Shown piece by piece: positions 1 through 64,000 of a DNA stretch of 64,000 bases (the stretch's first letter is position 1; each line of letters opens with the position of its first letter). The DNA is from Asticcacaulis machinosus (GTDB lineage Bacteria; Pseudomonadota; Alphaproteobacteria; Caulobacterales; Caulobacteraceae), in contig NZ_JAQQKV010000002.1 in NCBI RefSeq assembly GCF_028550435.1, positions 868,001 to 932,000 of the forward strand. The letters are read 5' to 3'. The position numbers and the translations under genes are program-made. The notes beneath the pieces are model-generated. The model worked only from the letters and a program-made list of their open reading frames with translations, did not search any database and was not told the origin of the DNA.

Positions 1-1127
1 ATGCCGCCAGATCAAAGCGCGCATTGGGGTTCACCGGCACTTCGCCACGGCGCAGTTCCAGATAAAGTTCGGTCTTTTTTGACGACAGATTGGGCATGCG
101 CCCGACCGGTTCACCGGCGATCACGGTCTGACCCGCATCGACATAGACCCGACCAAGACCGGTCAGCACGATCCGCTCATCTGCACCCGTGCGCACGATC
201 ACCACCTGTCCATAGGTATCGAGCGGCCCGGCATATTCTACCGTGCCATTGCCGGGGGCGGTCACTTGCGCGCCGGGTGCCGATTCCAAGGTCAGGCCGC
301 GGCTGCCTTCGACGCCATAGTCACCGACTTTTTTACCCAAGATCGGGGATTTGAGACGGTTATCTTTCGAAGCCCCAAGAAGGCCTTTGAGCGGCAGGTT
401 ACCGCGCAGGCGGTCGGACTGGCTTTTCAGCACCAGGGCCTGACGTTCCGCCGCATCGGCTTCGCGCAAAAGCTGGTCTTCCAGATCGTATTTTTCCGCG
501 ATCAGCGCTTCGATCCTGGCCTGCTGTTCCGATACATCGCTCTCAGACACGAACAGGGCTTCCGATTGCAGGGCGGCGGCGCGTCTGACGTTGATCAGGG
601 TTTTGTTCTGTTCGGATAGCTTGGCGGCGCGCAGTTTCAACTCCGGCGTGATTTCCTTCATGATGATGGCGGCGACCACGGCATCATTGGCGCGGCGTGA
701 GGACACGAAAATGGCCGGTGGCGGATTGCGTGAATAAAGCTGCAGGGCGGATAGCAGGCGCGATTGTTTGGCGCGAACGGCCCCTAATCTTCGGGTCAGA
801 TCGGCTTCCATCTGATTGAGGGTCTCAAGCTTAGCACGGTAGATAGCGCTGCGTTTTTCGGAAGCGCCCTGCTGGCGGGAAATCGCGACGATCTGCTCGC
901 GCAGTTTTTCTATCTCAGACGCAATCTGACGGGCCGAGGCGCGGCGCGTGTTGGTGGTGCGTTCAGCAGCGGTCAGGCGTGCATCGATGGCGTCCAGTTC
1001 GGCCTGAGCCTGTTTTGACAGGGGGGGCTTGGATTGGCTGGTCACCGGCCCGGTCAGGCACAACAACCCCGTCACGACCAAAGCCGCAACACTGGCGGGT
1101 TTAAGCTGACGGGGTGGTTTGCGCATT
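1..1127 (-). CDS. EnvC-like murein hydrolase activator (degenerate M23/LytM), 3' end outside window
   Basis: About 375 residues are visible; the C-terminus lies beyond the left edge. The start MRKPPRQLKPASVAALV leads into a hydrophobic signal segment. A long charged coiled-coil follows, then a LytM/M23 domain beginning near VGDYGVEGSRGLTLESAPG. The usual zinc ligands look replaced: RGLTLE stands where an active peptidase has HxGxD, and LYLELRRG where it has LHFE. This is the EnvC pattern, in which a catalytically dead LytM domain activates periplasmic amidases at division. The gene follows rlmH and a glycine-rich gene on the same strand. In many alphaproteobacteria a carboxyl-terminal protease gene follows, which would lie off the window. 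The family call is secure; loss of catalysis is inferred from the missing histidines. Confidence 0.87.
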
Positions 1128-1165
1128 ACCTATGGGTAAACCGGTTTGACGCGCTTCTCAATAGG

Positions 1166-2074
1166 TTAGCCGATTTCGCCTCTGATGCGTCCCGACAGTA
1201 TCAGTTCGACCGGAATGTTATTGGCGCGAACCGCATAGCCGCCCGCTCCACCACCGCGCCCGCGATCGCCCAGACCGGGTTCGCCGTCGCGACCCGCATT
1301 GCCGCCGTTTCCGCCAGGTGTGGCATTGGCCATCGTACTTGCCGATCCGGACATGGGGGGTGGTATGATGCTTCCACTCCAGTACCATCCTGTCACTGAG
1401 TGATTATTGCCGCCACGGCCGGGGCTGTGGAGCGTACCCGGCCGGCCATTATTGGCACCGCCATTTCCACCGGAGCCGCCAATGCCATACTGACCATTGG
1501 GAAAGCCGCCCCCTCCGCCTCCGCCTCCGGGCGCGCCCTGGCCCTCTCCAATCGAGCCGCCGCTGACCTCAGCACCACCGCCCCCTCCGCCTCCGCCTTC
1601 AACAGTGCCGGTTTCAGCGATTACAATAAGGATGGGCGCACGCACATAGATGGCGTCGCCGCCTTTCGTGCCGGATTTTGCACCGGGGACAGGGCCGCCA
1701 TCGCCACCATTGCCGCCCCCACCATAGACCTTGCCGTTGATGGCCAACGCAAGATAAGCGGTGTCGGGCCAGTCGCCGGTATCGATCGCCGTTCCGCCGC
1801 CGGGTTTGCCCATGATGGTCGTCTGTTTTTCGACCACGAACAGGAAGTTTGCAGGGGATTTCCCGTCATATCCGGCCTTGTCGGCCAATGTCCGCAAATC
1901 GGCGGGTTCAGTGACCACTATGGTCGTCAGGGGCTTGGACATCCGATCCGGCGGCAGATTGGCGGTCACCGTCACGGTTGTGACATTTTCAGGATTATCA
2001 GGTTTGTCCTGAGCGGTCGCCGCCCCCGCTGCCACCCACAACGCCACCAGCAGCGCGCACCATTTTAATGTCAT
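1166..2074 (-). CDS. secreted glycine-rich protein with phage-adhesin-like layout
   Basis: 302 residues. The start at 2074 has a GAGGGGG ribosome binding site; an in-frame start upstream would add about 49 unlikely residues. A signal peptide (MTLKWCALLVALWVAAGAA, cut near TAQ) precedes a mixed region of about 100 residues. Blocks of four to eight consecutive glycines and GGNGG units follow, interrupted by short beta-like segments such as DAIYVRAPILIVIAETGTV. The C-terminus closes with AVRANNIPVELILSGRIRG. Alternating polyglycine blocks with a final hydrophobic strand and a G-R-I-x-G end resemble the glycine-rich receptor-binding domain of T-even phage Gp38 and related tail-tip proteins. Here the protein carries a signal peptide and sits among housekeeping genes. 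A surface or extracellular role is inferred; I do not recognise a named family. Confidence 0.7.
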   Translation of the reverse strand: MTLKWCALLVALWVAAGAATAQDKPDNPENVTTVTVTANLPPDRMSKPLTTIVVTEPADLRTLADKAGYDGKSPANFLFVVEKQTTIMGKPGGGTAIDTGDWPDTAYLALAINGKVYGGGGNGGDGGPVPGAKSGTKGGDAIYVRAPILIVIAETGTVEGGGGGGGGAEVSGGSIGEGQGAPGGGGGGGGFPNGQYGIGGSGGNGGANNGRPGTLHSPGRGGNNHSVTGWYWSGSIIPPPMSGSASTMANATPGGNGGNAGRDGEPGLGDRGRGGGAGGYAVRANNIPVELILSGRIRGEIG

Positions 2075-2091
2075 GATAGCCCCCTCAGTCT

Positions 2092-2128
2092 GTATAATTA
2101 TACTGTATACAACTGAGGCGCGTGTCAA
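2092..2128 (-). promoter_or_regulatory. putative promoter with palindrome upstream of the glycine-rich gene
   Basis: On the minus strand TTGACA (2128-2123) is followed 20 bases later by TATAAT (2102-2097), 23 bases before the glycine-rich gene's start codon. Both hexamers match the sigma-70 consensus, but the spacing is longer than the usual 16-18. The -10 lies inside a perfect 12-base palindrome, GTATAATTATAC (2092-2103), with a second GTATAC at 2105-2110. A repressor site overlapping the promoter is possible. The rlmH stop codon lies just upstream, so the gene may be transcribed on its own. Confidence 0.45.
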
Positions 2129-2130
2129 GT

Positions 2131-2610
2131 TTAGTCGCGGTGATATGGCGACCCGGAAAGTATGGTGGTCGCACGGTACATCTGTTCGGCCAGCATGAGG
2201 CGTACCAAAGCGTGAGGCCATGTCTGGGGGCCAAAGGCCAGTGTAAAGGCTGAGGCCTTGACCAGTTCCGGATCAAGGCCATCGGCGCCACCGATGACAA
2301 AGGCCATCTTACGTTCACCGCGATCCTTGAATTTATCGATGCGGGCAGCGATCTGGCGTGAGGTCAGAAGTTCCCCGCGCTCATCGCAAGCGACAATCGC
2401 CACGCCTTCGCCAAGTGCTGTCAGAATGGCTTCGGCCTCTTGGGCTTTAGTGGGGGCTTTATTGGTTTTCTTAGTCTCGATTTCGAGCAGTTCAGCAGGG
2501 CCCAAACCTAAAGCGCGCCCCGTATTGGAGGCGCGCTGAAGGTAGTCGCGGGTAAGGGTATTTTCAGGCGTCGAGCCTAAGCGCCCGACTGCCGCCAGAA
2601 TTAGCTTCAT
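2131..2610 (-). CDS. rlmH: 23S rRNA pseudouridine(1915) N3-methyltransferase RlmH
   Basis: 159 residues, the usual RlmH length. It methylates N3 of pseudouridine 1915 in helix 69 of 23S rRNA using S-adenosylmethionine. The SPOUT-type C-terminal half is clear: FVIGGADGLDPELV is the cofactor-binding glycine loop, and the conserved tail reads LMLAEQMYRATTILSGSPYHRD. CDERGELLTSRQIA is the family's central motif. The gene starts 14 bases after the rsfS stop and both are probably cotranscribed, a conserved pair in many bacteria. Confidence 0.96.
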   Translation of the reverse strand: MKLILAAVGRLGSTPENTLTRDYLQRASNTGRALGLGPAELLEIETKKTNKAPTKAQEAEAILTALGEGVAIVACDERGELLTSRQIAARIDKFKDRGERKMAFVIGGADGLDPELVKASAFTLAFGPQTWPHALVRLMLAEQMYRATTILSGSPYHRD

Positions 2611-2624
2611 ACAGGCGGGTGACC

Positions 2625-3089
2625 TTAGTTTGTGGACACCGTATGGCCGGTGCCGGTCGCCGAAACCGACCAGATTTTCTCAATGTTGTAAAAGGCGCGT
2701 ACTTCCGGGCGGAACAGGTGCACGACCACATCACCCACATCGATCAATACCCAGTCGCAAGCCGGCAGGCCTTCGATCTTGGCCTTCCCGTGACCGGCAT
2801 CCTTCAATGCGCGCAGCACATGGTCTGCCAGAGCGCCAACGTGGCGGTGCGAGCGGCCCGATGCGATGATCAGTGTGTCGGCCATGGATGATTTGCCGCG
2901 CAGGTCGATGCAGACGATATCCTGCGCCTTATCGTCATCCAGACGGTTGAGGATTAGGGTTTCAAGCGCCAAATCTTCGCCGTCCGCCGGGGACAGGCTA
3001 CTGAGATCGATGGCAGGTTCACCGGCATCATGCACGGAGGATGGAGCGGTGGACGGGGCCGTTGCGGCCGGTTGACGAGACAGTGTCAT
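2625..3089 (-). CDS. rsfS: ribosome silencing factor RsfS (YbeB/Iojap)
   Basis: 154 residues. The Iojap/RsfS domain spans roughly residues 40-145: LILNRLDDDKAQDIVCIDLR, then ADTLIIASGRSHRHVGALAD and DVVVHLFRPEVRAFYNIEKIW, all family hallmarks. RsfS binds ribosomal protein L14 and blocks joining of the 50S and 30S subunits when nutrients are short. A low-complexity Ala/Pro/Ser N-terminal extension of about 35 residues precedes the domain. The start has AAGGAACC just upstream. It sits between nadD and rlmH, the usual alphaproteobacterial order. Confidence 0.95.
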   Translation of the reverse strand: MTLSRQPAATAPSTAPSSVHDAGEPAIDLSSLSPADGEDLALETLILNRLDDDKAQDIVCIDLRGKSSMADTLIIASGRSHRHVGALADHVLRALKDAGHGKAKIEGLPACDWVLIDVGDVVVHLFRPEVRAFYNIEKIWSVSATGTGHTVSTN

Positions 3090-3175
3090 GGTTCCTTAGA
3101 TTACAGATAGTACGTCGACCTTAGCACATTAAATCGCCAAGGTCATCCACGTTGGTTAGGGGCTGTGGGTAATTT

Positions 3176-3228
3176 TAGAGCGTTTTCCCATCAAATGATA
3201 TCATTTGATGGATCAGAAAGAGCGACCA
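3176..3228. repeat. 53-base palindromic intergenic repeat, copy 1
   Basis: A 53-base unit whose core, CATCAAATGAT followed directly by ATCATTTGATG (3189-3210), is a perfect 22-base palindrome. It is followed by GATCAGAAAGAGCGACCA. A second copy at 17093-17145 differs at only a few positions. It lies in the gap between rsfS and nadD, just after the nadD stop. The pattern fits a dispersed non-coding palindromic element; function unknown. Confidence 0.75.
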
Positions 3229-3231
3229 CAT

Positions 3232-3885
3232 TTAGGTGACCGATTTGCGCCGAAGGTTGCGCAGGGCGGTCGATGAGGCGGTATGGAGCGGGCCGGTCAG
3301 ATAGGTCCAGGCCGGAACCTTTTGATGGGCAAGGGTTTTGGCAGCTTGCGCTGAGACGCGGGCATGGGCAAAACGGCGCGCAGTCGGTGAAAAACGGCTG
3401 TTCATCAAGGCGCCCGGCCGCGACACTATGGCCATCGGGATCATGTGCGCGATCTGCGTCCAGCCGCGCCAGCGATGGAAGGAGGCCAGACTGTCGCCAC
3501 CCATGATCCAGACGAAATTCACACCGGGGTAGCGGGCCTTGAGGGCGCGCAGGGTGTCGAGCGTGTAGTTAGCCTTAATGCGGGTTTCAAAATCAGAGAT
3601 TATGTCACGCGGCCCGATAAACGGGCGAATGGCGTCGATCCGGTCGGATAGAGGTGCCGTTTCATGATTTGATTTCAAAGGGTTCTGTGGCGACACCAGC
3701 CAGATGATCTTATCCAGCCCAAGGGCGATGCGCGCGGTATTGGCGACATGGGCGTGGCCTTCGTGGGCCGGATTGAATGAGCCGCCAAACAGCCCGATCG
3801 TCATGCCGCGCTCCAGATGCAGGCCGGTACGCAGCGCACCGGGCCGCACAGAATGATAAAGAGGGGCGGGACCGGCGAACCACAT
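3232..3885 (-). CDS. nadD: nicotinate-nucleotide adenylyltransferase NadD
   Basis: 217 residues. It adenylylates nicotinate mononucleotide to deamido-NAD in NAD synthesis. The nucleotidyltransferase signature GLFGGSFNPAHEGH carries the (H/T)xGH motif. WLVSPQNPLK, the DFETRI-YTLDTL region and the C-terminal STALR, the family's ISSTxIR motif, are all present. There are two possible starts. The one given matches the family habit of a 20-30 residue N-terminal extension, while M28 at 3804 has a better ribosome binding site (GGAG, 6 bases away). The gene lies downstream of obgE, separated by a palindromic repeat. Confidence 0.95.
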   Translation of the reverse strand: MWFAGPAPLYHSVRPGALRTGLHLERGMTIGLFGGSFNPAHEGHAHVANTARIALGLDKIIWLVSPQNPLKSNHETAPLSDRIDAIRPFIGPRDIISDFETRIKANYTLDTLRALKARYPGVNFVWIMGGDSLASFHRWRGWTQIAHMIPMAIVSRPGALMNSRFSPTARRFAHARVSAQAAKTLAHQKVPAWTYLTGPLHTASSTALRNLRRKSVT

Positions 3886-3889
3886 GAGT

Positions 3890-3948
3890 TAGCGCATTCC
3901 CAAAAGTGCCAAAACACTTTCATGGCGGTTTTGGGATATAAATGCGCG
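3890..3948. repeat. RPE-like palindromic repeat between nadD and obgE
   Basis: Outer arms GCGCATT (3892-3898) and ATGCGC (3942-3947) enclose CCCAAAAGTG ... GCGGTTTTGGG. It resembles the element at 47521-47569 and the interspersed palindromes, known from memory in Rhizobiales and Caulobacterales, with the pattern GCGCATCCC-AAAAGTG-N-CGGTTTT-GATGCGC. It fills nearly all of the gap between nadD and obgE. Confidence 0.65.
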
Positions 3949-3962
3949 GCCAAAAAACACGT

Positions 3963-5092
<1,130 letters not shown>

Positions 5093-5098
<6 letters not shown>

Positions 5099-5683
5099 GA
5101 TTTTGATCAGGTGCAGGGCCGTATGGCCACTATCACGCATCAGGGAGGTTTCCTGCGTGCGACGGCCTGTGTAGAGAAATCCTGACCGGATCAGAACCTG
5201 AGCGGAAGGCGCGTTATCGGCAAAGTGCGCCGCATGAACGATTCTCGCGCCGCCATATGTGCGCAGCCAGCCAAGCGCGGCTGTCACAGCCTCAGTCCCA
5301 TAACCGTGGTTTTGGTAAGGGTGGGCAATAAACAGACTCAGCATCGGGCCAAAGCTGTCCTGGCCTACGGTTTCGGAAAACAGCAGGACACCAATCAGTC
5401 TCCCGCCCAACCGGATGCCCCACTTGGGGAAACGGCGCGAATGCTGGGTCATGGCCATGCTGAGAAACGCGAAGGCGTCGTCCAGTTCGAACGGATGCGG
5501 GATGTCGTGGGTCATCCGCGCCGTTTCAGCCGAGGCAAATACCTGCGTCAGGGCCGTGACATCGGAAAAGGTCAGCGGGCTTAAAACCAGCCGCGCGCTT
5601 TCAACCCGCGCGGACGGGAGGGGTGTATGCAAAATGGGGGGCGTTAAACTTAAATCTCTGCCCCCGAAATCCTTGGAGATCAT
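5093..5683 (-). CDS. GNAT family N-acetyltransferase (RimJ/RimL type)
   Basis: 196 residues. The RimJ/RimL-like GNAT fold starts with ARLVLSPLTFSDVTAL and includes WGIRLGGRLIGVL (beta 4 region). The acetyl-CoA loop reads PYQNHGYGTEAV, a good Q/R-x-x-G-x-G/A motif, and the C-terminal strand contains NAPSAQVLIRSGFLYTG. A GNAT gene between rpmA and obgE is common in alphaproteobacteria. Its substrate is not evident; acetylation of a protein N-terminus or a small amine are both possible. Its 3' end forms part of the terminator stem at 5059-5098. Confidence 0.85.
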
Positions 5684-5719
5684 CGGAGTGTGTCCTTAGA
5701 AAACTGAACGCGGGGCAAA

Positions 5720-5752
5720 GAAAAAGGGGAGCCGGTATGATCCGAACTCCCC
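5720..5752 (-). terminator. intrinsic terminator downstream of rpmA
   Basis: On the minus strand GGGGAG ... CTCCCC (5752-5726), with extra pairing inside the loop, is followed by TTTTTCTTT. It lies between the rpmA stop and the GNAT start and should end most ribosomal-protein transcripts. Confidence 0.7.
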
Positions 5753-5766
5753 GCTTATCGCTTTAG

Positions 5767-5801
5767 TTCAGATCGGGCTTAAGGGTTAAGCGCGATCTGA
5801 A
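5767..5801. repeat. inverted repeat downstream of rpmA
   Basis: TTCAGATCG (5767-5775) and CGATCTGAA (5793-5801) pair, and inside them GCTTAA pairs with TTAAGC. It sits just after rpmA and just before the terminator at 5720-5752 on the minus strand. It could protect the 3' end of the mRNA or act as a second terminator. Confidence 0.5.
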
Positions 5802-5818
5802 ACATGTCTTCGATCGGC

Positions 5819-6088
5819 TTATTCAGCAGCCTGGGCTGCCGGAATGATCGACACATAACAGCGGTTATCGCGCTTGGTGGTGAACTTCACCTGGCCATGA
5901 GCCGTAGCGAAAAGGGTGTGATCGCGGCCCATGCCGACATTTTCACCCGCGAAGAACTTGGTGCCGCGCTGACGGACGATAATGTTGCCAGCGAGGACAG
6001 CTTCGGAGCCGTACTTCTTGACGCCTAGGCGTTTGGATTCTGAATCGCGGCCGTTACGCGACGAACCGCCAGATTTTTTGTGAGCCAT
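5819..6088 (-). CDS. rpmA: 50S ribosomal protein L27
   Basis: 89 residues, the typical L27 length. The N-terminus [20 protein letters not shown] reaches the peptidyl-transferase centre in the family. [20 protein letters not shown] and [16 protein letters not shown] are diagnostic. A strong AGGAGG sits seven bases before the start. It is cotranscribed with rplU, 28 bases upstream. There is no N-terminal cleavage extension of the Firmicutes type. Confidence 0.98.
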
Positions 6089-6116
6089 GGTGGCCTCCTA
6101 ATAAAATGGTTGTCGC

Positions 6117-6632
6117 TTAAGCTTCGGTGTCCGAAGCGTCGGCTTTCTTTTTGGCCGGAGCCTTTTTCGCGGGCTTTTCAGCCACAGCTACGTCTGCAAC
6201 CGAAGGAGCCTCGACAGCGGCAGCCACGTCACGCGGAGCCAGATTGCGGGCGCGGGCATTAAGCTCGGCCTTGGTGGTCAGCGAGACGGTGCCGTCCCAC
6301 TTAGCGGACTTACCGGCACCATCGATGCCCGTGACGCGGATCACGGTTTCAACCTGACGGTGGCCACGAGTGCGGCGATAGCCCTGACGACGGGTCTTCT
6401 TGAAGATCTTGACCTTGTCGCCCTTACGGGTTTCGACCAGAGTGCCAACGACCGCACCACCGTCAACCAGCGGAGCGCCGACCACAGCACCGGCTTCGTC
6501 ACCGATCATCAGGATTTCTTCAAAACGGACTTCTGCGCCCGCTTCGCCTTCAAGCTTCTCAACAACCAGAAGGTCGCCGGCTGAAACGCGGTATTGCTTA
6601 CCGCCAGTTTTAATGACCGCGTACATGGTCAA
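6117..6632 (-). CDS. rplU: 50S ribosomal protein L21
   Basis: 171 residues. The L21 domain covers residues 1-103: MYAVIKTGGKQYRVSAGDLL, EKLEGEAG and the C-terminal KTRRQGYRRTRGHRQ. A long extension of about 65 residues follows. It is rich in Ala, Lys and Val and ends AKKAPAKKKADASDTEA. Such Ala/Lys tails on L21 occur in other alphaproteobacteria; the role is unknown. It is the first gene of the rplU-rpmA operon. Confidence 0.97.
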   Translation of the reverse strand: MTMYAVIKTGGKQYRVSAGDLLVVEKLEGEAGAEVRFEEILMIGDEAGAVVGAPLVDGGAVVGTLVETRKGDKVKIFKKTRRQGYRRTRGHRQVETVIRVTGIDGAGKSAKWDGTVSLTTKAELNARARNLAPRDVAAAVEAPSVADVAVAEKPAKKAPAKKKADASDTEA

Positions 6633-6754
6633 GCGCCTCTTATCTATATAGACTAATGCGCAGACCCTGAATTTACCGAATTAAGGTGACTTCAAGCCCG
6701 CGCCATAAACGGGTGACCCAGCAGACAAAAAGCCTGTCGGGCGTGAGGGGCGGA

Positions 6755-6782
6755 CTTATACAGACGATTATTGATGAGTCAA
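6755..6782 (-). promoter_or_regulatory. sigma-70-type promoter of rplU-rpmA
   Basis: On the minus strand TTGACT (6782-6777), a 16-base spacer and TATAAG (6760-6755) lie about 120 bases before the rplU start. The rest of the 300-base gap to cobW (6633-6933) has a small hairpin, GACA-AAAAGCC-TGTC (6724-6738), in the presumed leader, and no gene that I can see. Confidence 0.55.
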
Positions 6783-6933
6783 TCGCAAAGCCGCGGCAAA
6801 TCTGCATTATTGGCGCACGGATGAGCGAAAAATAGTGCAGGCGCTGATCGTGACAATGTTTGCCGCTTGATTTCGATCTTAAAAAGCATACTTAAACACC
6901 AACTCCTGTCTATATTACTGTGAAGGCGCATTT

Positions 6934-8076
6934 ATGGCCGATACTGCATCCATTTCCTCAAAGACCCCTGTGACGGTTCTGACCGGCTATCTGGGGGCGG
7001 GCAAGACGACGCTGCTCAACCGCATCCTGTCGGAAAACCACGGTCAGAAATACGCGGTCATCGTCAATGAATTCGGCGAAATCGGCATCGACAACGACCT
7101 GATCGTCGGGGCCGACGAAGAAGTCTTTGAAATGAACAACGGCTGTGTCTGCTGCACGGTGCGCGGTGATCTGATCCGCATCCTGCAAGGGCTGATGCGC
7201 CGTAAGGGTAAGTTTGATGCCATTATTGTGGAGACCACGGGCTTGGCTGATCCGGGGCCGGTGGCGCAAACCTTTTTTGTTGACGAGGACGTTAAGGCCA
7301 AGACCTATCTGGATAGTGTGACCGCTCTGGTTGATGCCAAGCACTTCAAATCGGCGCTGGATGCCGACCGGGTGGTTAAGGAACAGATCGCCTTTGCCGA
7401 TCAGGTTATCCTCAATAAGACCGATCTGGTGACGCCGGAGGAGCTGAATGAAGTCGAGGCCCGTATCCGCGGCCTGAACCCGCTGGCGACCATTCAACGC
7501 GCTGAGCGTTCGGGTGTCGATATCAAAAGCCTGCTGAACCAACACCGCTTTGACCTGTCGAAGATGGACGGCATCGCCAATCATGACGACCACGGCCCGG
7601 ACTGTGCCGATGATTGCGGCCATGATTACCATTACGATCATAGTCACCACCATCACGATCATAATCCGGCCCACGGTGAAGCTGGCCATGTCCATGACGA
7701 ACACTGCGGCCATGACCATCACCACCATGATCACGGTCACGCTCATGATCATGGGCACATTAATCCGATCCATGACAATGAAATTCGCTCGGTATCGCTG
7801 TCGTCGGACAAACCGCTGGACGGCGTGCGCTTTACCAAATGGATCGATCAGCTTCTGGCCGCTAAAGGCCCTGACATTCTGCGCGCCAAGGGCATTATCG
7901 ACGTGGCCGGCGAAGATAAGCGTCTGGTGTTTCAGGCGGTGCACATGATCCTCGAAGGCGAACTGCAAGCGCCGTGGAAAGACAGCGAAAACCGCTTCTC
8001 ACGCGCGGTGTTTATCGGCCGCCATCTCGATGAAGTGGCCCTGCGCGCCGGTTTCGAAGCCTGTATCAAAGTTTAA
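6934..8076 (+). CDS. CobW/COG0523 family GTPase with histidine-rich metal-binding loop
   Basis: 380 residues. This is a G3E-family P-loop GTPase: Walker A GYLGAGKTTLLNRI, switch NEFGEIGID, the metal site NGCVCCTVRGDL (the CxCC hallmark), Walker B ETTGLADPGP and the guanine motif NKTD. Residues about 216-285 form a hydrophilic insert packed with His and Asp plus a few cysteines (HDHSHHHHDHNPAH, CGHDHHHHDHGHAHDHGH). The CobW C-terminal domain ends the protein. COG0523 members deliver or insert zinc or other metals into target proteins. The histidine content favours zinc here, but the metal is inferred. A WD40 gene follows after a palindromic repeat. Confidence 0.9.
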   Translation: MADTASISSKTPVTVLTGYLGAGKTTLLNRILSENHGQKYAVIVNEFGEIGIDNDLIVGADEEVFEMNNGCVCCTVRGDLIRILQGLMRRKGKFDAIIVETTGLADPGPVAQTFFVDEDVKAKTYLDSVTALVDAKHFKSALDADRVVKEQIAFADQVILNKTDLVTPEELNEVEARIRGLNPLATIQRAERSGVDIKSLLNQHRFDLSKMDGIANHDDHGPDCADDCGHDYHYDHSHHHHDHNPAHGEAGHVHDEHCGHDHHHHDHGHAHDHGHINPIHDNEIRSVSLSSDKPLDGVRFTKWIDQLLAAKGPDILRAKGIIDVAGEDKRLVFQAVHMILEGELQAPWKDSENRFSRAVFIGRHLDEVALRAGFEACIKV

Positions 8077-8094
8077 AACCCGCCGCCCCGGCTT

Positions 8095-8198
8095 GCGGGG
8101 GAGGTAGATTTTTGCTTTAGCAACAAGACGGAGGGGGCAGCGTCACGGAAGGTGTTGCCCCCTCCGTTGTCTCATGCTTTCGACAACACCTCCCCCGC
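8095..8198. repeat. nested palindromic repeat (G/C-rich type), copy 1
   Basis: Two nested perfect inverted repeats: outer GCGGGGGAGGT (8095-8105) with ACCTCCCCCGC (8188-8198), and inner ACGGAGGGGGCA (8128-8139) with TGCCCCCTCCGT (8156-8167). Related G/C-rich hairpins lie at 20531-20673 and 48648-48698. The right edge runs into GGGGAGGAGG, which serves as the ribosome binding site of the next gene. Confidence 0.75.
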
Positions 8199-8222
8199 AC
8201 GCAGGGGAGGAGGAATATAAAA

Positions 8223-9215
8223 ATGACCTTTGCTGTTCAAAAAGACTACGGCGCCTATGTCGTCAGCTCCCTGTTCGATGCCGCCGATGAAGCGATTGTC
8301 GCCCTGTCCGACGGTCGAGTGGTGTTTGTCGATGTCGACATGAGCTTTGACGCCCACCCGGGTGCCGGGATTTTGTGCGCCGTGGCCCATCCGACCGGTG
8401 TGGGCATAGTCACCGGCGGCGATGACGGGCGGGTGGTGTGGACGACCAAGGACTCCCAGCCGATTGAGCTTTTGAACATAAAGGGCGCGTGGTTTGACTC
8501 GGTCGCTGTGAATGCCGAGGCCATGCTTCTGGCGGCCGCCTCTGGCAAAAAGGTCTATATCTATGACCTCGCTAAAAAGGGTGAGTCCAAAATTTTCGAG
8601 CACCCCAACAGCGTCTCAGGATTGGTGTTCGACCCTAAGGGCCGCAAGCTTTATTGCGCCTCCTATAACGGCGCCTATGTCTGGTTTTCGCGCATCCACC
8701 CTCAAAAACCGCAACTGCTGAAATGGGCGGGATCGCATACCGGCATTGCCATATCGCCTGATGGTAAGTTTGTGGTCACCTCGATGCAGGAAAATGCCCT
8801 GCACGGCTGGCGGTTATCCGATTCCAAAGACATGCGCATGGGCGGCTATCCGACCAAGATCAAGTCGATCGACTTCTTCGCCAAGGGCAAGCTTTTGGCC
8901 ACGTCCGGCGCCAATGGCGCGGTGGTATGGCCGTTCCTGAAAGCCAACGGGCCGATGGGTGAAGAGGCGTCTGAGATTAACGCCGATGAATCGTCGATGG
9001 TCACGGTGGTGGCCGGTGCGCCAGAAGATACAGTGCTGGCGGCGGGGCTTGATGATGGCCGGGTGTGGGTGGCTGAGCTGCAATCGACCGGCATTGAATA
9101 TATTCAGCGCGAAAAAGGCTCACCCATTACGGCTCTTGCGGTATCCGGTGATGCCGCGCGCATCCTGTTTGGCAACGAAGACGGTGGCGTCTGGTTGTTT
9201 GAATCGACCCATTAA
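8223..9215 (+). CDS. WD40 repeat protein
   Basis: 330 residues without a signal peptide, so probably cytoplasmic. Repeating blade units are visible: GILCAVAHPTGVGIVTGGDDGRVVW, SVSGLVFDPKGRKLYCASYNGAYVW, GIAISPDGKFVVTSMQENALHGW, IKSIDFFAKGKLLATSGANGAVVW and ITALAVSGDAARILFGNEDGGVW. About seven blades fit a single propeller. WD40 genes next to a CobW-type GTPase occur, as I recall, in other alphaproteobacteria, so a joint role in metal delivery is plausible. The Shine-Dalgarno GGAGGAGG comes from the right end of the preceding repeat. Confidence 0.85.
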   Translation: MTFAVQKDYGAYVVSSLFDAADEAIVALSDGRVVFVDVDMSFDAHPGAGILCAVAHPTGVGIVTGGDDGRVVWTTKDSQPIELLNIKGAWFDSVAVNAEAMLLAAASGKKVYIYDLAKKGESKIFEHPNSVSGLVFDPKGRKLYCASYNGAYVWFSRIHPQKPQLLKWAGSHTGIAISPDGKFVVTSMQENALHGWRLSDSKDMRMGGYPTKIKSIDFFAKGKLLATSGANGAVVWPFLKANGPMGEEASEINADESSMVTVVAGAPEDTVLAAGLDDGRVWVAELQSTGIEYIQREKGSPITALAVSGDAARILFGNEDGGVWLFESTH

Positions 9216-9269
9216 GTTATTTACCAAAGTCGTGTATAGATAGCCGTACTAGGTTATTCGGGGCGTTTT

Positions 9270-9974
9270 ATGTCGGGGTTGTTCGCAAAGCTTAAATCCG
9301 TCAAGTGGGGACGGGTTTTGTTAGGGCTTGTGCTTGGGTTTTTTGTGTTCAGCGTGGGATCAGTTCTGATCCACCGCTTTGTGCCGGTGCCGGTGACCTT
9401 TCTGATGGTGCAGCGCCTGTTTGAAGGCGAAGGCTATGATCACCGCTGGGTGTCGATGAAAAACATCAGCCCGCACCTGCAGACCGCGGTAATCGGTGCC
9501 GAAGACGCCCGCTTTTGCAGCCATGACGGTTTTGATTTTGAAGCCATCGAAAAGGCCCAGAAATACAATGCCCGCCACACCAAACGTAAGCGCGGGGCCT
9601 CGACCATCTCTCAGCAGACGGCCAAGAACGTCTTCCTGTGGCCCGCGCGGTCGTGGGTGCGCAAAGGCGCTGAGGTCTATTATACCGTCCTGATTGAGAC
9701 CCTGTGGCCGAAAAAGCGGATCATGGAAGTCTATCTCAACAGTATCGAATGGGGGCCTGGGGTTTATGGCGCCGAGTCGGCGTCGCGGTACTGGTTTAAA
9801 AAAAGCGCGTCAGAGCTTTCCCGTGCCGAAGCCTCACGTCTGGCGGCTATACTGCCCAGCCCGCGCAAGTGGCGGGCGGCAAAACCAGGTAAATACGTCG
9901 CTAAACGCTCCGGCCGTATCCGCGCCAATGCCTCATCCATCAAGGCGACCGGCGATATGGCGTGTTTGAATTAG
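9270..9974 (+). CDS. mtgA: monofunctional biosynthetic peptidoglycan transglycosylase
   Basis: 234 residues. One N-terminal membrane anchor (VLLGLVLGFFVFSVGSVLI) is followed by a family 51 glycosyltransferase domain. Conserved motifs are AVIGAEDARFCSHDGFD with the catalytic Glu, KRGASTISQQTAKNVFLWP, KKRIMEVYLNSIEWGPGVYG and EASRLAAILPSP. It polymerises lipid II into glycan strands at the periplasmic face, and there is no transpeptidase domain. The length is normal for MtgA. It is a single gene on the plus strand after the WD40 gene. Confidence 0.96.
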   Translation: MSGLFAKLKSVKWGRVLLGLVLGFFVFSVGSVLIHRFVPVPVTFLMVQRLFEGEGYDHRWVSMKNISPHLQTAVIGAEDARFCSHDGFDFEAIEKAQKYNARHTKRKRGASTISQQTAKNVFLWPARSWVRKGAEVYYTVLIETLWPKKRIMEVYLNSIEWGPGVYGAESASRYWFKKSASELSRAEASRLAAILPSPRKWRAAKPGKYVAKRSGRIRANASSIKATGDMACLN

Positions 9975-10067
9975 TTAACGCCTGCTTGCGAATGTAACCA
10001 TTGAAGGCTTGACGATCTCCCCCAAATGCCTTTCCCTGTGCCCGTTCTGTTTCAGGGAGAGGGTTTC

Positions 10068-11939
10068 ATGATCATCAAGCGTTTGATGCTGTCCGCCGCT
10101 ATGGTCGCTATCTTAAGCGGCTGCGCCACCACCTCATCGGTAGAGCCCGCCGCCCCGCCGGTGGCCACGGCCCCCGAAGCGCCCGTTATGGCGACGAAGC
10201 CCACACCGGCTGAGGCCAAGGCCTTTGTCGATGCGGCGGAGACCAAACTGTCCGAAATGAGCGAATATGCGGCGCGCGTGCAGTGGCTGCGGGCGACCTA
10301 CATCAATTTCGACAGCATGTGGCTGGAATCCAAGGTCAACGGCGAATTTACCGAGCAGACGGTGAAATACGCTATGGAAGCCGCTAAATATGATGGCGTT
10401 AATGTCGATCCGGTGACGGCGCGTAAACTCAAGCTTTTGAAACTGGCCCTGTCTCTGCCTGCCGCTGATCGTCCGGGCGCCGCCGATGAACTGGCGCAGA
10501 TTTCAACGCGTCTGGACTCGGTCTATTCGACCGGAAAATTCACCTATAACGCCAAAACCTATACCCTGAACGACGCCTCCGAAGTCATGGCCAAGTCGCG
10601 CAATCCGGCGGAACTGCGCGCCATGTTTGAAGGCTGGCGCACCGTGTCGCCGGCCATGAAGGCCGACTACACCCAGATGATCAAGCTGTCGAACGAGGGC
10701 GCTAAAGGGTTAGGCTTCACGGATGCCGGGGCCATGTGGCGGTCGGGCTATGATATGGAGCCCGATGCCTTTGCGGCTGAAACCGACCGTCTGTGGGCGC
10801 AGGTTGAGCCGTTCTATAAGAACCTGCACTGTTATGTGCGCACCAAACTGAATGAGAAATACGGCGATGCCGTGCAGCCCAGAAATGGTGCCATCCGCGC
10901 GGACCTTCTGGGGAACATGTGGGCGCAGGACTGGGCCAATATCTATGATATCGCGGCCCCAAAAACCGGCAATTACAAGACCGCCTACAACCTTGATGCC
11001 CTGCTGAAATCCAAGAAATACGACGAAGTGAAAATGGTCAAGACGGGTGAGGGGTTCTATACCTCGCTGGGTCTGGCGCCATTGCCGCAAACCTTCTGGG
11101 AGCGCTCAATGATCGTGCGTCCGAAAGACCGCGAAGTGGTCTGCCACGCCTCGGCCTGGGATCTGGATAATGCCGATGATATCCGCATCAAGATGTGTAC
11201 CCTCGTCAACGGCGAAGACCTCTATACCGTCCACCATGAACTGGGCCATAACTACTATCAGCGGGCTTATAAGAACCAGCCGTTCCTATTTAAAAACGGG
11301 GCCAATGATGGCTTCCACGAAGCGATCGGTGATTTCGTAGGCCTGTCGTCAGTAACACCTAACTATCTCAACCAGATCGGTCTGCTGGATAAGGTGCCCG
11401 CCCAAACCGGCGAAGATATTCCGTACCTGCTGAAAATGGCGATGCAGAAGATTGCCTTCATGCCATTTGGTCTGCTGGTCGATCGCTGGCGCTGGGAAGT
11501 CTATTCCGGCCAGATCACACCGGCGCAATATAATGACCGCTGGTGGGCGCTGGTCAAAAAGTATCAGGGCCTGACCCCTCCGGGTGCCCGTCCGACCGCC
11601 GCCTTCGATCCGGGAGCCAAGTACCATGTGGCGGCGTCTGTGCCCTATACCCGCTATTTCCTAGCCCACGTTTATCAGTTCCAGTTCCAGAAAGCCGCCT
11701 GCGATCAGATCGGCTTTAAGGGGCCGCTCTATCGCTGCTCTATCTACGGGGAAAAGGCCGTGGGCGAAAAGTTCAACAAGATGATGGAAATGGGCCAGTC
11801 AAAGCCGTGGCCTGATGCGCTTGAGGCCTTTACCGGCACACGCCAGACCGATGCGTCGGCGGTGGCGGAATATTTCGCACCGCTCAACACCTGGCTGATC
11901 CAGCAGAACAAGGGCCAGAAGTGCGGGTGGGAGGTGTGA
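10068..11939 (+). CDS. M2 family peptidyl-dipeptidase (ACE-like) lipoprotein
   Basis: 623 residues. The start at 10068 was chosen because GGGAGAGGG lies just upstream and the protein then begins with a lipoprotein signal, MIIKRLMLSAAMVAILSGC. A proline/alanine linker leads to the angiotensin-converting-enzyme-type fold. The zinc site is HHELGHNYY (HExxH near residue 390), and the third ligand Glu lies in GANDGFHEAIGDF. HVAASVPYTRYFLAHVYQFQF matches the M2 C-terminal substrate region. The enzyme should remove C-terminal dipeptides from oligopeptides at the outer membrane. A strong terminator follows at 11999. Confidence 0.94.
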   Translation: MIIKRLMLSAAMVAILSGCATTSSVEPAAPPVATAPEAPVMATKPTPAEAKAFVDAAETKLSEMSEYAARVQWLRATYINFDSMWLESKVNGEFTEQTVKYAMEAAKYDGVNVDPVTARKLKLLKLALSLPAADRPGAADELAQISTRLDSVYSTGKFTYNAKTYTLNDASEVMAKSRNPAELRAMFEGWRTVSPAMKADYTQMIKLSNEGAKGLGFTDAGAMWRSGYDMEPDAFAAETDRLWAQVEPFYKNLHCYVRTKLNEKYGDAVQPRNGAIRADLLGNMWAQDWANIYDIAAPKTGNYKTAYNLDALLKSKKYDEVKMVKTGEGFYTSLGLAPLPQTFWERSMIVRPKDREVVCHASAWDLDNADDIRIKMCTLVNGEDLYTVHHELGHNYYQRAYKNQPFLFKNGANDGFHEAIGDFVGLSSVTPNYLNQIGLLDKVPAQTGEDIPYLLKMAMQKIAFMPFGLLVDRWRWEVYSGQITPAQYNDRWWALVKKYQGLTPPGARPTAAFDPGAKYHVAASVPYTRYFLAHVYQFQFQKAACDQIGFKGPLYRCSIYGEKAVGEKFNKMMEMGQSKPWPDALEAFTGTRQTDASAVAEYFAPLNTWLIQQNKGQKCGWEV

Positions 11940-11944
11940 TAACT

Positions 11945-11988
11945 CACCTCTAAAGTCCCTCGCTGACGCTCAGTGTACTTTAGAGGTG
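11945..11988. repeat. palindromic repeat (family C), copy 1
   Basis: Arms CACCTCTAAAGT (11945-11956) and ACTTTAGAGGTG (11977-11988) are perfectly complementary. The inner part (11952-11981) is almost identical to 42348-42376 and related, inverted, to 42430-42472. It lies right after the M2 peptidase stop codon. Confidence 0.7.
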
Positions 11989-11998
11989 CAAGAAATGT

Positions 11999-12030
11999 CA
12001 CCCCCACGGCTAAGCCGTGGGGGTGTTTCA
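11999..12030 (+). terminator. intrinsic terminator after the M2 peptidase gene
   Basis: CACCCCCACGGC (11999-12010), loop TAA, then GCCGTGGGGGTG (12014-12025), followed by TTTCAATTTTT. It is a 12-base perfect GC-rich stem with a T-rich tail on the plus strand. Confidence 0.8.
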
Positions 12031-12060
12031 ATTTTTAAGAGCAATGGCACTAAGTCTGAT

Positions 12061-12429
12061 ATGGATTACTCTTTACACGACACATATTACGTTACGCTTT
12101 CACCGGGCTATTTTTATATTTGGCTCGGTTTAAATGCGCTTGTTGCTTTAGGGGTTGGGTTCTGGGCGTGGCGTAAAGGGCCTAAAGTGGGAGCGATTAT
12201 GCTCGCTGTTTCTATGGCCATTTTACTGCTAATTTTCAGTGGTTCGGTATGGCAAAGCTTTATGTCATTCCCCGAAAACCTGTCTCCCGAAGCCTTGGCA
12301 TCTGGTGGGCGCAAAATTCTTTGGGGGCCTTTGCTTTCGTTAGGCGTCGCGCCGCTTCTTCTTACGCCGTTGGCGTATGGGGTGGGGTTCTGGCTATATC
12401 GTCGCTGCAAGAACCTTAAGTCAGCTTGA
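12061..12429 (+). CDS. small three-TM membrane protein with a cytochrome-oxidase-like HDTYYV motif
   Basis: 122 residues. The start at 12061 gives MDYSLHDTYYVTLSPGYFY, then three hydrophobic segments at about residues 19-37, 45-66 and 86-113, and a basic end (LYRRCKNLKSA). LHDTYYV matches helix X of heme-copper oxidase subunit I, where His-Asp bind the magnesium. The heme-ligand segment AHFH that follows in oxidases is replaced by LSPGYFY. It is therefore not an oxidase. I know of no assigned function. The gene is AT-richer than its neighbours and its end overlaps the convergent oxygenase gene by 14 bases. No clear ribosome binding site is visible. Confidence 0.7.
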   Translation: MDYSLHDTYYVTLSPGYFYIWLGLNALVALGVGFWAWRKGPKVGAIMLAVSMAILLLIFSGSVWQSFMSFPENLSPEALASGGRKILWGPLLSLGVAPLLLTPLAYGVGFWLYRRCKNLKSA

Positions 12430-13369
12430 TTTCGCGCAGGCGTTGCTGGAGGAAATCTTCGGCGGAGATGGGGTCGGGGAACTGGTTCGGGCGGTCTACG
12501 CTGATGCAGTTTTCAAGCGTCTCAATGACATAGGGCGGCTCGAAATGCAGGAAAAACGGCGTCGAATAGCGTGAAAAATCCTTGCGGCCTTCGGCGGGAT
12601 TAACGACGCGGTGGATGGTCGACGGCAGCACCCCATTGGTCAGGCGCGACAGCATATCGCCGATATTGATGACGATGCAGCCTTCCGGCGGGGTGATCGG
12701 CAGCCATGTGCCGTCACGATCCTGAAGTTGCAGGCCCGGTTCTTCGGCGCCCATCAGCAGGGTAATGACATTGATATCGCCGTGGGCGCCGGCACGGACA
12801 CTTTCACCCGCAGCGGTCACCGGCGGATAGTGCAGCAGGCGAAGCACCGAATTGCCTTCGCGCACGGTCGGGGTGAAAAATTCCGGGTCGAGTTTCAGAT
12901 AGATGGCAATGGCTTTCAGCACCCGTTTGCCGAGGAAATCGAGCGCGGTGTAAAGCTCTGACACATGGTCGCGAAAGCCGCTGACTTCGCCGGGCCAGAC
13001 ATTTTCTGGCATATAATCGCGGTACGGGTGCCCTTCGGACAGGTCACGGCCAGTGTGCCAGAACTCCTTAAGGTCGTGATGGCTGGCGCCCTTGGCGGTC
13101 TCGATCCCAAACGGCGTATAGCCGCGCTGACCGCCGACGCCGGTCTTATATTGCATCTTGGTGTCTGTCGGCAGGGCGAAGAAGGCCTTGGTGTCGGCCA
13201 GTGCCTGATCAACCAGAGTCTTATCGAGGCCTGCCCCGTCCTTATCGAACAGGCCCGACAATACGGCGAAGCCATAACGCTCAAACGACGCGCCCAGACT
13301 TTGCGAAAAGGCGTCGATATCCTCGGCATAAAGGCTGATCGGAACGGGCGTAATGGCGGAAGCGGTCAT
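12416..13369 (-). CDS. 2-oxoglutarate/Fe(II) oxygenase, isopenicillin N synthase family
   Basis: 317 residues from 13369; an ATG five codons earlier (13384) is the alternative. The N-terminal DIOX_N domain (AFSQSLGASFERYGFAVLSG) is followed by the double-stranded beta-helix core. Iron ligands are HGD in AGAHGDINVITLL and His in PSTIHRVVNP. The 2-oxoglutarate or substrate-binding RYS follows in FSRYSTPFF. The family includes ethylene-forming and gibberellin oxygenases as well as many bacterial enzymes of unknown substrate, so only the chemistry can be stated. It is divergent from the protease gene, with a CtrA-like box between them. Confidence 0.9.
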   Translation of the reverse strand: MTASAITPVPISLYAEDIDAFSQSLGASFERYGFAVLSGLFDKDGAGLDKTLVDQALADTKAFFALPTDTKMQYKTGVGGQRGYTPFGIETAKGASHHDLKEFWHTGRDLSEGHPYRDYMPENVWPGEVSGFRDHVSELYTALDFLGKRVLKAIAIYLKLDPEFFTPTVREGNSVLRLLHYPPVTAAGESVRAGAHGDINVITLLMGAEEPGLQLQDRDGTWLPITPPEGCIVINIGDMLSRLTNGVLPSTIHRVVNPAEGRKDFSRYSTPFFLHFEPPYVIETLENCISVDRPNQFPDPISAEDFLQQRLREIKLT

Positions 13370-13465
13370 GATAAAACCTGTCACAAAATATACTTTTCCA
13401 GCCGTTATGCCTTAGTCCGGCTACGGCGGGGGCGCAAGGGATCAATTGCCGCACTTGTGGGGGCG

Positions 13466-13480
13466 TTAAATCCGTATTAA
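13466..13480. promoter_or_regulatory. CtrA-like binding site
   Basis: TTAA-ATCCGTA-TTAA is an exact match to the TTAA-N7-TTAA core of the cell-cycle regulator CtrA. It lies in the gap between the oxygenase gene (minus) and the trypsin-like protease gene (plus). A GANTC site (GAATC, 13586-13590), the CcrM methylation motif, sits between it and the protease start. Confidence 0.5.
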
Positions 13481-13612
13481 TTCGCGTAATTCTATCACAC
13501 TCGCCCAAAACTTCGGCGTCTGAGGAAATTTTAATTGCGGGGCGGCTTTAACCATTGTTCATATCGGTTGAAGTCAAGCCGTTTGGAATCGAAAGAGCTG
13601 TTGCGTATAGCC

Positions 13613-15406
13613 ATGAGATTGTGGGCTCACAAACCCTTAGCGTCAAATATCCGTGGCCTTAGCGCCGGGGGGCTTTTGTGCGCCTTGTGGCTGGTACTGG
13701 TTGCGGCCGTGCCTGCCGTCGCCACACCTGCGGTAACGGAAGCGCCCGCCTCGGCGTCGACGGATCAGGTTCTGGCCGAAATGGTCGATCCGAAATTTCA
13801 GCCGATCAATTCGACAAAAGCCCTGAAATCATCTGAGCAGTCGGTGGTGCGGGTGCTGGTGGTTTACCGCGGTTTCGGCGGCGTGCCGCTCGATGCTGTT
13901 GGCATGGGCTCCGGCTTTGTGGTCGCGCCTAACTATATCGTCACCAATTTCCATGTGGTCGAAGCGCCACCCGAAGCGTCATCGGCGGAAATCTACATCG
14001 TGCCGCATAAGGACACCGGCGCAGCCTATCAGCAGGTCGAACTGGTCAAGTCCTGGACCGAAGGCGATCTGGCGCTGCTGAAAGCACCGTCCTTAAAAGT
14101 GGCTCCGCTCAAGCTTTATCTGACCCCGCAAAAGAACCAGCGCATTGTGGCTATGGGCTATCCGGGGGTAACCGATCGCTTGCTGAAGCGCGGCGGGACG
14201 GAGCTTTTGGTACCGGCGGATGCCTATGTCACCCAAGGCTCGATCGCGCTGTTTGCCTCAACCAACCCTGATGGCGGGCGGGTAGATACGTTGTTTCATA
14301 CCGCACCGGTTAATCCCGGCAATTCCGGCGGGCCGCTGCTGGATGAATGTGGTCAGGTGGTCGGCGTCAATACCTGGAGCGCGGCCTCTTCCCTGTCGGA
14401 TAGCGGTGATTTCGATGTGCCGGCAGGGCAATATGTCGCTACCCACGTCTCAGCGCTCAATACATTCTTAAATTCGGCGGGCATTACCCCGCAGATCCAG
14501 CCCGATGCCTGTTACGCCAAGACCGAAGATGAAATCTCGAAAGACGACGCCCTGACCAAGGCCCTGGCTGCCGCCGCCGAAGCCCAGCGTCAGCGTTTGG
14601 AGCAGGCCAAAAAAGCCGAAGCGGCTTCGGCCCTGATGGATCAGTTGCAACTGGCGGCTCTTGTGGTGCTGTCGCTGCTGGTTTTGGTGCTGATTGTTGT
14701 GCACATCCGCCGTGAGCGTGAGCATAAGGAAAAGGCGGCACCGACGGCCTATGCGCCAGAGCCTGAAACGGCGGACGCCAAGCCGCTGCAACTGAAATCG
14801 GCCCCGCAAAAGGTACGCATCAAGCACCCCTTCCCGTGGGGCTGGACATTGCTTGGGGTGCTGGTGGTCATACTGGCGCTGGTGTTTGTGGTGCGCGACT
14901 CCGGTTTGTGGGAGCGTCATGCGGCCAAGACAGCCGCCGCTGAGACCGTGTCCGAAGGGCTGGTGCGTCTGGCGTGTGAGGTTGATAAATCCGCATCTCC
15001 GCGACCGCTGAACGGGGCGGGCCCGACCGAATTTGAGTTCGAAGCCTCGCGGGCTTGCGTCAACAACCGCACCCCCTATGAGCGTCAGGCGGATGGGTCA
15101 TTGCTGCGCTTTACGGTCAGCGATTCTGAGCCGTTTGCGGCGAAACTCGAACTGTCCAAGGACGGGCTAAGGTTTAAGCGAAGCGATTATCGCCTGTCGC
15201 CGGAGGCCCATCAGGCCTATGTGTCACAGCGCACGGCGCTAGGTACCCTGCGCTGTGCATCGCCTGACAATGCCGGTCAGCAGGCGGCCCTGAAAGACAA
15301 TCTGCAAAAAGTGCGCACCCTGGCGCAGTCTTATCTGACAGCGGCGCCGGAAACCCAGACCGTGTGGCGCTGTCATAAAACTGAGGCCGCCAAGGCTGTA
15401 AAATAA
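13613..15406 (+). CDS. trypsin-like serine protease with two TM segments and a C-terminal domain
   Basis: 597 residues from the ATG at 13613. A TTG 26 codons earlier (13535) has a better-placed GAGGAAA and cannot be excluded. Order: signal anchor (LLCALWLVLVAAVPAVA), then an S1C protease domain with the triad His in IVTNFHVVE, Asp in EGDLALLK and Ser in NPGNSGGPLLD. A charged helix leads to a TM segment (LAALVVLSLLVLVLIVV), a cytoplasmic linker of about 40 residues, a second TM (LLGVLVVILALVFVV) and a periplasmic tail of about 160 residues that I do not recognise. There is no PDZ domain, unlike DegP. It is probably a membrane-tethered periplasmic protease. A CtrA-like box lies upstream. Confidence 0.85.
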   Translation: MRLWAHKPLASNIRGLSAGGLLCALWLVLVAAVPAVATPAVTEAPASASTDQVLAEMVDPKFQPINSTKALKSSEQSVVRVLVVYRGFGGVPLDAVGMGSGFVVAPNYIVTNFHVVEAPPEASSAEIYIVPHKDTGAAYQQVELVKSWTEGDLALLKAPSLKVAPLKLYLTPQKNQRIVAMGYPGVTDRLLKRGGTELLVPADAYVTQGSIALFASTNPDGGRVDTLFHTAPVNPGNSGGPLLDECGQVVGVNTWSAASSLSDSGDFDVPAGQYVATHVSALNTFLNSAGITPQIQPDACYAKTEDEISKDDALTKALAAAAEAQRQRLEQAKKAEAASALMDQLQLAALVVLSLLVLVLIVVHIRREREHKEKAAPTAYAPEPETADAKPLQLKSAPQKVRIKHPFPWGWTLLGVLVVILALVFVVRDSGLWERHAAKTAAAETVSEGLVRLACEVDKSASPRPLNGAGPTEFEFEASRACVNNRTPYERQADGSLLRFTVSDSEPFAAKLELSKDGLRFKRSDYRLSPEAHQAYVSQRTALGTLRCASPDNAGQQAALKDNLQKVRTLAQSYLTAAPETQTVWRCHKTEAAKAVK

Positions 15407-15579
15407 CAACCTCATCATGTTTTAATGATGCGCTTATGGCCCCCTTATTTTTGGATGGGTCAACGGCATTGGTTGTTTGTGTCATTCATTCTAGGTTCAG
15501 CAAAACTGGAATAGTTTCAGGCTATAACCGCTTCAACCCATGAATGGCGGTAGGTCTGAGCTTAAGGGAGAGTTTAAGC

Positions 15580-16245
15580 ATGAAAAAAGTTCTGTTAGGT
15601 TTCGCCGCCACCGGTATTTTGCTGGCAGGCTGTACGACGACCGACCCGAATACGGGTCAGGTGGTGCGTGATAACACCAAAACCAACGCCATCATCGGTG
15701 CGGCCGTAGGGGCTGCGGCGGGTTATGCTACCAACACTAATAAGGGTGAGCAGGGCCGCAAAAACGCGATCATCGGCGCTGGGATTGGTGCACTCGGTGG
15801 TGCGGCTATCGGCAACTATATGGATAAGCAGCAAGCGGCCTTGCGCGAAAAGCTGCACAATACCGGCGTGACCGTGGATCGTAAGGGCAACATCATTACC
15901 CTGAACATGCCGTCTGATGTGACCTTCCCGGTCAATGGCGATCAGGTCGATTCCCGCTTCTATAAGGTGCTGGATGACGTATCGGGCGTGCTGAAAGACT
16001 ATCCGTCGACCTATATCGATGTGGTCGGCCATGCGGATCGTACCGGTTCGGCTGAGTATAATCAGGCCCTGTCGGAACGCCGCGCCAATTCGGTCGCCAA
16101 CTATATGTCGAGCCGCGGTGTCGCCTATCAGCGCATCTATGTCGCCGGGGCTGGCTTCAATCAGCCGATCGCCACGAACGATACGCCCGAAGGCCGCGCC
16201 CAGAACCGCCGGGTCGAAGTGACCTTGCGTCCGGTTGAGCAATAG
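15580..16245 (+). CDS. OmpA family lipoprotein with glycine zipper
   Basis: 221 residues. The start at 15580 has GGGAGAG upstream and gives a lipobox signal, MKKVLLGFAATGILLAGC. A glycine-zipper region (NAIIGAAVGAAAGYATN, NAIIGAGIGALGGAAIG) is followed by an OmpA C-terminal peptidoglycan-binding domain: IDVVGHADRTGSAEYN, LSERRANSVANYM and GRAQNRRVEVTL. This matches the YiaD class. It probably links the outer membrane to peptidoglycan. It stands alone, with about 170 bases upstream that show no other gene. Confidence 0.95.
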   Translation: MKKVLLGFAATGILLAGCTTTDPNTGQVVRDNTKTNAIIGAAVGAAAGYATNTNKGEQGRKNAIIGAGIGALGGAAIGNYMDKQQAALREKLHNTGVTVDRKGNIITLNMPSDVTFPVNGDQVDSRFYKVLDDVSGVLKDYPSTYIDVVGHADRTGSAEYNQALSERRANSVANYMSSRGVAYQRIYVAGAGFNQPIATNDTPEGRAQNRRVEVTLRPVEQ

Positions 16246-16290
16246 GTTTAGGCAGTAATTTCTCAACACCTCTGAGCTATAACAGGCGGC

Positions 16291-17052
16291 ATGACACCCT
16301 CATGCCGCCTGTCTTTGTTAGGAGCCGAAGTTGATGCCATCACGCCCGATGAGGTGATGGACACCATTGCGCAATCGGTCGTAGCAAAACGCCGGATGGT
16401 GATAGCCAATCACAATCTACATAGTCTTTATCTGTTTCATCGCCGTGCGGACATGCGGGCCTTTTACGATAAGGCCGACCTGATCGAGATCGATTCTACG
16501 CCCATGATTCTGTGGGGTCGCCTGCTTGGCAAAGACGTGTCGCGGGCCCATCGCTGTACCTATCTCGATTTCCGCGAAAGCTTTTGGGCTAAGGCGCAAA
16601 GTGAGGGATGGCATGTCTATCATGTCGGTGGGGCACCTGAGCATAATCCACGCTCCAGGGCCGCGATCCTTAAACGCTATCCGAATGTGCGGCTTTCTAT
16701 GCACACCGGCTATTTTGATGTGAACGGCTCCGACAATACGCGCCTTCTGGCCGATCTGGCCGATAAAAAGCCGGATGTGTTGCTGGTCGGCATGGGCATG
16801 CCGCGTCAGGAGTTATGGATTCTGAATAATCTGGAGCAACTGCCTGATTGTGCGATCATGCCGATCGGGGCGGCCTTCGATTATGAGGCGGGCGTTATGT
16901 ATACGCCGCCGCGCTGGACCGGGCGGGTGGGGTTAGAATGGCTGGTCAGGTTTCTTCATGAGCCGAAGCGTTTGTTCAGCCGTTATTTTCTGGAGCCCTG
17001 GGTGCTGATCCCCCATGTCGTGCGTGATCTGATGCGGCGCAGGCCGCGTTAA
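16291..17052 (+). CDS. WecG/TagA/CpsF family glycosyltransferase
   Basis: 253 residues, the family's usual size. Signatures are IANHNLHSLYLFHRR, ADLIEIDSTPMILWGRLLG (catalytic Asp region), HVYHVGGAPE, the GMGMPRQELWI nucleotide-sugar motif, and the C-terminal PPRWTGRVGLEWLVRFLHEPKRLFSRYF. Family members transfer N-acetylmannosamine or similar sugars to lipid-linked acceptors for cell-surface polysaccharides. It precedes the pseudaminic acid genes and may begin the same surface-glycan locus, but two palindromic repeats lie between them and it could be independent. Confidence 0.93.
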   Translation: MTPSCRLSLLGAEVDAITPDEVMDTIAQSVVAKRRMVIANHNLHSLYLFHRRADMRAFYDKADLIEIDSTPMILWGRLLGKDVSRAHRCTYLDFRESFWAKAQSEGWHVYHVGGAPEHNPRSRAAILKRYPNVRLSMHTGYFDVNGSDNTRLLADLADKKPDVLLVGMGMPRQELWILNNLEQLPDCAIMPIGAAFDYEAGVMYTPPRWTGRVGLEWLVRFLHEPKRLFSRYFLEPWVLIPHVVRDLMRRRPR

Positions 17053-17092
17053 CTACGCCTTAAGCGCACCACCGCATCATGCGCACAAGACC

Positions 17093-17145
17093 TAGAGCGT
17101 TTTCCTATCAAATGGGATCATTTGATGGATCAGAAAGAGCGACCA
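17093..17145. repeat. 53-base palindromic intergenic repeat, copy 2
   Basis: A near-identical partner of 3176-3228. The core reads ATCAAATGGGATCATTTGAT, so the two bases at the palindrome centre differ and the symmetry is imperfect. The 3' flank GATCAGAAAGAGCGACCA is identical. It lies between the WecG-like gene and pseB. Confidence 0.75.
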
Positions 17146-17152
17146 CTAAAAA

Positions 17153-17196
17153 TTAGAGCATTTCATCTGATGCAATCAGATCAAAATTGGCTCTAA
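17153..17196. repeat. nested inverted repeat upstream of pseB
   Basis: Outer TTAGAGC (17153-17159) and GCTCTAA (17190-17196) enclose ATCTGAT-GCA-ATCAGAT (17165-17181). It directly follows the 53-base repeat and ends 26 bases before the pseB start, so it may be in the leader. It resembles short AGAGC-type palindromes dispersed in alphaproteobacteria. Confidence 0.6.
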
Positions 17197-17222
17197 TTCG
17201 TCAAAGTAACCGGAGTTTTGGC

Positions 17223-18275
17223 ATGTCCGCACCGTTATATCGTGATTTTGCCCCTCAGATGGATCCCGTACAAGGTAAGGTCGTGCTGATCACGGGGGCT
17301 ACCGGCTCATTCGGGCGCAAGATGGTCATGACGCTGCTGCGGGATTATGATCCGCGCAAGGTCATCATTTTTTCGCGTGATGAACTCAAGCAATATGAGA
17401 TGCGCGCCGAGCTTGAGGAAATGTTTCCGCGCGAAAAAACCTCACGCTTGCGTTTTTTCTTAGGCGATGTGCGTGACCGGTTGCGGCTGGTCATGGCGTT
17501 TCGCGGGGTCGATATCGTCATCCATGCCGCGGCCCTGAAACAGGTGCCGGCGGCGGAATATAACCCGTCGGAATGTATCGCCACCAATGTCAACGGGGCG
17601 GAAAATGTCGTCTCGGCCTGCCTTCAGACCGGCGTACACCGGGTGGTGGCGCTCTCTACCGATAAGGCCTGTTCACCGATCAATCTTTATGGCGCCACCA
17701 AGCTGGCGTCGGACAAGATTTTTGTGGCGGCGAACAATATGGCGGGCGATACCGGTATCCGGTTCTGTGCGGTGCGATATGGTAATGTGATCGGCTCGCG
17801 TGGGTCGGTGGTGCCGTTGTTTAAGCGCTTGATCGCTAACGGGTCGAAAACGCTGCCGATCACCGATCCTCGCATGACGCGGTTCTGGATCACCTTGGAT
17901 CAGGGAGTCAATTTCGTCCTGTCGTCGCTGGAACTGATGCAGGGCGGGGAAATTTTCGTACCCAAAATCCCGGCGACCCTGATGACCGATCTGGCCACCG
18001 CTATGGCCCCTGAGCTTGAGCAACCCACGGTCGGTATTCGGCCAGGCGAGAAACTGCATGAGGTCATGATTTCCGCCGATGATGCGCGCGCGACCTATGA
18101 GCTGGATGACCGCTATATCATTGAGCCGGAATTTGCCGAATATACCCGCAAAAGCTTTGCCAAGGTGCGTGGTGCAAAGCGCGTGTCGGAAGATTTCTAC
18201 TACGCGTCGGATGTCAATCCGGAACGGCTGGACATTGACGGCATTAAGGCGCTTTTGGCCGCCTATACGGGATAA
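17223..18275 (+). CDS. pseB: UDP-N-acetylglucosamine 4,6-dehydratase (inverting), pseudaminic acid pathway
   Basis: 350 residues, starting at the ATG with CGGAG upstream. It catalyses the first step to pseudaminic acid: C4 oxidation, dehydration and C5 inversion of UDP-GlcNAc. The extended SDR fold shows NAD loop TGATGSFGRKMV, DVRDRLRLVMAFRGVDIVIHAAALKQVP, and YGATKLASDK with the YxxxK motif. The C-terminal RPGEKLHEVMISADDA is typical of FlaA1/PseB. It lies 6 bases before pseC. In Caulobacter the homologue is FlmA, needed for flagellin glycosylation. Confidence 0.93.
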   Translation: MSAPLYRDFAPQMDPVQGKVVLITGATGSFGRKMVMTLLRDYDPRKVIIFSRDELKQYEMRAELEEMFPREKTSRLRFFLGDVRDRLRLVMAFRGVDIVIHAAALKQVPAAEYNPSECIATNVNGAENVVSACLQTGVHRVVALSTDKACSPINLYGATKLASDKIFVAANNMAGDTGIRFCAVRYGNVIGSRGSVVPLFKRLIANGSKTLPITDPRMTRFWITLDQGVNFVLSSLELMQGGEIFVPKIPATLMTDLATAMAPELEQPTVGIRPGEKLHEVMISADDARATYELDDRYIIEPEFAEYTRKSFAKVRGAKRVSEDFYYASDVNPERLDIDGIKALLAAYTG

Positions 18276-18281
18276 GGCGCG

Positions 18282-19487
18282 ATGCTGAGCCAGCCCTTTT
18301 TGGCCTATGGCCGTCAGTCGATCGATCAGAGCGACATTGATCATGTTGTTGAGGCGTTGCAATCCGATTTTCTGACCACCGGCCCGTGGGTTGAACGGTT
18401 TGAGCGCGAACTGGCCGCCTATGTGGGGGCGAAAGAAGCGGTGGTGGTCGCAAACGGCACGGCGGCGCTGCATCTGGCCATGCTGGCATTGGGGGTAGGG
18501 CCGTCCGATGTAGTCATTGTGCCGTCGATCACCTTTGTGGCCTCGGCCAATTGTGCCGCCTTTTGCGGGGCGCAGGTGGTATTTTGCGATGTTGATCCGC
18601 TGACGGGTTTGATGACCGATGAGACGTTTGAGGATGCGCTGAAGATCGTCCGGTGCGACTATAGCGAACTGCGCTTTGCCGGGGTCGTTCCGGTGCACTA
18701 TGCCGGACGTGCGGTGGCGCTGGATCAGATCGCGGGGCGGTGCGCGGAACTGGACGCCTTTGTGGTCGAAGATGCCTGCCATGCGCTGGGGACGCTTGAT
18801 AAAGGCGTTATGGTTGGCGCGTGCCAGTATTCGCAAATGGCGGTATTTTCGTTCCATCCGGTCAAGACCCTGACGACCGGTGAAGGCGGGGCGATCACCA
18901 CCAATGACACGGAACTGGCACGCAAACTGCGGGCTCTGCGCAGTCATGGCCTTGAGCGGGAACCGGCGCGGTTTACCGGCCTTGGTTACGGCGATGACCG
19001 GGATAGTGGCGGTTGGGTCTATGAGATGCAGGCGTTAGGCTATAACTATCGCTTGCCCGATCTGAACTGCGCGCTGGGGGTTTCGCAACTCCAAAAGATG
19101 CCGCACTTTGCCGCCCGTCGCCGCCGGTTGGTTGCGCTTTATCAGTCGGCGCTCACGGCAGCGCGTCTGCCGGTAAGCTGGACGGCACCCGCAGCGCAGA
19201 CCGATCCAGTGTTTCACCTGATGGCGGTGCAGATTGATTTTAGAGCAATAGGCAAAACCCGCACCGAGGTCATGGCAGAGCTAAAAGCGCGCGGTGTTGG
19301 TACGCAGGTGCATTACATCCCCGTCCATCGTCAGCCCTATTGGCAGCAGCACGCGTTGGGTCAGCGGGATCTGCCGGGAGCCGATGCCTATTACAGCCAA
19401 ACCCTGTCCCTGCCGCTCTATCCTGATATGACCGACAGCGATCCGGCGGCGGTAATTGCCATCCTGAAAGAGGTGTGCGGCCTATGA
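18282..19487 (+). CDS. pseC: UDP-4-amino-4,6-dideoxy-N-acetyl-beta-L-altrosamine transaminase
   Basis: 401 residues. A PLP-dependent DegT/DnrJ/EryC1/StrS aminotransferase that aminates C4 of the PseB product. PLP features are VVVANGTAALHLAMLAL, EDACHALG and the Schiff-base lysine in FSFHPVKTLTTGEGGAI. YNYRLPDLNCALGVSQLQK and VHYIPVHRQPYWQ are typical of PseC/FlmB. The stop overlaps the pseI start (ATGA), which implies translational coupling. Placement after pseB makes this identity secure within a broad family. Confidence 0.92.
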   Translation: MLSQPFLAYGRQSIDQSDIDHVVEALQSDFLTTGPWVERFERELAAYVGAKEAVVVANGTAALHLAMLALGVGPSDVVIVPSITFVASANCAAFCGAQVVFCDVDPLTGLMTDETFEDALKIVRCDYSELRFAGVVPVHYAGRAVALDQIAGRCAELDAFVVEDACHALGTLDKGVMVGACQYSQMAVFSFHPVKTLTTGEGGAITTNDTELARKLRALRSHGLEREPARFTGLGYGDDRDSGGWVYEMQALGYNYRLPDLNCALGVSQLQKMPHFAARRRRLVALYQSALTAARLPVSWTAPAAQTDPVFHLMAVQIDFRAIGKTRTEVMAELKARGVGTQVHYIPVHRQPYWQQHALGQRDLPGADAYYSQTLSLPLYPDMTDSDPAAVIAILKEVCGL

Positions 19488-20557
19488 CCTATGAAATCGA
19501 CATTGCCGGTCGCAAGATTGGATCGGCCCATTCGCCCTATATCATCTGCGAACTGTCCGGCAATCATAATGGCTCGCTGGAGCGGGCGCTTGCGCTGGTC
19601 GATGCGGCGGCGGAGACCGGTTGTGACGCCATAAAGCTTCAGACCTATACCGCCGACACCATCACTATGAAATCCGACCGACCTGAGTTTTTCATCGGCG
19701 GCGGGCCGTGGGAAGGCTATGGGCTGTGGGATCTCTATAACGAAGCCCACACCCCCTGGGACTGGCATGAGGCCCTGTTTGAACGGGCGAAGTCGCGCGG
19801 CGTGACCATCTTTTCGTCGCCGTTCGATGAAACGGCGGTTGATCTGCTGGAGGGATTGGGGGCGCCGGCCTATAAGATCGCCTCGTTTGAAATGATCGAT
19901 TTGCCGCTGATTGCCTATGCGGCGTCTAAGATGAAGCCGCTGATCCTGTCGACCGGCATGGCCAATCTGGCCGAGATCGAAGCCGCCGTCGAAACCGTCC
20001 GTAAATACGGCAATGGCCAGTTCGTGCTACTGCACTGTGTTAGCGAATATCCGGCCAATATCAACGATGCCAATGTGCGGGTTGTTCCCGATCTGGGGGC
20101 AAAGTTTCAGTGCCCGTCGGGCCTGTCGGATCACACCTTTGGGACGGCGGCATCCATTGCGGCGGTAGCTCTGGGCGGCTGCGTAATCGAGAAACACTTT
20201 ACTTTGGCGCGGGCAGATGGCGGGCCGGATTCGAGTTTTTCGCTGGAACCGGCCGAATTTACCGCTCTGGTGCGTGACTGCAAGGACGCGCATCGGGCCT
20301 TGGGGAGTGTGCATTATGACACTCTGGGCTCTGAGCGCGGCTCAAAGACCTTCCGGCGCTCTCTCTATGTGGTGGCCGATGTCAAAGCTGGTGAGTTGTT
20401 GACCAAAGATAATGTCCGCTCGATCCGTCCGGGTTTGGGTTTGCCGCCGGTCAGACTATGGGACGTACTGGGTAAACCCGCCGCCCGTGATCTGGTGCGT
20501 GGTGAACCGCTAACGGACGAAATGATAGAACTCCCCCTGTTGCAGGGGGAGCTTTGA
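19484..20557 (+). CDS. pseI: pseudaminic acid synthase
   Basis: 357 residues. It condenses the 6-deoxy di-N-acylated altrose with phosphoenolpyruvate to make pseudaminic acid. The NeuB-type TIM barrel shows ICELSGNHNGSLERAL, DAIKLQTYTADTITM, FSSPFDETAVDLLE, PAYKIASFEM, LSTGMANLAEIE and GLSDHTFG. A C-terminal SAF (antifreeze-like) domain follows (RSLYVVADVKAGELLTKDNV). WEGYGLWDLYNEAHTPWDWH is characteristic of PseI rather than NeuB. The last eight codons lie inside a palindromic repeat (20531-20551), so the C-terminus may be repeat-derived. The ATG start overlaps the pseC stop. Confidence 0.95.
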   Translation: MTYEIDIAGRKIGSAHSPYIICELSGNHNGSLERALALVDAAAETGCDAIKLQTYTADTITMKSDRPEFFIGGGPWEGYGLWDLYNEAHTPWDWHEALFERAKSRGVTIFSSPFDETAVDLLEGLGAPAYKIASFEMIDLPLIAYAASKMKPLILSTGMANLAEIEAAVETVRKYGNGQFVLLHCVSEYPANINDANVRVVPDLGAKFQCPSGLSDHTFGTAASIAAVALGGCVIEKHFTLARADGGPDSSFSLEPAEFTALVRDCKDAHRALGSVHYDTLGSERGSKTFRRSLYVVADVKAGELLTKDNVRSIRPGLGLPPVRLWDVLGKPAARDLVRGEPLTDEMIELPLLQGEL

Positions 20558-20673
20558 TTTTAGGGTGTCCTAAAATCAAAGAGGGGGTAATTCAACGGTG
20601 GTTTTACCCCAACCGTTTCGCCCCTCACCCCAACCGGCACGGGCCGCCCCGCTCTCCCCGCGAGCGGGAGATG
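20531..20673. repeat. cluster of palindromic repeats at the pseI 3' end
   Basis: Three consecutive elements: CTCCCCCTG-TTG-CAGGGGGAG (20531-20551), inside pseI; TTTGATTTTAGG-GTGT-CCTAAAATCAAA (20553-20580), spanning the stop codon; and a G/C-rich stretch with CTCCCCGCGAGCGGGAG near the pseF stop. It separates the convergent pseI and pseF genes and could end transcription in both directions. It belongs to the same G/C-rich repeat type as 8095-8198. Confidence 0.65.
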
Positions 20674-20675
20674 AA

Positions 20676-21377
20676 TTATATCTCGCCTCGTGCCTTCAAC
20701 ACCTCAAACGCGACCTCCGCGACCTCCCAATCTTCCGGGGTGTCGATATCGTGGACCAGATGACGAGGCAGGATGACCGGCACGGAGACCGGTGAAAAGG
20801 CGATATGACCGTTAAGCCAGGCTTCGGTCTTACCCCAATAGAACTGGGCGGCGTCATGATAGGCGGGCTCTAAATCCTGCGAACGCTTATTTAGATTCTC
20901 CGGCCAGAACATATCGACGCTGCCGTCCGGCGTGCGCTTTAAGGCGCGCTGAATGGGAAAGGCAAACGAAGTGACCGAAAAGGCAAAGGATTTGTTGTGT
21001 GCGATCAGCGCGTCATGGCCCTCAATCAGGCGCTCAACCTGAATAAACGGCGCGGTCGCGTAGATGCAGCAGGCCAGATCAAAATCGATACCTTGCGCCT
21101 TAAACCAGTTGATCGCATGGACTACCACCGCACCCGTGCCGGTATGGTCATCGGCCAGTTCAGGCGGTCGTAGGAACGGGACTTCCGCGCCATATTGCTT
21201 GGCGACCTCAGCGATTTCCGCATCGTCAGTCGAGACGATCACCCGCGCAAACAAGCCGCTGTCGATGGCCGCGCGGATCGAATAGCTGATCATCGGCTGA
21301 CCATGAAAGGGCTTGATATTCTTACGCGGAATGCGCTTTGAGCCGCCGCGGGCCGGTATGATAGCAATAGCGCTCAT
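20676..21377 (-). CDS. pseF: pseudaminic acid cytidylyltransferase
   Basis: 233 residues. It activates pseudaminic acid with CTP to CMP-pseudaminic acid. N-terminal AIIPARGGSKRIPRKNIKPF is the CMP-sialate synthetase P-loop, with VSTDDAEIAEVAKQYGAEV, YATAPF and the C-terminal DIDTPEDWEVAE. DAAQFYWGKTEAW is a PseF-type signature. Its start overlaps the stop of the phytanoyl-dioxygenase gene by four bases, so it is the last gene of a minus-strand operon ACP-dioxygenase-pseF. Thus a core pathway gene is translationally coupled to the acyl cassette. Confidence 0.94.
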   Translation of the reverse strand: MSAIAIIPARGGSKRIPRKNIKPFHGQPMISYSIRAAIDSGLFARVIVSTDDAEIAEVAKQYGAEVPFLRPPELADDHTGTGAVVVHAINWFKAQGIDFDLACCIYATAPFIQVERLIEGHDALIAHNKSFAFSVTSFAFPIQRALKRTPDGSVDMFWPENLNKRSQDLEPAYHDAAQFYWGKTEAWLNGHIAFSPVSVPVILPRHLVHDIDTPEDWEVAEVAFEVLKARGEI

Positions 21378-22297
21378 TTCAAAAAAATCCGGTTAATATA
21401 GGGATCATAGCCGCCGGGATTATCCATAATGGGCGCTTTCGGGCAGTGCGGTGAGGCATAGAGATTATACTGGATGGCCAGCAACAGACGCGGCTTATTG
21501 ACTGGCAACTGGCCCTTGTGAAAGCCGTAAACATCCTCAAGGAACCACGATCCGGCCGGGCCGGTAATGGCGGTGAGGCGATCCGTCCCAAAAGCTTCTG
21601 TAATGGCTTCATCGGTCTGGGCCTTGCCGGTCTCTAACGCGCGGTCATTGTGCGATCCGCGCACAAACATATGGGGGCCCGCCTCGTCGTCGACCTCGGT
21701 CAGGTAGTAGAACAGCTTGATGTTTTGTACGCAGTCATAGTCGCGGTGAAAGCGCTGCACGCCCTTGGCGGTATGACGGTCGGGGTATGACCAGAAGGCC
21801 CCGATATTATCGACCACAGGCTTGCAGCCAAGATGTAGTTCCATCGCCTCCAGCACGTCAGGCCGGTTCATCAGATCGAGCATATGGGGGGCGCGCAGGG
21901 TTTCTTCGGCGGTATAGTAGCCCATATTGATCTCATCTGCGGGCGGCTGATCCCACGCGAATGTACCGACATGGGGGCGGAACGGATCATGGCAGGGCGT
22001 GACCTTAAAATAGTCGACCACATCATTCAGTATATCCGCCGGTATGGCCGGTTGCATCGGGGTCAGGCCATCCTGCTTCAAAGCCTGACACAACGCACGG
22101 GCTTGATCGGACGGCGCAAAATCGAAGGTTTTTGGTTTAAGTGCGCCGATGAGTGCCGCTACCCCGCCGCGCTGCGGCAGGCCCAGCGTGGGTAGAAGAT
22201 CATAGGCAATATGGCGCGAATCCTGACAGGCACGCTCGGAAAACCGTTTCAGGGACGGCACGCGGGTCCTTAGCCGTTCTGAAAAGGTTGTGGCCAT
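21374..22297 (-). CDS. phytanoyl-CoA dioxygenase (PhyH) family protein in the pse locus
   Basis: 307 residues. The Fe(II)/2-oxoglutarate PhyH core shows HxD in RFHRDYDC (His184, Asp186), a distal His in VYGFHKGQ (His260) and an Arg in PVNKPRLLL for 2-oxoglutarate. AGPHMFVRGSHNDRA is typical of the family. Members hydroxylate acyl-CoA or carrier-bound acyl chains, or amino acids, usually alpha to a carbonyl. The gene follows the ACP gene after two bases and overlaps pseF, so a role in modifying an ACP-bound acyl group or the sugar itself is inferred. The actual substrate is unknown. Confidence 0.82.
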   Translation of the reverse strand: MATTFSERLRTRVPSLKRFSERACQDSRHIAYDLLPTLGLPQRGGVAALIGALKPKTFDFAPSDQARALCQALKQDGLTPMQPAIPADILNDVVDYFKVTPCHDPFRPHVGTFAWDQPPADEINMGYYTAEETLRAPHMLDLMNRPDVLEAMELHLGCKPVVDNIGAFWSYPDRHTAKGVQRFHRDYDCVQNIKLFYYLTEVDDEAGPHMFVRGSHNDRALETGKAQTDEAITEAFGTDRLTAITGPAGSWFLEDVYGFHKGQLPVNKPRLLLAIQYNLYASPHCPKAPIMDNPGGYDPYINRIFLK

Positions 22298-22299
22298 CT

Positions 22300-22521
22300 T
22301 TAAAGCCCTGCGAGATCCGCCAGATCGTTGAGGGTCTTGGCCTGTTTCAGCTTTTCATTATCGACGATCCGGTCGAGGTCTGAATCGACCATCGCCACGA
22401 ACGAGATAACGGCCAGGCTGTCCCAGTTGCCGAGGTCATCAAGGGTTTCAGCGCCTGTAAGACCAGTCGTCTCGGTTTCCAGAATTTCGGCCACAGCGGC
22501 GAAAAAGGCGGGTTTATCCAT
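22300..22521 (-). CDS. dedicated acyl carrier protein of the pse locus
   Basis: 73 residues, a complete ACP: acidic, four-helix size, with the phosphopantetheine Ser35 in LGNWDSLAVISF. The canonical fatty-acid ACP sequence around the site (GADSLDTVE) is replaced, which argues for a specialised pathway rather than housekeeping lipid synthesis. GGAG lies ten bases before the start. It is the first gene of a minus-strand operon with the PhyH-family gene and pseF, and is divergent from the ketoacyl synthase genes across 147 bases (22522-22668), which must hold both promoters. Confidence 0.86.
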   Translation of the reverse strand: MDKPAFFAAVAEILETETTGLTGAETLDDLGNWDSLAVISFVAMVDSDLDRIVDNEKLKQAKTLNDLADLAGL

Positions 22522-22668
22522 TGGGCGGTACTCCGGTAGTGCGTTGTGCGAATCGTGAGGTTGAAAGTCGCGGTCTGGTCACAGGGAATATGGTTTTCGT
22601 CAATATTTGCTTAAAACTTGCTAACTAAGGTTAACGCGAAATCGTCCCAGATACTATGGAGGGCCGGC

Positions 22669-23736
22669 ATGACTTCAGCCCGTTTAAGCGGCATTGGTAT
22701 CAAGGGCGTGCGGGTGTGCGTGCCGAAGGATATCCGCCGCCTTGAGGACGAAGACCTTTTTCCGGAAGCGAAAGACCGCGACCGCCTGACTGGCTCCATC
22801 GGGGTGATTGAGCGCCGGGTGGCCCGTGAAGGGGTCACGACCTCTGATCTGTGCGAACAGGCCGGGATGAACCTGTTGGCTGAGTTGGGCTGGGCTAAGG
22901 ACAGCATCGATGTGCTGATCATGGTCACCCAAAGCCCGGATTACGTTATTCCGGCCACCGCCTGCACCCTGCAAACGCGGATGGGTATCGGCAACTGTCT
23001 GGCCTTTGATATTAATCTGGGCTGTTCCGGCTATCCCTACGGTTTGTGGACGGCGGCCAGTTTGCTGAAGACCCTGACGGTTGAGGGCCGTCCGGCGCGG
23101 GCTCTGGTGCTGGCCGGAGATATTTCGACCGTAAAGCTGCTGAAAGACGATAAGGCGACCGTGCCTTTGTTTGGTGATGCCGGGTCGGCTACGGCGCTGG
23201 AGGTCGATGACGCAGGCGGTATCTGGCACGGCGTGTTCGGCACGGATGGATCAGGCGCCGAGCATATCATGGTCAAGGCGGGCGCTATGCGGCGCTCATT
23301 GGTGCCGACCGATGAGCCACAATCGCCCGAAGAGCAGGCGGCTTTATACAAGGAATCGCGCCTGCATCTGAACGGGGCGGAAGTGTTTAACTTCACCCTG
23401 CGGGCCGTGCCGGCGCTGGCGAAAGAGCTGTTCGAGACGGCAGGCATTACCGCCGATGACGTCGATTATGTCGTGCTGCATCAGGCCAATGCCTTTATGC
23501 TCAATCACCTGCGCAAGAAAATCGGACTGCCGGAAGAAAAGGTGCCGATTGCACTGGGCGCTTACGGCAATACATCGTCGGCCTCGATCCCACTGGCTAT
23601 GGCCTCGCATTTGTCGGAGGCTTTGACGCAGCCGCAGCGTCTGGTAATGATGGGCTTTGGGGTAGGCTGGTCGTGGGGGGCGGTCAGGCTGGATATGGCC
23701 GCCATTCCGGCACCCAAGATCGACGAATATGTTTGA
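22669..23736 (+). CDS. ketoacyl-ACP synthase III family protein 1
   Basis: 355 residues, starting at the ATG after GGAGGG. Thiolase-fold KAS III with the complete Cys-His-Asn triad: Cys119 in INLGCSGYPYG, His271 in VVLHQANAF and Asn301 in AYGNTSSAS. It ends with GFGVGWSWGAV, the FabH C-terminal signature. It may condense an acyl-CoA with malonyl-ACP, or simply move an acyl group, as some KAS III-like enzymes do. It is the first gene of the plus operon and overlaps the Rieske gene by 8 bases. A paralogue is at 26446-27468. Confidence 0.88.
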   Translation: MTSARLSGIGIKGVRVCVPKDIRRLEDEDLFPEAKDRDRLTGSIGVIERRVAREGVTTSDLCEQAGMNLLAELGWAKDSIDVLIMVTQSPDYVIPATACTLQTRMGIGNCLAFDINLGCSGYPYGLWTAASLLKTLTVEGRPARALVLAGDISTVKLLKDDKATVPLFGDAGSATALEVDDAGGIWHGVFGTDGSGAEHIMVKAGAMRRSLVPTDEPQSPEEQAALYKESRLHLNGAEVFNFTLRAVPALAKELFETAGITADDVDYVVLHQANAFMLNHLRKKIGLPEEKVPIALGAYGNTSSASIPLAMASHLSEALTQPQRLVMMGFGVGWSWGAVRLDMAAIPAPKIDEYV

Positions 23737-24823
23737 CGGTCTCTACAGCGGGTTTAGCTCCGACGTATATCTCAGGCCTGACGTGTTTGAGGCCGAGATG
23801 GAACGGGTGTTTGCCCCGTCATGGCTGTGTCTGGGCTTTACCGATGACCTGCAAAACCCGAACGATTTCATTACCCGTCAGACCGGGCGTACGAACATAG
23901 TCGTGCAGAATGTCAAAGGCACGCTGCGCGCGTTTCGCAATGTCTGCACCCACCGGTTTTCGCGCATTCAGTGTGAGGCGAAGGGCAACCGGTCTCTGAC
24001 CTGCCCCTATCATGGCTGGTCGTTTGATGGCGAAGGTGTGCCGGTGGGCGTACCGCACAATGCCAAGAGTTTTGACCTCAATGATGCGGATCGGCAGAAC
24101 TTGCGGCTGGAGGCGTTTCAACTTGAAACCTGCGGGCGGTTTGTGTTTGTGCGCATGGCAGCGGGCGGGCCGGATCTGCGCGGGTTTTTGGGCAATTTTT
24201 ATGAAATCCTCGAGCACCTGAGCGAAACCTGCCCGGAACGGTTCGATAGCCATCAGGCATCCTGGGACTTTAACTGGAAGCTGGGCATGGACAATGCCGC
24301 CGAAGGCTATCATGTCCCGCTGGTCCATCCGGAAAGTTTCGCGGCCATGCTCAAACCCGACCTGCGCCTGACGCCTGAGGGTGAGCATGGCTATTTTGTC
24401 GGTGATTTCCGCGAACAGTCGGTGAAATGGTGGACAGGCGTGTCAAAGGCCATCGGGTTGCAGACCACGCTACGGTTTCCTGAATATGCCTGTTTTCTGG
24501 TCTTTCCCAATATCGTCATCAATATGAGCTGGGGCGGGTTTTATTCAGCCCTGATGTTTGATCCCATCGGGCCGGAGACGACGGCGGTCAATGCCGGGCT
24601 GTTTCTGGGCCACAATAAGGGTGGGGCTGCCCGCGACATGATTGTGGCGCAGCTAAAGGAATTCTCCGATAAGGTGCGGGCTGAGGATCACGATATCTGC
24701 GCCAAGGTGCATCAGGGGCTGAGCTCTATGGTCACGCCGCGCGCGCCCTTATTGGGTAAGATGGAAGATGCCTGTGCTCACTTCCATGCTGTCTATGCCA
24801 ACCGAATGAAGGGGGCTTTATGA
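23729..24823 (+). CDS. Rieske non-heme iron oxygenase, alpha subunit type
   Basis: 364 residues. The N-terminal Rieske [2Fe-2S] site is Cys73-x-His75 (VCTHRFSR) and Cys92-x2-His95 (LTCPYHGWSFDG). The catalytic domain has NWKLGMDNAAEGYHVPLVH, with iron ligands His195 and His200. The bridging residue between the two centres appears to be Glu192 rather than the usual Asp, as I recall for carnitine-oxygenase-type enzymes. No reductase or ferredoxin gene is adjacent, so electrons must come from elsewhere. Overlaps at both ends couple it to KAS III and the SDR gene. The substrate is unknown; an acyl chain or the sugar is inferred from context. Confidence 0.87.
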   Translation: MFDGLYSGFSSDVYLRPDVFEAEMERVFAPSWLCLGFTDDLQNPNDFITRQTGRTNIVVQNVKGTLRAFRNVCTHRFSRIQCEAKGNRSLTCPYHGWSFDGEGVPVGVPHNAKSFDLNDADRQNLRLEAFQLETCGRFVFVRMAAGGPDLRGFLGNFYEILEHLSETCPERFDSHQASWDFNWKLGMDNAAEGYHVPLVHPESFAAMLKPDLRLTPEGEHGYFVGDFREQSVKWWTGVSKAIGLQTTLRFPEYACFLVFPNIVINMSWGGFYSALMFDPIGPETTAVNAGLFLGHNKGGAARDMIVAQLKEFSDKVRAEDHDICAKVHQGLSSMVTPRAPLLGKMEDACAHFHAVYANRMKGAL

Positions 24824-25611
24824 GCGATCTGATGCCGGTTCAAAATCCATCCCGCGCACCTTTCAACCCAATGTCGCTCGAAGGCCGCACCATTCTGGTG
24901 ACCGGTGCGTCGAGCGGTATCGGTAAGGGTACGGCCATCTATCTGGCGAAACTGGGCGCACGGGTCATTGCGTCGGGGCGTAATGCCGAACGGTTGCAGG
25001 AAACGCTCAACGAAATGCCGGGTGAGGGCCATGTTGGGCGGGTGCTCGACCTGTCGGAACACGAGAAGATAGTGCCGTGGATGAAGGAAACCTGCGCGCT
25101 TTATGGCCCTTTGAGCGGTCTGGCGCATTGTGCGGGCATCCAGTCGATGCGGCCGTTGCAGACAGTTAATCTCGACTATATCCGTGAGGTATTCGACGCC
25201 AATCTGACGGCGGCGCTGGTGCTGGCTCAGGCCATGCGGCTAAAGGCGTGCCACACGCCGCAGGCCTCATTGGTGTTTGTGGCCTCGACCTCGGCCCTGC
25301 GCGGGGCATCCGGCAATTCGGTCTATGCGGCGTCAAAAGGCGGTATGGCGGCCATGACGCGCAGTCTGGGGATCGAACTGGTGCGCGACGGGTTGCGGGT
25401 CAATTGTGTGGCGCCGGCCCTGGTCGATACGCCAATCGCCCATGCCTATCGTAAGCTGACTGAGGACGGCTATCAGAAACTGACCGCAGCGCATCCGCTG
25501 GGGATTGGCTACCCTGAAGATGTCGCCGCGGCGGTCGCCTTCCTGCTGGCCGATACCTCACGCTGGATTACCGGGTCGATCATGGCCGTGGACGGAGGCC
25601 TGCTGGCATGA
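24820..25611 (+). CDS. SDR family oxidoreductase (3-oxoacyl-ACP reductase-like)
   Basis: 263 residues. Classical SDR: cofactor loop TGASSGIGKGTA, NAG-type motif HCAGIQS, catalytic Ser in VASTSALRG, and Tyr-x3-Lys in SVYAASKGG. The end WITGSIMAVDGG is FabG-like. ASGRNAER after beta 2 suggests NADP preference. It starts by ATGA overlap with the Rieske gene and ends overlapping the hydrolase gene. Between two ketoacyl synthases, the simplest role is reducing a 3-oxoacyl-ACP to the 3-hydroxy form; sugar oxidation is an alternative. Confidence 0.86.
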   Translation: MSDLMPVQNPSRAPFNPMSLEGRTILVTGASSGIGKGTAIYLAKLGARVIASGRNAERLQETLNEMPGEGHVGRVLDLSEHEKIVPWMKETCALYGPLSGLAHCAGIQSMRPLQTVNLDYIREVFDANLTAALVLAQAMRLKACHTPQASLVFVASTSALRGASGNSVYAASKGGMAAMTRSLGIELVRDGLRVNCVAPALVDTPIAHAYRKLTEDGYQKLTAAHPLGIGYPEDVAAAVAFLLADTSRWITGSIMAVDGGLLA

Positions 25612-26438
25612 CGGTTGCCGCGCCCAAAGCCCCGTCACGGCGCATCAGTTTGTCGCTTAATCATGATCATAGCTGTGCGCCGCTCAGCTATCTGGAAATG
25701 GGGCGGGCGGACGGGCCGGTATTGGTGTTTCTGCATGGGCTGGGGGCGGATTGTCTGGCCTGGCATTATTGCCTGCCCGCGTTCATATCAAAATACCGGG
25801 TATTGGCGCTCGATCTGCCGGGACATGGGAAATCAGGTCAGGATGTGGGTGACGGCGATGTCGCCTTTATGACCGGCTGGCTGGACGAAGCCCTGGCGCT
25901 GCTGAAGGTGCCCTCGGCCCATGTGGTCGGTCATTCGATGGGGGCCAAGCTGGCGCTTGGTCTGGCCCATCGTCACCCTGAGCGTGTGCAATCCCTGACC
26001 CTGATCGCACCGGCGGGGCTGGGCGGGCCTTTTCATTATGAGACGATGGATGCCTATCTGGCCGCGCCGTCGCTAAAGACCGCCCATGATCTATCCCGGT
26101 TTCTGGTGACTGAGCGCCACGCCCAGATGGTGCCCGCTTTGGCTCAGGCGCTTTTTGAGTCGGTCAGCGATGCGGGGCGACGGGCGGCCTTCATAAAATT
26201 GCTGGAGACCGCCAAAACCTTTGGTGTGGAATTGTCGCCGCAATGGCGCGACTGGTCGCGCTTGCGCTGCCCCTTGCAATTTATCTGGGGCGATCAGGAT
26301 CGGCTGACGCCCTTACATGAGGTGGCCTATCTGCCAGCGGATGCGGTGGTTCACGTCCTGCCGGACACCGGCCATCTGCCCCATGTTGAGGCGGCGGCAG
26401 GCGTTGTGTCGCACCTGAAAGCGTTTTGGGAGGGATAG
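25608..26438 (+). CDS. alpha/beta hydrolase in the acyl cassette
   Basis: 276 residues. The alpha/beta hydrolase fold has the oxyanion region FLHGLGADCLAWHY, nucleophile Ser110 in VGHSMGAK, Asp231 in WGDQDRLTP and His256 in DTGHLPHVE, so the triad is complete. There is no signal peptide, so it is cytoplasmic. Within an operon of ACP-related genes it could be a thioesterase that releases or proofreads the acyl-ACP, or an acyltransferase. It overlaps the SDR gene by four bases and lies seven bases before the second KAS III gene. Confidence 0.83.
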   Translation: MTVAAPKAPSRRISLSLNHDHSCAPLSYLEMGRADGPVLVFLHGLGADCLAWHYCLPAFISKYRVLALDLPGHGKSGQDVGDGDVAFMTGWLDEALALLKVPSAHVVGHSMGAKLALGLAHRHPERVQSLTLIAPAGLGGPFHYETMDAYLAAPSLKTAHDLSRFLVTERHAQMVPALAQALFESVSDAGRRAAFIKLLETAKTFGVELSPQWRDWSRLRCPLQFIWGDQDRLTPLHEVAYLPADAVVHVLPDTGHLPHVEAAAGVVSHLKAFWEG

Positions 26439-26445
26439 GGCGGTC

Positions 26446-27468
26446 ATGGTCACCTTTGTCACCCGCGGCCCGGCCCTCAGGGGCATTGTGACGGCCATGC
26501 CTCAGCGTCAGGACGCGAACCGTGATCTGGCCACCCTCTTTGGCGAAGAGGCGGTCGATAAAATCATCCGGGCGACGGGGATCGAGACCCGTCCGGTTTC
26601 GGACGGCCTGCTGATCAGTGATATGGCGGTGGCGGCGGCGGAAAATCTGATGGAGGGGCTGGGCTGGACGTCGGACAGTATCGACCTGTTGGTCGTGGTG
26701 ACCCAGACGCCGGACTATCCCTTACCCGCAACCTCCTATGTCGTGCATGGCCGGTTGGGTCTGCCGATGACGACGGCGACGCTGGATTTGCGGCTGGGCT
26801 GTTCGGGCTTTGTCTATGGCCTAAGTGTCATATCGTCGATGATGGCGGCGGGCGGCTTAAAGCGGGCCCTGCTGATTGGCGGCGATGTCATCAACACTAT
26901 GATCGCCGAGGATGATCGGGCGCTTCGTCTGTTGTTCGGGGATGCGGTGGCGGCAACGGCTTTGGAAGCGTCAGATGACGATCATCAGATTGGCTTTGAT
27001 CTGGGCGCCGATGGGTCGGGTGTGCCGCATCTGATCTCAGAAACCGGCGGTGTGGCAAAGTCCGGCAATCCGCAGCTTTATATGGACGGGGCGCGGGTGT
27101 TGTCGTTTTCGTTGCGTCAGGTGGCGCCTTCGGTAGCGCGGGCGCTGGCAGTGACGGGACAAACCGCAAGTGACATGGATCATGTCATCCTGCACCAGGC
27201 CAATGCCATGATGATTCAGTCTCTGGCCAAAAAGATCGGCTTGCGCGATGATCAGGTGGTTGAGGCGGTCAGGGACTATGGCAATACCGGCCCGGCGTCG
27301 ATCCCGCTGGCCATGTGTGATCTGTTTCGCGGGCGCGCATCGCAATATCCGGTAAATCTGCTGCTGAGTGGTTTCGGTGTCGGCTGGTCGTGGGCGTCAG
27401 CCGTCTGGCGGACATCCCTGCCGACCTATTGCGAGATTATCCGTCTGCCGCATAAGGATCAGGTATAA
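26446..27468 (+). CDS. ketoacyl-ACP synthase III family protein 2
   Basis: 340 residues. A paralogue of the protein at 22669-23736: Cys119 in LRLGCSGFVYG, His250 in VILHQANAM and Asn280 in DYGNTGPAS, with a matching end, GFGVGWSWASA. The two share QTPDY/QSPDY and DIN/DLR-LGCSG blocks, which indicates duplication within this pathway. The triad is intact, so both could be active: perhaps two successive condensations, or a heterodimer like those in polyketide systems. Its stop overlaps the pseG start (TAATG), tying the cassette directly to the core sugar pathway. Confidence 0.88.
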   Translation: MVTFVTRGPALRGIVTAMPQRQDANRDLATLFGEEAVDKIIRATGIETRPVSDGLLISDMAVAAAENLMEGLGWTSDSIDLLVVVTQTPDYPLPATSYVVHGRLGLPMTTATLDLRLGCSGFVYGLSVISSMMAAGGLKRALLIGGDVINTMIAEDDRALRLLFGDAVAATALEASDDDHQIGFDLGADGSGVPHLISETGGVAKSGNPQLYMDGARVLSFSLRQVAPSVARALAVTGQTASDMDHVILHQANAMMIQSLAKKIGLRDDQVVEAVRDYGNTGPASIPLAMCDLFRGRASQYPVNLLLSGFGVGWSWASAVWRTSLPTYCEIIRLPHKDQV

Positions 27469-28481
27469 TGGCGCGTTTGTGGATCAGAACCGAAGCGTCT
27501 GCCGTTATCGGCCTTGGCCATTTCATGCGTTGTTTCGCCATTGCCGAAGCCGCCCGTGCGCACGGGTGGAAGGTCAGCTTCATCCTCAATGAGGCCTCAA
27601 GCGCTGCCCAAAAACATATGGCGGCCATCGGCGCCAACTGGGTTCAGGTGCAAAGCCGGATCGGCTCTCAGGCGGACGGGGTCGCGTTGCGCGTACTGAT
27701 TTCCAGCCATCACTGGCTGATCATCGACAGCTATATCGCCACCGCAGACTATATCGCCGCCATGTATGATCATGCCAAAGTTCTGGTCATGGATGATCTG
27801 GCGCAACTGAGCCATATCCGTGCCCATATGGTGGTCAATGCGGCAGCGGCGGCCAAAACCTTACCCTACGACGATATTGCCCCGCAGGCCGTGGCCTGCC
27901 TTGGGCCACTCTATGCACCGATCCGTGCTGAGTTCAGCCGCGACTATCCAAAGTCCGAGCAGGAGGGCTTTATCGCCCTGATGTTTGGCGGATCAGATCC
28001 TAACAACCTGACGGGACAGGCGCTTAATCATCTGTACCATGAGATGTTCCCGATGATCGGCCAGCGCGTGCCGATCCGTCTGATCGCAGGCCCGGCTAAT
28101 CCCCATGTTGAGGCCCTGTCAGCCCAGATTGCGGGCATGGAGCAGGTGTCATTACATGTGGCCCCGGACAGTGTGGCGGAGACTTTGAATGGGGCGGCCC
28201 TGGTGGTAACAGCCGCCGGTGGCAGCGTCGGGGAAATTGCGGCCCAGAGCCTGATGGCGCTGGTACTGATCGTGGTTGATAATCAGATCATGTCGCTCAA
28301 ATCCTCACCCTATCCGGTGATGGATGCGCGCGCGGGTTTACCGGATGATTTTGCGCAGTGGGTAGCAACCTTTCTGATGCACCCTGAAATCTGTCAGGAA
28401 ACCGCCACGCGCGCCAAAGCCTTAATCGACGGGCAGGGGCCGCGCCGGATTGTTGAAATCATGAACGAATTGAGTGTTTAA
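27468..28481 (+). CDS. pseG: PseG-like UDP-sugar hydrolase of pseudaminic acid synthesis
   Basis: 337 residues, GT-B-like fold. It removes UDP from the 2,4-diacylamido-trideoxy-altropyranose. The N-terminal IRTEASAVIGLGHFMRCFAIA matches the PseG motif with the catalytic His of GLGH, though the usual Asp after Arg is Glu here. VMDDLAQ, LMFGGSDPNNLT and the C-terminal VTAAGGSVGEIAAQSLMALV (nucleotide site) are present. It is coupled to KAS III-2 upstream and pseH downstream (3 bases). The identity rests on these motifs and on the surrounding pse genes. Confidence 0.88.
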   Translation: MARLWIRTEASAVIGLGHFMRCFAIAEAARAHGWKVSFILNEASSAAQKHMAAIGANWVQVQSRIGSQADGVALRVLISSHHWLIIDSYIATADYIAAMYDHAKVLVMDDLAQLSHIRAHMVVNAAAAAKTLPYDDIAPQAVACLGPLYAPIRAEFSRDYPKSEQEGFIALMFGGSDPNNLTGQALNHLYHEMFPMIGQRVPIRLIAGPANPHVEALSAQIAGMEQVSLHVAPDSVAETLNGAALVVTAAGGSVGEIAAQSLMALVLIVVDNQIMSLKSSPYPVMDARAGLPDDFAQWVATFLMHPEICQETATRAKALIDGQGPRRIVEIMNELSV

Positions 28482-28484
28482 ATC

Positions 28485-29048
28485 ATGATCTACGCGCATA
28501 TGTCCTTCCGTGAACCTACGGCTGATGACGCCAAAATGATCCTTGACTGGCGCACGGCGGATCATGTCGCGCCCTATATGCTGACCACGGTCGACTATGA
28601 TCTCGATAAACAGAGGGCGTGGATTGAGCGCAGTAATGCCCGCGACGATTATCACCACCGCCTTATCCTGATCCACGGCCGACCGGTCGGCTATACCTCG
28701 ATCACCATAGTTGATATGGAACATCGCGTCGGTGAAATCGGCATCTATATGGGCGAACGCGGCGTGTCAGGCGACCTGACCATGTATAATTTCGTACCGA
28801 CCCTGAACCATGCCTTCTACGCCTTGCGGCTGAATAAGCTGGTCAATCACATCGTCGACTGGAATCCGCGCGTCATCAAGGTTCAGAAATATAACGGCTA
28901 CCGTCAGATCGGTGTCGAAGAGGGCAAGATCATCAAGGACGGCGTCGCCCATAATCTGCATGTGTTTGAACAGACGGCGCAGGAATGGGCGCAGTTCCGG
29001 CGGAAATACCCCGACACCCGTGACTGGGATGGTGTAGCGCGTCCCTAA
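28485..29048 (+). CDS. pseH: PseH-like GNAT N-acyltransferase
   Basis: 187 residues. By position this is PseH, which acylates the C4 amine of the UDP-sugar. A GNAT fold is recognisable: LREPT-like start (MSFREPTADDAKMILDWR), GRPVGYTSITIVDMEHRVGEIGIYMGE and NAFYALRLNK-type helix. At the acyl-CoA loop, where GNATs carry Q/R-x-x-G-x-G/A, this protein reads ERGVSGDLTMY. With an ACP and ketoacyl synthases in the same operon, the donor may be an acyl-ACP rather than acetyl-CoA. That is inference. It is the last gene of the plus-strand operon. Confidence 0.83.
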   Translation: MIYAHMSFREPTADDAKMILDWRTADHVAPYMLTTVDYDLDKQRAWIERSNARDDYHHRLILIHGRPVGYTSITIVDMEHRVGEIGIYMGERGVSGDLTMYNFVPTLNHAFYALRLNKLVNHIVDWNPRVIKVQKYNGYRQIGVEEGKIIKDGVAHNLHVFEQTAQEWAQFRRKYPDTRDWDGVARP

Positions 29049-29115
29049 GTCGTCGTTGCCGATTGAGATTTAGTGGCGCGGGCCTATATTACTAATCGAA
29101 TATAGGAGATCACAT

Positions 29116-29586
29116 ATGGCCCGTTCATCGCTCGGTTTTGACCTGACCCCGCCGACAGAGACGCAGTATAAGTCGCTTGCGGCCAAACTTGATCCCGAAG
29201 CGGTACGCATCCTGCTTAATCATGGCACGGAACCGCCCTTTTGCGGCAAGTTCGATGAGTATGAGGATGAGGGCATCTATACCTGCGCCCTGTGTCACCT
29301 GCCGCTGTTTAAATCCCGCGCCAAGTTTCATTCCGGTTCGGGCTGGCCCAGCTTTTATGAAAGCATCAACAAAGATCACATCCGCTATATTCAGGATCGC
29401 TCACACGGTATGGTGCGCACGGAAATCCGCTGCGGGCGCTGTGACGCGCATCTGGGCCATGTGTTTGAAGATGGCCCGCGTCCGACCGGCCTGCGTTACT
29501 GCATGAATTCGGTCGCTATGGACTTTGTACCGGACGGCGAGACATTGCCAGATGTGCTGGAGCGTGATGATCCGGCGCAGGTTTAA
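29116..29586 (+). CDS. msrB: peptide-methionine (R)-S-oxide reductase
   Basis: 156 residues. It reduces methionine-R-sulfoxide in proteins. Zinc cysteines are in CALC and CGRC. The substrate region is [13 protein letters not shown], with [21 protein letters not shown] carrying the catalytic Cys. A good ribosome binding site (AGGAGA) precedes the ATG. There is no signal peptide, so it is cytoplasmic. The gene follows pseH by 67 bases and appears to have its own transcript. Confidence 0.96.
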
Positions 29587-29608
29587 TTTGATCTGTATGC
29601 AGATCAAA
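29587..29608 (+). terminator. possible terminator after msrB
   Basis: TTTGATCTG-TATG-CAGATCAAA, a perfect 9-base stem starting right at the msrB stop codon, with no clear T-run after it. It may be a weak terminator or a 3'-end stabiliser. The rest of the gap (29609-29758) shows nothing else recognisable. Confidence 0.45.
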
Positions 29609-29758
29609 TAATTCCGTTCAAAAATGCGTGAAATTATTCCGTATCCGGATTTATTTTTGTTGCTAAGTCTCTAAAAGAGCGCATGATTTCATAACAGTCC
29701 AGGGAGGGCTGTGCCGAACTTTCGGCTTTAACCCGATATAAAAAACGGGAGTGAAATC

Positions 29759-30124
29759 ATGATCAAGTTAACCGCGATCGCCGTGGCAGCGGCGTTTGGG
29801 ACGCTTATGACCACCTCAGCTTTTGCCGAATGCGACATCATTCAGGGCCAGCAGGTGGGTAAGGCCATCACCCGCGTCACCCAAAAAGACCTGTCGGGGG
29901 TGATAACACCCGCCCGAAAGCCGGTGATCGACATCCTGCGCTGCGAAGGCGGCGGCAGTAAGTTTGAGGCGACTTTTCGTTATTCGCAAATAAACAGCGA
30001 TGGCCAGACGGTCTGGATCGAAGGCACGGCCAAAGGGCAGAATGACCGGATCAGCGATATTCAGTACCGCAAGGCAAGCCCCCAACTTCAGTCCAGTCTG
30101 GAGCCGCGCAAGGGTAAGTTCTGA
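29759..30124 (+). CDS. small secreted protein of unknown function
   Basis: 121 residues with a clear signal peptide, MIKLTAIAVAAAFGTLMTTSAFA, cut before ECD. The mature part of about 98 residues has two cysteines (AECDI and LRCEGG), which could form a disulfide, and a predicted beta-rich middle (KFEATFRYSQINSDGQTVWIEG). GGGAG precedes the ATG. I do not recognise a family. Its strong signal peptide, ribosome binding site and downstream terminator support a real, independently transcribed gene. Confidence 0.75.
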   Translation: MIKLTAIAVAAAFGTLMTTSAFAECDIIQGQQVGKAITRVTQKDLSGVITPARKPVIDILRCEGGGSKFEATFRYSQINSDGQTVWIEGTAKGQNDRISDIQYRKASPQLQSSLEPRKGKF

Positions 30125-30133
30125 TCGCGCAAG

Positions 30134-30159
30134 GCGACCTCTGAAAAGAGGTCGCTTTT
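30134..30159 (+). terminator. intrinsic terminator between convergent genes
   Basis: GCGACCTCT-GAAA-AGAGGTCGC, then TTTT. A perfect 9-base stem with a GNRA-type loop downstream of the secreted-protein gene; its end overlaps the last bases of the convergent membrane protein gene. Confidence 0.8.
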
Positions 30160-30805
30160 AGCCTTGGTCAATGGCTTTGTGCATAGTGTCGGCAAGCGAG
30201 TTGAAGATGCCACAATAAGCGGCGGCAATAACGGCTGCCACGATCATGCACCATAAGGCCAGCCCAATTGCTGTAGGTGCGGGTGGTGCAATCGGAAGAA
30301 CCTCGTTTGTATGGTAGGGATCATCCTGAAACGCCTTACCGTGTAGTTCGGGGTCGTACTTCAACAACAAGAAAATATGACCAAGTACGCTGCAAGCTAT
30401 AGAGAAGCCATGCGTTAGGATGATATCCCGATATTCATTGTCACCCCACATCGCGATAATGCCGAAAATTATATACTGAATAACCGTAAGCTTCCAAAGG
30501 ACACTAAGTGTTCTTTGCGGAACAATAGGTTCGCTAAAATAATCGATTAAATCTGGCGTCCCGTTTTTATATTTTACTTCGGGGAAGACCCGCACGGCTC
30601 TTTGTACACGCCCGTCAGACAAAGCTAATATAAATTGCGTGCCCGCAACGATGACTGAAACCCACATCAGAGCGTACCATATAGGCGCAGGCAGCCAATC
30701 CGTGAATGTGGCCGCAGGTATCGCAATAAGGCCGGCAATCGCGTTGACAACAACCGGCCAGTAAAATGCGGCCATCAGCCTGTCGTAAGTTTGCACGAAA
30801 CGCAT
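30158..30805 (-). CDS. five-TM membrane protein of unknown function
   Basis: 215 residues with about five hydrophobic segments: near residues 15-34, 42-62, 101-123, 131-150 and 178-200. Between the second and third is a charged loop (LSDGRVQRAVRVFPEVKYKNG). Codon use and base composition are AT-richer than the neighbours, which may indicate transfer or relaxed selection. I do not recognise a family. It faces the small secreted protein gene tail to tail, with only a terminator between them. Confidence 0.65.
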   Translation of the reverse strand: MRFVQTYDRLMAAFYWPVVVNAIAGLIAIPAATFTDWLPAPIWYALMWVSVIVAGTQFILALSDGRVQRAVRVFPEVKYKNGTPDLIDYFSEPIVPQRTLSVLWKLTVIQYIIFGIIAMWGDNEYRDIILTHGFSIACSVLGHIFLLLKYDPELHGKAFQDDPYHTNEVLPIAPPAPTAIGLALWCMIVAAVIAAAYCGIFNSLADTMHKAIDQG

Positions 30806-30854
30806 TCATTCCCCCATTGCCGGTAATGTTGTCATGGTAAGTATTCGATCGGCA

Positions 30855-30890
30855 ACAAAAAAAGCGGCCCCGTTATCGGAGCCGCTTTTA
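30855..30890 (-). terminator. intrinsic terminator after the aldehyde dehydrogenase gene
   Basis: AAAGCGGC ... GCCGCTTT (30861-30868 with 30881-30888) with A-run and T-run flanks, so it could work in both directions. It ends the minus-strand aldehyde dehydrogenase transcript. Confidence 0.75.
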
Positions 30891-30899
30891 TTAATGGGG

Positions 30900-30920
30900 T
30901 GTGGGGTTTGTAACCCCACA
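30900..30920. repeat. palindrome at the aldehyde dehydrogenase 3' end
   Basis: TGTGGGGTT-TGT-AACCCCACA, a perfect 9-base stem between the stop codon and the terminator. The same arrangement, with compensating base changes, lies after the ferredoxin-NADP reductase gene at 48747-48765. Confidence 0.65.
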
Positions 30921-30925
30921 ATCCT

Positions 30926-32356
30926 TTAAGCCGAGGTGTAGGCCGTCTTGACGATGGTGTAGAATTCCTTGGCATAGGCGCCTTGTTCGCGCGGGCCGTA
31001 GGATGAACCCTTACGGCCACCGAACGGAACATGGTAATCAACACCGGCGGTCGGCAGGTTGACCATGACCATACCGGCCTGAGCGCGGCGCTTAAAGGTC
31101 TCGGCAGACTTGAGCGAGGTGGTGCAGATACCGGCCGACAGACCCATTTCGGTGTCGTTGGCAACCGCAATGGCTTCTTCCAGGTCCTTAACGCGGATCA
31201 CGGACGCGACCGGGCCGAAGACTTCTTCCTTGTTGATGGTCATGTCAGGCGTCGTCTTATCGATCAGGGTCGGGGCATAATAGTAGCCCGGCGTCCCGAA
31301 CGTCAGGTCTTCGCCACCAGCGACGATCACGCCGCCTTCGGCCTTGGCCGTGGCAACCGCATCCTGAGCGATCTTGAGTTGTTCTTGCGACGCGATCGGG
31401 CCCATCTGAACGCCATCGGCGCGGCTGTCACCAACCTTGATCGCCTTGGCGGCCTTGGCCAGCTCGGCAACAAAGGTGTCAGCGATGCCTTCGGTCACGA
31501 TGATGCGCGAAGAAGCCGTGCAGCGGTGGCCGGACGAGAAGAACGAAGAGTTCAGAACCGAGTTAACGGCGATGCCGAGGTCGGCGTCATCAAGCACGAT
31601 GACCGGGTTCTTACCACCCATTTCGCACTGGATGCGCTTGCCCTTGGCCACAGCCGCGTCACGGACGCGCGTGCCGGTCGGAACCGAGCCGGTGAAGGAG
31701 ATGGCGTCGCAGCCGTCGATCAGCAGCGGACCTGCGACCGAACCGCGGGCGAACACGACGTTCAGCACGCCCTTGGGCAGGCCGGCGCGGGTCAGGATGT
31801 CCGCCAGAGCCCAGGCACAGGCCGGGGTCAGTTCGGCAGGCTTACAGACAACCGTGTTGCCAAAGGCAATCGCCGGGGCCATTTTCCAGGCCGGAATGGC
31901 GATCGGGAAGTTCCAAGGGCAGATCAGGCCGATGACGCCGACCGGCTCACGGGTGATCTCAACCTTAACGCCGGGACGCACAGAATCGAGCACTTCACCG
32001 TGGGCGCGCAGGGCTTCACCGGCAAAATATTTAAAGATGTGACCGGCGCGGGTGACTTCGCCGATGCCTTCGGGCAGGGTCTTGCCTTCTTCGCGCGACA
32101 GGAGTGCGCCTAGTTCGGCCTTACGGGCCAGAATTTCTGTACCGGCATTGTCGAGCACGTCAAAGCGCTGCTGCGGCGTCGAATACTGCCAGGTCTTAAA
32201 GGCTTCGCGGGCGGCCTCGATGGCGGCCTTTACCTCGGCTTCACCGGCGGTCGAATAGGTGCCGATGATGTCGTTGGTGTCCGAAGGGTTGATGTCGTTG
32301 AAGGTGTTGCCCGTTACGACCCATTCGCCGTTGATCAGGTTGCCATATGTTGTCAA
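30926..32356 (-). CDS. NAD(P)-dependent aldehyde dehydrogenase, probably 2-oxoglutarate semialdehyde type
   Basis: 476 residues. The start is a TTG at 32356 with GGAGAG six bases before it; no in-frame ATG fits the family N-terminus NLINGEWV. Active-site features are CPWNFPIAIPAWK, FTGSVPTGTRV, general-base Glu in CEMGGKNP and Cys in SSGHRCTASS. The C-terminal AGVDYHVPFGGRKGSSYGPR resembles alpha-ketoglutaric semialdehyde dehydrogenases of pentose and sugar-acid oxidation. A LacI-type operator 51 bases upstream, like those of Caulobacter xylose genes, supports a role in the Weimberg-type pathway. The substrate is inferred. Confidence 0.88.
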   Translation of the reverse strand: MTTYGNLINGEWVVTGNTFNDINPSDTNDIIGTYSTAGEAEVKAAIEAAREAFKTWQYSTPQQRFDVLDNAGTEILARKAELGALLSREEGKTLPEGIGEVTRAGHIFKYFAGEALRAHGEVLDSVRPGVKVEITREPVGVIGLICPWNFPIAIPAWKMAPAIAFGNTVVCKPAELTPACAWALADILTRAGLPKGVLNVVFARGSVAGPLLIDGCDAISFTGSVPTGTRVRDAAVAKGKRIQCEMGGKNPVIVLDDADLGIAVNSVLNSSFFSSGHRCTASSRIIVTEGIADTFVAELAKAAKAIKVGDSRADGVQMGPIASQEQLKIAQDAVATAKAEGGVIVAGGEDLTFGTPGYYYAPTLIDKTTPDMTINKEEVFGPVASVIRVKDLEEAIAVANDTEMGLSAGICTTSLKSAETFKRRAQAGMVMVNLPTAGVDYHVPFGGRKGSSYGPREQGAYAKEFYTIVKTAYTSA

Positions 32357-32406
32357 AGTCCGCTCTCCCGGAGTGTCTGAAAATCTTTGTAGCTACGCGC
32401 CAGAAT

Positions 32407-32418
32407 GTTAGCGCTAAC
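32407..32418. promoter_or_regulatory. LacI-family operator upstream of the aldehyde dehydrogenase gene
   Basis: GTTAGCGCTAAC is a perfect 12-base palindrome with the central CG of LacI-family sites. Caulobacter xylose-responsive promoters contain a very similar motif (from memory TGTTAGCGCTACCA). The remaining gap to the next gene (32419-32751) shows no gene. Confidence 0.65.
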
Positions 32419-32751
32419 TTAAGGGGCATGTGGTCGCGCAAAAGCCGCTTTACGTCAACCGCCTCTCGCAAAAAAGTGAAAAGTCCGGCTAAACCGGAAT
32501 TTGTGCGAGCCGACCTCTATATAAAGAAAAGTCCGACAAATTAAAGGGCTGATTTCAGAAAATCGTATACGAAATGGTCGCGCAAATCCCTTTTTTGGAT
32601 TGAAATGTTGGGTAATGCCTTTTGAGGTGCGCGCGTCTCATAACCTGATACATCACCATTTTAGGTTTTGACGCGATATTGTAGCCGAAAACCGCATACA
32701 CTTTTCGGCATATCGCTGACTGAAAATTCAGGCTTTTTAAGAAGGCGTCCT

Positions 32752-33912
32752 ATGGCTATTCCGTTTATCGACCTCGGCACCCAACGCGCGCGTATCGGCG
32801 CGAAAATCGAAGCCGGTGTGCTTAAGGTCATTGGTCATGGCGCCTATATTATGGGGCCGGAGGTCAAGGCCTTTGAAGCCGATCTGGCCGCCTTTGCCAA
32901 ATCAAAGCACGCTTTATCTTGCGCTAACGGCACCGATGCCATTGAGCTGATCCTGCTGGGACTTGGGATTGGTGAGGGCGACGCCGTATTTGTCCCGGCC
33001 TTTACCTTTGTGGCGACGGCGGAAGTCGTGCCGATGACGCGGGCTGAACCGGTGTTTGTCGATATTGATGCCCGTACCTACAATATCGATCCGGTCAAGC
33101 TTGAAGCCGCCATTGAGGCTGTGATCAAAGAGGGGCGTCTTAAGCCGGCTGCTATTGTCGCGGTTGATCTGTTTGGTCAGCCCGCCGATTATCCGGCGCT
33201 CAAACTCATAGCCGACAAGTATGGTCTGCCGCTGATCTCAGATTCCGCTCAGGGCTTTGGCGGCACGATTGACGGTAAGCAGCCGCTGGAATGGGCGGTT
33301 GCGACCGCGACCAGCTTTTATCCGGCCAAGCCGCTCGGCTGCTACGGCGATGGTGGGGCGGTGGTCACCAGTGATGATGTGTTGCAGGATCGTCTGATTT
33401 CATATCGTGTTCACGGTGGGGCGACCCCTGCGGATGCGGCGGCGGCCAAATTCGAGCATGAGACCAAGTATCTCAATGTCCGTATCGGCATGAACTCACG
33501 CCTTGATACCATTCAGGCCGCCGTTCTGATCGAAAAGCTGGCCATTTTTGGTGAGGAAATCGAACTGCGTCAGGCCGTGGCCAAGCGCTACAACGAAGCG
33601 CTGGAAGGCTTTGTGACCAGTGTGCCCTATGTGAAGGACGGCTACGTCTCGACCTGGGCGCAATATACGATTGAGCACGAAAATCGTGATGGGCTGCAAC
33701 TGCATTTGCGCGAAAAAGGCATCCCCACGGCGGTGTATTATCCGATCCCGCTGCACCAGCAGCCGGGCTATGCAGCCTTTACATCTGGCACGCGCGATCT
33801 TTCGGTATCTGAAGCCAAGTCCAAGACGGTGATTTCCTTACCGTTTTCGCCTTACCTGACGGCGGAGACGCAAAATGAGATCGTTGAGGCGGTGAAATCT
33901 TTCAAGGGTTAA
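32752..33912 (+). CDS. DegT/DnrJ/EryC1/StrS family aminotransferase
   Basis: 386 residues from the ATG after GAAGG. PLP-dependent sugar aminotransferase fold: IPFIDLGTQRARIGAKIE, CANGTDAIELILLGLGI, PAFTFVATAEV, SDSAQGFGG and the Schiff-base lysine in SFYPAKPLGCYGDGGAV. GIPTAVYYPIPLHQQPGYA is common in WbpE/ArnB-like enzymes. It probably aminates a 3- or 4-keto nucleotide sugar for a surface glycan. No other sugar genes adjoin it; the pse locus is 3.7 kb upstream. The exact substrate cannot be told from sequence. Confidence 0.9.
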   Translation: MAIPFIDLGTQRARIGAKIEAGVLKVIGHGAYIMGPEVKAFEADLAAFAKSKHALSCANGTDAIELILLGLGIGEGDAVFVPAFTFVATAEVVPMTRAEPVFVDIDARTYNIDPVKLEAAIEAVIKEGRLKPAAIVAVDLFGQPADYPALKLIADKYGLPLISDSAQGFGGTIDGKQPLEWAVATATSFYPAKPLGCYGDGGAVVTSDDVLQDRLISYRVHGGATPADAAAAKFEHETKYLNVRIGMNSRLDTIQAAVLIEKLAIFGEEIELRQAVAKRYNEALEGFVTSVPYVKDGYVSTWAQYTIEHENRDGLQLHLREKGIPTAVYYPIPLHQQPGYAAFTSGTRDLSVSEAKSKTVISLPFSPYLTAETQNEIVEAVKSFKG

Positions 33913-34116
33913 AATGCGTCGTGATGCGCAACAAAATGACTCTATGGCGGTAAAATTTGTCACCAAAGCCATTTTTGCAGGAAAAATTTTGACGTGGAAT
34001 TGACAAGACGTCAGTTTATATGCTTGAGAAAAACAGCGTAGCCTTCGCGTGTGCAAACGTGCGGATGAACAGGCGAAGCGCTAATTTTTCAGGCTTGATA
34101 CGGGGATATATCGGGA

Positions 34117-35418
34117 ATGACGGCTACACCCGCCACGGATGCGATGGTTGCTGCGGCAAACCCTGAACCGGTCTCAGCATTGCTGGCCCATCAGGCGCCG
34201 CTTTCGCTCGACCCGGCGGCCACTGTGTGGGTGCTGATCTCGACCGCTCTGGTGCTGCTGATGACCCTGCCGGGCCTTGCGCTGTTTTACGGCGGCATGG
34301 TGCGTAAGAAAAATTTGTTGGCGACGCTGGCCCAATCAGTGGCCGCGACCATTCTGGTGTCGGTGCTGTGGATCGTAATCGGCTACAGCCTGTCGTTCGG
34401 CGTCGGCCCGAATGACGGCTGGAACAAGGTTCTGGGCGGTTTTCAGGTCGCCCTTCTTTACGGCGTTGGTATGGATACGGCCTATTCTACCTTGCCGGGC
34501 TTGCCTGAATATTTATGGGTGGTGTTCCAGATGACCTTTGCGATCATCACGCCCGCCCTGATCGCCGGGGCGTTTGCTGAGCGCATGAAGTTTTCGGCCT
34601 TTCTGCTGTTTGTTGGCCTGTGGCACCTGCTGGTTTATGCACCGGTCTGTCACTGGGTATGGGGCGGCGGTTTCTTAGGCGCTATGGGTGTGCTTGATTT
34701 CGCCGGTGGTGCGGTGGTGCACGTCAATTCCGGTGTCGCGGGTCTGGTCTGCGCCTATGTTCTGGGGCAGCGCCGCGGTTACGGCCGTGATAACATGGCG
34801 CCGCATAATCTGGCCTTTACGATGATTGGCGCCTGCTTGCTGCTGTTTGGCTGGATCGGGTTCAATGGCGGCTCAGCCTTGGCGGCAGATTCTCTGGCGG
34901 CAGTGGCGACGCTTAATACGATTTTGGCAGCCATGACGGGTGCTATCGGCTGGATTATTCCGGAGTGGATTGAACGCAAGCAGCCCACGCTTTTGGGCAT
35001 GATCACCGGTCTGGTGGTTGGTCTGGTGGCCATTACCCCGGCGGCGGGTTTTGTCGACCCGCGCGGGGCGTTGCTGATCGGTCTGATTACCGGCCCGATC
35101 TGTTTTGTGGCCTCGACCGCGATCAAGAAGGCCATGAAATATGACGATAGCCTGGATGCCTTTGGTGTGCATGGTGTTGGTGGTTTGGTCGGCGCGTTAC
35201 TGACCGGTATTTTCGCCACGACCTCGGTAAATGCTCTTGCCGAAGGCGCCAATATCGGCAAGCAGGCGCTGGGTCTGGTGGCTGTGATTATCTGGTCGGG
35301 TGTGGTGACGTTCCTTATTTTGATGATTTGCAAATACACGACCGGCCTGCGGGTCACTGAAGAACAGGAAATTGAGGGTCTCGACAGCACGCAGCACGGA
35401 GAGACCCAGCACGGATAG
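34117..35418 (+). CDS. amtB: ammonium transporter Amt
   Basis: 433 residues with about eleven membrane helices. Amt signatures are MTLPGLALFYGGMVRKKN, FAFAIITP-like FQMTFAIITPALIAGAFAERMKF, the twin conduction histidines in WHLLVYAPVCHWVWGGG and FGVHGVGGLVGALLTG, and DFAGGAVVHVNSGVAGLV. There is no signal peptide. A glnK gene normally accompanies amtB but none is adjacent here. gltDB follow 400 bases downstream, forming an ammonium uptake and assimilation group. The 204 bases upstream (33913-34116) show no gene. Confidence 0.96.
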   Translation: MTATPATDAMVAAANPEPVSALLAHQAPLSLDPAATVWVLISTALVLLMTLPGLALFYGGMVRKKNLLATLAQSVAATILVSVLWIVIGYSLSFGVGPNDGWNKVLGGFQVALLYGVGMDTAYSTLPGLPEYLWVVFQMTFAIITPALIAGAFAERMKFSAFLLFVGLWHLLVYAPVCHWVWGGGFLGAMGVLDFAGGAVVHVNSGVAGLVCAYVLGQRRGYGRDNMAPHNLAFTMIGACLLLFGWIGFNGGSALAADSLAAVATLNTILAAMTGAIGWIIPEWIERKQPTLLGMITGLVVGLVAITPAAGFVDPRGALLIGLITGPICFVASTAIKKAMKYDDSLDAFGVHGVGGLVGALLTGIFATTSVNALAEGANIGKQALGLVAVIIWSGVVTFLILMICKYTTGLRVTEEQEIEGLDSTQHGETQHG

Positions 35419-35458
35419 AAACAAGCCACATTTTCCAAAAGGCTTGGGCGTTTATCCT

Positions 35459-35520
35459 CCCCCTCGCGTTTTGGCTCCGCTTTCGGCAGTCAGGCCGGGC
35501 AGAGACCAGAACCGAGGGGG
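35459..35520. repeat. imperfect inverted repeat downstream of amtB
   Basis: CCCCCTCG (35459-35466) pairs with CGAGGGGG (35513-35520), with partial pairing further in. It lies in the 401-base gap between amtB and gltD and may end amtB transcription. No T-run is obvious. Confidence 0.4.
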
Positions 35521-35646
35521 TTCGTATGTTTGGACTATGGTTTTTGAAAAAGACATTCGTTTGCAATTGGCGTTCGCATTCGGACGATGTCTGTGAAGAG
35601 AACAAAAGGCAAACTGGTATCCATTGATACTAAGTGGCCTGATGCT

Positions 35647-35680
35647 GATAAAAATCTCACCCACGGGTGAAATCTTTATC
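35647..35680. repeat. inverted repeat in the gltD upstream region
   Basis: GATAAAAATCTCACCC (35647-35662) and GGGTGAAATCTTTATC (35665-35680) match at 14 of 16 positions around a two-base centre. It sits about 140 bases before gltD, so it could be an operator or part of a leader. No sigma-54 promoter with correct spacing is visible in the gap. Confidence 0.4.
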
Positions 35681-35819
35681 TAACTTGGTTTTTGTGCTTT
35701 TTATTTGGCAGCAATTGCGCTTTCACCCAAGCGCTTTTGCTGAGCGGATCAGGCGCAGTGAGGCAATAGTTTTGGGGTCGAAGGTGTAAGGACTTTCGAC
35801 AGGTTTTGGAGGTTTAACA

Positions 35820-37268
35820 ATGACGGGCGAAACGAACCGCTTTGTTGTCGAAGTCCGGCGCACGCCGCAGAAGCATGATGCGAAAACCCGCATTACCAAC
35901 TTCTCGGAAATTTATGCCGATTTCAAACCGACACAAGCCACGACCCAGTCTTCGCGCTGCGCCCAGTGCGGCGTGCCGTTCTGCCAGTCGGGCTGCCCGC
36001 TGCAGAACAACATCCCCGACTGGCTGCGTATGACTGCTGAGGGCCGTTACGAAGAAGCCTATCTGCTGTCGTCAGCGACCTCGACCCTGCCGGAAATCTG
36101 CGGCCGCATCTGCCCGCAGGACCGCCTGTGTGAAGGCTCGTGCGTGCTCGAACAATCCGGATGGGAAAACGTCACCATTGGCTCGGTTGAGCGCTTCTTA
36201 GGCGACATGGCGTTTGAAAACGGCTGGATCGAGCCGATCGTCCCTGTGCAGGAACGTGGCCAGAGCATCGGCATCATCGGGGCTGGCCCTGCGGGTATCG
36301 CGGCGGCGGATCGTCTGCGCACGCTTGGGTACAAAGTCACCATCTATGACCGCTATGACCGCGCCGGTGGCCTTCTGACCTATGGCATCCCGTCGTTTAA
36401 GCTTGAAAAAGACGTCGTGCTGCGCCGTACCGACCGCCTTGCGCAGTCGGGCGTCGAATATGTGATGAACTGCGACATCGGCAATGATGTCTCGTTCGAG
36501 GAACTGCGCGAAAAACATGACGCGATCATGATTGCGACCGGCGTTTACAAGACCCGCCGACTGAGCGTGCCGGGCTGTGGCTCGCAGGGCGTGGTGATCG
36601 CACTCGATTACCTGACCGCATCAAACCGCGTCGGCTTTGGCGACACGGTGCCGGACTATGTGTCGGGCCGTCTGAATGCCGAAGGCAAGAACGTCATCGT
36701 CATCGGTGGTGGCGACACGGCGATGGACTGCGTGCGCACCGCGACCCGTCAGGGCGCGAAGTCCGTCACCTGCGTCTATCGCCGTGACCGCGCCAACATG
36801 CCGGGCTCAGACCGCGAAGTGTATAACGCCGAAGAAGAAGGCGTGAAGTTCGAATGGTTGTCGGCGCCTATGGCGGTGCTGGGCGATGCCGAGACCGTCA
36901 CCGGTCTGAAGGTGCAGCGTATGCGCCTGACCACGCCGGATGCACAGGGGCGTCAGGGTATCGAAGACATTGCCGGTGCTGAAAACGATCTGCCGGCCGA
37001 TCTGATCATTGAGGCGCTGGGTTTTGAGCCGGAAAACATTCCGGTCATGTTCAATGAGCCGGGTCTTGAGGTCACCAAGTGGGGCACGATCAAAACCCTT
37101 GCCGGTGAGTTCCAGACCCTCGTGCCCGGCGTATTTGCGGCCGGTGATATTGTGCGCGGTGCGTCTCTGGTGGTGTGGGCTGTCCGTGAAGGTCAGGATG
37201 CCGCCGCCGATATCCACCACTATCTGCAAACCCAGTTGGCTTTGTCTCTGTCGGAGGCTGCCCAATGA
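35820..37268 (+). CDS. gltD: glutamate synthase, small (beta) subunit
   Basis: 482 residues. It supplies electrons from NADPH to the large subunit. N-terminal iron-sulfur cysteines are in CAQCGVPFCQSGCPLQNNIP and CGRICPQDRLCEGSC. The FAD site is IGIIGAGPAGIAAADRL and the NADPH site is VIVIGGGDTAMDCVRTA. GVFAAGDIVRGASLVVWAVREGQDAA closes the flavoprotein fold. A good GGAGG precedes the start. It overlaps gltB by four bases and the order is D before B. Confidence 0.97.
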   Translation: MTGETNRFVVEVRRTPQKHDAKTRITNFSEIYADFKPTQATTQSSRCAQCGVPFCQSGCPLQNNIPDWLRMTAEGRYEEAYLLSSATSTLPEICGRICPQDRLCEGSCVLEQSGWENVTIGSVERFLGDMAFENGWIEPIVPVQERGQSIGIIGAGPAGIAAADRLRTLGYKVTIYDRYDRAGGLLTYGIPSFKLEKDVVLRRTDRLAQSGVEYVMNCDIGNDVSFEELREKHDAIMIATGVYKTRRLSVPGCGSQGVVIALDYLTASNRVGFGDTVPDYVSGRLNAEGKNVIVIGGGDTAMDCVRTATRQGAKSVTCVYRRDRANMPGSDREVYNAEEEGVKFEWLSAPMAVLGDAETVTGLKVQRMRLTTPDAQGRQGIEDIAGAENDLPADLIIEALGFEPENIPVMFNEPGLEVTKWGTIKTLAGEFQTLVPGVFAAGDIVRGASLVVWAVREGQDAAADIHHYLQTQLALSLSEAAQ

Positions 37269-40200
37269 GCAAGAATGCAAGAATGTCTTACGAATTTGAT
37301 CTCGAACGCTATCTCGAACAACGCCAACGCCTGATCGACGGCCACGCCTATGATCCGGCGTCGGAAATCGACTCCTGCGGTGTGGGTGTCGTCTGCTCCA
37401 TCGACGGTAAGCCGCGCCGTGACGTGGTTGAACTGGCCGTTAAGGCGCTGAAAGCCCTGTTCCACCGCGGCGCCGTTGATGCTGATGGCAAGTCTGGTGA
37501 TGGTGCGGGGATTATGTTGTCCGTCCCGCAGGCCTTTTTTCAGGAGCAGGTTCGCAATATCGGTCACAACCCGCGCTCCGGCCCGGTTCTGGTCGGACAG
37601 GTGTTTTTGCCGCGCTCAGACCTTGGGGCCCAAGAGGCCGCGCGGACCATCGTCGAATCCGAGATCCTGCGCTCTGGCTTTTATCTCTATGGCTGGCGTC
37701 AGGCGCCGGTCGATGTCGCGCAATTAGGCACGCGCGCCGCCTCGACCCGCCCGGAGATCGAGCAGATCATGATGGCCGCCCCCGAAGGCTTAGAGGGCGA
37801 AGCGCTGGAACGCGCTATGTTCCTGTGTCGCCGCCGGATCGAAAAGCGCGTTGATGAGGCCAACCTTGATTGCTACCTCTGTTCGTTCTCGTCCAAGACC
37901 CTGATCTATAAGGGTATGTTCCGGGCCGAACTGGTCGATGATTTCTATCTCGACCTTAAGGATCCGCGTTTTGAATCGTCGGTGGCCATCTTCCACCAGC
38001 GTTTCTCGACCAACACCTTCCCCGAATGGAAGCTGGCCCAGCCGTTCCGTATGCTGGCCCACAACGGTGAAATCAACACCCTGCGCGGCAACGTTAACTG
38101 GATGAAGTCGCATGAAATCCGCATGGCGGCCACGACCTTCGGCGACCACGCCGAAGACGTAAAGCCGGTCATCCAGCCGCGCGGTTCGGACTCAGCCGCG
38201 CTCGATAACGTGTTCGAGGTTCTGGTGCGCGCGGGCCGTTCGGCTCCGATGACCAAGGCGCTTTTGATTCCGGAAGCGTGGTCGAAACAAGAAGTCACGA
38301 TGTCGGATAAGCATCGCGCGCTTTATGCCTATGCCAATGCGGTGATGGAACCGTGGGATGGCCCCGCTGCCGTCTGCGCCACCGATGGCCGCTGGGTTGT
38401 GGCGGGTAAGGATCGCAACGGTCTGCGCCCTTTACGTGTCACTGAAACCAAGGATGGTCTGCTGATCGTCGGCTCCGAAGCCGGTATGACGGGTGTGTCC
38501 GAAGAGCGCGTCTCGCGCCGTTCAGGCATCAATCCGGGCCGGATGATCGCGGTCGATCTGGAAGAGGGCAAGCTCTATTCCGAGACCGAAATCCTTGATG
38601 CCCTGGCCTCAAAGCACGACTATACCCAGTGGCTTGAAAACATGGTCGAAGTCGATTCGATCATCGAGCCCGGCCCTGAGCCGCGCGCCTATCACGGCGA
38701 AGAACTGGATCGCCGTCAGATCGCTGCGGGCTTTACGGTCGAAGACCTCGACACCGTCCTTGACGCCATGATCAAGGATGGCAAGGAAGCTATTGGTTCT
38801 ATGGGCGATGACACCCCGTTGGCCGTTCTGTCGAATGAATGGCGGCCTTTGTCGCACTATTTCCGTCAGAACTTCGCGCAGGTCACCAACCCGCCGATCG
38901 ACCCGTTGCGCGAAGAAGCCGGCATGTCGCTCAAGACGCGCTTTAAGAACCTCGGCAACATCTTGGCCGAAGACGAAGCCCAGACCAATGTGCTGGTCAT
39001 GGACTCGCCGTTCATGACCACGGGCATGTATGACCGCCTGCTGGAAACCTCAAACGTCGGTCAGGTGGCGCAGCTTGATTGCTCGTTTGCGCTGCCGGAC
39101 GTAGCGGCAAAGCCGGGGGCTGCCCTGCGGGTGGCGCTCGATCGCCTGCGTGATGAAGCGGTGGCCGCCGTGAAAGCCGGTGCTGCCATGATCGTGCTGT
39201 CGGATAAGGCGTCTGGCCCGGCCCGCATGGGTGTGCCGATGATTCTGGCGGCGGCGGGTGTTCATGCCCGTCTGGTGCAGGAGGGCTTACGCTCATTTGT
39301 GTCGATCATCGTCCGCTCGGCTGAGGCGATGGATAGCCATGCCTTTGCCGTTCTGGTCGGGGTTGGGGCGACGGCGGTCAATCCGTATCTGTCGCTGGAG
39401 TTGATGCAGGCGCGTTTCGAGGCGGGCCGTTATGGTCAGATCACCTCCTACAAGGCGTTCATGAACTATAAGAAGTCCATCGAAGCTGGTCTGATGAAGA
39501 TCCTGGCCAAGAAGGGCATTTCGATCATCTCGTCCTATCGCGGCGGTTATGAGTTTGAGGCGCTGGGCCTGTCGCGGGCGCTGGTGGCCGAATTCTTCCC
39601 CGGCGTGACCTCGCGCATTTCCGGTATCGGTCTGGCCGGTATCGAGACCAAGCTTCTGGAACTGCACCAAAAGGCATGGGCGTCCAAGCGCGCTCTGGTG
39701 CCGATTGGTGGCTTCTATAAGCTGCGGGCCGCCGGTGAGACCCACTATTATCAACCCAAGCTGATCCACCTGCTTCAGGATGCGACGACGCGCGGCGATT
39801 ACAAGACCTTCAAGACCTACTCCAATCTGGTCGGGAAGATGTCGAAGGATACGCCAACCGCACCGCGTGATTTGCTCGATTGGGCCCCGAAGGCCGCACC
39901 GGTGGCGATTGATGAGGTCGAGTCGGTCAACGAAATCCGTAAGCGTTTCGTAACGCCGGGCATGTCTTTGGGCGCACTGTCGCCAGAAGCCCATGAGACG
40001 CTCAACATCGCCATGAACCGTATCGGCGCGCGCTCGGTGTCCGGTGAAGGCGGCGAAGATCCCGAACGCTATGTTCGTCGTCCGAACGGCGATAACCCGA
40101 ACTCGGCTATCAAACAGATCGCCTCAGGCCGGTTCGGCGTAACGGCAGAGTACCTCAACCAGTGCCGCGAAGTCGAAATCAAGGTCGCGCAAGGGGCCAA

Positions 40201-41794
40201 GCCCGGTGAGGGCGGTCAGCTTCCGGGCTTTAAGGTCACGGAATTCATCGCCCGTATGCGTCATTCGACGCCGGGGGTTGGCCTGATCTCGCCGCCGCCG
40301 CACCACGACATCTATTCGATCGAAGACCTGGCGCAGTTGATCTATGACATCAAGCAGATCAACCCGGATTGCCGCGTGACGGTCAAGCTGGTGTCCCAGT
40401 CGGGTATCGGCGCGGTCGCGGCAGGCGTGGCCAAGGCCAAGGCCGACGCCATTCTGGTGTCCGGTCAGGTCGGCGGTACGGGCGCATCGCCGTTGACCTC
40501 GATCAAGTTTGCCGGCCTGCCGTTTGAAATCGGTTTGTCGGAAGCCCATCAGGTGCTGACGCTCAACAACCTGCGCGGACAAATCCGTCTGCGTTCGGAC
40601 GGCGGGATGCGCACCGGCCGCGATATCGTCATCGCCGCCATGCTTGGGGCCGAGGAGTTCGGTATCGGTACGGCGTCTCTGGTGGCCATCGGCTGCCTGA
40701 TGGTGCGTCAGTGTCAGTCGAACACCTGCCCGGTCGGTGTATGCGTGCAGGATGAACGTCTGCGCGCCAAGTTCACCGGCACGCCGGAAAAGGTCATCAA
40801 CCTGTTCACCTTCATCGCCGAAGAAGTGCGCGAAATTCTGGCCTCGCTCGGCCTGAAATCACTGGATGAGGCGGTCGGCCGCACCGATCTGCTGCGTCAG
40901 ATATCCCGCGGCGGAGCGCACCTCGATGACCTCGATCTCAACCCGCTGCTGGTTAAGGTCGAGCGCGATCCGAACGCCCTGATCACCCTGCCGCATGAGA
41001 TCAATGCGGTGGCCGATACGCTGGATGCCCAGATCGTCAAGGATGCTGCCCCGCTTCTGGAGCGCGGTGAAAAGATGTCCCTGACCTATGATGTGCGCAA
41101 CACCATGCGCGCGGTCGGCACCCGCACATCCTCGGCGCTGGTGCGCCGGTTCAAGGATACGCTGGCCGACGGTCACCTGACCCTGCAACTGCGCGGGTCG
41201 GCGGGTCAGTCTCTGGGGGCCTTCGCGGTCAAGGGGTTATTTATCGATCTGGTCGGGGAATCCAACGACTATGTCGGTAAGGGCCTGTCGGGGGCGACCA
41301 TCTCGATCCGTCCGCGCCACTGGCAAGAAAAGCAGGCTCTGGCCGGCAACACCATCCTTTACGGGGCGACGTCGGGTAAGCTGTTCATTGCCGGAACCGT
41401 CGGTGAGCGCTTTGCTGTGCGTAACTCCGGGGCGACCACGGTTGTCGAAGGGGCCGGTGCGCATGGTTGTGAATATATGACCGGCGGTAAGGTCGTCATC
41501 CTCGGTTCGGTCGGCGCCAACTTTGGTGCGGGCATGACCGGCGGTGTTGCCTATGTCTGGGACCCGGATAAGTCGTTCGCCAACTACATCAACCCCGAAG
41601 GTATCACTTTACGTTCGGTACCGGATGAAGCGGAAGCCGAGTTGAAGGGCCTGATCGAGGAGCATTTCAAAATGACGCTTTCGCCACGTGCCGAGGCCCT
41701 GCTTGATGACTGGGATAACAGCCTTAAGGCGTTTGTTCAGGTTATGCCGAACGAGATATTGGCGCTACAGGCCCGCTTGGAGAAAATAGCTTAA
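37265..41794 (+). CDS. gltB: glutamate synthase, large (alpha) subunit
   Basis: 1509 residues, full length. It makes glutamate from glutamine and 2-oxoglutarate. A propeptide of about 37 residues is followed by the nucleophile Cys in EIDSCGVGVV (class II glutaminase domain, to about residue 430). The central domain and the FMN-binding synthase domain follow, with SLGALSPEAHETLNIAMNRI, SGEGGEDPERY and SQSGIGAVAAGVAKAKADAI. The [3Fe-4S] cysteines are in CLMVRQCQSNTCPVGVC. The C-terminal GXGXG beta-helix domain ends the protein. It is transcribed with gltD and ended by the terminator at 41800. Confidence 0.98.
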   Translation: MSKNARMSYEFDLERYLEQRQRLIDGHAYDPASEIDSCGVGVVCSIDGKPRRDVVELAVKALKALFHRGAVDADGKSGDGAGIMLSVPQAFFQEQVRNIGHNPRSGPVLVGQVFLPRSDLGAQEAARTIVESEILRSGFYLYGWRQAPVDVAQLGTRAASTRPEIEQIMMAAPEGLEGEALERAMFLCRRRIEKRVDEANLDCYLCSFSSKTLIYKGMFRAELVDDFYLDLKDPRFESSVAIFHQRFSTNTFPEWKLAQPFRMLAHNGEINTLRGNVNWMKSHEIRMAATTFGDHAEDVKPVIQPRGSDSAALDNVFEVLVRAGRSAPMTKALLIPEAWSKQEVTMSDKHRALYAYANAVMEPWDGPAAVCATDGRWVVAGKDRNGLRPLRVTETKDGLLIVGSEAGMTGVSEERVSRRSGINPGRMIAVDLEEGKLYSETEILDALASKHDYTQWLENMVEVDSIIEPGPEPRAYHGEELDRRQIAAGFTVEDLDTVLDAMIKDGKEAIGSMGDDTPLAVLSNEWRPLSHYFRQNFAQVTNPPIDPLREEAGMSLKTRFKNLGNILAEDEAQTNVLVMDSPFMTTGMYDRLLETSNVGQVAQLDCSFALPDVAAKPGAALRVALDRLRDEAVAAVKAGAAMIVLSDKASGPARMGVPMILAAAGVHARLVQEGLRSFVSIIVRSAEAMDSHAFAVLVGVGATAVNPYLSLELMQARFEAGRYGQITSYKAFMNYKKSIEAGLMKILAKKGISIISSYRGGYEFEALGLSRALVAEFFPGVTSRISGIGLAGIETKLLELHQKAWASKRALVPIGGFYKLRAAGETHYYQPKLIHLLQDATTRGDYKTFKTYSNLVGKMSKDTPTAPRDLLDWAPKAAPVAIDEVESVNEIRKRFVTPGMSLGALSPEAHETLNIAMNRIGARSVSGEGGEDPERYVRRPNGDNPNSAIKQIASGRFGVTAEYLNQCREVEIKVAQGAKPGEGGQLPGFKVTEFIARMRHSTPGVGLISPPPHHDIYSIEDLAQLIYDIKQINPDCRVTVKLVSQSGIGAVAAGVAKAKADAILVSGQVGGTGASPLTSIKFAGLPFEIGLSEAHQVLTLNNLRGQIRLRSDGGMRTGRDIVIAAMLGAEEFGIGTASLVAIGCLMVRQCQSNTCPVGVCVQDERLRAKFTGTPEKVINLFTFIAEEVREILASLGLKSLDEAVGRTDLLRQISRGGAHLDDLDLNPLLVKVERDPNALITLPHEINAVADTLDAQIVKDAAPLLERGEKMSLTYDVRNTMRAVGTRTSSALVRRFKDTLADGHLTLQLRGSAGQSLGAFAVKGLFIDLVGESNDYVGKGLSGATISIRPRHWQEKQALAGNTILYGATSGKLFIAGTVGERFAVRNSGATTVVEGAGAHGCEYMTGGKVVILGSVGANFGAGMTGGVAYVWDPDKSFANYINPEGITLRSVPDEAEAELKGLIEEHFKMTLSPRAEALLDDWDNSLKAFVQVMPNEILALQARLEKIA

Positions 41795-41799
41795 AGTAA

Positions 41800-41835
41800 A
41801 AAAGCGGTTCGTTAACAGCGAGCCGCTTTTGTTTT
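41800..41835 (+). terminator. intrinsic terminator after gltB
   Basis: AAAAGCGGTTCG (41800-41811) and CGAGCCGCTTTT (41819-41830) form the stem, followed by GTTTT. It is close in pattern to the terminator at 30855-30890. Confidence 0.85.
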
Positions 41836-41866
41836 ATGGTGTAGCCAAACATAAGAGGAGGCCGCC

Positions 41867-42346
41867 ATGAAAGTCGATATCCAAACTGAGCATCACTGGC
41901 TGGAGAAGCTGACGGGTGATTGGGAGATCCTCCCTGACTCCTCGCTGCCCGAAGCTGAGCGCACGACCGCGTGGATTGAGCGCGGACGTATGCTGCACGG
42001 GGTATGGCTGGTGGTCGAAGGTCACGGTCAGATGCCGGGCGGTGGTGAGGCAACCACCCTTATGACGCTTGGCTTTGATCGCGCCAGAGGTCGGTTTGTC
42101 GGTTCATGGGTGGGGTCGATGATGGATCATCTGTGGGTCTATGACGGTCACTGGAATGAGGCGCATAAATCCCTGTCGCTGGATTGCGAAGGGCCTGACT
42201 GGGAAAACCCCGGTCAGACCCTGAAATACCGCGATATCTATACGCTGAATGATGACGATACCCGCACGCTGACGGCAATGGTGCAAACCGTGGACGGCGA
42301 GTGGAGGCGACTGATGCAAAACCACTATCGGCGGGTTAACCCGTAA
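41867..42346 (+). CDS. DUF1579-type protein
   Basis: 159 residues, no signal peptide. It resembles the DUF1579 family: EHHWLEKLTGDWEI near the start, ERGRMLHGVWLVVEGHGQMPGG, TLMTLGFDRARGRFVGSWVGSMM and a lipocalin-like series of beta strands to RDIYTLNDDDTRTLTAMVQ. The family has no established function; a small-molecule-binding barrel is plausible from the strand pattern. A very strong GAGGAGG lies before the ATG. It is a single gene between the gltB terminator and a palindromic repeat. Confidence 0.82.
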   Translation: MKVDIQTEHHWLEKLTGDWEILPDSSLPEAERTTAWIERGRMLHGVWLVVEGHGQMPGGGEATTLMTLGFDRARGRFVGSWVGSMMDHLWVYDGHWNEAHKSLSLDCEGPDWENPGQTLKYRDIYTLNDDDTRTLTAMVQTVDGEWRRLMQNHYRRVNP

Positions 42347-42347
42347 A

Positions 42348-42472
42348 AAAGTCCCTCGCTACGCTCAGTGTACTTTCTTACGTTGAATGCAGTTCCGCCC
42401 ATTCAGGGTTTTCTTTGTTAATCCGTGATAAAGTACACTGAGGCGAGAGCTTGCTCGACGCCGAAGGACTTT
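42348..42472. repeat. palindromic repeat (family C), two inverted copies
   Basis: 42348-42376 is almost identical to 11952-11981. 42430-42472 is a related copy in the opposite direction: it starts AAAGTACACTGAG and ends GGACTTT. They lie about 53 bases apart between the convergent DUF1579 and cysH genes. Confidence 0.65.
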
Positions 42473-42481
42473 CTCACGAGA

Positions 42482-43228
42482 TCAAATTCCGTCCCCACCA
42501 AATATCGGCTTATGGATGCCGCACTCGGTTTTGTCCTGACCGGCCCAGCGGCCGGCGCGGGCATCCTCACCCGCCTCGACCGGCTTGGTGCAGGTAAAGC
42601 AGCCGATGGACGGATAGCCCTGTTCGACCAGCGGATGTGGCGGCAGGGCATGGGCTTCGATATAGTCCGCAATATCGTCCGCCGTCCAGTTGGCCAGCGG
42701 ATTGACCTTGAAATTACGACCATCCCATTCGACTATCGGCATATTGGCGCGGGTCGCCGCCTGATGACGCTTACGGCCGGTGATCCAGGCGGTGTAATCG
42801 TCCGTGATCTTATTCAGCGGGCGCACTTTACGCAGGGCGCAGCAGGCGTCAGGGGCCAGCTTCCACAGATTGCCCTTAGGGTCGAAATCCTGTTCCTCAC
42901 CCTTATCGGCCTTGAGGTTGATCAGGTTGGTCAGGCCTAAGATTTTGGCCAGTTGATCGCGGTACTGCAGGGTCTGAAAGAAGTGCCGGTCGGTATCCAG
43001 AAAAATCACCGGCAGGTCTTTGTTGATCTGCGCAATCAGGTGCAGCATGACGGCGGAATCCGCGCCAAACGATGACGACAGGGCGATGGAGCCTATAAAC
43101 TCATGCTCTATCGCATCGCGCAGGATGTCCTGAGCCGTCCAGCTTTCATAGCGGGCCGACAGTTCTGCCGCACGCAGGGCCTCAGCAGAGGCGACCTGAT
43201 CGGCCAGATTGTTGATGATCATAGTCAT
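42482..43228 (-). CDS. cysH: assimilatory adenylyl-sulfate reductase (CysH family)
   Basis: 248 residues. It reduces activated sulfate to sulfite with thioredoxin. The PP-loop fold is ALSSSFGADSAVMLHLI. It carries the paired cysteines of the [4Fe-4S] type, CC in DACCALRK and CxxC in GCFTCTKPV, plus the catalytic ECGIH near the C-terminus. The iron-sulfur cysteines point to adenylyl-sulfate (APS) rather than PAPS as substrate, as is usual in alphaproteobacteria. It is the last gene of the operon cysG-DUF2849-cysI-DUF934-cysH. Confidence 0.95.
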   Translation of the reverse strand: MTMIINNLADQVASAEALRAAELSARYESWTAQDILRDAIEHEFIGSIALSSSFGADSAVMLHLIAQINKDLPVIFLDTDRHFFQTLQYRDQLAKILGLTNLINLKADKGEEQDFDPKGNLWKLAPDACCALRKVRPLNKITDDYTAWITGRKRHQAATRANMPIVEWDGRNFKVNPLANWTADDIADYIEAHALPPHPLVEQGYPSIGCFTCTKPVEAGEDARAGRWAGQDKTECGIHKPIFGGDGI

Positions 43229-43246
43229 GATCTGATCCTAACCGGT

Positions 43247-43768
43247 TTAGGCTCCGGCAAGCTGTTTGCGTAACGCCCAGATAGGTTGACGGGCGTCGGT
43301 GGCGCTTTGGTAAGCATTTTCAAACCGGTCGGTCGCGGCCTTAATAGCCCCTTCGGGATCGGCGTCTTTAAGCAAAAATTCGTTGAACCCGCAGCGCAGC
43401 ATGAGGAACAACTGGTCGCGAAGCACATCACCGACCGCGCGGATTTCGCCCTGATAGTTCAGGTCGGAGCGCAGGATACGGGCGGTGGAATAGCCGCGGC
43501 CATCGCGGTAGCCGGGGAAGTTCACCTCGACCAGTGCGATCTTTTCCATATAGGGACTAAGCGCGCGAATATCATCCCCCGGATTGATGCGCACACCGTA
43601 CTTGCCGTTCAGGCCCGGCAGTTCGTTGAGCGCGCGCTCAAAACCCAGCACATAGGGCCCGTCGGCACCGACGACATCTTCGTCATTGAGCAATGCCCAG
43701 CCATCAAGGATGCGGGTGCCGTCCTTGGCGATCAGGGTGGGGGTAGCTGAAGAGTTAAGCTGGCTCAT
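43247..43768 (-). CDS. DUF934 protein of the sulfite reduction operon
   Basis: 173 residues, starting at 43768 inside the cysI 3' end (14-base overlap). Longer in-frame starts would read through cysI and are not credible. DUF934 features are VNFPGYRDGRGYSTARILR, YQGEIRAVGDVLRDQLFLMLRCGFNEFLL and the acidic linker around DADPEGAIKA. The family sits between cysI and cysH in many proteobacteria. It is thought to assist sulfite reductase, perhaps in electron supply, but its biochemical role is not settled. Confidence 0.9.
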   Translation of the reverse strand: MSQLNSSATPTLIAKDGTRILDGWALLNDEDVVGADGPYVLGFERALNELPGLNGKYGVRINPGDDIRALSPYMEKIALVEVNFPGYRDGRGYSTARILRSDLNYQGEIRAVGDVLRDQLFLMLRCGFNEFLLKDADPEGAIKAATDRFENAYQSATDARQPIWALRKQLAGA

Positions 43769-45398
43769 GAAGCGCCTCTGCAAAAGTTTCACGGCCCAGA
43801 CGCTCAACCACATCGATGAAGCGCTCCGCAGGCGACGTGCGAAGTTGAAGATAAAGGCGCACGACGCGCTCAAGGGCACCGGGCACGGCCTCAGCCGACA
43901 GACCCTTGCCGGTGATGACGCCAAGCGCGGCTTTTTCATCGGCGCGACCGCCCAGCATGATCTGATAGACCTCGATGCCCTGCTTATCGACGCCCAGAAT
44001 ACCGATATGACCGACATGGTGGTGACCGCAGGCATTGATGCAGCCGGAGATCTTGATCTCCAGTTCACCGATCTCATCAGTCAGATTAGCATCGGAAAAC
44101 TTTTTAGAAATTTCCTGCGACAACGGGATCGAGCGCGCATTGGCCAGCGAGCAGTAATCCAGGCCGGGGCAGGCGATGATGTCGGTAATCTTTTTGGCAT
44201 TGGCGGTCGACAGATTAACCCGGTCCAACTGCTGATAAAGATCATAGAGATCAGCCTTGGCCACATGGGGCAGGATGATGTTCTGGTCATGGGCCACGCG
44301 CAGTTCGCTATAGGCAAAGCTATCGGCGACATCGGCCATGACGTCCATCTGCGCGGATGAGGCATCGCCCGGCGGCAGGCCTACCGGCTTGGTCGAGATG
44401 GTCACGCTAACGTGGTCGTCGCGCTTATGCGGATGGGTGTTGTTGCGCACCCAGCGCGCAAAGCCCGGATCGGCGGCTTTGGCACGATCAAGAGCGGCGG
44501 CATCAAAGGCCTTATCGGCATAGGCCGGATCGGGGAAGAACGTGCGAATCCGATCAATTTCGTAATAAGGCGCGTCAATGGCGGCCTGATCGAGCTGAGC
44601 CCATTCTTCTTCGACCTGACGGGCATATTCATCAGGCCCAAGCGCCGATACCAGAATCTTGATGCGCGCCTTATAGATATTATCGCGGCGGCCATAGCGG
44701 TTATAGACCCGCAGACAGGCCTCAAGATAACTCAGCAGCTTTTCACCCGGTACGCCCGACTTGATCAGGTGGCCCAGATGCGGTGTGCGGCCCATGCCCC
44801 CACCGACATAGACATCAAAGCCCTTGGGCGTCAGGTGCAGGCCGATATCGTGGACGCGGATGGCTGCACGATCCTTGGTGGCGCCGGTAATGGCGATCTT
44901 GAACTTGCGCGGCAGGAAGGTGAATTCCGGGTGGATGGTCGACCACTGACGGATGAGTTCGGCCCACGGGCGCGGATCGTCAAGCTCGTCCTTAGCGGCA
45001 CCGGCAAACTGATCGGTAGTGGTGTTGCGGATGCAGTTGCCCGAGGTCTGCATGGCGTGCATTTCGACTTCGGCCAGTTCTTCAAGAATCTTGGGCGTGT
45101 CCGCCAGCTTGATCCAGTTGAACTGAAGGTTCTGACGCGTGGTGAAATGGCCGAAATCGCGGTCATAGGTGCGGGCGATGTGGGCAAACCGGCGCATCTG
45201 AACCGACGACAAAACGCCGTAAGGAATGGCGATACGCAGCATATAGGCGTGCAGTTGCAGATAAAGACCGTTCATCAGACGCAGGGGTTTGAACTGGTCT
45301 TCGGACAGCTCCCCGCTCAGGCGGCGGGCGACCTGATCGGAAAACTCGGCATTACGTTCACGGACAAGGGCGTGATCGAACTGATCATAGACGTACAT
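43755..45398 (-). CDS. cysI: siroheme nitrite/sulfite reductase
   Basis: 547 residues. It reduces sulfite to sulfide in cysteine synthesis. Ferredoxin-like halves contain GHFTTRQNLQFNWIKL, QTSGNCIRNTTTD and the siroheme-[4Fe-4S] ligands in ACPGLDYC and GCINACGHHHVGHIG. Its length and the ferredoxin-type N-terminus match the single-subunit nitrite/sulfite reductase of alphaproteobacteria, rather than the CysJI flavoprotein pair; no cysJ is present. It lies two bases after DUF2849 and overlaps DUF934. Confidence 0.94.
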   Translation of the reverse strand: MYVYDQFDHALVRERNAEFSDQVARRLSGELSEDQFKPLRLMNGLYLQLHAYMLRIAIPYGVLSSVQMRRFAHIARTYDRDFGHFTTRQNLQFNWIKLADTPKILEELAEVEMHAMQTSGNCIRNTTTDQFAGAAKDELDDPRPWAELIRQWSTIHPEFTFLPRKFKIAITGATKDRAAIRVHDIGLHLTPKGFDVYVGGGMGRTPHLGHLIKSGVPGEKLLSYLEACLRVYNRYGRRDNIYKARIKILVSALGPDEYARQVEEEWAQLDQAAIDAPYYEIDRIRTFFPDPAYADKAFDAAALDRAKAADPGFARWVRNNTHPHKRDDHVSVTISTKPVGLPPGDASSAQMDVMADVADSFAYSELRVAHDQNIILPHVAKADLYDLYQQLDRVNLSTANAKKITDIIACPGLDYCSLANARSIPLSQEISKKFSDANLTDEIGELEIKISGCINACGHHHVGHIGILGVDKQGIEVYQIMLGGRADEKAALGVITGKGLSAEAVPGALERVVRLYLQLRTSPAERFIDVVERLGRETFAEALHEPA

Positions 45399-45400
45399 TA

Positions 45401-45700
45401 CTAAAATACCTCGTCACGGTTAAATTGTTTGGCGGTGTCAAACGTGGTTTGGCCGATCGTGGGGCCATTGGCGCGCACAAATTCGCGCACATGCTCGCGC
45501 TGTACCGGATCACCGGCGTCGGTCACGGGAATGAGATAAGGGGCGACCACTTCGGTTTCGCGAGCGACCCACTCAGCCTTAAGCGCCTCAGCCGCGTCAT
45601 CCTCAAGACGCGCCGCCAGAGCCGCATCCTCAACCCAGCCTGAGCCGGAATACCACAGCACCAGGCCGTCGGTTAATCGGTTGGCGGTCAGAAGCTTCAT
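45401..45700 (-). CDS. DUF2849 protein of the sulfite reduction operon
   Basis: 99 residues, cytoplasmic. LLTANRLTDGLVLWYSGSGWVED at the start and VVAPYLIPV with REFVRANGPTI later are typical of DUF2849. The family is nearly always next to cysI in alphaproteobacteria; its role is not known. Overlaps with cysG (four bases) and the two-base gap to cysI show tight coupling, so a role in siroheme delivery or enzyme assembly can be suggested but not shown. Confidence 0.9.
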   Translation of the reverse strand: MKLLTANRLTDGLVLWYSGSGWVEDAALAARLEDDAAEALKAEWVARETEVVAPYLIPVTDAGDPVQREHVREFVRANGPTIGQTTFDTAKQFNRDEVF

Positions 45701-47073
45701 GCGGAAACCTTTATCGTTGGTTGAGCCATCGCCTGTGCGCGATCCCAGTGTTCGTGACTTAAGGCCGTGACCTCGCCGATAATGACGAGGGTCGGCCCCT
45801 TGGGTGGGGTGGCAGCCAGAGTCGCTGCCAGTTCGTTTAACTGTGTGGCGGTGCGCACCTCATCGGGGCGCGTGCCGTTTTCGATAATCAGGGCGGGTGT
45901 CGAACCTGCGCGGCCATGCTCCATCAGTTGGGCACATACCCTTGGTGCGGTCGCCACGCCCATATAGATCACCAGCGTATGATGCGCCAGTGACAAGGCG
46001 GCCCAATCCAGTTGCAGATCGTTGTGTTGCGCGTCCCCATCTTTAGCATGGCCAGTGATGAAAGTGACGCTTTGGGCATGGTCGCGGTGGGTGAGGGGTA
46101 CACCGGCGGATGCCGCACAGCCCAGAGCAGCTGTAATGCCCGGTGTGACATGAACCTCGATGTCGGCGGCTTTGAGCGCCTCAACCTCTTCGCCGCCGCG
46201 GCCGAACACGAACGGGTCGCCACCTTTGAGGCGCACGACGCGCTTGCCCAGGTTGGCCTGCTCGACCAGCAGAGCGTGAATCTGATCCTGCGGCACCGAA
46301 TGGTTTGAGCGTTGCTTGCCGACATAGAACCGTTCGCTGTCGCGGCGGGCTAAGTCCATAATGGCATCCCCGACCAGCCGGTCGTAGATGATGACATCGG
46401 CTTCACTCAACAGGCGCAGGGCCTTAAGCGTCAGCAGTTCCGGGTCGCCGGGGCCAGCACCGACCAGATGCACCACACCGGTGCGGGGCTTGGGGGCCTT
46501 GATCTCAGCCAGTGCGGCGGTCAGGGCTTCATCAATTTTACCCGAACGCGCCAAGGTTGTCGCGGGCGCTGTCAGAATATGCTCCCAGAACCGGCGGCGA
46601 TCATCGACATTGCTGAACGCTTCGCGCAGGTGCGGTGACAGTTTGAGCGCAAATTCGGCCACATGGGTTTCTGACGGCGGGACAGCGGCCTCGATCTTGC
46701 GGCGGGTTTCGCGCGCCAGAACGGGTGCTGTGCCGCCGGTGGCGACGCCAATCGACAGAGATCCGCGATCGATAATGGCCGGGATGTGAAAATCGCTTAG
46801 GTCGGGCTGATCGACGACATTGACCGGGATTTTCAACGTGTGCGCCAAGGTCGCGCCACGCTCCGCGGAAGCGCGATCTTCAAACGCCACTAGTATCAGG
46901 GATGCGTCGCGCACATCATCGGCGGTCGGCCATTCGGCGTGTTCGATATCATAGATCAGCAGTTGCGCCGGTGTGCGCTCAACCAGATTAAGCTTGCGCG
47001 CAAGCGTCACCCCCGCGCCAATCAGCGCGACCTTACGGCCTTCCAACGGCCAGGACAGGGGTAAAGCGATCAT
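45697..47073 (-). CDS. cysG: siroheme synthase CysG
   Basis: 458 residues. The start at 47073 has AGGA five bases upstream; a TTG four codons earlier is less likely. The N-terminal domain (to about 200) is precorrin-2 dehydrogenase/sirohydrochlorin ferrochelatase, with VALIGAGVTLARKL, VAFEDR and the GVATGGTAPVLAR motif. The C-terminal half is uroporphyrinogen III methyltransferase: VHLVGAGPGDPELLTLKALRLL, VRLKGGDPFVFGRGGEE, THRDHAQSVTFITGH and PALIIENGTRPDE. It makes the siroheme used by the cysI product in the same operon. The dehydrogenase NAD loop reads GAGVTLARK, where GGGxVAxRK is usual. Confidence 0.95.
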   Translation of the reverse strand: MIALPLSWPLEGRKVALIGAGVTLARKLNLVERTPAQLLIYDIEHAEWPTADDVRDASLILVAFEDRASAERGATLAHTLKIPVNVVDQPDLSDFHIPAIIDRGSLSIGVATGGTAPVLARETRRKIEAAVPPSETHVAEFALKLSPHLREAFSNVDDRRRFWEHILTAPATTLARSGKIDEALTAALAEIKAPKPRTGVVHLVGAGPGDPELLTLKALRLLSEADVIIYDRLVGDAIMDLARRDSERFYVGKQRSNHSVPQDQIHALLVEQANLGKRVVRLKGGDPFVFGRGGEEVEALKAADIEVHVTPGITAALGCAASAGVPLTHRDHAQSVTFITGHAKDGDAQHNDLQLDWAALSLAHHTLVIYMGVATAPRVCAQLMEHGRAGSTPALIIENGTRPDEVRTATQLNELAATLAATPPKGPTLVIIGEVTALSHEHWDRAQAMAQPTIKVSA

Positions 47074-47096
47074 AACCATCCTCAAAAGGCAGACCT

Positions 47097-47109
47097 AGGT
47101 ATCATACCT
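47097..47109. promoter_or_regulatory. palindrome upstream of cysG
   Basis: AGGTATCATACCT is a 13-base palindrome 23 bases before the cysG start. It could be an operator for the sulfur operon; I cannot name the regulator. The rest of the gap up to 47215 shows no gene. Confidence 0.35.
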
Positions 47110-47215
47110 TAGTGTGGACTTTTAATCTCTAGCCTTGGATGGGAAAAGCGATGGTTTTTACCCTCTGGGATTAGAGGGGCTAAATAAGCCTAAGTTATTG
47201 CGAATTATACGCAAA

Positions 47216-47500
47216 TCAACGTGCGTTCAGCAGATAACCAAAGTCTGATGGCGTGCTGAAGTCGCCGCTATCGGCGTGGCCGGTATCCGAGGTCAGGCAG
47301 AAATGGTGCTGGAGCGGATGACGGCCGAATTCGCGCGTATTTTCATTCATATCCAGATCGGCCAGACGCAGGGCAACCCTGATTTGATGCTTGGTTCCGC
47401 TGCGCTGGCACAGAGCACAGGTGCAGTCCTTGGTGTCGCCGGTCAGTTCTGACAGGTCGAAATTGATGTCGCCAAAATGAGCCGCGCCTAAGTGGAGCAT
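47216..47500 (-). CDS. short GFA-like protein with lost zinc cysteines
   Basis: 94 residues from the ATG after a strong GGAGG. It aligns with the GFA (glutathione-dependent formaldehyde-activating enzyme-like) protein encoded at 48234-48581. The first CxC site (residues 7 and 9) reads AHF, the second cluster CTCALCQRSG (Cys26, 28, 31) is kept, and the third CxxC reads CLTS. The C-terminal third of the family fold is missing. Either it is a decaying copy or a shortened protein with a new role. The strong ribosome binding site argues that it is still translated. Confidence 0.6.
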   Translation of the reverse strand: MLHLGAAHFGDINFDLSELTGDTKDCTCALCQRSGTKHQIRVALRLADLDMNENTREFGRHPLQHHFCLTSDTGHADSGDFSTPSDFGYLLNAR

Positions 47501-47520
47501 GATACGCCTCCGATATTTAC

Positions 47521-47569
47521 AAAGCGCATCCCTAAAAGTGTGCAGCGGTTTTAGGATAAGATGCGCGTT
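47521..47569. repeat. RPE-like palindromic repeat
   Basis: Arms GCGCATC (47524-47530) and GATGCGC (47560-47566) enclose CCTAAAAGTGTGCAGCGG and TTTTAGGA. This is the classic layout of an alphaproteobacterial interspersed palindrome, and a diverged copy is at 3890-3948. It lies upstream of the short GFA-like gene, probably in or near its promoter. Confidence 0.7.
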
Positions 47570-47630
47570 AATTATACAGTGCACAGATATAGTGCAGTGC
47601 AAATAAAGGAACAATTAGACCCTAATACGG

Positions 47631-48200
47631 CTAACCTGCCGCGTCATAGGCGCGCTTAACGATGGCCATCAGGCTGTCATCGACCTGTGCCGCCTCGGTC
47701 AGCGGCACCACATACTGGCACATGCCGCCAGGCGGCAAGGCCTTGACGCGCGGATCGTCTATCGCGTCTTTCAGGTTTAGTCCCAGTTCAAAGCGGTCAT
47801 TGGTCTTGGGGCCGAGCATAGCGAACTGCTTCTTGCGGCGCAGGGAGACATAGCCCTGTTTCGGGGCGATCTCGAACTCACCGAAGCCATTGATGCCAGC
47901 CATCAGGGCTTCGTGGATCGGGCGCTGATGGGCTTTTTTGTCTTTATAGATGGCGTCCAGAACATCATCGGCGGCGGCATTTTCAGGGACCGCGAATGTC
48001 CCGCCGCGCAGGGCAAAATGCGTTAAGCTATTGGCGTCGCCGTGGCCGAGACCGTAATCGGATTTCAGCCAGGCGACGATGTCGCCGTGCTTGGTTTTGC
48101 CAGATGCGGTGATGTCCGCCATCAGGGCGATGCGGGATTTGCCCGTCTTTGTCTCGATATTTGAAAGCTGGGTTTCCAGCGCCTGTTCAACCGTACCCAT
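47631..48200 (-). CDS. DUF4287/DUF5655-type protein
   Basis: 189 residues. The N-terminal segment ETQLSNIETKTGKSRIALM with KTKHGDIVAWLKSDYGLGHGDANSLTHF matches DUF4287. The C-terminal half (IHEALMAGINGFGEFEIAPKQGYVSLRRKKQFAMLGPKTNDRFELGLNLKD) matches DUF5655. The two domains are commonly fused. The C-terminal fold often occurs with putative DNA-related proteins, but no activity is established. It is flanked by two GFA-family genes on the same strand. An intact reading frame, low ambiguity and typical codon use support it as real. Confidence 0.85.
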   Translation of the reverse strand: MGTVEQALETQLSNIETKTGKSRIALMADITASGKTKHGDIVAWLKSDYGLGHGDANSLTHFALRGGTFAVPENAAADDVLDAIYKDKKAHQRPIHEALMAGINGFGEFEIAPKQGYVSLRRKKQFAMLGPKTNDRFELGLNLKDAIDDPRVKALPPGGMCQYVVPLTEAAQVDDSLMAIVKRAYDAAG

Positions 48201-48233
48201 GTGTGCTTCCCCGTCAGAGACCGACAGAATGAC

Positions 48234-48581
48234 CTAATGTTCGGCACCGTTCCACTTATTGATGGTCAATTTTTCGAGATCGACATCGGGCAGGCAGCGT
48301 AAATTGACTGCGATCATCGGTTTGCCATTCGGGGCTGTGCCTTCGCCGTAGGGTTCAACGCCGCAGACCTTACAGAAATTATGGGCGATTTTCATTGTGT
48401 TGAAACGGTAGGTTTCGATATCGGCCGGATCGGTTTTGAGGTGAAGCGCATCTTTGCCCACAAAGGCCAGCAGGCTGCCACGCCGTCGGCAATAGGAGCA
48501 ATTGCAGTCTATGGCGTCCTTGAAATCGCCTTCAACCTCAAAACTGATCTTGCCGCAATGGCAGCTTCCGGTGTGCAGCAT
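48234..48581 (-). CDS. GFA family protein
   Basis: 115 residues, complete for the family. The zinc motifs are CHCGK (Cys7, Cys9), CNCSYCRRRG (Cys26, 28, 31) and FCKVCG (Cys70, Cys73). Members share the fold of glutathione-dependent formaldehyde-activating enzyme, but most have no shown activity and probably act on other thiols or bind metal. The shortened relative at 47216-47500 lies one gene away. The 5' end abuts a G/C-rich repeat region. Confidence 0.92.
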   Translation of the reverse strand: MLHTGSCHCGKISFEVEGDFKDAIDCNCSYCRRRGSLLAFVGKDALHLKTDPADIETYRFNTMKIAHNFCKVCGVEPYGEGTAPNGKPMIAVNLRCLPDVDLEKLTINKWNGAEH

Positions 48582-48647
48582 GGTTTTCTCCTGTTTTGCC
48601 GGAGGTTAGCGAATCTGAAAGCTGTGGGCAAATCCCGTTTATGTGGT

Positions 48648-48698
48648 TTGCCCCCTCCACCCCTTCGGGGTCCCCCTCCCCCGTAAACAGGGGAGGAG
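48648..48698. repeat. G/C-rich palindromic repeat, copy 3
   Basis: Contains ACCCC-TTC-GGGGT and CCCCTCCC...GGGGAGG arms. It resembles the elements at 8095-8198 and 20531-20673, and lies between the divergently spaced GFA gene and the terminator of the ferredoxin-NADP reductase gene. Confidence 0.6.
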
Positions 48699-48733
48699 AA
48701 AAAAGCCCCTCCGGTGGTGCCGAAGGGGCTTTG
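48699..48733 (-). terminator. intrinsic terminator of the ferredoxin-NADP reductase gene
   Basis: On the minus strand AGCCCCTTCGG and CCGGAGGGGCT form the stem (48730-48704), followed by TTTTTTC. Confidence 0.85.
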
Positions 48734-48746
48734 GTAACTAACGGGT

Positions 48747-48764
48747 GCAGGGTCTGTGACCCTG

Positions 48765-48765
<1 letters not shown>
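48747..48765. repeat. palindrome at the ferredoxin-NADP reductase 3' end
   Basis: GCAGGGTC-TGT-GACCCTGC, a perfect 8-base stem touching the stop codon. It is a counterpart of 30900-30920, with compensatory changes and the same TGT loop. Confidence 0.65.
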
Positions 48766-49988
<1,223 letters not shown>

Positions 49989-50011
49989 TTAGATTTGTTG
50001 ATGGGTTCTCT

Positions 50012-50974
50012 ATGTCTCGCGATCGTTTGCCGCCATTGTCGGCGCTTCGGGTATTCGAAGCGGCCGCCCGCCACGAAAGCTTCAAGCATGCGGCCGAGGA
50101 ATTGTTTGTAACCCCCGGTGCGGTCTCCCAGCAGATCCGTCTGCTGGAGGATCATGTCGGTGTGGAACTGTTTGTGCGCGATGGCCGGCGTGTGGTGCTG
50201 TCCGATGCGGGTAAGGCCTCGGCCCTGATCCTCAAGGAAGCGTTCGAGAAGATGTTCGAAGCGACGCGCCTGATGAAACAGGTGCAGCAAAAGGGCCGGG
50301 TGACTATTTCGGTCGCCCCCAGTTTTGCCGCCAAATGGTTGATGCCGCGCCTGAGCGATTTCAACGCCGAAAATCCCGATGTTGATGTCTGGGTCAGCGC
50401 CGACATGACCACGACCGATTTCGCCACCTCTGATGTCGATCTGGCTATCCGCTACGGCCACGGCAACTATCAGGGGGTCAATGTCGAGCATCTGTTGGAA
50501 GAGGGGGTTTTGCCGGTCTGCTCGCCGCTGCTGTATGAGGCCGCGCCGATCCGCAAGCCCGAAGACCTGAGCAACCACGTCCTGCTGCACGATGTTGGCT
50601 TTGAAACCGATCCGACCTGCCCCGACTGGCCGATGTGGTTTAAGGCCCATAAGGTTGAGGGTGTCGATGCGTCGCGCGGGCCGCGTTTTAACCAGAGCCA
50701 CATGGTCATTGAGGCCGCTGTGGCCGGTCGCGGTGTGGCCCTGGCCAAGCGCACCATTGCCGAGGCCGACCTCAAGGCTGGACGGTTGCAGGCTCTGTTC
50801 GGTGAGGATTTCAGCCCGATTTCCTACGGCTATTATCTGGTCTGGCCGCAGTCGCGTGAACCCTCTCAGGCCCAGACGCGCTTCATGGATTGGTTGCGCG
50901 CGCAGGCTAGAGACGAGGGCAACCCCTCGCTCGGCGGCTTTGATAAGCCTGTGTTTGCGGCGCAAGATATCTGA
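50012..50974 (+). CDS. LysR family transcriptional regulator, GcvA-like
   Basis: 320 residues. The N-terminal winged helix is PPLSALRVFEAAARHESFKHAAEELFVTPGAVSQQIRLLE. The effector domain follows from about residue 95 with VTISVAPSFAAKWLMPRLSDF. The sequence is GcvA-like, as in many glycine-cleavage and beta-lactamase regulators. It is divergent from the ferredoxin-NADP reductase gene and meets cysK tail to tail (4-base gap), so its target may be the divergent reductase gene. The effector is unknown. Confidence 0.93.
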   Translation: MSRDRLPPLSALRVFEAAARHESFKHAAEELFVTPGAVSQQIRLLEDHVGVELFVRDGRRVVLSDAGKASALILKEAFEKMFEATRLMKQVQQKGRVTISVAPSFAAKWLMPRLSDFNAENPDVDVWVSADMTTTDFATSDVDLAIRYGHGNYQGVNVEHLLEEGVLPVCSPLLYEAAPIRKPEDLSNHVLLHDVGFETDPTCPDWPMWFKAHKVEGVDASRGPRFNQSHMVIEAAVAGRGVALAKRTIAEADLKAGRLQALFGEDFSPISYGYYLVWPQSREPSQAQTRFMDWLRAQARDEGNPSLGGFDKPVFAAQDI

Positions 50975-50978
50975 CATT

Positions 50979-51992
50979 TTAGGCCAGCCACCCCGGCACG
51001 GGCAGATTTTTACTGCGCAGGAATTCCGGGTTGAAGATCTTAGAGGCATAGCGGTTGCCGTAGTCACATAACACGGTGACGATGGTCTTGCCGGGGCCTA
51101 GGTCCTTGGCCAGACGGATGGCGCCGGCGATATTGAGCGCGGTTGATCCGCCCATCACCAGGCCTTCGTTTTGCACCAGATCAAACACGATCGGCAGCCA
51201 TTCTTCGTCCGAAATCTGATAGGCATGGTCGATGACCGCGCCCTCTAAGTTCGCGGTAATGCGGCCCTGACCCACGCCTTCGGTGATGGACGAGCCTTCG
51301 GATTTCAACTCGCCGGTGGTGTAGTAGCTATAGAGGGCAGCCCCCAGCGGATCGGCCAGACCGATCTTGATGTCGGGGTTTTGTTGTTTCAGGTAAAGGC
51401 TCATGCCCGCCAGCGTGCCACCCGATCCGACCGCGCAGATAAAGCCGTCGATCTTGCCGTCGGTCTGCGCCCACACTTCGGGGCCGGTGGCGTCGATATG
51501 GGCCTGACGGTTGGCGACATTGTCGAATTGATTGGCCCAGATGGCCCCTTCCGGGTTCTTGGCGGCCAGTTCTTCGGCCAGACGACCGGAATAGCGCACA
51601 TAGTTATCGGGGTTGGAATAGGGGACGGCATCGACTTCGATCAGTTCAGCGCCCAAAAGCTTGATGGCGTCCTTTTTTTCCTGAGACTGGGTGCGCGGGA
51701 TAACGATGACGGTTTTATAGCCCAAGGCATTGGCGACGGTCGCTAAACCGATGCCGGTATTGCCTGCCGTACCTTCGACAATGGTGCCGCCGGGACGTAG
51801 CAAACCCTTGGCCTCAGCGTCGCGGATGATCCACAAGGCGGCGCGGTCCTTGATCGACTGACCGGGGTTGAGGAACTCGGCCTTGCCCAAAATCTCACAG
51901 CCGGTCGCTTCAGACGCGGCGTTCAGCCGGATAAGCGGCGTGTTGCCGATCAGGTCGATGACGGAGGCAACGGGCTTTTGCGAGTGTGACAA
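50979..51992 (-). CDS. cysK: cysteine synthase A
   Basis: 337 residues from a TTG with AAGGAG seven bases upstream; the preceding in-frame residues do not look like coding sequence. It joins O-acetylserine and sulfide to cysteine. PLP lysine in NPGQSIKDRAALWI, phosphate loop EGTAGNTGIGLA, and GSGGTLAGMSLYLK, all typical. The insert TGELKSEGSSITEGVGQGRITANLE is that of the long CysK subtype. It ends the sulfur pathway whose earlier genes are at 42482-47073, but has its own transcript. Confidence 0.94.
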   Translation of the reverse strand: MSHSQKPVASVIDLIGNTPLIRLNAASEATGCEILGKAEFLNPGQSIKDRAALWIIRDAEAKGLLRPGGTIVEGTAGNTGIGLATVANALGYKTVIVIPRTQSQEKKDAIKLLGAELIEVDAVPYSNPDNYVRYSGRLAEELAAKNPEGAIWANQFDNVANRQAHIDATGPEVWAQTDGKIDGFICAVGSGGTLAGMSLYLKQQNPDIKIGLADPLGAALYSYYTTGELKSEGSSITEGVGQGRITANLEGAVIDHAYQISDEEWLPIVFDLVQNEGLVMGGSTALNIAGAIRLAKDLGPGKTIVTVLCDYGNRYASKIFNPEFLRSKNLPVPGWLA

Positions 51993-52242
51993 GACGGCGC
52001 TCCTTTTGAGGGACGGTTTTTCGAGTGTCTCTTTAATCAAAGGCCGATGACAGCCCAAGCGATAGTTTCTAATGGCGGGGTTTAGTGGTTCTGTGGCCTT
52101 AAGACAAGCGCATTGAAAACCGTTCGCAGGAAAACCTGCGCTGAATCAGGAATTTTTACGCACCGCTTAAGCAAAAATGGTTGTTCTTAGCGCATCGCCT
52201 CCCCTATAGCTTGGCGAAACAAACAGAGGAACCTTAAGGCTC

Positions 52243-53220
52243 ATGGCCGTCTTTACGCCCGTATCTTTGGAAGAGGCCAGAGCCTATCTCAGCCAGTATG
52301 ATATCGGTGACCTGATCCATCTCGAAGGGATTGAGGAGGGGGTTTCCAACACCAATTTCAAGGTGGAAACAACGACGGGTCTTTATGCCCTGACGCTGTT
52401 TGAGGCGGCGACGCCGATCGATGACCTGCCCTATTTTATGGACTATACCCTGCATCTGGATCGCAAAGGCTACCCGGCGCCAGGGCCTGCGATCATGCGG
52501 TCTGGCGAAACTATTGGCGAAGTGTCGGGGCGTAAGGCGGCGCTGATTAAATGGCTGCCCGGACGCTGGCCGCGCAATCCGGACACGCGCCATGCAGCCT
52601 CTGCCGGAGAATATCTGGCCAAATTGCATAAGGTCGGGGCGGATTTCGCGCAGACACGCGAAAATTCGATGGGTATTGCGGCGTGGCCGCACCTGATCGC
52701 GCGCTGTGAGCCCAAGGCGGGTCAGTCGGTACGGGCGATGGCGATCTTAGAGGATTTTCGAAAGGAACTGGATTTCCTGAAGAGCGTTTGGCCGAAGTCA
52801 GGTGCGCTGGAAAGCGGCGCGATCCATGCCGATTACTTCACCGACAATGTGCTGATGGACGATGACGGCAATGTCACCGGCGTTATCGACTATTACTATG
52901 CCTGCACCGATTTCTACGCCTATGATCTGGCGGTCAGTCTTAATGCCTGGGGCTTTACACCGGGCGGGCAGGCCCAGCCTGAGATGATCGCGGCCTTTGC
53001 CAGAGCCTATCATGCTGAGCGGCCCCTTAGCGATGCCGAAGTTGAAGCCCTGCCGCTGTTTGCGCGCGGATCAGCGGTGCGTTTTACCCTGACGCGGCTT
53101 TATGATCTGCTCAACCACGACCCGTCATGGGTGGTGAAGCCCAAAGACCCGGAAGCCTTTTACCGCCGTCTGGATTATCACCGGGCGATCAAGGATGGTT
53201 GGGCGTATTTTGAGACGTGA
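52243..53220 (+). CDS. thrB: homoserine kinase, choline/aminoglycoside-kinase type
   Basis: 325 residues. This is the alphaproteobacterial homoserine kinase, of the APH kinase fold rather than the GHMP fold. EGVSNTNFKVETTTGLYALTLFE, LIKWLPGRWPRNPD, the catalytic loop IHADYFTDNVLMDD and GVIDYYYACTDFYAYDLA are diagnostic. It phosphorylates homoserine for threonine synthesis. thrC lies 650 bases downstream on the other strand, with a Sel1-repeat gene between them. The upstream gap (52059-52242) shows no gene. Confidence 0.95.
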   Translation: MAVFTPVSLEEARAYLSQYDIGDLIHLEGIEEGVSNTNFKVETTTGLYALTLFEAATPIDDLPYFMDYTLHLDRKGYPAPGPAIMRSGETIGEVSGRKAALIKWLPGRWPRNPDTRHAASAGEYLAKLHKVGADFAQTRENSMGIAAWPHLIARCEPKAGQSVRAMAILEDFRKELDFLKSVWPKSGALESGAIHADYFTDNVLMDDDGNVTGVIDYYYACTDFYAYDLAVSLNAWGFTPGGQAQPEMIAAFARAYHAERPLSDAEVEALPLFARGSAVRFTLTRLYDLLNHDPSWVVKPKDPEAFYRRLDYHRAIKDGWAYFET

Positions 53221-53239
53221 TGAAAACAAGGGGGATTAT

Positions 53240-53815
53240 ATGAAAAACTTTAAACTATTTCTGTCCGTGCTGATGCTTTTGATTTGTGCACAGGTTCCAA
53301 CTTTTGCTGAGTCATCTCTCAAGGGGGTAACGCCCGAAAAGTTTGAGTTTATACAAAAACTTGCTGCGGCGGGCGATGCAAAACTTCAGCATGTCGTCGG
53401 CTTAGCTTACTATGAAGGTGAGATTGTAGCAAAAGATTACAATAAGGCCCGTGACTGGTTTGAAAAAGCCGCTGCTAATGGCATGGGGATCTCGGCGTCC
53501 TACGTTGCAAATATGTACTTTGATGGTATCGGCGTTGTCCAAAGCTATGAAATGGCCAAACGCTGGCACATTAAAGCTGCGGAGAACGGCTTTAGAGAAA
53601 GTTTTACCTTTCTAGGCTTTATGGTCGCCATAGGTCAGGGGCAAAAATCTGATCCGATAGAAGCCTGCATGTGGTTTAATCTGGGCAAGGATGAAGGTGA
53701 GCTCACAGCGACAAAAATGCTGGATGAGCTCTCCCAAAAGATGACGCCAAAACAAATCGCTGATGCTAAGGCCATGAGTATCGACTGGCGCTTAAAGCGC
53801 CCCAAATCGCAATAA
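53240..53815 (+). CDS. secreted Sel1-repeat protein
   Basis: 191 residues, starting at the ATG after GGGGGAT. A signal peptide (MKNFKLFLSVLMLLICAQVPTFA) precedes about three to four Sel1-like helical repeats: AKLQHVVGLAYYEGEIVAKDYNKARDW, ISASYVANMYFDGIGVVQSYEMAKRW and RESFTFLGFMVAIGQGQKSDPIEACMW. Sel1 repeats mediate protein contacts in the periplasm. It is AT-richer than thrB and thrC on each side, suggesting insertion between them. The function is unknown. Confidence 0.88.
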   Translation: MKNFKLFLSVLMLLICAQVPTFAESSLKGVTPEKFEFIQKLAAAGDAKLQHVVGLAYYEGEIVAKDYNKARDWFEKAAANGMGISASYVANMYFDGIGVVQSYEMAKRWHIKAAENGFRESFTFLGFMVAIGQGQKSDPIEACMWFNLGKDEGELTATKMLDELSQKMTPKQIADAKAMSIDWRLKRPKSQ

Positions 53816-53869
53816 CTCTCGTAAGAAGCACAGCAGAAGTAGGGTATTTAATAGAGGGCCGGCAATCCT

Positions 53870-55252
53870 CTATCCCTTCACAAACCCCTTAACGGCGGCG
53901 AGGGCCGCGGCATAGTCGTTCTTGATCGGGGTGATGGTTTCCTTGAGGCCATGCAGCTTTTGGATGGCTTCCGGGACTTCGGGAGCGAAACCGAGGGCTT
54001 CGGTTACAAATTCCGGGAACTTGGCGGCATGGGCGGTCGACAGAGCGATAATCGGCTTACCCGACTTTCTTTCCAAAGCCGCGGCAACCGCGACGGCGGT
54101 GTGCGGGCAGATGACCTGACCCCAGGCGTCATGGGCGTGCTTGATGGTCTTTTTGGTCGTCTCTTCCGACACGGTCGAAGCCGAAACCTCAGCCTTCAAT
54201 GCGGCTTGCAGTTCTGCCGACAAAGAGACGTCACCATCGGCGGCAAAGGTGTCAAATAGCGCCTTGGTGGCGGCACCGTCACGGCCGGAGGCTTCAAACA
54301 CCAAACGCTCAAAATTCGATGGCGCCTGAACGTCCATAGACACGCTGGCGGTTGGCGTCGCCTGACGGCGGACATAGCGGCCGGTATTGATGGCCTGATT
54401 AAGCGCATCGTTGGAATTCACGGCGGCGTGCAGATGGCCGACATTGGCGCCGATCTTGCGCCCGGCCCAGCCGGCAAAGGCGTCACCGAAATTGCCCGTC
54501 GGCACCACAAATTCCGGATGGTCGGCACCGGAGGCTGCCGCGGCGGCCAGATAGTAGGGCACCTGCCCCAGAAGCCTACCCCAGTTGATGGAATTGACGC
54601 TGGAGATCAGGCCGCGCTCTTTGAGCGACGCCTCGCCCAGAAGCTGCTTCACAAAGCGCTGGCAGTCATCGAAATCGCCTTCGACACCGATATTGAGGAC
54701 ATTGTCGGCCTCAACCGTCGTCATTTGCAGGCGCTGAACCGGCGATACGCGACCGAGCGGATGAAAGACCACCAGACGCACATGCGCGGAACCCGCAAAG
54801 GCGCGCACGGCGGCAGCGCCCGTATCACCTGATGTGGCGGTGACCAGCGTCAGCTTTTCGCCGCGCTGCGACAGGGCGGCATCGGTCAGAGGCGCGATCA
54901 TCTGCATGGCCATGTCTTTGAAGGCCAGAGTCGGGCCGTGCCACAGTTCCAGAATCCACAGATTGTCCTCGACCTGCGTCAGCGGGGTTTCGCCGTTTCG
55001 CAGAAAAGCGGCCTTGGTCTTGGCGGCAGCGGCCTTAACCGCATCTGCGCCCAGCACATCGACACCAAACAGGGTCAGCAGCTTTTCGGTCAGTGTCCCA
55101 TAATCGCCCTTGGCGGCGGTCGCCAGTTCGGTGGCATCAATCTCAGGCCAGCTTTGCGGCACATAAAGTCCGCCATCGGGGGACAGGCCATCCAGCAATG
55201 CGCCCGCAAAGGTGCGATGATCGTTGAAGCCGCGCGTACCGATATAGTTCAT
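53870..55252 (-). CDS. thrC: threonine synthase
   Basis: 460 residues from the ATG giving MNYIGTRGFNDHRTFAGALLDGL, the family N-terminus; the reading frame runs 26 codons further upstream, but without family similarity. PLP lysine in GPTLAFKDMAMQM and phosphate loop VTATSGDTGAAAVRAFAG are clear. It converts phosphohomoserine to threonine. The long form (about 460 residues) matches the class I enzyme of proteobacteria. It faces thrB tail to tail across the Sel1 gene. The gap 55253-55479 upstream shows no gene. Confidence 0.95.
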   Translation of the reverse strand: MNYIGTRGFNDHRTFAGALLDGLSPDGGLYVPQSWPEIDATELATAAKGDYGTLTEKLLTLFGVDVLGADAVKAAAAKTKAAFLRNGETPLTQVEDNLWILELWHGPTLAFKDMAMQMIAPLTDAALSQRGEKLTLVTATSGDTGAAAVRAFAGSAHVRLVVFHPLGRVSPVQRLQMTTVEADNVLNIGVEGDFDDCQRFVKQLLGEASLKERGLISSVNSINWGRLLGQVPYYLAAAAASGADHPEFVVPTGNFGDAFAGWAGRKIGANVGHLHAAVNSNDALNQAINTGRYVRRQATPTASVSMDVQAPSNFERLVFEASGRDGAATKALFDTFAADGDVSLSAELQAALKAEVSASTVSEETTKKTIKHAHDAWGQVICPHTAVAVAAALERKSGKPIIALSTAHAAKFPEFVTEALGFAPEVPEAIQKLHGLKETITPIKNDYAAALAAVKGFVKG

Positions 55253-55479
55253 CGTCAAAAGCCTGTACCTTTGGTCTGTGTCGGGGTGAAAATTCGCTGA
55301 ACCCGCCGGATTTAAAGCCGTGACCTGCAAAATGGTTCCAATGGATACCGCTTTGAGGGTAAGTTTTTCGATTTTAAGCGAAAAGGCTTCACTTAAGGGC
55401 TGTCACGAATTAGAAGTCCCGCAACCGATTTTAAGTCGGGCACGCCCTAACACTTTACGCTGTCTGAGAAAAGACATTT

Positions 55480-56637
55480 ATGACCGTCATGGCCGCAAAA
55501 ACCGAAGTCCTGACCCTGCCTGAGCCCCTGCTTAAGGCCCGCCGTCTGACGGTCAAGATCGGCTCGGCTCTGGTGGTTAATGCCGAAACGGGTGAGGCTG
55601 ACATCGACTGGATGCGCGGTATGGCGCAGGATGTGGCGGCCCTGATGCGTGAGGGCAAGCAGGTGATGATTGTCTCCTCTGGCGCCGGCGCTTTGGGGCG
55701 GCGCTATCTGGGCCTCAAAGGTTCGCGTTTGCGCCTTGATCAGAAACAGGCGGCGGCGGCGGTCGGGCAGCCCCGTCTGATGCAGGCGTGGGAAGGGGTG
55801 TTCAACGAACTGGGCCTTAAGACCGCGCAGGTGCTGCTGACCCGCGAAGATACCGAAAAGCGCAGGCGCTGGCTCAATGCCCGCGCGACGATCGAGACCC
55901 TGTTTGATCTGGGGTGTGTGCCGATCGTCAATGAAAATGACACGGTTGTGACCGAAGAAATCCGCTATGGTGACAATGACCGGCTGGCCGCGCGCGCGGC
56001 GCAACTGGTGCAGTCCGAGGCCTTGATCCTGCTGTCGGATATTGACGGGCTCTATACGGCTGATCCGCGCAAAAACCCGGACGCGCGCCATATCCCGCTG
56101 GTTGAGCGGCTGGATTCAGAAATTGAGGCCATGGCCGGTGGGGCCAATGCGTCTGCGGGCGTGGGCACCGGCGGCATGGCGACCAAGATTGCGGCGGCCC
56201 GGATTGCGGGCTCTGCGGGCTGTTCAACCACCATTGCTTACGGGGCCATGCTGCGGCCTTTGTTGGCTTTGGGGGCGGGGGCGAAATTTACCCTGATCCG
56301 GGCGCAGGCCTCGGTGACGGCAGCCTATAAGGCCTGGATTGCGGGCACGGTCGTGCCGGCGGGTGAGGTCGTGCTCGATGACGGGGCGGTGGCGGCGCTG
56401 AAATCCGGTAAGAGTCTTTTGCCGTCGGGGATCGTTGAGGTGCATGGCAGCTTTGACAAGGGCGACAGCATCTCCATATTGGGTATGGACAGAGCCGAGC
56501 ACGCGCGCGGCATTGTCGCCTATGGGGCTGACGAAATCCGCCTGATCAAAGGGCGTCCGTCGAAAGAGATTGAAGGGCTGCTGGGATATACCAGCGGCGA
56601 TGCGGTCATTCACCGCGACAACTTAGCTATGATTTAG
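55480..56637 (+). CDS. proB: glutamate 5-kinase
   Basis: 385 residues. It phosphorylates glutamate in proline synthesis. The amino-acid kinase domain shows LTVKIGSALVV, VSSGAGALGRRYLGL, PIVNENDTV and LLSDIDGLYTADPR, with VGTGGMATKIAAARIA near its end. A C-terminal PUA domain occupies residues from about 285 (KAWIAGTVVPAGEVVLDDGAVAAL). It starts the proB-proA pair with eight bases between them. In many relatives proBA sits between obgE and nadD; here it is about 50 kb away in the window. Confidence 0.96.
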   Translation: MTVMAAKTEVLTLPEPLLKARRLTVKIGSALVVNAETGEADIDWMRGMAQDVAALMREGKQVMIVSSGAGALGRRYLGLKGSRLRLDQKQAAAAVGQPRLMQAWEGVFNELGLKTAQVLLTREDTEKRRRWLNARATIETLFDLGCVPIVNENDTVVTEEIRYGDNDRLAARAAQLVQSEALILLSDIDGLYTADPRKNPDARHIPLVERLDSEIEAMAGGANASAGVGTGGMATKIAAARIAGSAGCSTTIAYGAMLRPLLALGAGAKFTLIRAQASVTAAYKAWIAGTVVPAGEVVLDDGAVAALKSGKSLLPSGIVEVHGSFDKGDSISILGMDRAEHARGIVAYGADEIRLIKGRPSKEIEGLLGYTSGDAVIHRDNLAMI

Positions 56638-56645
56638 GTGCGACC

Positions 56646-57911
56646 ATGAGTGAGATGCCCTTAAAAGACCTGATGGCCTATATGGCGGGAGCCGCCAAGG
56701 CAGGCGCTGAAGCCTTGCGTCTGGCGGGGCCGGAGGTTCGCACGAAGGCTATTTGGGAGGCCGCCAAGGCGATCCGGGCGCGCAAAGCTGAAATCCTCGC
56801 TGCCAATCAAGCCGATCAGGCCGCTGCTGCCACCAAGGGTATTACCAAGGCGATGATTGAGCGTCTGGTGCTCAATGACGATCGCGTTGAGGCCATGGCC
56901 AAGGGACTTGAAGAAGTAGCCGCCTTGCCCGATCCCGTGGGGCGTGAACTGGCGCGCTGGAGCCGTCCGAACGGACTTGATATCGCCCGCGTCTCGACAC
57001 CCATTGGCGTGATTGCCATCATCTACGAGTCCCGTCCGAACGTGACGGCGGACGCCGCCGCCCTGTGCATCCGCTCGGCCAATGGCGCGATTTTGCGGTC
57101 AGGCTCCGAGGCCCTGCACTCGGCGCTGGCGATTTTTGCGGCCATTGAGGACGGACTGGTGGCCGCCGGTCTGCCCAAGACCGCCATCCAGCTTGTGCCC
57201 GTGTCGGATCGTGATGCGGTTGGCTTGATCCTTGGCGGGCTGGATGGGGCGGTTAATCTGATTATTCCGCGTGGTGGCAAGTCGCTGGTGGCGCGGGTGC
57301 AGGCTGATGCGCGGGCGCCGGTATTGAGCCACCTTGAAGGGCTCAACCATACCTATGTCCATACGGATGCAGACCCTGATAAGGCGGTGGCGCTGACGCT
57401 GAACGCCAAAATGCGGCGGGTGTCGGTGTGTGGGGCGACCGAGACCTTGCTGATCGATAAGTCGGTGGCGGCTGACCTGCTGCCGAAGATTGCACAAGCC
57501 TTGGTAGATAAGGGCTGTACCCTCAAAGGCGACGAAGCCGCGCGGGCAATTTTTGCTATGGAAGCGGCCACCGAAGAGGACTGGCGCACCGAATATCTCG
57601 ACACTGTTTTGTCGGTGCGGGTGGTCGACGATATCCATCAGGCTATGGACCACATCAAAACCTATGGCACCGAACATACCGAGTGCATCATCACTGAAAA
57701 CGCTGAGGCGGCGGAGCTGTTTCTGAACTCGGTCGACAGCGCGATTGTGCTGTGGAATGCCTCAACCCAGTTCGCCGATGGCGGTGAATTTGGTCTGGGG
57801 GCGGAAATCGGTATTGCCACCGGCCGGATGCACGCCCGCGGGCCGGTCGGTGCCGAGCAGCTCACGACATTCAAATATCAGGTGCGCGGAACCGGCCAGA
57901 CCCGACCCTGA
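56646..57911 (+). CDS. proA: gamma-glutamyl phosphate reductase
   Basis: 421 residues. It reduces glutamyl phosphate to glutamate semialdehyde using NADPH. The aldehyde-dehydrogenase-like fold has GVIAIIYESRPNVTADAAALC, IRSANGAILRSGSEA, NLIIPRGGKSLV, HLEGLNHTYVH, catalytic Cys in RRVSVCGATETLL, and the end GEFGLGAEIGIATGRMHARGPVG. The start follows the proB stop by eight bases, so the pair is cotranscribed. A large hairpin follows the stop at 57918. Confidence 0.97.
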   Translation: MSEMPLKDLMAYMAGAAKAGAEALRLAGPEVRTKAIWEAAKAIRARKAEILAANQADQAAAATKGITKAMIERLVLNDDRVEAMAKGLEEVAALPDPVGRELARWSRPNGLDIARVSTPIGVIAIIYESRPNVTADAAALCIRSANGAILRSGSEALHSALAIFAAIEDGLVAAGLPKTAIQLVPVSDRDAVGLILGGLDGAVNLIIPRGGKSLVARVQADARAPVLSHLEGLNHTYVHTDADPDKAVALTLNAKMRRVSVCGATETLLIDKSVAADLLPKIAQALVDKGCTLKGDEAARAIFAMEAATEEDWRTEYLDTVLSVRVVDDIHQAMDHIKTYGTEHTECIITENAEAAELFLNSVDSAIVLWNASTQFADGGEFGLGAEIGIATGRMHARGPVGAEQLTTFKYQVRGTGQTRP

Positions 57912-57917
57912 GCCTTT

Positions 57918-58012
57918 GCGTTGAAAATGGCTTCTGGCGGCGTCGATCAGCCTTGGCTGTATTCATATACAGCCGTCGTTGATCTTCTGGCCAGCTACCA
58001 TTTTGACTCGCA
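57918..58012. repeat. 95-base imperfect long hairpin downstream of proA
   Basis: Several paired segments stack into one long stem: AAAATGG with CCATTTT (57924-57930, 58098-bis not involved; partner at 57998-58004), GATCA with TGATC (57945-57949, 57980-57984), and the tip GGCTGTAT-TCAT-ATACAGCC (57955-57974). CTTCTGGC occurs in both arms. It starts just seven bases after the proA stop, so it may be a 3' structure, a repeat, or a small RNA. Confidence 0.55.
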
Positions 58013-58095
58013 AATGCGCCGAGTAAGATATGCCCGTTACTGAGTTACCGCGCCTCGCCTTAGGGTGTTAGAATTGTGTCAGGTGTGACCTGAGA

Positions 58096-58113
58096 TTGTC
58101 ATAAGCCTGTCGC
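58096..58113 (+). promoter_or_regulatory. Pho box upstream of phoR
   Basis: TTGTCAT-AAGC-CTGTCGC: two 7-base half-sites, 11 bases apart, matching the PhoB consensus CTGTCAT-A(A/T)A(A/T)-CTGTCAY at 6/7 and 6/7 in the half-sites. It lies 85 bases before phoR. A TCAGGT-GTG-ACCTGA palindrome (58079-58093) sits just upstream. Confidence 0.6.
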
Positions 58114-58198
58114 AGAATCGGGTTAGGCGAAGTTTACGGATTTTTCGTTTCATTTGGCGTACTGTGATCCGTGTAAGGATAATCTTTTCGGATAGGTC

Positions 58199-59680
58199 AT
58201 GCCGGACTATAAACCGCCCGCTAAACATTATGTCCCGCTGGGCGGTATTTTGGCCTTTGCGGGGCTGATCCTTATGGCCGCTATTCCTGATTTTCAGCCC
58301 TATACGGCCTGGGCGTCGCTGATCCTTGTGGCCTATGGCCTGATCAGTTGCTATTCGCGTCTTCAGACCTATCTTGAGGTGCAGTCGGCAAAGCCCGCGA
58401 CTGAGATCCGTGTCAAGGTTCAGCCCGAAGGCCCTTCGTTTCAGGAAGTGCTGCGCGCTATGCCAGATCCGGTGATGGTCGTCTCTGGCCTTGAACCCGA
58501 TGACATTGCCGGACGCTGGGTCGTGTTTGCCAACAAAGCGGCCATGAAGCTGTTCCGCATGGAGCGTGAGGGTGGGCTTTTAGTGTCCTATATTCGTAAC
58601 CCCGAACTGCTTGAGGCGGTGGATGAGGCCCTGTTTGGCAATGTTAGCCGCTCCACAGTCTTTGATGAAACCGGCGGGGCGCAGGACAGGTTCTGGCAGG
58701 CCTGGACGTCACCCCTGCCGGTCGAAGGCACGGGCAAGCGCTTGGCGCTTATGGTTATGCGCGATGAGACCGATGTGCGCCGCATTGAGCGTATGCGGGC
58801 TGATTTTCTGGCCAATGCCAGCCATGAATTGCGCACGCCGCTGGCGTCTTTGTCAGGCTTTATCGATACCCTGCGCGGCCATGCCAAGGACGACGAAGGG
58901 GCGCGCGATAAGTTCCTCAGCATCATGGCGGCGCAGGCTGACCGTATGGGCCGGCTGATCAATGATTTGCTGTCGCTCAGCCGGATTGAGATGAACGAGC
59001 ACGTGCCGCCCACGGGCGATGCCGATATTCCGCTGGCCGTTAAGGATGTGGTCGACTCCTTGACTATACTGGCGCAGGAAAAGGGCGTGGCGATTTCAGT
59101 TGTCGCCCCCAAACCTGGCCTGTTCCCCGTTGTTGGCGACCGTGACCAGATTTTACAGGTGGTGCAGAATCTGACCGACAATGCGTTGAAATACGCGCCC
59201 GAAGGTTCAGTGGTTGAAATCGAGGTCCTGCTCGATCAGGCCTTGCCGCAGGCGACCGCCCCGGTTGAAGGGCAGGCATCGCGTCTGATGTTGCTGCGTC
59301 CCGACCGGCAGTTGAATGATGTCTACACAGTCGTGCGGGTGCGTGATCATGGCCCCGGAATTCGCCGTGAGTTTTTGCCCCGACTGGCCGAGCGTTTCTA
59401 CCGTGTCGAAGGTCAGAAAAGCGGCAATAAGCTGGGCACGGGACTTGGCCTTGCCATCGTCAAGCACATCATCAGCCGCCACCGCGGTGGACTGGTGGTC
59501 GAAAGCGTCGCGGCTGAGGTGCCTGCGGCTGATGGCTTGAAGCCTGATCGGGTGGTGCCGCTGACCGTTGACGTTAAAACCTGGACGGCGTTTAGTGCCT
59601 ACTTTCCGCAGAAGTCAGTTTATGGACAGGTGCCGGTCGGGCCGCGCGCTTTGGAGGGTGGGCTGAAAAGCGCAGGCTGA
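58199..59680 (+). CDS. phoR: phosphate regulon sensor histidine kinase
   Basis: 493 residues. Two N-terminal membrane helices (about residues 11-28 and 33-50) without a large periplasmic loop, then a PAS-like domain (FQEVLRAMPDPVMVVSG). The HisKA phosphorylation site is NASHELRTPLASLSGFIDTL, and the HATPase motifs are DNALKYAPEGS (N), DHGPGIRREFLPRL (G1) and GTGLGLAIVKHI (G2). The topology is that of PhoR, which reads phosphate through PstSCAB/PhoU contact. A Pho box precedes it and pstC follows after 161 bases. The partner phoB would be expected after phoU, outside the window. Confidence 0.93.
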   Translation: MPDYKPPAKHYVPLGGILAFAGLILMAAIPDFQPYTAWASLILVAYGLISCYSRLQTYLEVQSAKPATEIRVKVQPEGPSFQEVLRAMPDPVMVVSGLEPDDIAGRWVVFANKAAMKLFRMEREGGLLVSYIRNPELLEAVDEALFGNVSRSTVFDETGGAQDRFWQAWTSPLPVEGTGKRLALMVMRDETDVRRIERMRADFLANASHELRTPLASLSGFIDTLRGHAKDDEGARDKFLSIMAAQADRMGRLINDLLSLSRIEMNEHVPPTGDADIPLAVKDVVDSLTILAQEKGVAISVVAPKPGLFPVVGDRDQILQVVQNLTDNALKYAPEGSVVEIEVLLDQALPQATAPVEGQASRLMLLRPDRQLNDVYTVVRVRDHGPGIRREFLPRLAERFYRVEGQKSGNKLGTGLGLAIVKHIISRHRGGLVVESVAAEVPAADGLKPDRVVPLTVDVKTWTAFSAYFPQKSVYGQVPVGPRALEGGLKSAG

Positions 59681-59732
59681 AAAAACACAGTCTGAAGCCG
59701 AATTTGCACCATATCACACGGTTTTGTGACAC

Positions 59733-59750
59733 GTGTTATGAAACTGTCAT
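59733..59750 (+). promoter_or_regulatory. Pho box upstream of pstC
   Basis: GTGTTAT-GAAA-CTGTCAT followed by AAAA. The second half-site is a perfect CTGTCAT and the first matches 5 of 7. It lies 91 bases before pstC, so pst genes probably have their own PhoB-dependent promoter in addition to read-through from phoR. Confidence 0.5.
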
Positions 59751-59841
59751 AAAAAGTACTTAAAGGGCGCATCAAGACAGTCTATAGGCCGTCCTATCCG
59801 GGTGTAAGTCCGGCCTACGCAATTTCAGGGTTTCCCCGTTT

Positions 59842-61272
59842 ATGACCGGCTATCTCTTTCTCGCGCTGATCGTTTTCTCAGTCGCCAGCTTTATGTTTGG
59901 CCGGTCACTGGCGCGGCGCAAAGCGGCAGCCCAAGGGGTGCGTGCGCACTCCCTGCCTGCCTTTTCGGGTTGGTTCGTGGCGATCTGGAGCTTCATTCCG
60001 GCGGCTGTGGTGTTGCTGGTTCTGGTCATATTCGGTGCTCGGCTGGAAAACGCCATTGTGCAGTCGGATGTTCCTGCTGCCGTCCAGCAGTTGCCGGAAC
60101 TGAATCAAGGCCTGTTCTTTCAGGATGTGCGCGCCATAGCCAACGGCGGCACGCCCAGCACGACGGTTTATGACGGTGAGTTGAAGGCCGCATTCGACCA
60201 CAAGGTGGCTCAGGCCAGGAGCGTCGATTCGACCATTAATCTCGGCGCCTATGTCCTTACGGCGGTTCTGGCGCTGGCGGGCGGCCTTCTGGCCTATACG
60301 CGCATTTCGCCGCAGTTCCGCGCCCGTAACAGCGTGGAGCGCTGGGTGTCGGTGTTTCTGGTCGCCTGTTCGGTGGTGGCGATTCTGACTACGCTTGGGA
60401 TAATCCTGTCACTACTGTGGGAATCTTTGCGCTTCTTTCAGTCCGTATCGCCGCTTGATTTCCTGTTTGGTACTCACTGGTCGCCACAGATCGCCATGCG
60501 CGCCGATCAGGTCGGCTCATCGGGTGGTTTCGGCGCGGTGCCGTTGTTTATCGGTACCTTCCTGATCATGCTTATCGCCATGTGTGTGGCGGCGCCTGTG
60601 GGGCTGTTCTCGGCCATTTATCTGTCAGAATATGCCACGCCGTTCATGCGCGCCTGGATCAAGCCGGTGCTGGAAATTCTGGCCGGCGTGCCAACCGTGG
60701 TTTACGGTTTTTTTGCCGCGCTTGTGGTCGGGCCGAGCTTTCGTGAATTTTTCAACTGGCTTGGGGCCTTCATGCCGGGTACGCCGATGGGCGAGTACCT
60801 GATGAACGTGCAAAACCAGATGGCGTTGGTGGCCGGTGTGGTCATGGGCATCATGCTGATCCCGTTCGTGTCGTCTCTGTCCGATGACATTATCAACTCT
60901 GTGCCTCAATCCCTGCGCGACGGTTCTCTGGCTATGGGGGCGACGCGCTCCGAGACCATCAAAAAGGTTGTCCTGCCCGCGGCTCTGCCGGGTATCTCAG
61001 GCGCTATGTTGCTGGCCGTATCGCGAGCGATTGGTGAGACCATGATCGTGACTATGGCGGCGGGTTTGCAGGCCAAGACCACGCTCAATCCGCTTGATAC
61101 TGTCACGACCGTCACCGTGCAGATCGTTACCCTCCTCACCGGCGATCAGGAATTCGACAGCCCAAAGACCCTGGCCGCGTTCGGCCTTGGTCTGACCCTG
61201 TTTATCGTCACCCTTGCTCTTAACCTGATCGCCCAGCGCATCGTCCAGAAATATCAGGAACAATATGACTGA
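59842..61272 (+). CDS. pstC: phosphate ABC transporter permease PstC
   Basis: 476 residues, longer than the 300-residue classical PstC because of an N-terminal extension of two TM helices separated by a periplasmic loop of about 65 residues. The permease domain starts near LIGIILSLLWESLRFFQ and includes FGAVPLFIGTFLIMLIAMCVAAPVG and the ABC-coupling EAA region SLAMGATRSETIKKVVLPAALPGISG. The long form is typical of alphaproteobacteria. It overlaps pstA by eight bases. No pstS is in the window. Confidence 0.96.
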   Translation: MTGYLFLALIVFSVASFMFGRSLARRKAAAQGVRAHSLPAFSGWFVAIWSFIPAAVVLLVLVIFGARLENAIVQSDVPAAVQQLPELNQGLFFQDVRAIANGGTPSTTVYDGELKAAFDHKVAQARSVDSTINLGAYVLTAVLALAGGLLAYTRISPQFRARNSVERWVSVFLVACSVVAILTTLGIILSLLWESLRFFQSVSPLDFLFGTHWSPQIAMRADQVGSSGGFGAVPLFIGTFLIMLIAMCVAAPVGLFSAIYLSEYATPFMRAWIKPVLEILAGVPTVVYGFFAALVVGPSFREFFNWLGAFMPGTPMGEYLMNVQNQMALVAGVVMGIMLIPFVSSLSDDIINSVPQSLRDGSLAMGATRSETIKKVVLPAALPGISGAMLLAVSRAIGETMIVTMAAGLQAKTTLNPLDTVTTVTVQIVTLLTGDQEFDSPKTLAAFGLGLTLFIVTLALNLIAQRIVQKYQEQYD

Positions 61273-62578
61273 TACCGTTCAATCTTCTCTGGCTGAAACC
61301 CGCGCGCCGGCAAAAGTCGATCTGAAAACGGCTGTGGCCAAGCGCCTGAAAGCCCGTCACGCGGCGGAGATGCGTTTTCGTGCCTATGGCGTACTGGCCA
61401 TCTGCGTGGCGGTGCTGTTTCTCGGCATCCTGCTGGAGCGCATTGTCCATCAGGGCTATACTGCCTTTGTCACCCACTCGATCACGACGGAGGTCTATCT
61501 CGACCCCAACCGGATCGACCCGACCGACATTATGGGCGCCAACTACGACCAGATGATCACTGAGCAGGTCATGGCCAAGATGGGTGTGGCCGAAGATGAA
61601 TACGGCACGACATCGGGTGAGTATAAAGAAATCCTGTCGCCGGATCTGGGCTTTAAGGCGCTTGAGGCCCTCCGTGATGATCCAAAGCTTTTGGGTAAGA
61701 AGATCAGCCTGACATCACCGATCGCGGCCAATGCCGACCTTTATTACAAAGGCGAAATTAGCCGGGACATCGTTGAGGCGGATCGCAATGTTTCCGATCA
61801 GCAGATGGTGTGGATGGATGACCTGAAAACCAAAGGTTTGGTCAAGGGCCATTTCAATACCTATCTGTTCACCAATACCGACTCGACCCAACCGGAACTG
61901 GCTGGCCTCCTAGGGGCGATCATGGGTTCGGCCATGATGCTGCTGGTGACGGCGGCGCTGGCTATTCCGATTGGTGTGGGGGCGGCTCTGTTCCTTGAAG
62001 AGTTTGCGCCAAAGAATCGTTGGACGGCCCTGATCGAGGTCAATATCAACAACCTGGCCGCGGTGCCTTCGATCGTTTATGGTTTGCTGGGGCTTGCGGT
62101 ATTCATCAACTGGCTGGGTATGCCGCGCTCATCGCCGCTGGTTGGCGGTGTGGTGCTGGCCCTGATGGCCCTGCCGACCGTGATTATTGCCACCCGCTCA
62201 TCGCTGCGGGCCGTGCCGCCATCGATCCGCGAAGCCGCCCTTGGTATCGGCGCCTCAAAGACTCAGGCGGTGTTTCACCATGTGCTGCCGCTGGCCATGC
62301 CGGGTATTATGACCGGCACCATCATATCTCTGGCCCACGCTCTGGGTGAGACGGCACCGCTGTTGATGATCGGCATGATCTCCTTCGTACCGGGTCTGCC
62401 GGAAAGCGTCACCTCGGCCGCCTCGGTTCTGCCGGTTCAGATCTTCATCTGGGAAAACGCCTCTGAGCGCGCTTTCCATGAACGTACCGCCGCCGCCATT
62501 ATCGTGCTTCTGGTCTTCATGATCGTCATGAACCTGGCGGCGATTCTGCTGCGTCGTCGCTTTGAAAGACGGTGGTAA
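61265..62578 (+). CDS. pstA: phosphate ABC transporter permease PstA
   Basis: 437 residues, again the long alphaproteobacterial form. A first TM helix ([17 protein letters not shown]) is followed by a large periplasmic region (residues about 75-200), then the permease domain: [29 protein letters not shown] and the coupling loop [27 protein letters not shown]. It overlaps pstC at the start. With pstB it forms the inner-membrane part of the high-affinity phosphate transporter. Confidence 0.96.
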
Positions 62579-62580
62579 TT

Positions 62581-63420
62581 ATGAAACTCTATACGCGCCC
62601 GCTCTACGCCCCTGATACGTCCATCGGTAAACCCAGAGACCCGTCCATGACCACGACCGCCACAACCCCGAAGTTCGTCGCCCGTGACGTCAAGGTCCAC
62701 TACGGTGACAAGCAAGCTCTGCACGGCATTGATATCGACATTCTCGATAAGTCGGTAACCGCTTTCATCGGCCCGTCGGGCTGCGGTAAGTCGACTTTCC
62801 TGCGCTGCCTGAACCGCATGAACGATACCATCCCAAGCGCCCGCGTTGACGGCACCATCCTGCTCGACGGCGAAGACCTGAACGACCGTAAGGTTGATCC
62901 GGTCGTCCTGCGGGCCCGCGTCGGTATGGTGTTCCAAAAGCCGAACCCGTTCCCCAAGACCATCTATGAGAACGTTGCCTATGGCCCGAAGATTCATGGC
63001 CTGGCGACCTCGAAAGAAGAGATGGATCACATTGTCGAAAGCTCGCTCAAAAAAGCGTCGCTGTGGAACGAAGTCTCTGATCGCCTGCACCAGCAGGGCA
63101 CCGGCCTGTCCGGCGGCCAGCAGCAGCGTCTGGTCATTGCCCGCGCCATTGCGGTTGGCCCCGAAGTCATCCTGATGGATGAGCCCTGTTCGGCGCTTGA
63201 CCCGATCGCGACCGCTAAGATCGAAGAACTGATCGATGAACTGCGTCAGCAGTTCTGCATCGTTATCGTTACGCACTCGATGGCGCAGGCCGCGCGGGTG
63301 TCACAAAAAACCGCCTTCTTCCACCTCGGCAATCTGGTCGAAGTCGGCAACACCGAAGATATCTTCACCAATCCTAAAGACCAGCGCACTCAGGATTATA
63401 TTACTGGGCGCTTTGGATAA
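62581..63420 (+). CDS. pstB: phosphate ABC transporter ATP-binding protein
   Basis: 279 residues from the ATG at 62581, which has GGTGG upstream; M at 62647 ([20 protein letters not shown]) is a credible shorter start. ATPase motifs: Walker [11 protein letters not shown]-loop VFQKPNPFP, signature LSGGQQQRL, Walker [14 protein letters not shown] and H-loop [21 protein letters not shown] is the PstB signature. It energises PstCA and is part of the phosphate-sensing complex with PhoU. It ends 10 bases before phoU. Confidence 0.95.
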
Positions 63421-63430
63421 GGACTGACAC

Positions 63431-64000
63431 ATGAACCCGCATACCGTTAAGACCTACGGCGAAGAACTGGATCAATTGTCGGCTGAGGTCATCCTGATGG
63501 GTGGGCTGGCTGAGGCTCAGGTCGCTGATGCCGTCGAAGCCGTGGCCCGCCGCGATGTCGCTCTGGCCCAAAGCGTCATCCAGCGCGATCAGCGTCTGGA
63601 TGAACTGGAAAAAGACATTGAGCGCAAGGCCATTCGCCTGATCGCCCTGCGCCAGCCGATGGCGTCTGACTTACGCAAAACCGTGTCGGCCATGAAGATC
63701 GCCACCTCGCTGGAGCGTACCGGCGATCTGGCCAAGAACATTGCCAAACGCTCACTGGTCATTTCCGAGTCCGAGCCGATGTCGGGCCTGACCCGCTCGA
63801 TCGAGCGCATGGGCAAGCTGGTGTCGTCGCGCCTGCGCGATGTGCTGGATGCCTACAAGGGCTCAAAGCTCGATATCGCCCAAGCCGTTTGGTCGTCGGA
63901 TACCGAAGTCGATGAACACTATAACGCCATGTTCCGCGAACTTCTGACCTACATGATGGGCGATCCGCGCACCATTTCGGCCTGCACCCACGTCCTGTTC
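63431..64000 (+). CDS. phoU: phosphate signalling regulator PhoU, 3' end outside window
   Basis: 190 residues are visible, running to the window edge; the family has about 220-235. It shows two PhoU helical repeats: LSAEVILMGGLAEAQV ... RDVALAQSVIQRDQRLDELEKDIERKAIRLIALRQP, then MASDLRKTVSAMKIATSLERTGDLAKNIAKRS with the metal-site ERTGD motif. The second repeat begins after AWSSDTEVDEHYNAMFRELLTYM. PhoU links PstB to PhoR to silence the regulon when phosphate is plentiful. It is cotranscribed with pstB. Confidence 0.95.
   Translation, partial: MNPHTVKTYGEELDQLSAEVILMGGLAEAQVADAVEAVARRDVALAQSVIQRDQRLDELEKDIERKAIRLIALRQPMASDLRKTVSAMKIATSLERTGDLAKNIAKRSLVISESEPMSGLTRSIERMGKLVSSRLRDVLDAYKGSKLDIAQAVWSSDTEVDEHYNAMFRELLTYMMGDPRTISACTHVLF

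Follow-up and report, generated by a model that had tools for sequence, protein, structure and literature searches.

A Gp38-like polyglycine-II protein, predicted to be exported by Asticcacaulis, shares a promoter motif with candidate plant hydroxyproline-glycoprotein genes

We propose that Asticcacaulis, a soil and plant-associated bacterium, has domesticated a phage-type receptor-binding module as a stand-alone exported binding protein, here termed P0001. A phage-adhesin fold that now recognises a hydroxyproline-rich glycoprotein of plants, or else the plant wall, is the best explanation overall, and we give it about an even chance of being correct. The fold, homology, selection and shared upstream motif of P0001 were computed, and we infer its export, regulation, ligand and final location. 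The source genome is that of an Asticcacaulis close to A. endophyticus, and the window referred to below is the whole 64-kb stretch of it that was analysed.

Protein layout and fold

P0001 is the 302-aa product of an open reading frame at window positions 1166-2074 on the minus strand. Residues 1-22 (2009-2074, minus strand) read by eye as a Sec/SPI-type signal peptide, cleaved between A-T-A and Q and without a lipobox; the N-terminus is MTLKWCALLVALWVAAGAATA, followed past the cleavage point by QDKP and a linker of ~25 residues. The module itself spans 255 residues, in which glycine blocks are interrupted by short strands. Its C-terminal end is VELILSGRIRGEIG, closing with GRIRGEIG. The signal peptide, the polyglycine blocks with short beta segments and the GRIRGEIG end that had been picked out by a sequence-only reading are all present in the frame. 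The module opens with a conserved head (residues 48-104; 1763-1933, minus strand) of the form xxLRxLAdxaGYdG...F.V...i.G..GG..iDTGxWP, which is common to the tail-tip proteins L048 and L054. Structure and profile place a Gp38-like polyglycine-II sandwich at residues 105-302 (1169-1762, minus strand), and the head also falls inside the region superposed on gp38 (model residues 41-302 against gp38 25-249).

An AlphaFold2 model of P0001, built from 24 aligned sequences, has a pLDDT of 81, with 185 residues at or above 90; its low-confidence parts are the signal and linker and two loops. Only gp38 structures in the PDB match this model by Foldseek at E <0.001 (2e-7 for phage S16 and 6e-9 for PP01). 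By VIA-align, the model superposes on 6f45_D with a Z of 21.3 (2.7 Å over 204 residues, 31% identity) and on 9v85 with a Z of 20.8, the next-ranked structure reaching 8.2. The polyglycine II sandwich foreseen from the sequence is thus borne out by a confident model that superposes on both S16 and PP01 gp38, with an ordered polyglycine core rather than disorder.

A viral structure library yielded 15 phage proteins matching the model at E <0.001, several of them named Gp38 or tail fibre. Phage likeness extends to the sequence, which PHROG 11439 (tail fibre) matches at E 5e-15. The Pfam GP38 family (PF05268) matches P0001 at E 5e-4 with 20.4 bits, under its curated 25-bit cut-off, and matches 13 of 14 relatives at E <=0.1 (best 3.8e-9). 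A profile of the 14 relatives recovers the phage domain from the PDB, with an E of 1.8e-8 for S16 gp38 and 0.008 for PP01 gp38. An HMM built solely from two phage-derived tail-tip sequences scores P0001 at 103.9 bits. The reversed protein scores -32.7, none of 200 shuffles exceeds -9.4, and none of 200 ten-residue block shuffles exceeds 24.8. Likewise, the family profile scores the gp38 segment at 28.4 bits, its reversal at -13.2 and block shuffles at no more than 9.5. Because these reversed and shuffled controls score low, residue order matters to the match; an artefact of glycine composition was ruled out on these grounds. Single-sequence searches with P0001 found no match in the PDB by phmmer, where the family profile did, no relatives among viral contigs, where only a profile search succeeded, and none among named phages, where the low-complexity filter masks glycine. 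There was no NCBIfam match. With the PHROG, phage-only HMM, family-profile and structure matches all in agreement, the proposed link to Gp38 stands, and the model makes a Gp38-like polyglycine-II fold for P0001 essentially settled computationally.

P0001 and T-even Gp38 (PF05268; S16 6f45, PP01 9v85) are alike in their polyglycine-II sandwich, protruding variable loops and conserved glycine scaffold. Gp38, however, is phage-encoded and sits on the gp37 tip, whereas P0001 is a bacterial chromosomal gene with a signal peptide and chromosomal neighbours, with no gp37 partner and no phage genes seen. Our paper searches found no Gp38 polyglycine-II sandwich reported outside phage tails, and to our knowledge there is no such report. 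By description, P0001 can also be likened to the PE_PGRS proteins of Mycobacterium, which are likewise secreted and glycine-rich and have been discussed as polyglycine-II (PMC7830552), but which differ in taxon and architecture.

Conservation and variation among orthologues

A. endophyticus, G068 and UBA2476 each have an orthologue of P0001 at this locus; identity is 80-92% and whole-gene dN/dS 0.11-0.23, and P0001 is therefore a real, constrained gene. In nearly all comparisons the glycine cores and head have dN/dS of 0.03-0.18, with a single head value of 0.33. Variation is concentrated in two regions, both with indels. Residues 169-184 (1523-1570, minus strand) have 2-7 of 16 positions identical between orthologues and dN/dS of 0.35-0.98; from this variation and low pLDDT, they would be the equivalent of a Gp38 recognition loop. 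Residues 200-252 (1319-1477, minus strand), which include the P0001-clade insertion NHSVTGWYWSGSIIPPPMSGS, have 23-36 of 53 positions identical and dN/dS of 0.18-0.39, and residues 221-250 have AlphaFold2 pLDDT of 50-66. P0001 pairs a glycine scaffold kept by purifying selection with hypervariable loops, the same pattern as in Gp38, which is defined by conserved glycine-rich motifs alternating with hypervariable segments and contacts its receptor through its loops (PMC12529663, PMC12892980).

Genomic contexts of the module

Sequence inspection places the P0001 gene between rlmH and an EnvC/LdpF-like M23 gene, with rsfS, nadD and obgE as further neighbours. A. endophyticus (L030), G068 (L062) and, within contig reach, UBA2476 (L031) share the rlmH/EnvC-like placement. 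A prophage remnant at the locus was dismissed, as no phage genes were seen among the neighbours. Elsewhere in the window (6934-8076, plus strand) lies a CobW/G3E-type GTPase-like protein with a long histidine/aspartate-rich stretch, HHHHDHNPAHGEAGHVHDEHCGHDHHHH, which is probably metal-handling.

The module occurs in 17 of 199 genomes sampled from the same family, every one an Asticcacaulis (17 of 25 genomes of that genus), in 16 of 299 sampled from the order and in 2 of 385 from the class. Four contexts can be distinguished. Besides the P0001 clade at rlmH, Asticcacaulis has paralogues that adjoin genes for GH127, GH43, Svx/DUF6055 and TonB receptors; the paralogue in the source genome adjoins a GH127 gene and an Svx/AvrXca-family peptidase gene. 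In a third context, found in Hyphomonadaceae and some Asticcacaulis, the module adjoins large RHS genes, either joined to a signal (often Tat-like, by eye) and a YD/RHS segment or following Ig-like repeats. The fourth consists of phage or prophage tail-tip proteins (L054 from IMG/VR and L048 from Sphingopyxis flava), which share the whole module with P0001, including the LRxLAdxaGYdG head, DTGxWP, a GGGGFPNG-like block and the closing strand. In these, the module closes a far longer tail protein at its C-terminus, whereas in P0001 it is free-standing and predicted to be exported. Two tandem, more diverged copies in G288 (C40; L072, L074) are apparently phage tail-type genes.

In an unrooted maximum-likelihood tree, the stand-alone Asticcacaulis proteins form a single clade (100/99). 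Since the fold is widespread in phages, transfer from phage to bacterium is the simpler reading; this direction rests on phages being the wider carriers, as the module tree cannot be rooted.

In the RHS-linked proteins (Tat-like signal, YD/RHS repeat and module; L042, L044, L046 and others), the module is the same, at ~40-47% identity. They differ in their extra YD/RHS segment, their RHS neighbours and, in some, a second T2SS. In G075, G080, G104 and G133 the RHS islands are accompanied by a second secretin and by T2SS genes that are absent from the source genome. No RHS repeats were found in the source genome either, which ruled out P0001 as a partner of RHS proteins there. Asticcacaulis islands at L041, L046/L068, L057 and L059-L061 combine a second T2SS set (GspD, E, F and G), RHS-repeat proteins whose C-termini differ (Ntox28 in one of them) and proteins in which the Gp38-like module is joined to a YD/RHS segment or Ig-like repeats. 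Such islands have the appearance of an exported RHS system, so far undescribed, whose tips are of phage type. Near these islands, short proteins with a signal and a single YD/RHS unit (L057:5271-5744 and L041:3213-3524) have a different C-terminal tip or none, as if the YD segment were a common base for exchangeable tips.

A shared upstream motif

Upstream of P0001, 24 bp 5' of the start codon, lies a 14-bp operator-like motif, TTGTATACAGTATA (2099-2112, minus strand), which is GntR/FadR-like and identical in four P0001 orthologues. Its half-sites agree with the GntR/FadR pattern TKGT/ACMA. A TTGACA kept in orthologues (2123-2128, minus strand), 20 bp from a TATAAT, is tentatively a -35 element of the gene's own promoter.

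Searched as TTGTATACNRTATA, the motif has exactly five sites in the genome, belonging to P0001, three GH127 beta-L-arabinofuranosidase genes and a DUF885 peptidase gene. Allowing up to one mismatch raises the count to 13, and the reversed control then gives 1. One-mismatch sites precede a TonB receptor gene and lie between DapA-like and D-amino-acid-oxidase-like genes, a pair that adjoins genes for a 4-hydroxyproline epimerase (NF010578, 514 bits against a cut-off of 376) and a prolidase-like M24 peptidase. Another lies 58 bp 5' of a GntR-FCD regulator gene, which is consistent with autoregulation. A few of the one-mismatch sites (C1:981197, C1:1517518) look unrelated. Pooled across five genomes, the exact sites number 16, of which 9 are no more than ~220 bp from a GH127 catalytic domain and 3 fall directly 5' of a module gene. 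A weight matrix trained on 20 sites, none from module genes, marks a sole place at or above 19 bits in the 64-kb window, the site 5' of P0001; the reversed window has no such place. Across 319 kb of other Asticcacaulis loci it marks nine places, eight directly upstream of module genes and the ninth before a TonB receptor-like gene. At L059:10360 and L057:8722 this motif also precedes two RHS-linked module genes, so the islands that hold them could respond to the same signal.

GH127 enzymes act on beta-L-arabinofuranosides of hydroxyproline-rich glycoproteins (PMC10850190), Svx of Pectobacterium is a peptidase with extensins as likely substrates (PMC9266454), and HypR is an autoregulated GntR/FadR repressor of hydroxyproline genes (PMC5343134, PMC6608401). 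Because of these substrates and the HypR-like pattern, the motif-linked set, including P0001, reads as a plant hydroxyproline-glycoprotein utilisation system. P0001 carries the shared promoter motif expected of a HypR-like regulon; its gene and the degradation genes do not form an operon. We think it probable that P0001 belongs to this set. Mere co-occurrence with GH127 is uninformative, as GH127 is found in all 25 Asticcacaulis genomes. A candidate locus for the use of plant hydroxyproline-rich glycoproteins, sharing the TTGTATACNRTATA motif, lies at 244-281 kb of C3 in G000 (L056, L124, L125), and encodes GH127, an Svx-family peptidase, a TonB receptor, DUF885, 4-hydroxyproline epimerase, a prolidase-like M24 peptidase and GntR/FCD regulators.

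Export and competing explanations

The predicted signal peptide makes it very likely that P0001 is exported. The T2SSG marker was not found in the source genome, and export by T2SS was dismissed for that reason; with no RHS repeat, P0001 also falls outside the T2SS-secreted, RHS-associated class. The genome's only secretin, judged by inspection, sits in a Tad/Cpa-like pilus cluster. Given these two observations, surface display is uncertain and a purely periplasmic role is possible. The earlier idea of the same fold at work on the bacterium's own surface is well supported as to a place outside the cytoplasm; exposure at the surface is less certain.

Several other functions could account for such a protein. 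P0001 might be a general surface adhesin for other bacteria or abiotic surfaces, its co-regulation merely mirroring a plant-associated life. Gp38 is itself an adhesin for outer-membrane proteins (PMC12892980), and relatives that are RHS-linked and bear Tat-like signals hint at functions in contact with other cells, yet among the sites examined the motif is shared with catabolic genes and not with pili or holdfast genes, and we consider this explanation unlikely. Rather less probable still is a receptor-masking defence, in which P0001 would cover the cell's own outer-membrane receptors and block phages with Gp38-like tips. Its fold and homologous module match those of the alphaproteobacterial phage tips L048 and L054, its loops are hypervariable, and there is a precedent in E. 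coli, where StfE2, a prophage-derived tail-fibre chimera, blocks T2 adsorption, with gp38 escape mutants (PMC12529663). However, the shared motif and family context indicate plant glycoprotein use, most module genes outside the P0001 locus accompany GH127/GH43 or RHS genes, and no known defence gene was noticed beside P0001. Phage defence by mimicry, as first suggested for this gene, finds no local support.

That P0001 works in the periplasm alongside the neighbouring EnvC/LdpF-like murein-hydrolase activator, for instance to remodel the cell wall or a prostheca, we regard as very improbable. That gene lies 40 bp downstream on the same strand, an arrangement kept in A. endophyticus and G068, and no convincing terminator was found in the 40-bp gap. 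Against this, the paralogues and L006-L009 are not beside an EnvC/LdpF-like gene, a conserved motif and a possible promoter of its own precede P0001, and the downstream genes probably serve core cell functions and merely flank the insertion. The part in prosthecae that the sequence-only reading had also suggested is similarly unsupported, the promoter motif pointing to plant material and the use of plant hydroxyproline-glycoproteins.

Proposed role and significance

Under the plant-glycoprotein explanation, a probable HypR-like GntR/FCD repressor would control P0001 together with GH127, the TonB receptor, DUF885 peptidases and 4-hydroxyproline catabolism. Hydroxyproline or a derivative would derepress P0001 along with the TonB receptor, peptidases, beta-L-arabinofuranosidases and hydroxyproline enzymes. 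The signal peptide would take P0001 across the inner membrane, and its rigid glycine lattice would display the variable loops as a binding face. These loops may bind plant hydroxyproline-rich glycoproteins (extensin-type, beta-L-arabinosylated) or glycopeptides, and so anchor the cell to the plant wall, or hold substrate back for use by the TonB receptor, glycosidases and peptidases. Plant material is suggested as the target because the promoter motif is shared with plant hydroxyproline-glycoprotein genes, and the case for a plant glycoprotein or wall component as the ligand seems to us evenly balanced. Since relatives elsewhere adjoin RHS genes, a plant glycoprotein as ligand cannot hold for every member of the module family. 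We offer more tentatively, and think somewhat doubtful, the narrower proposal of a dedicated plant hydroxyproline-glycoprotein binder under a hydroxyproline-responsive repressor, whose fast-evolving loops would have shifted their target from outer-membrane receptors to plant extensins. Packing of the polyglycine-II lattice against the polyproline-II helix of the substrate is conceivable as well.

It appears, then, that a phage grip has been put to new use in plant feeding. Whether a phage receptor-binding fold was domesticated can be tested directly, and P0001 represents a new candidate for the recognition of plant cell-wall glycoproteins. A single module is common to phage tips, RHS-linked bacterial proteins and plant-glycoprotein loci, and a bacterial protein family, probably exported and confined to Asticcacaulis within the sampled family, would use the Gp38 fold, with a promoter motif that ties it to a specific nutrient.
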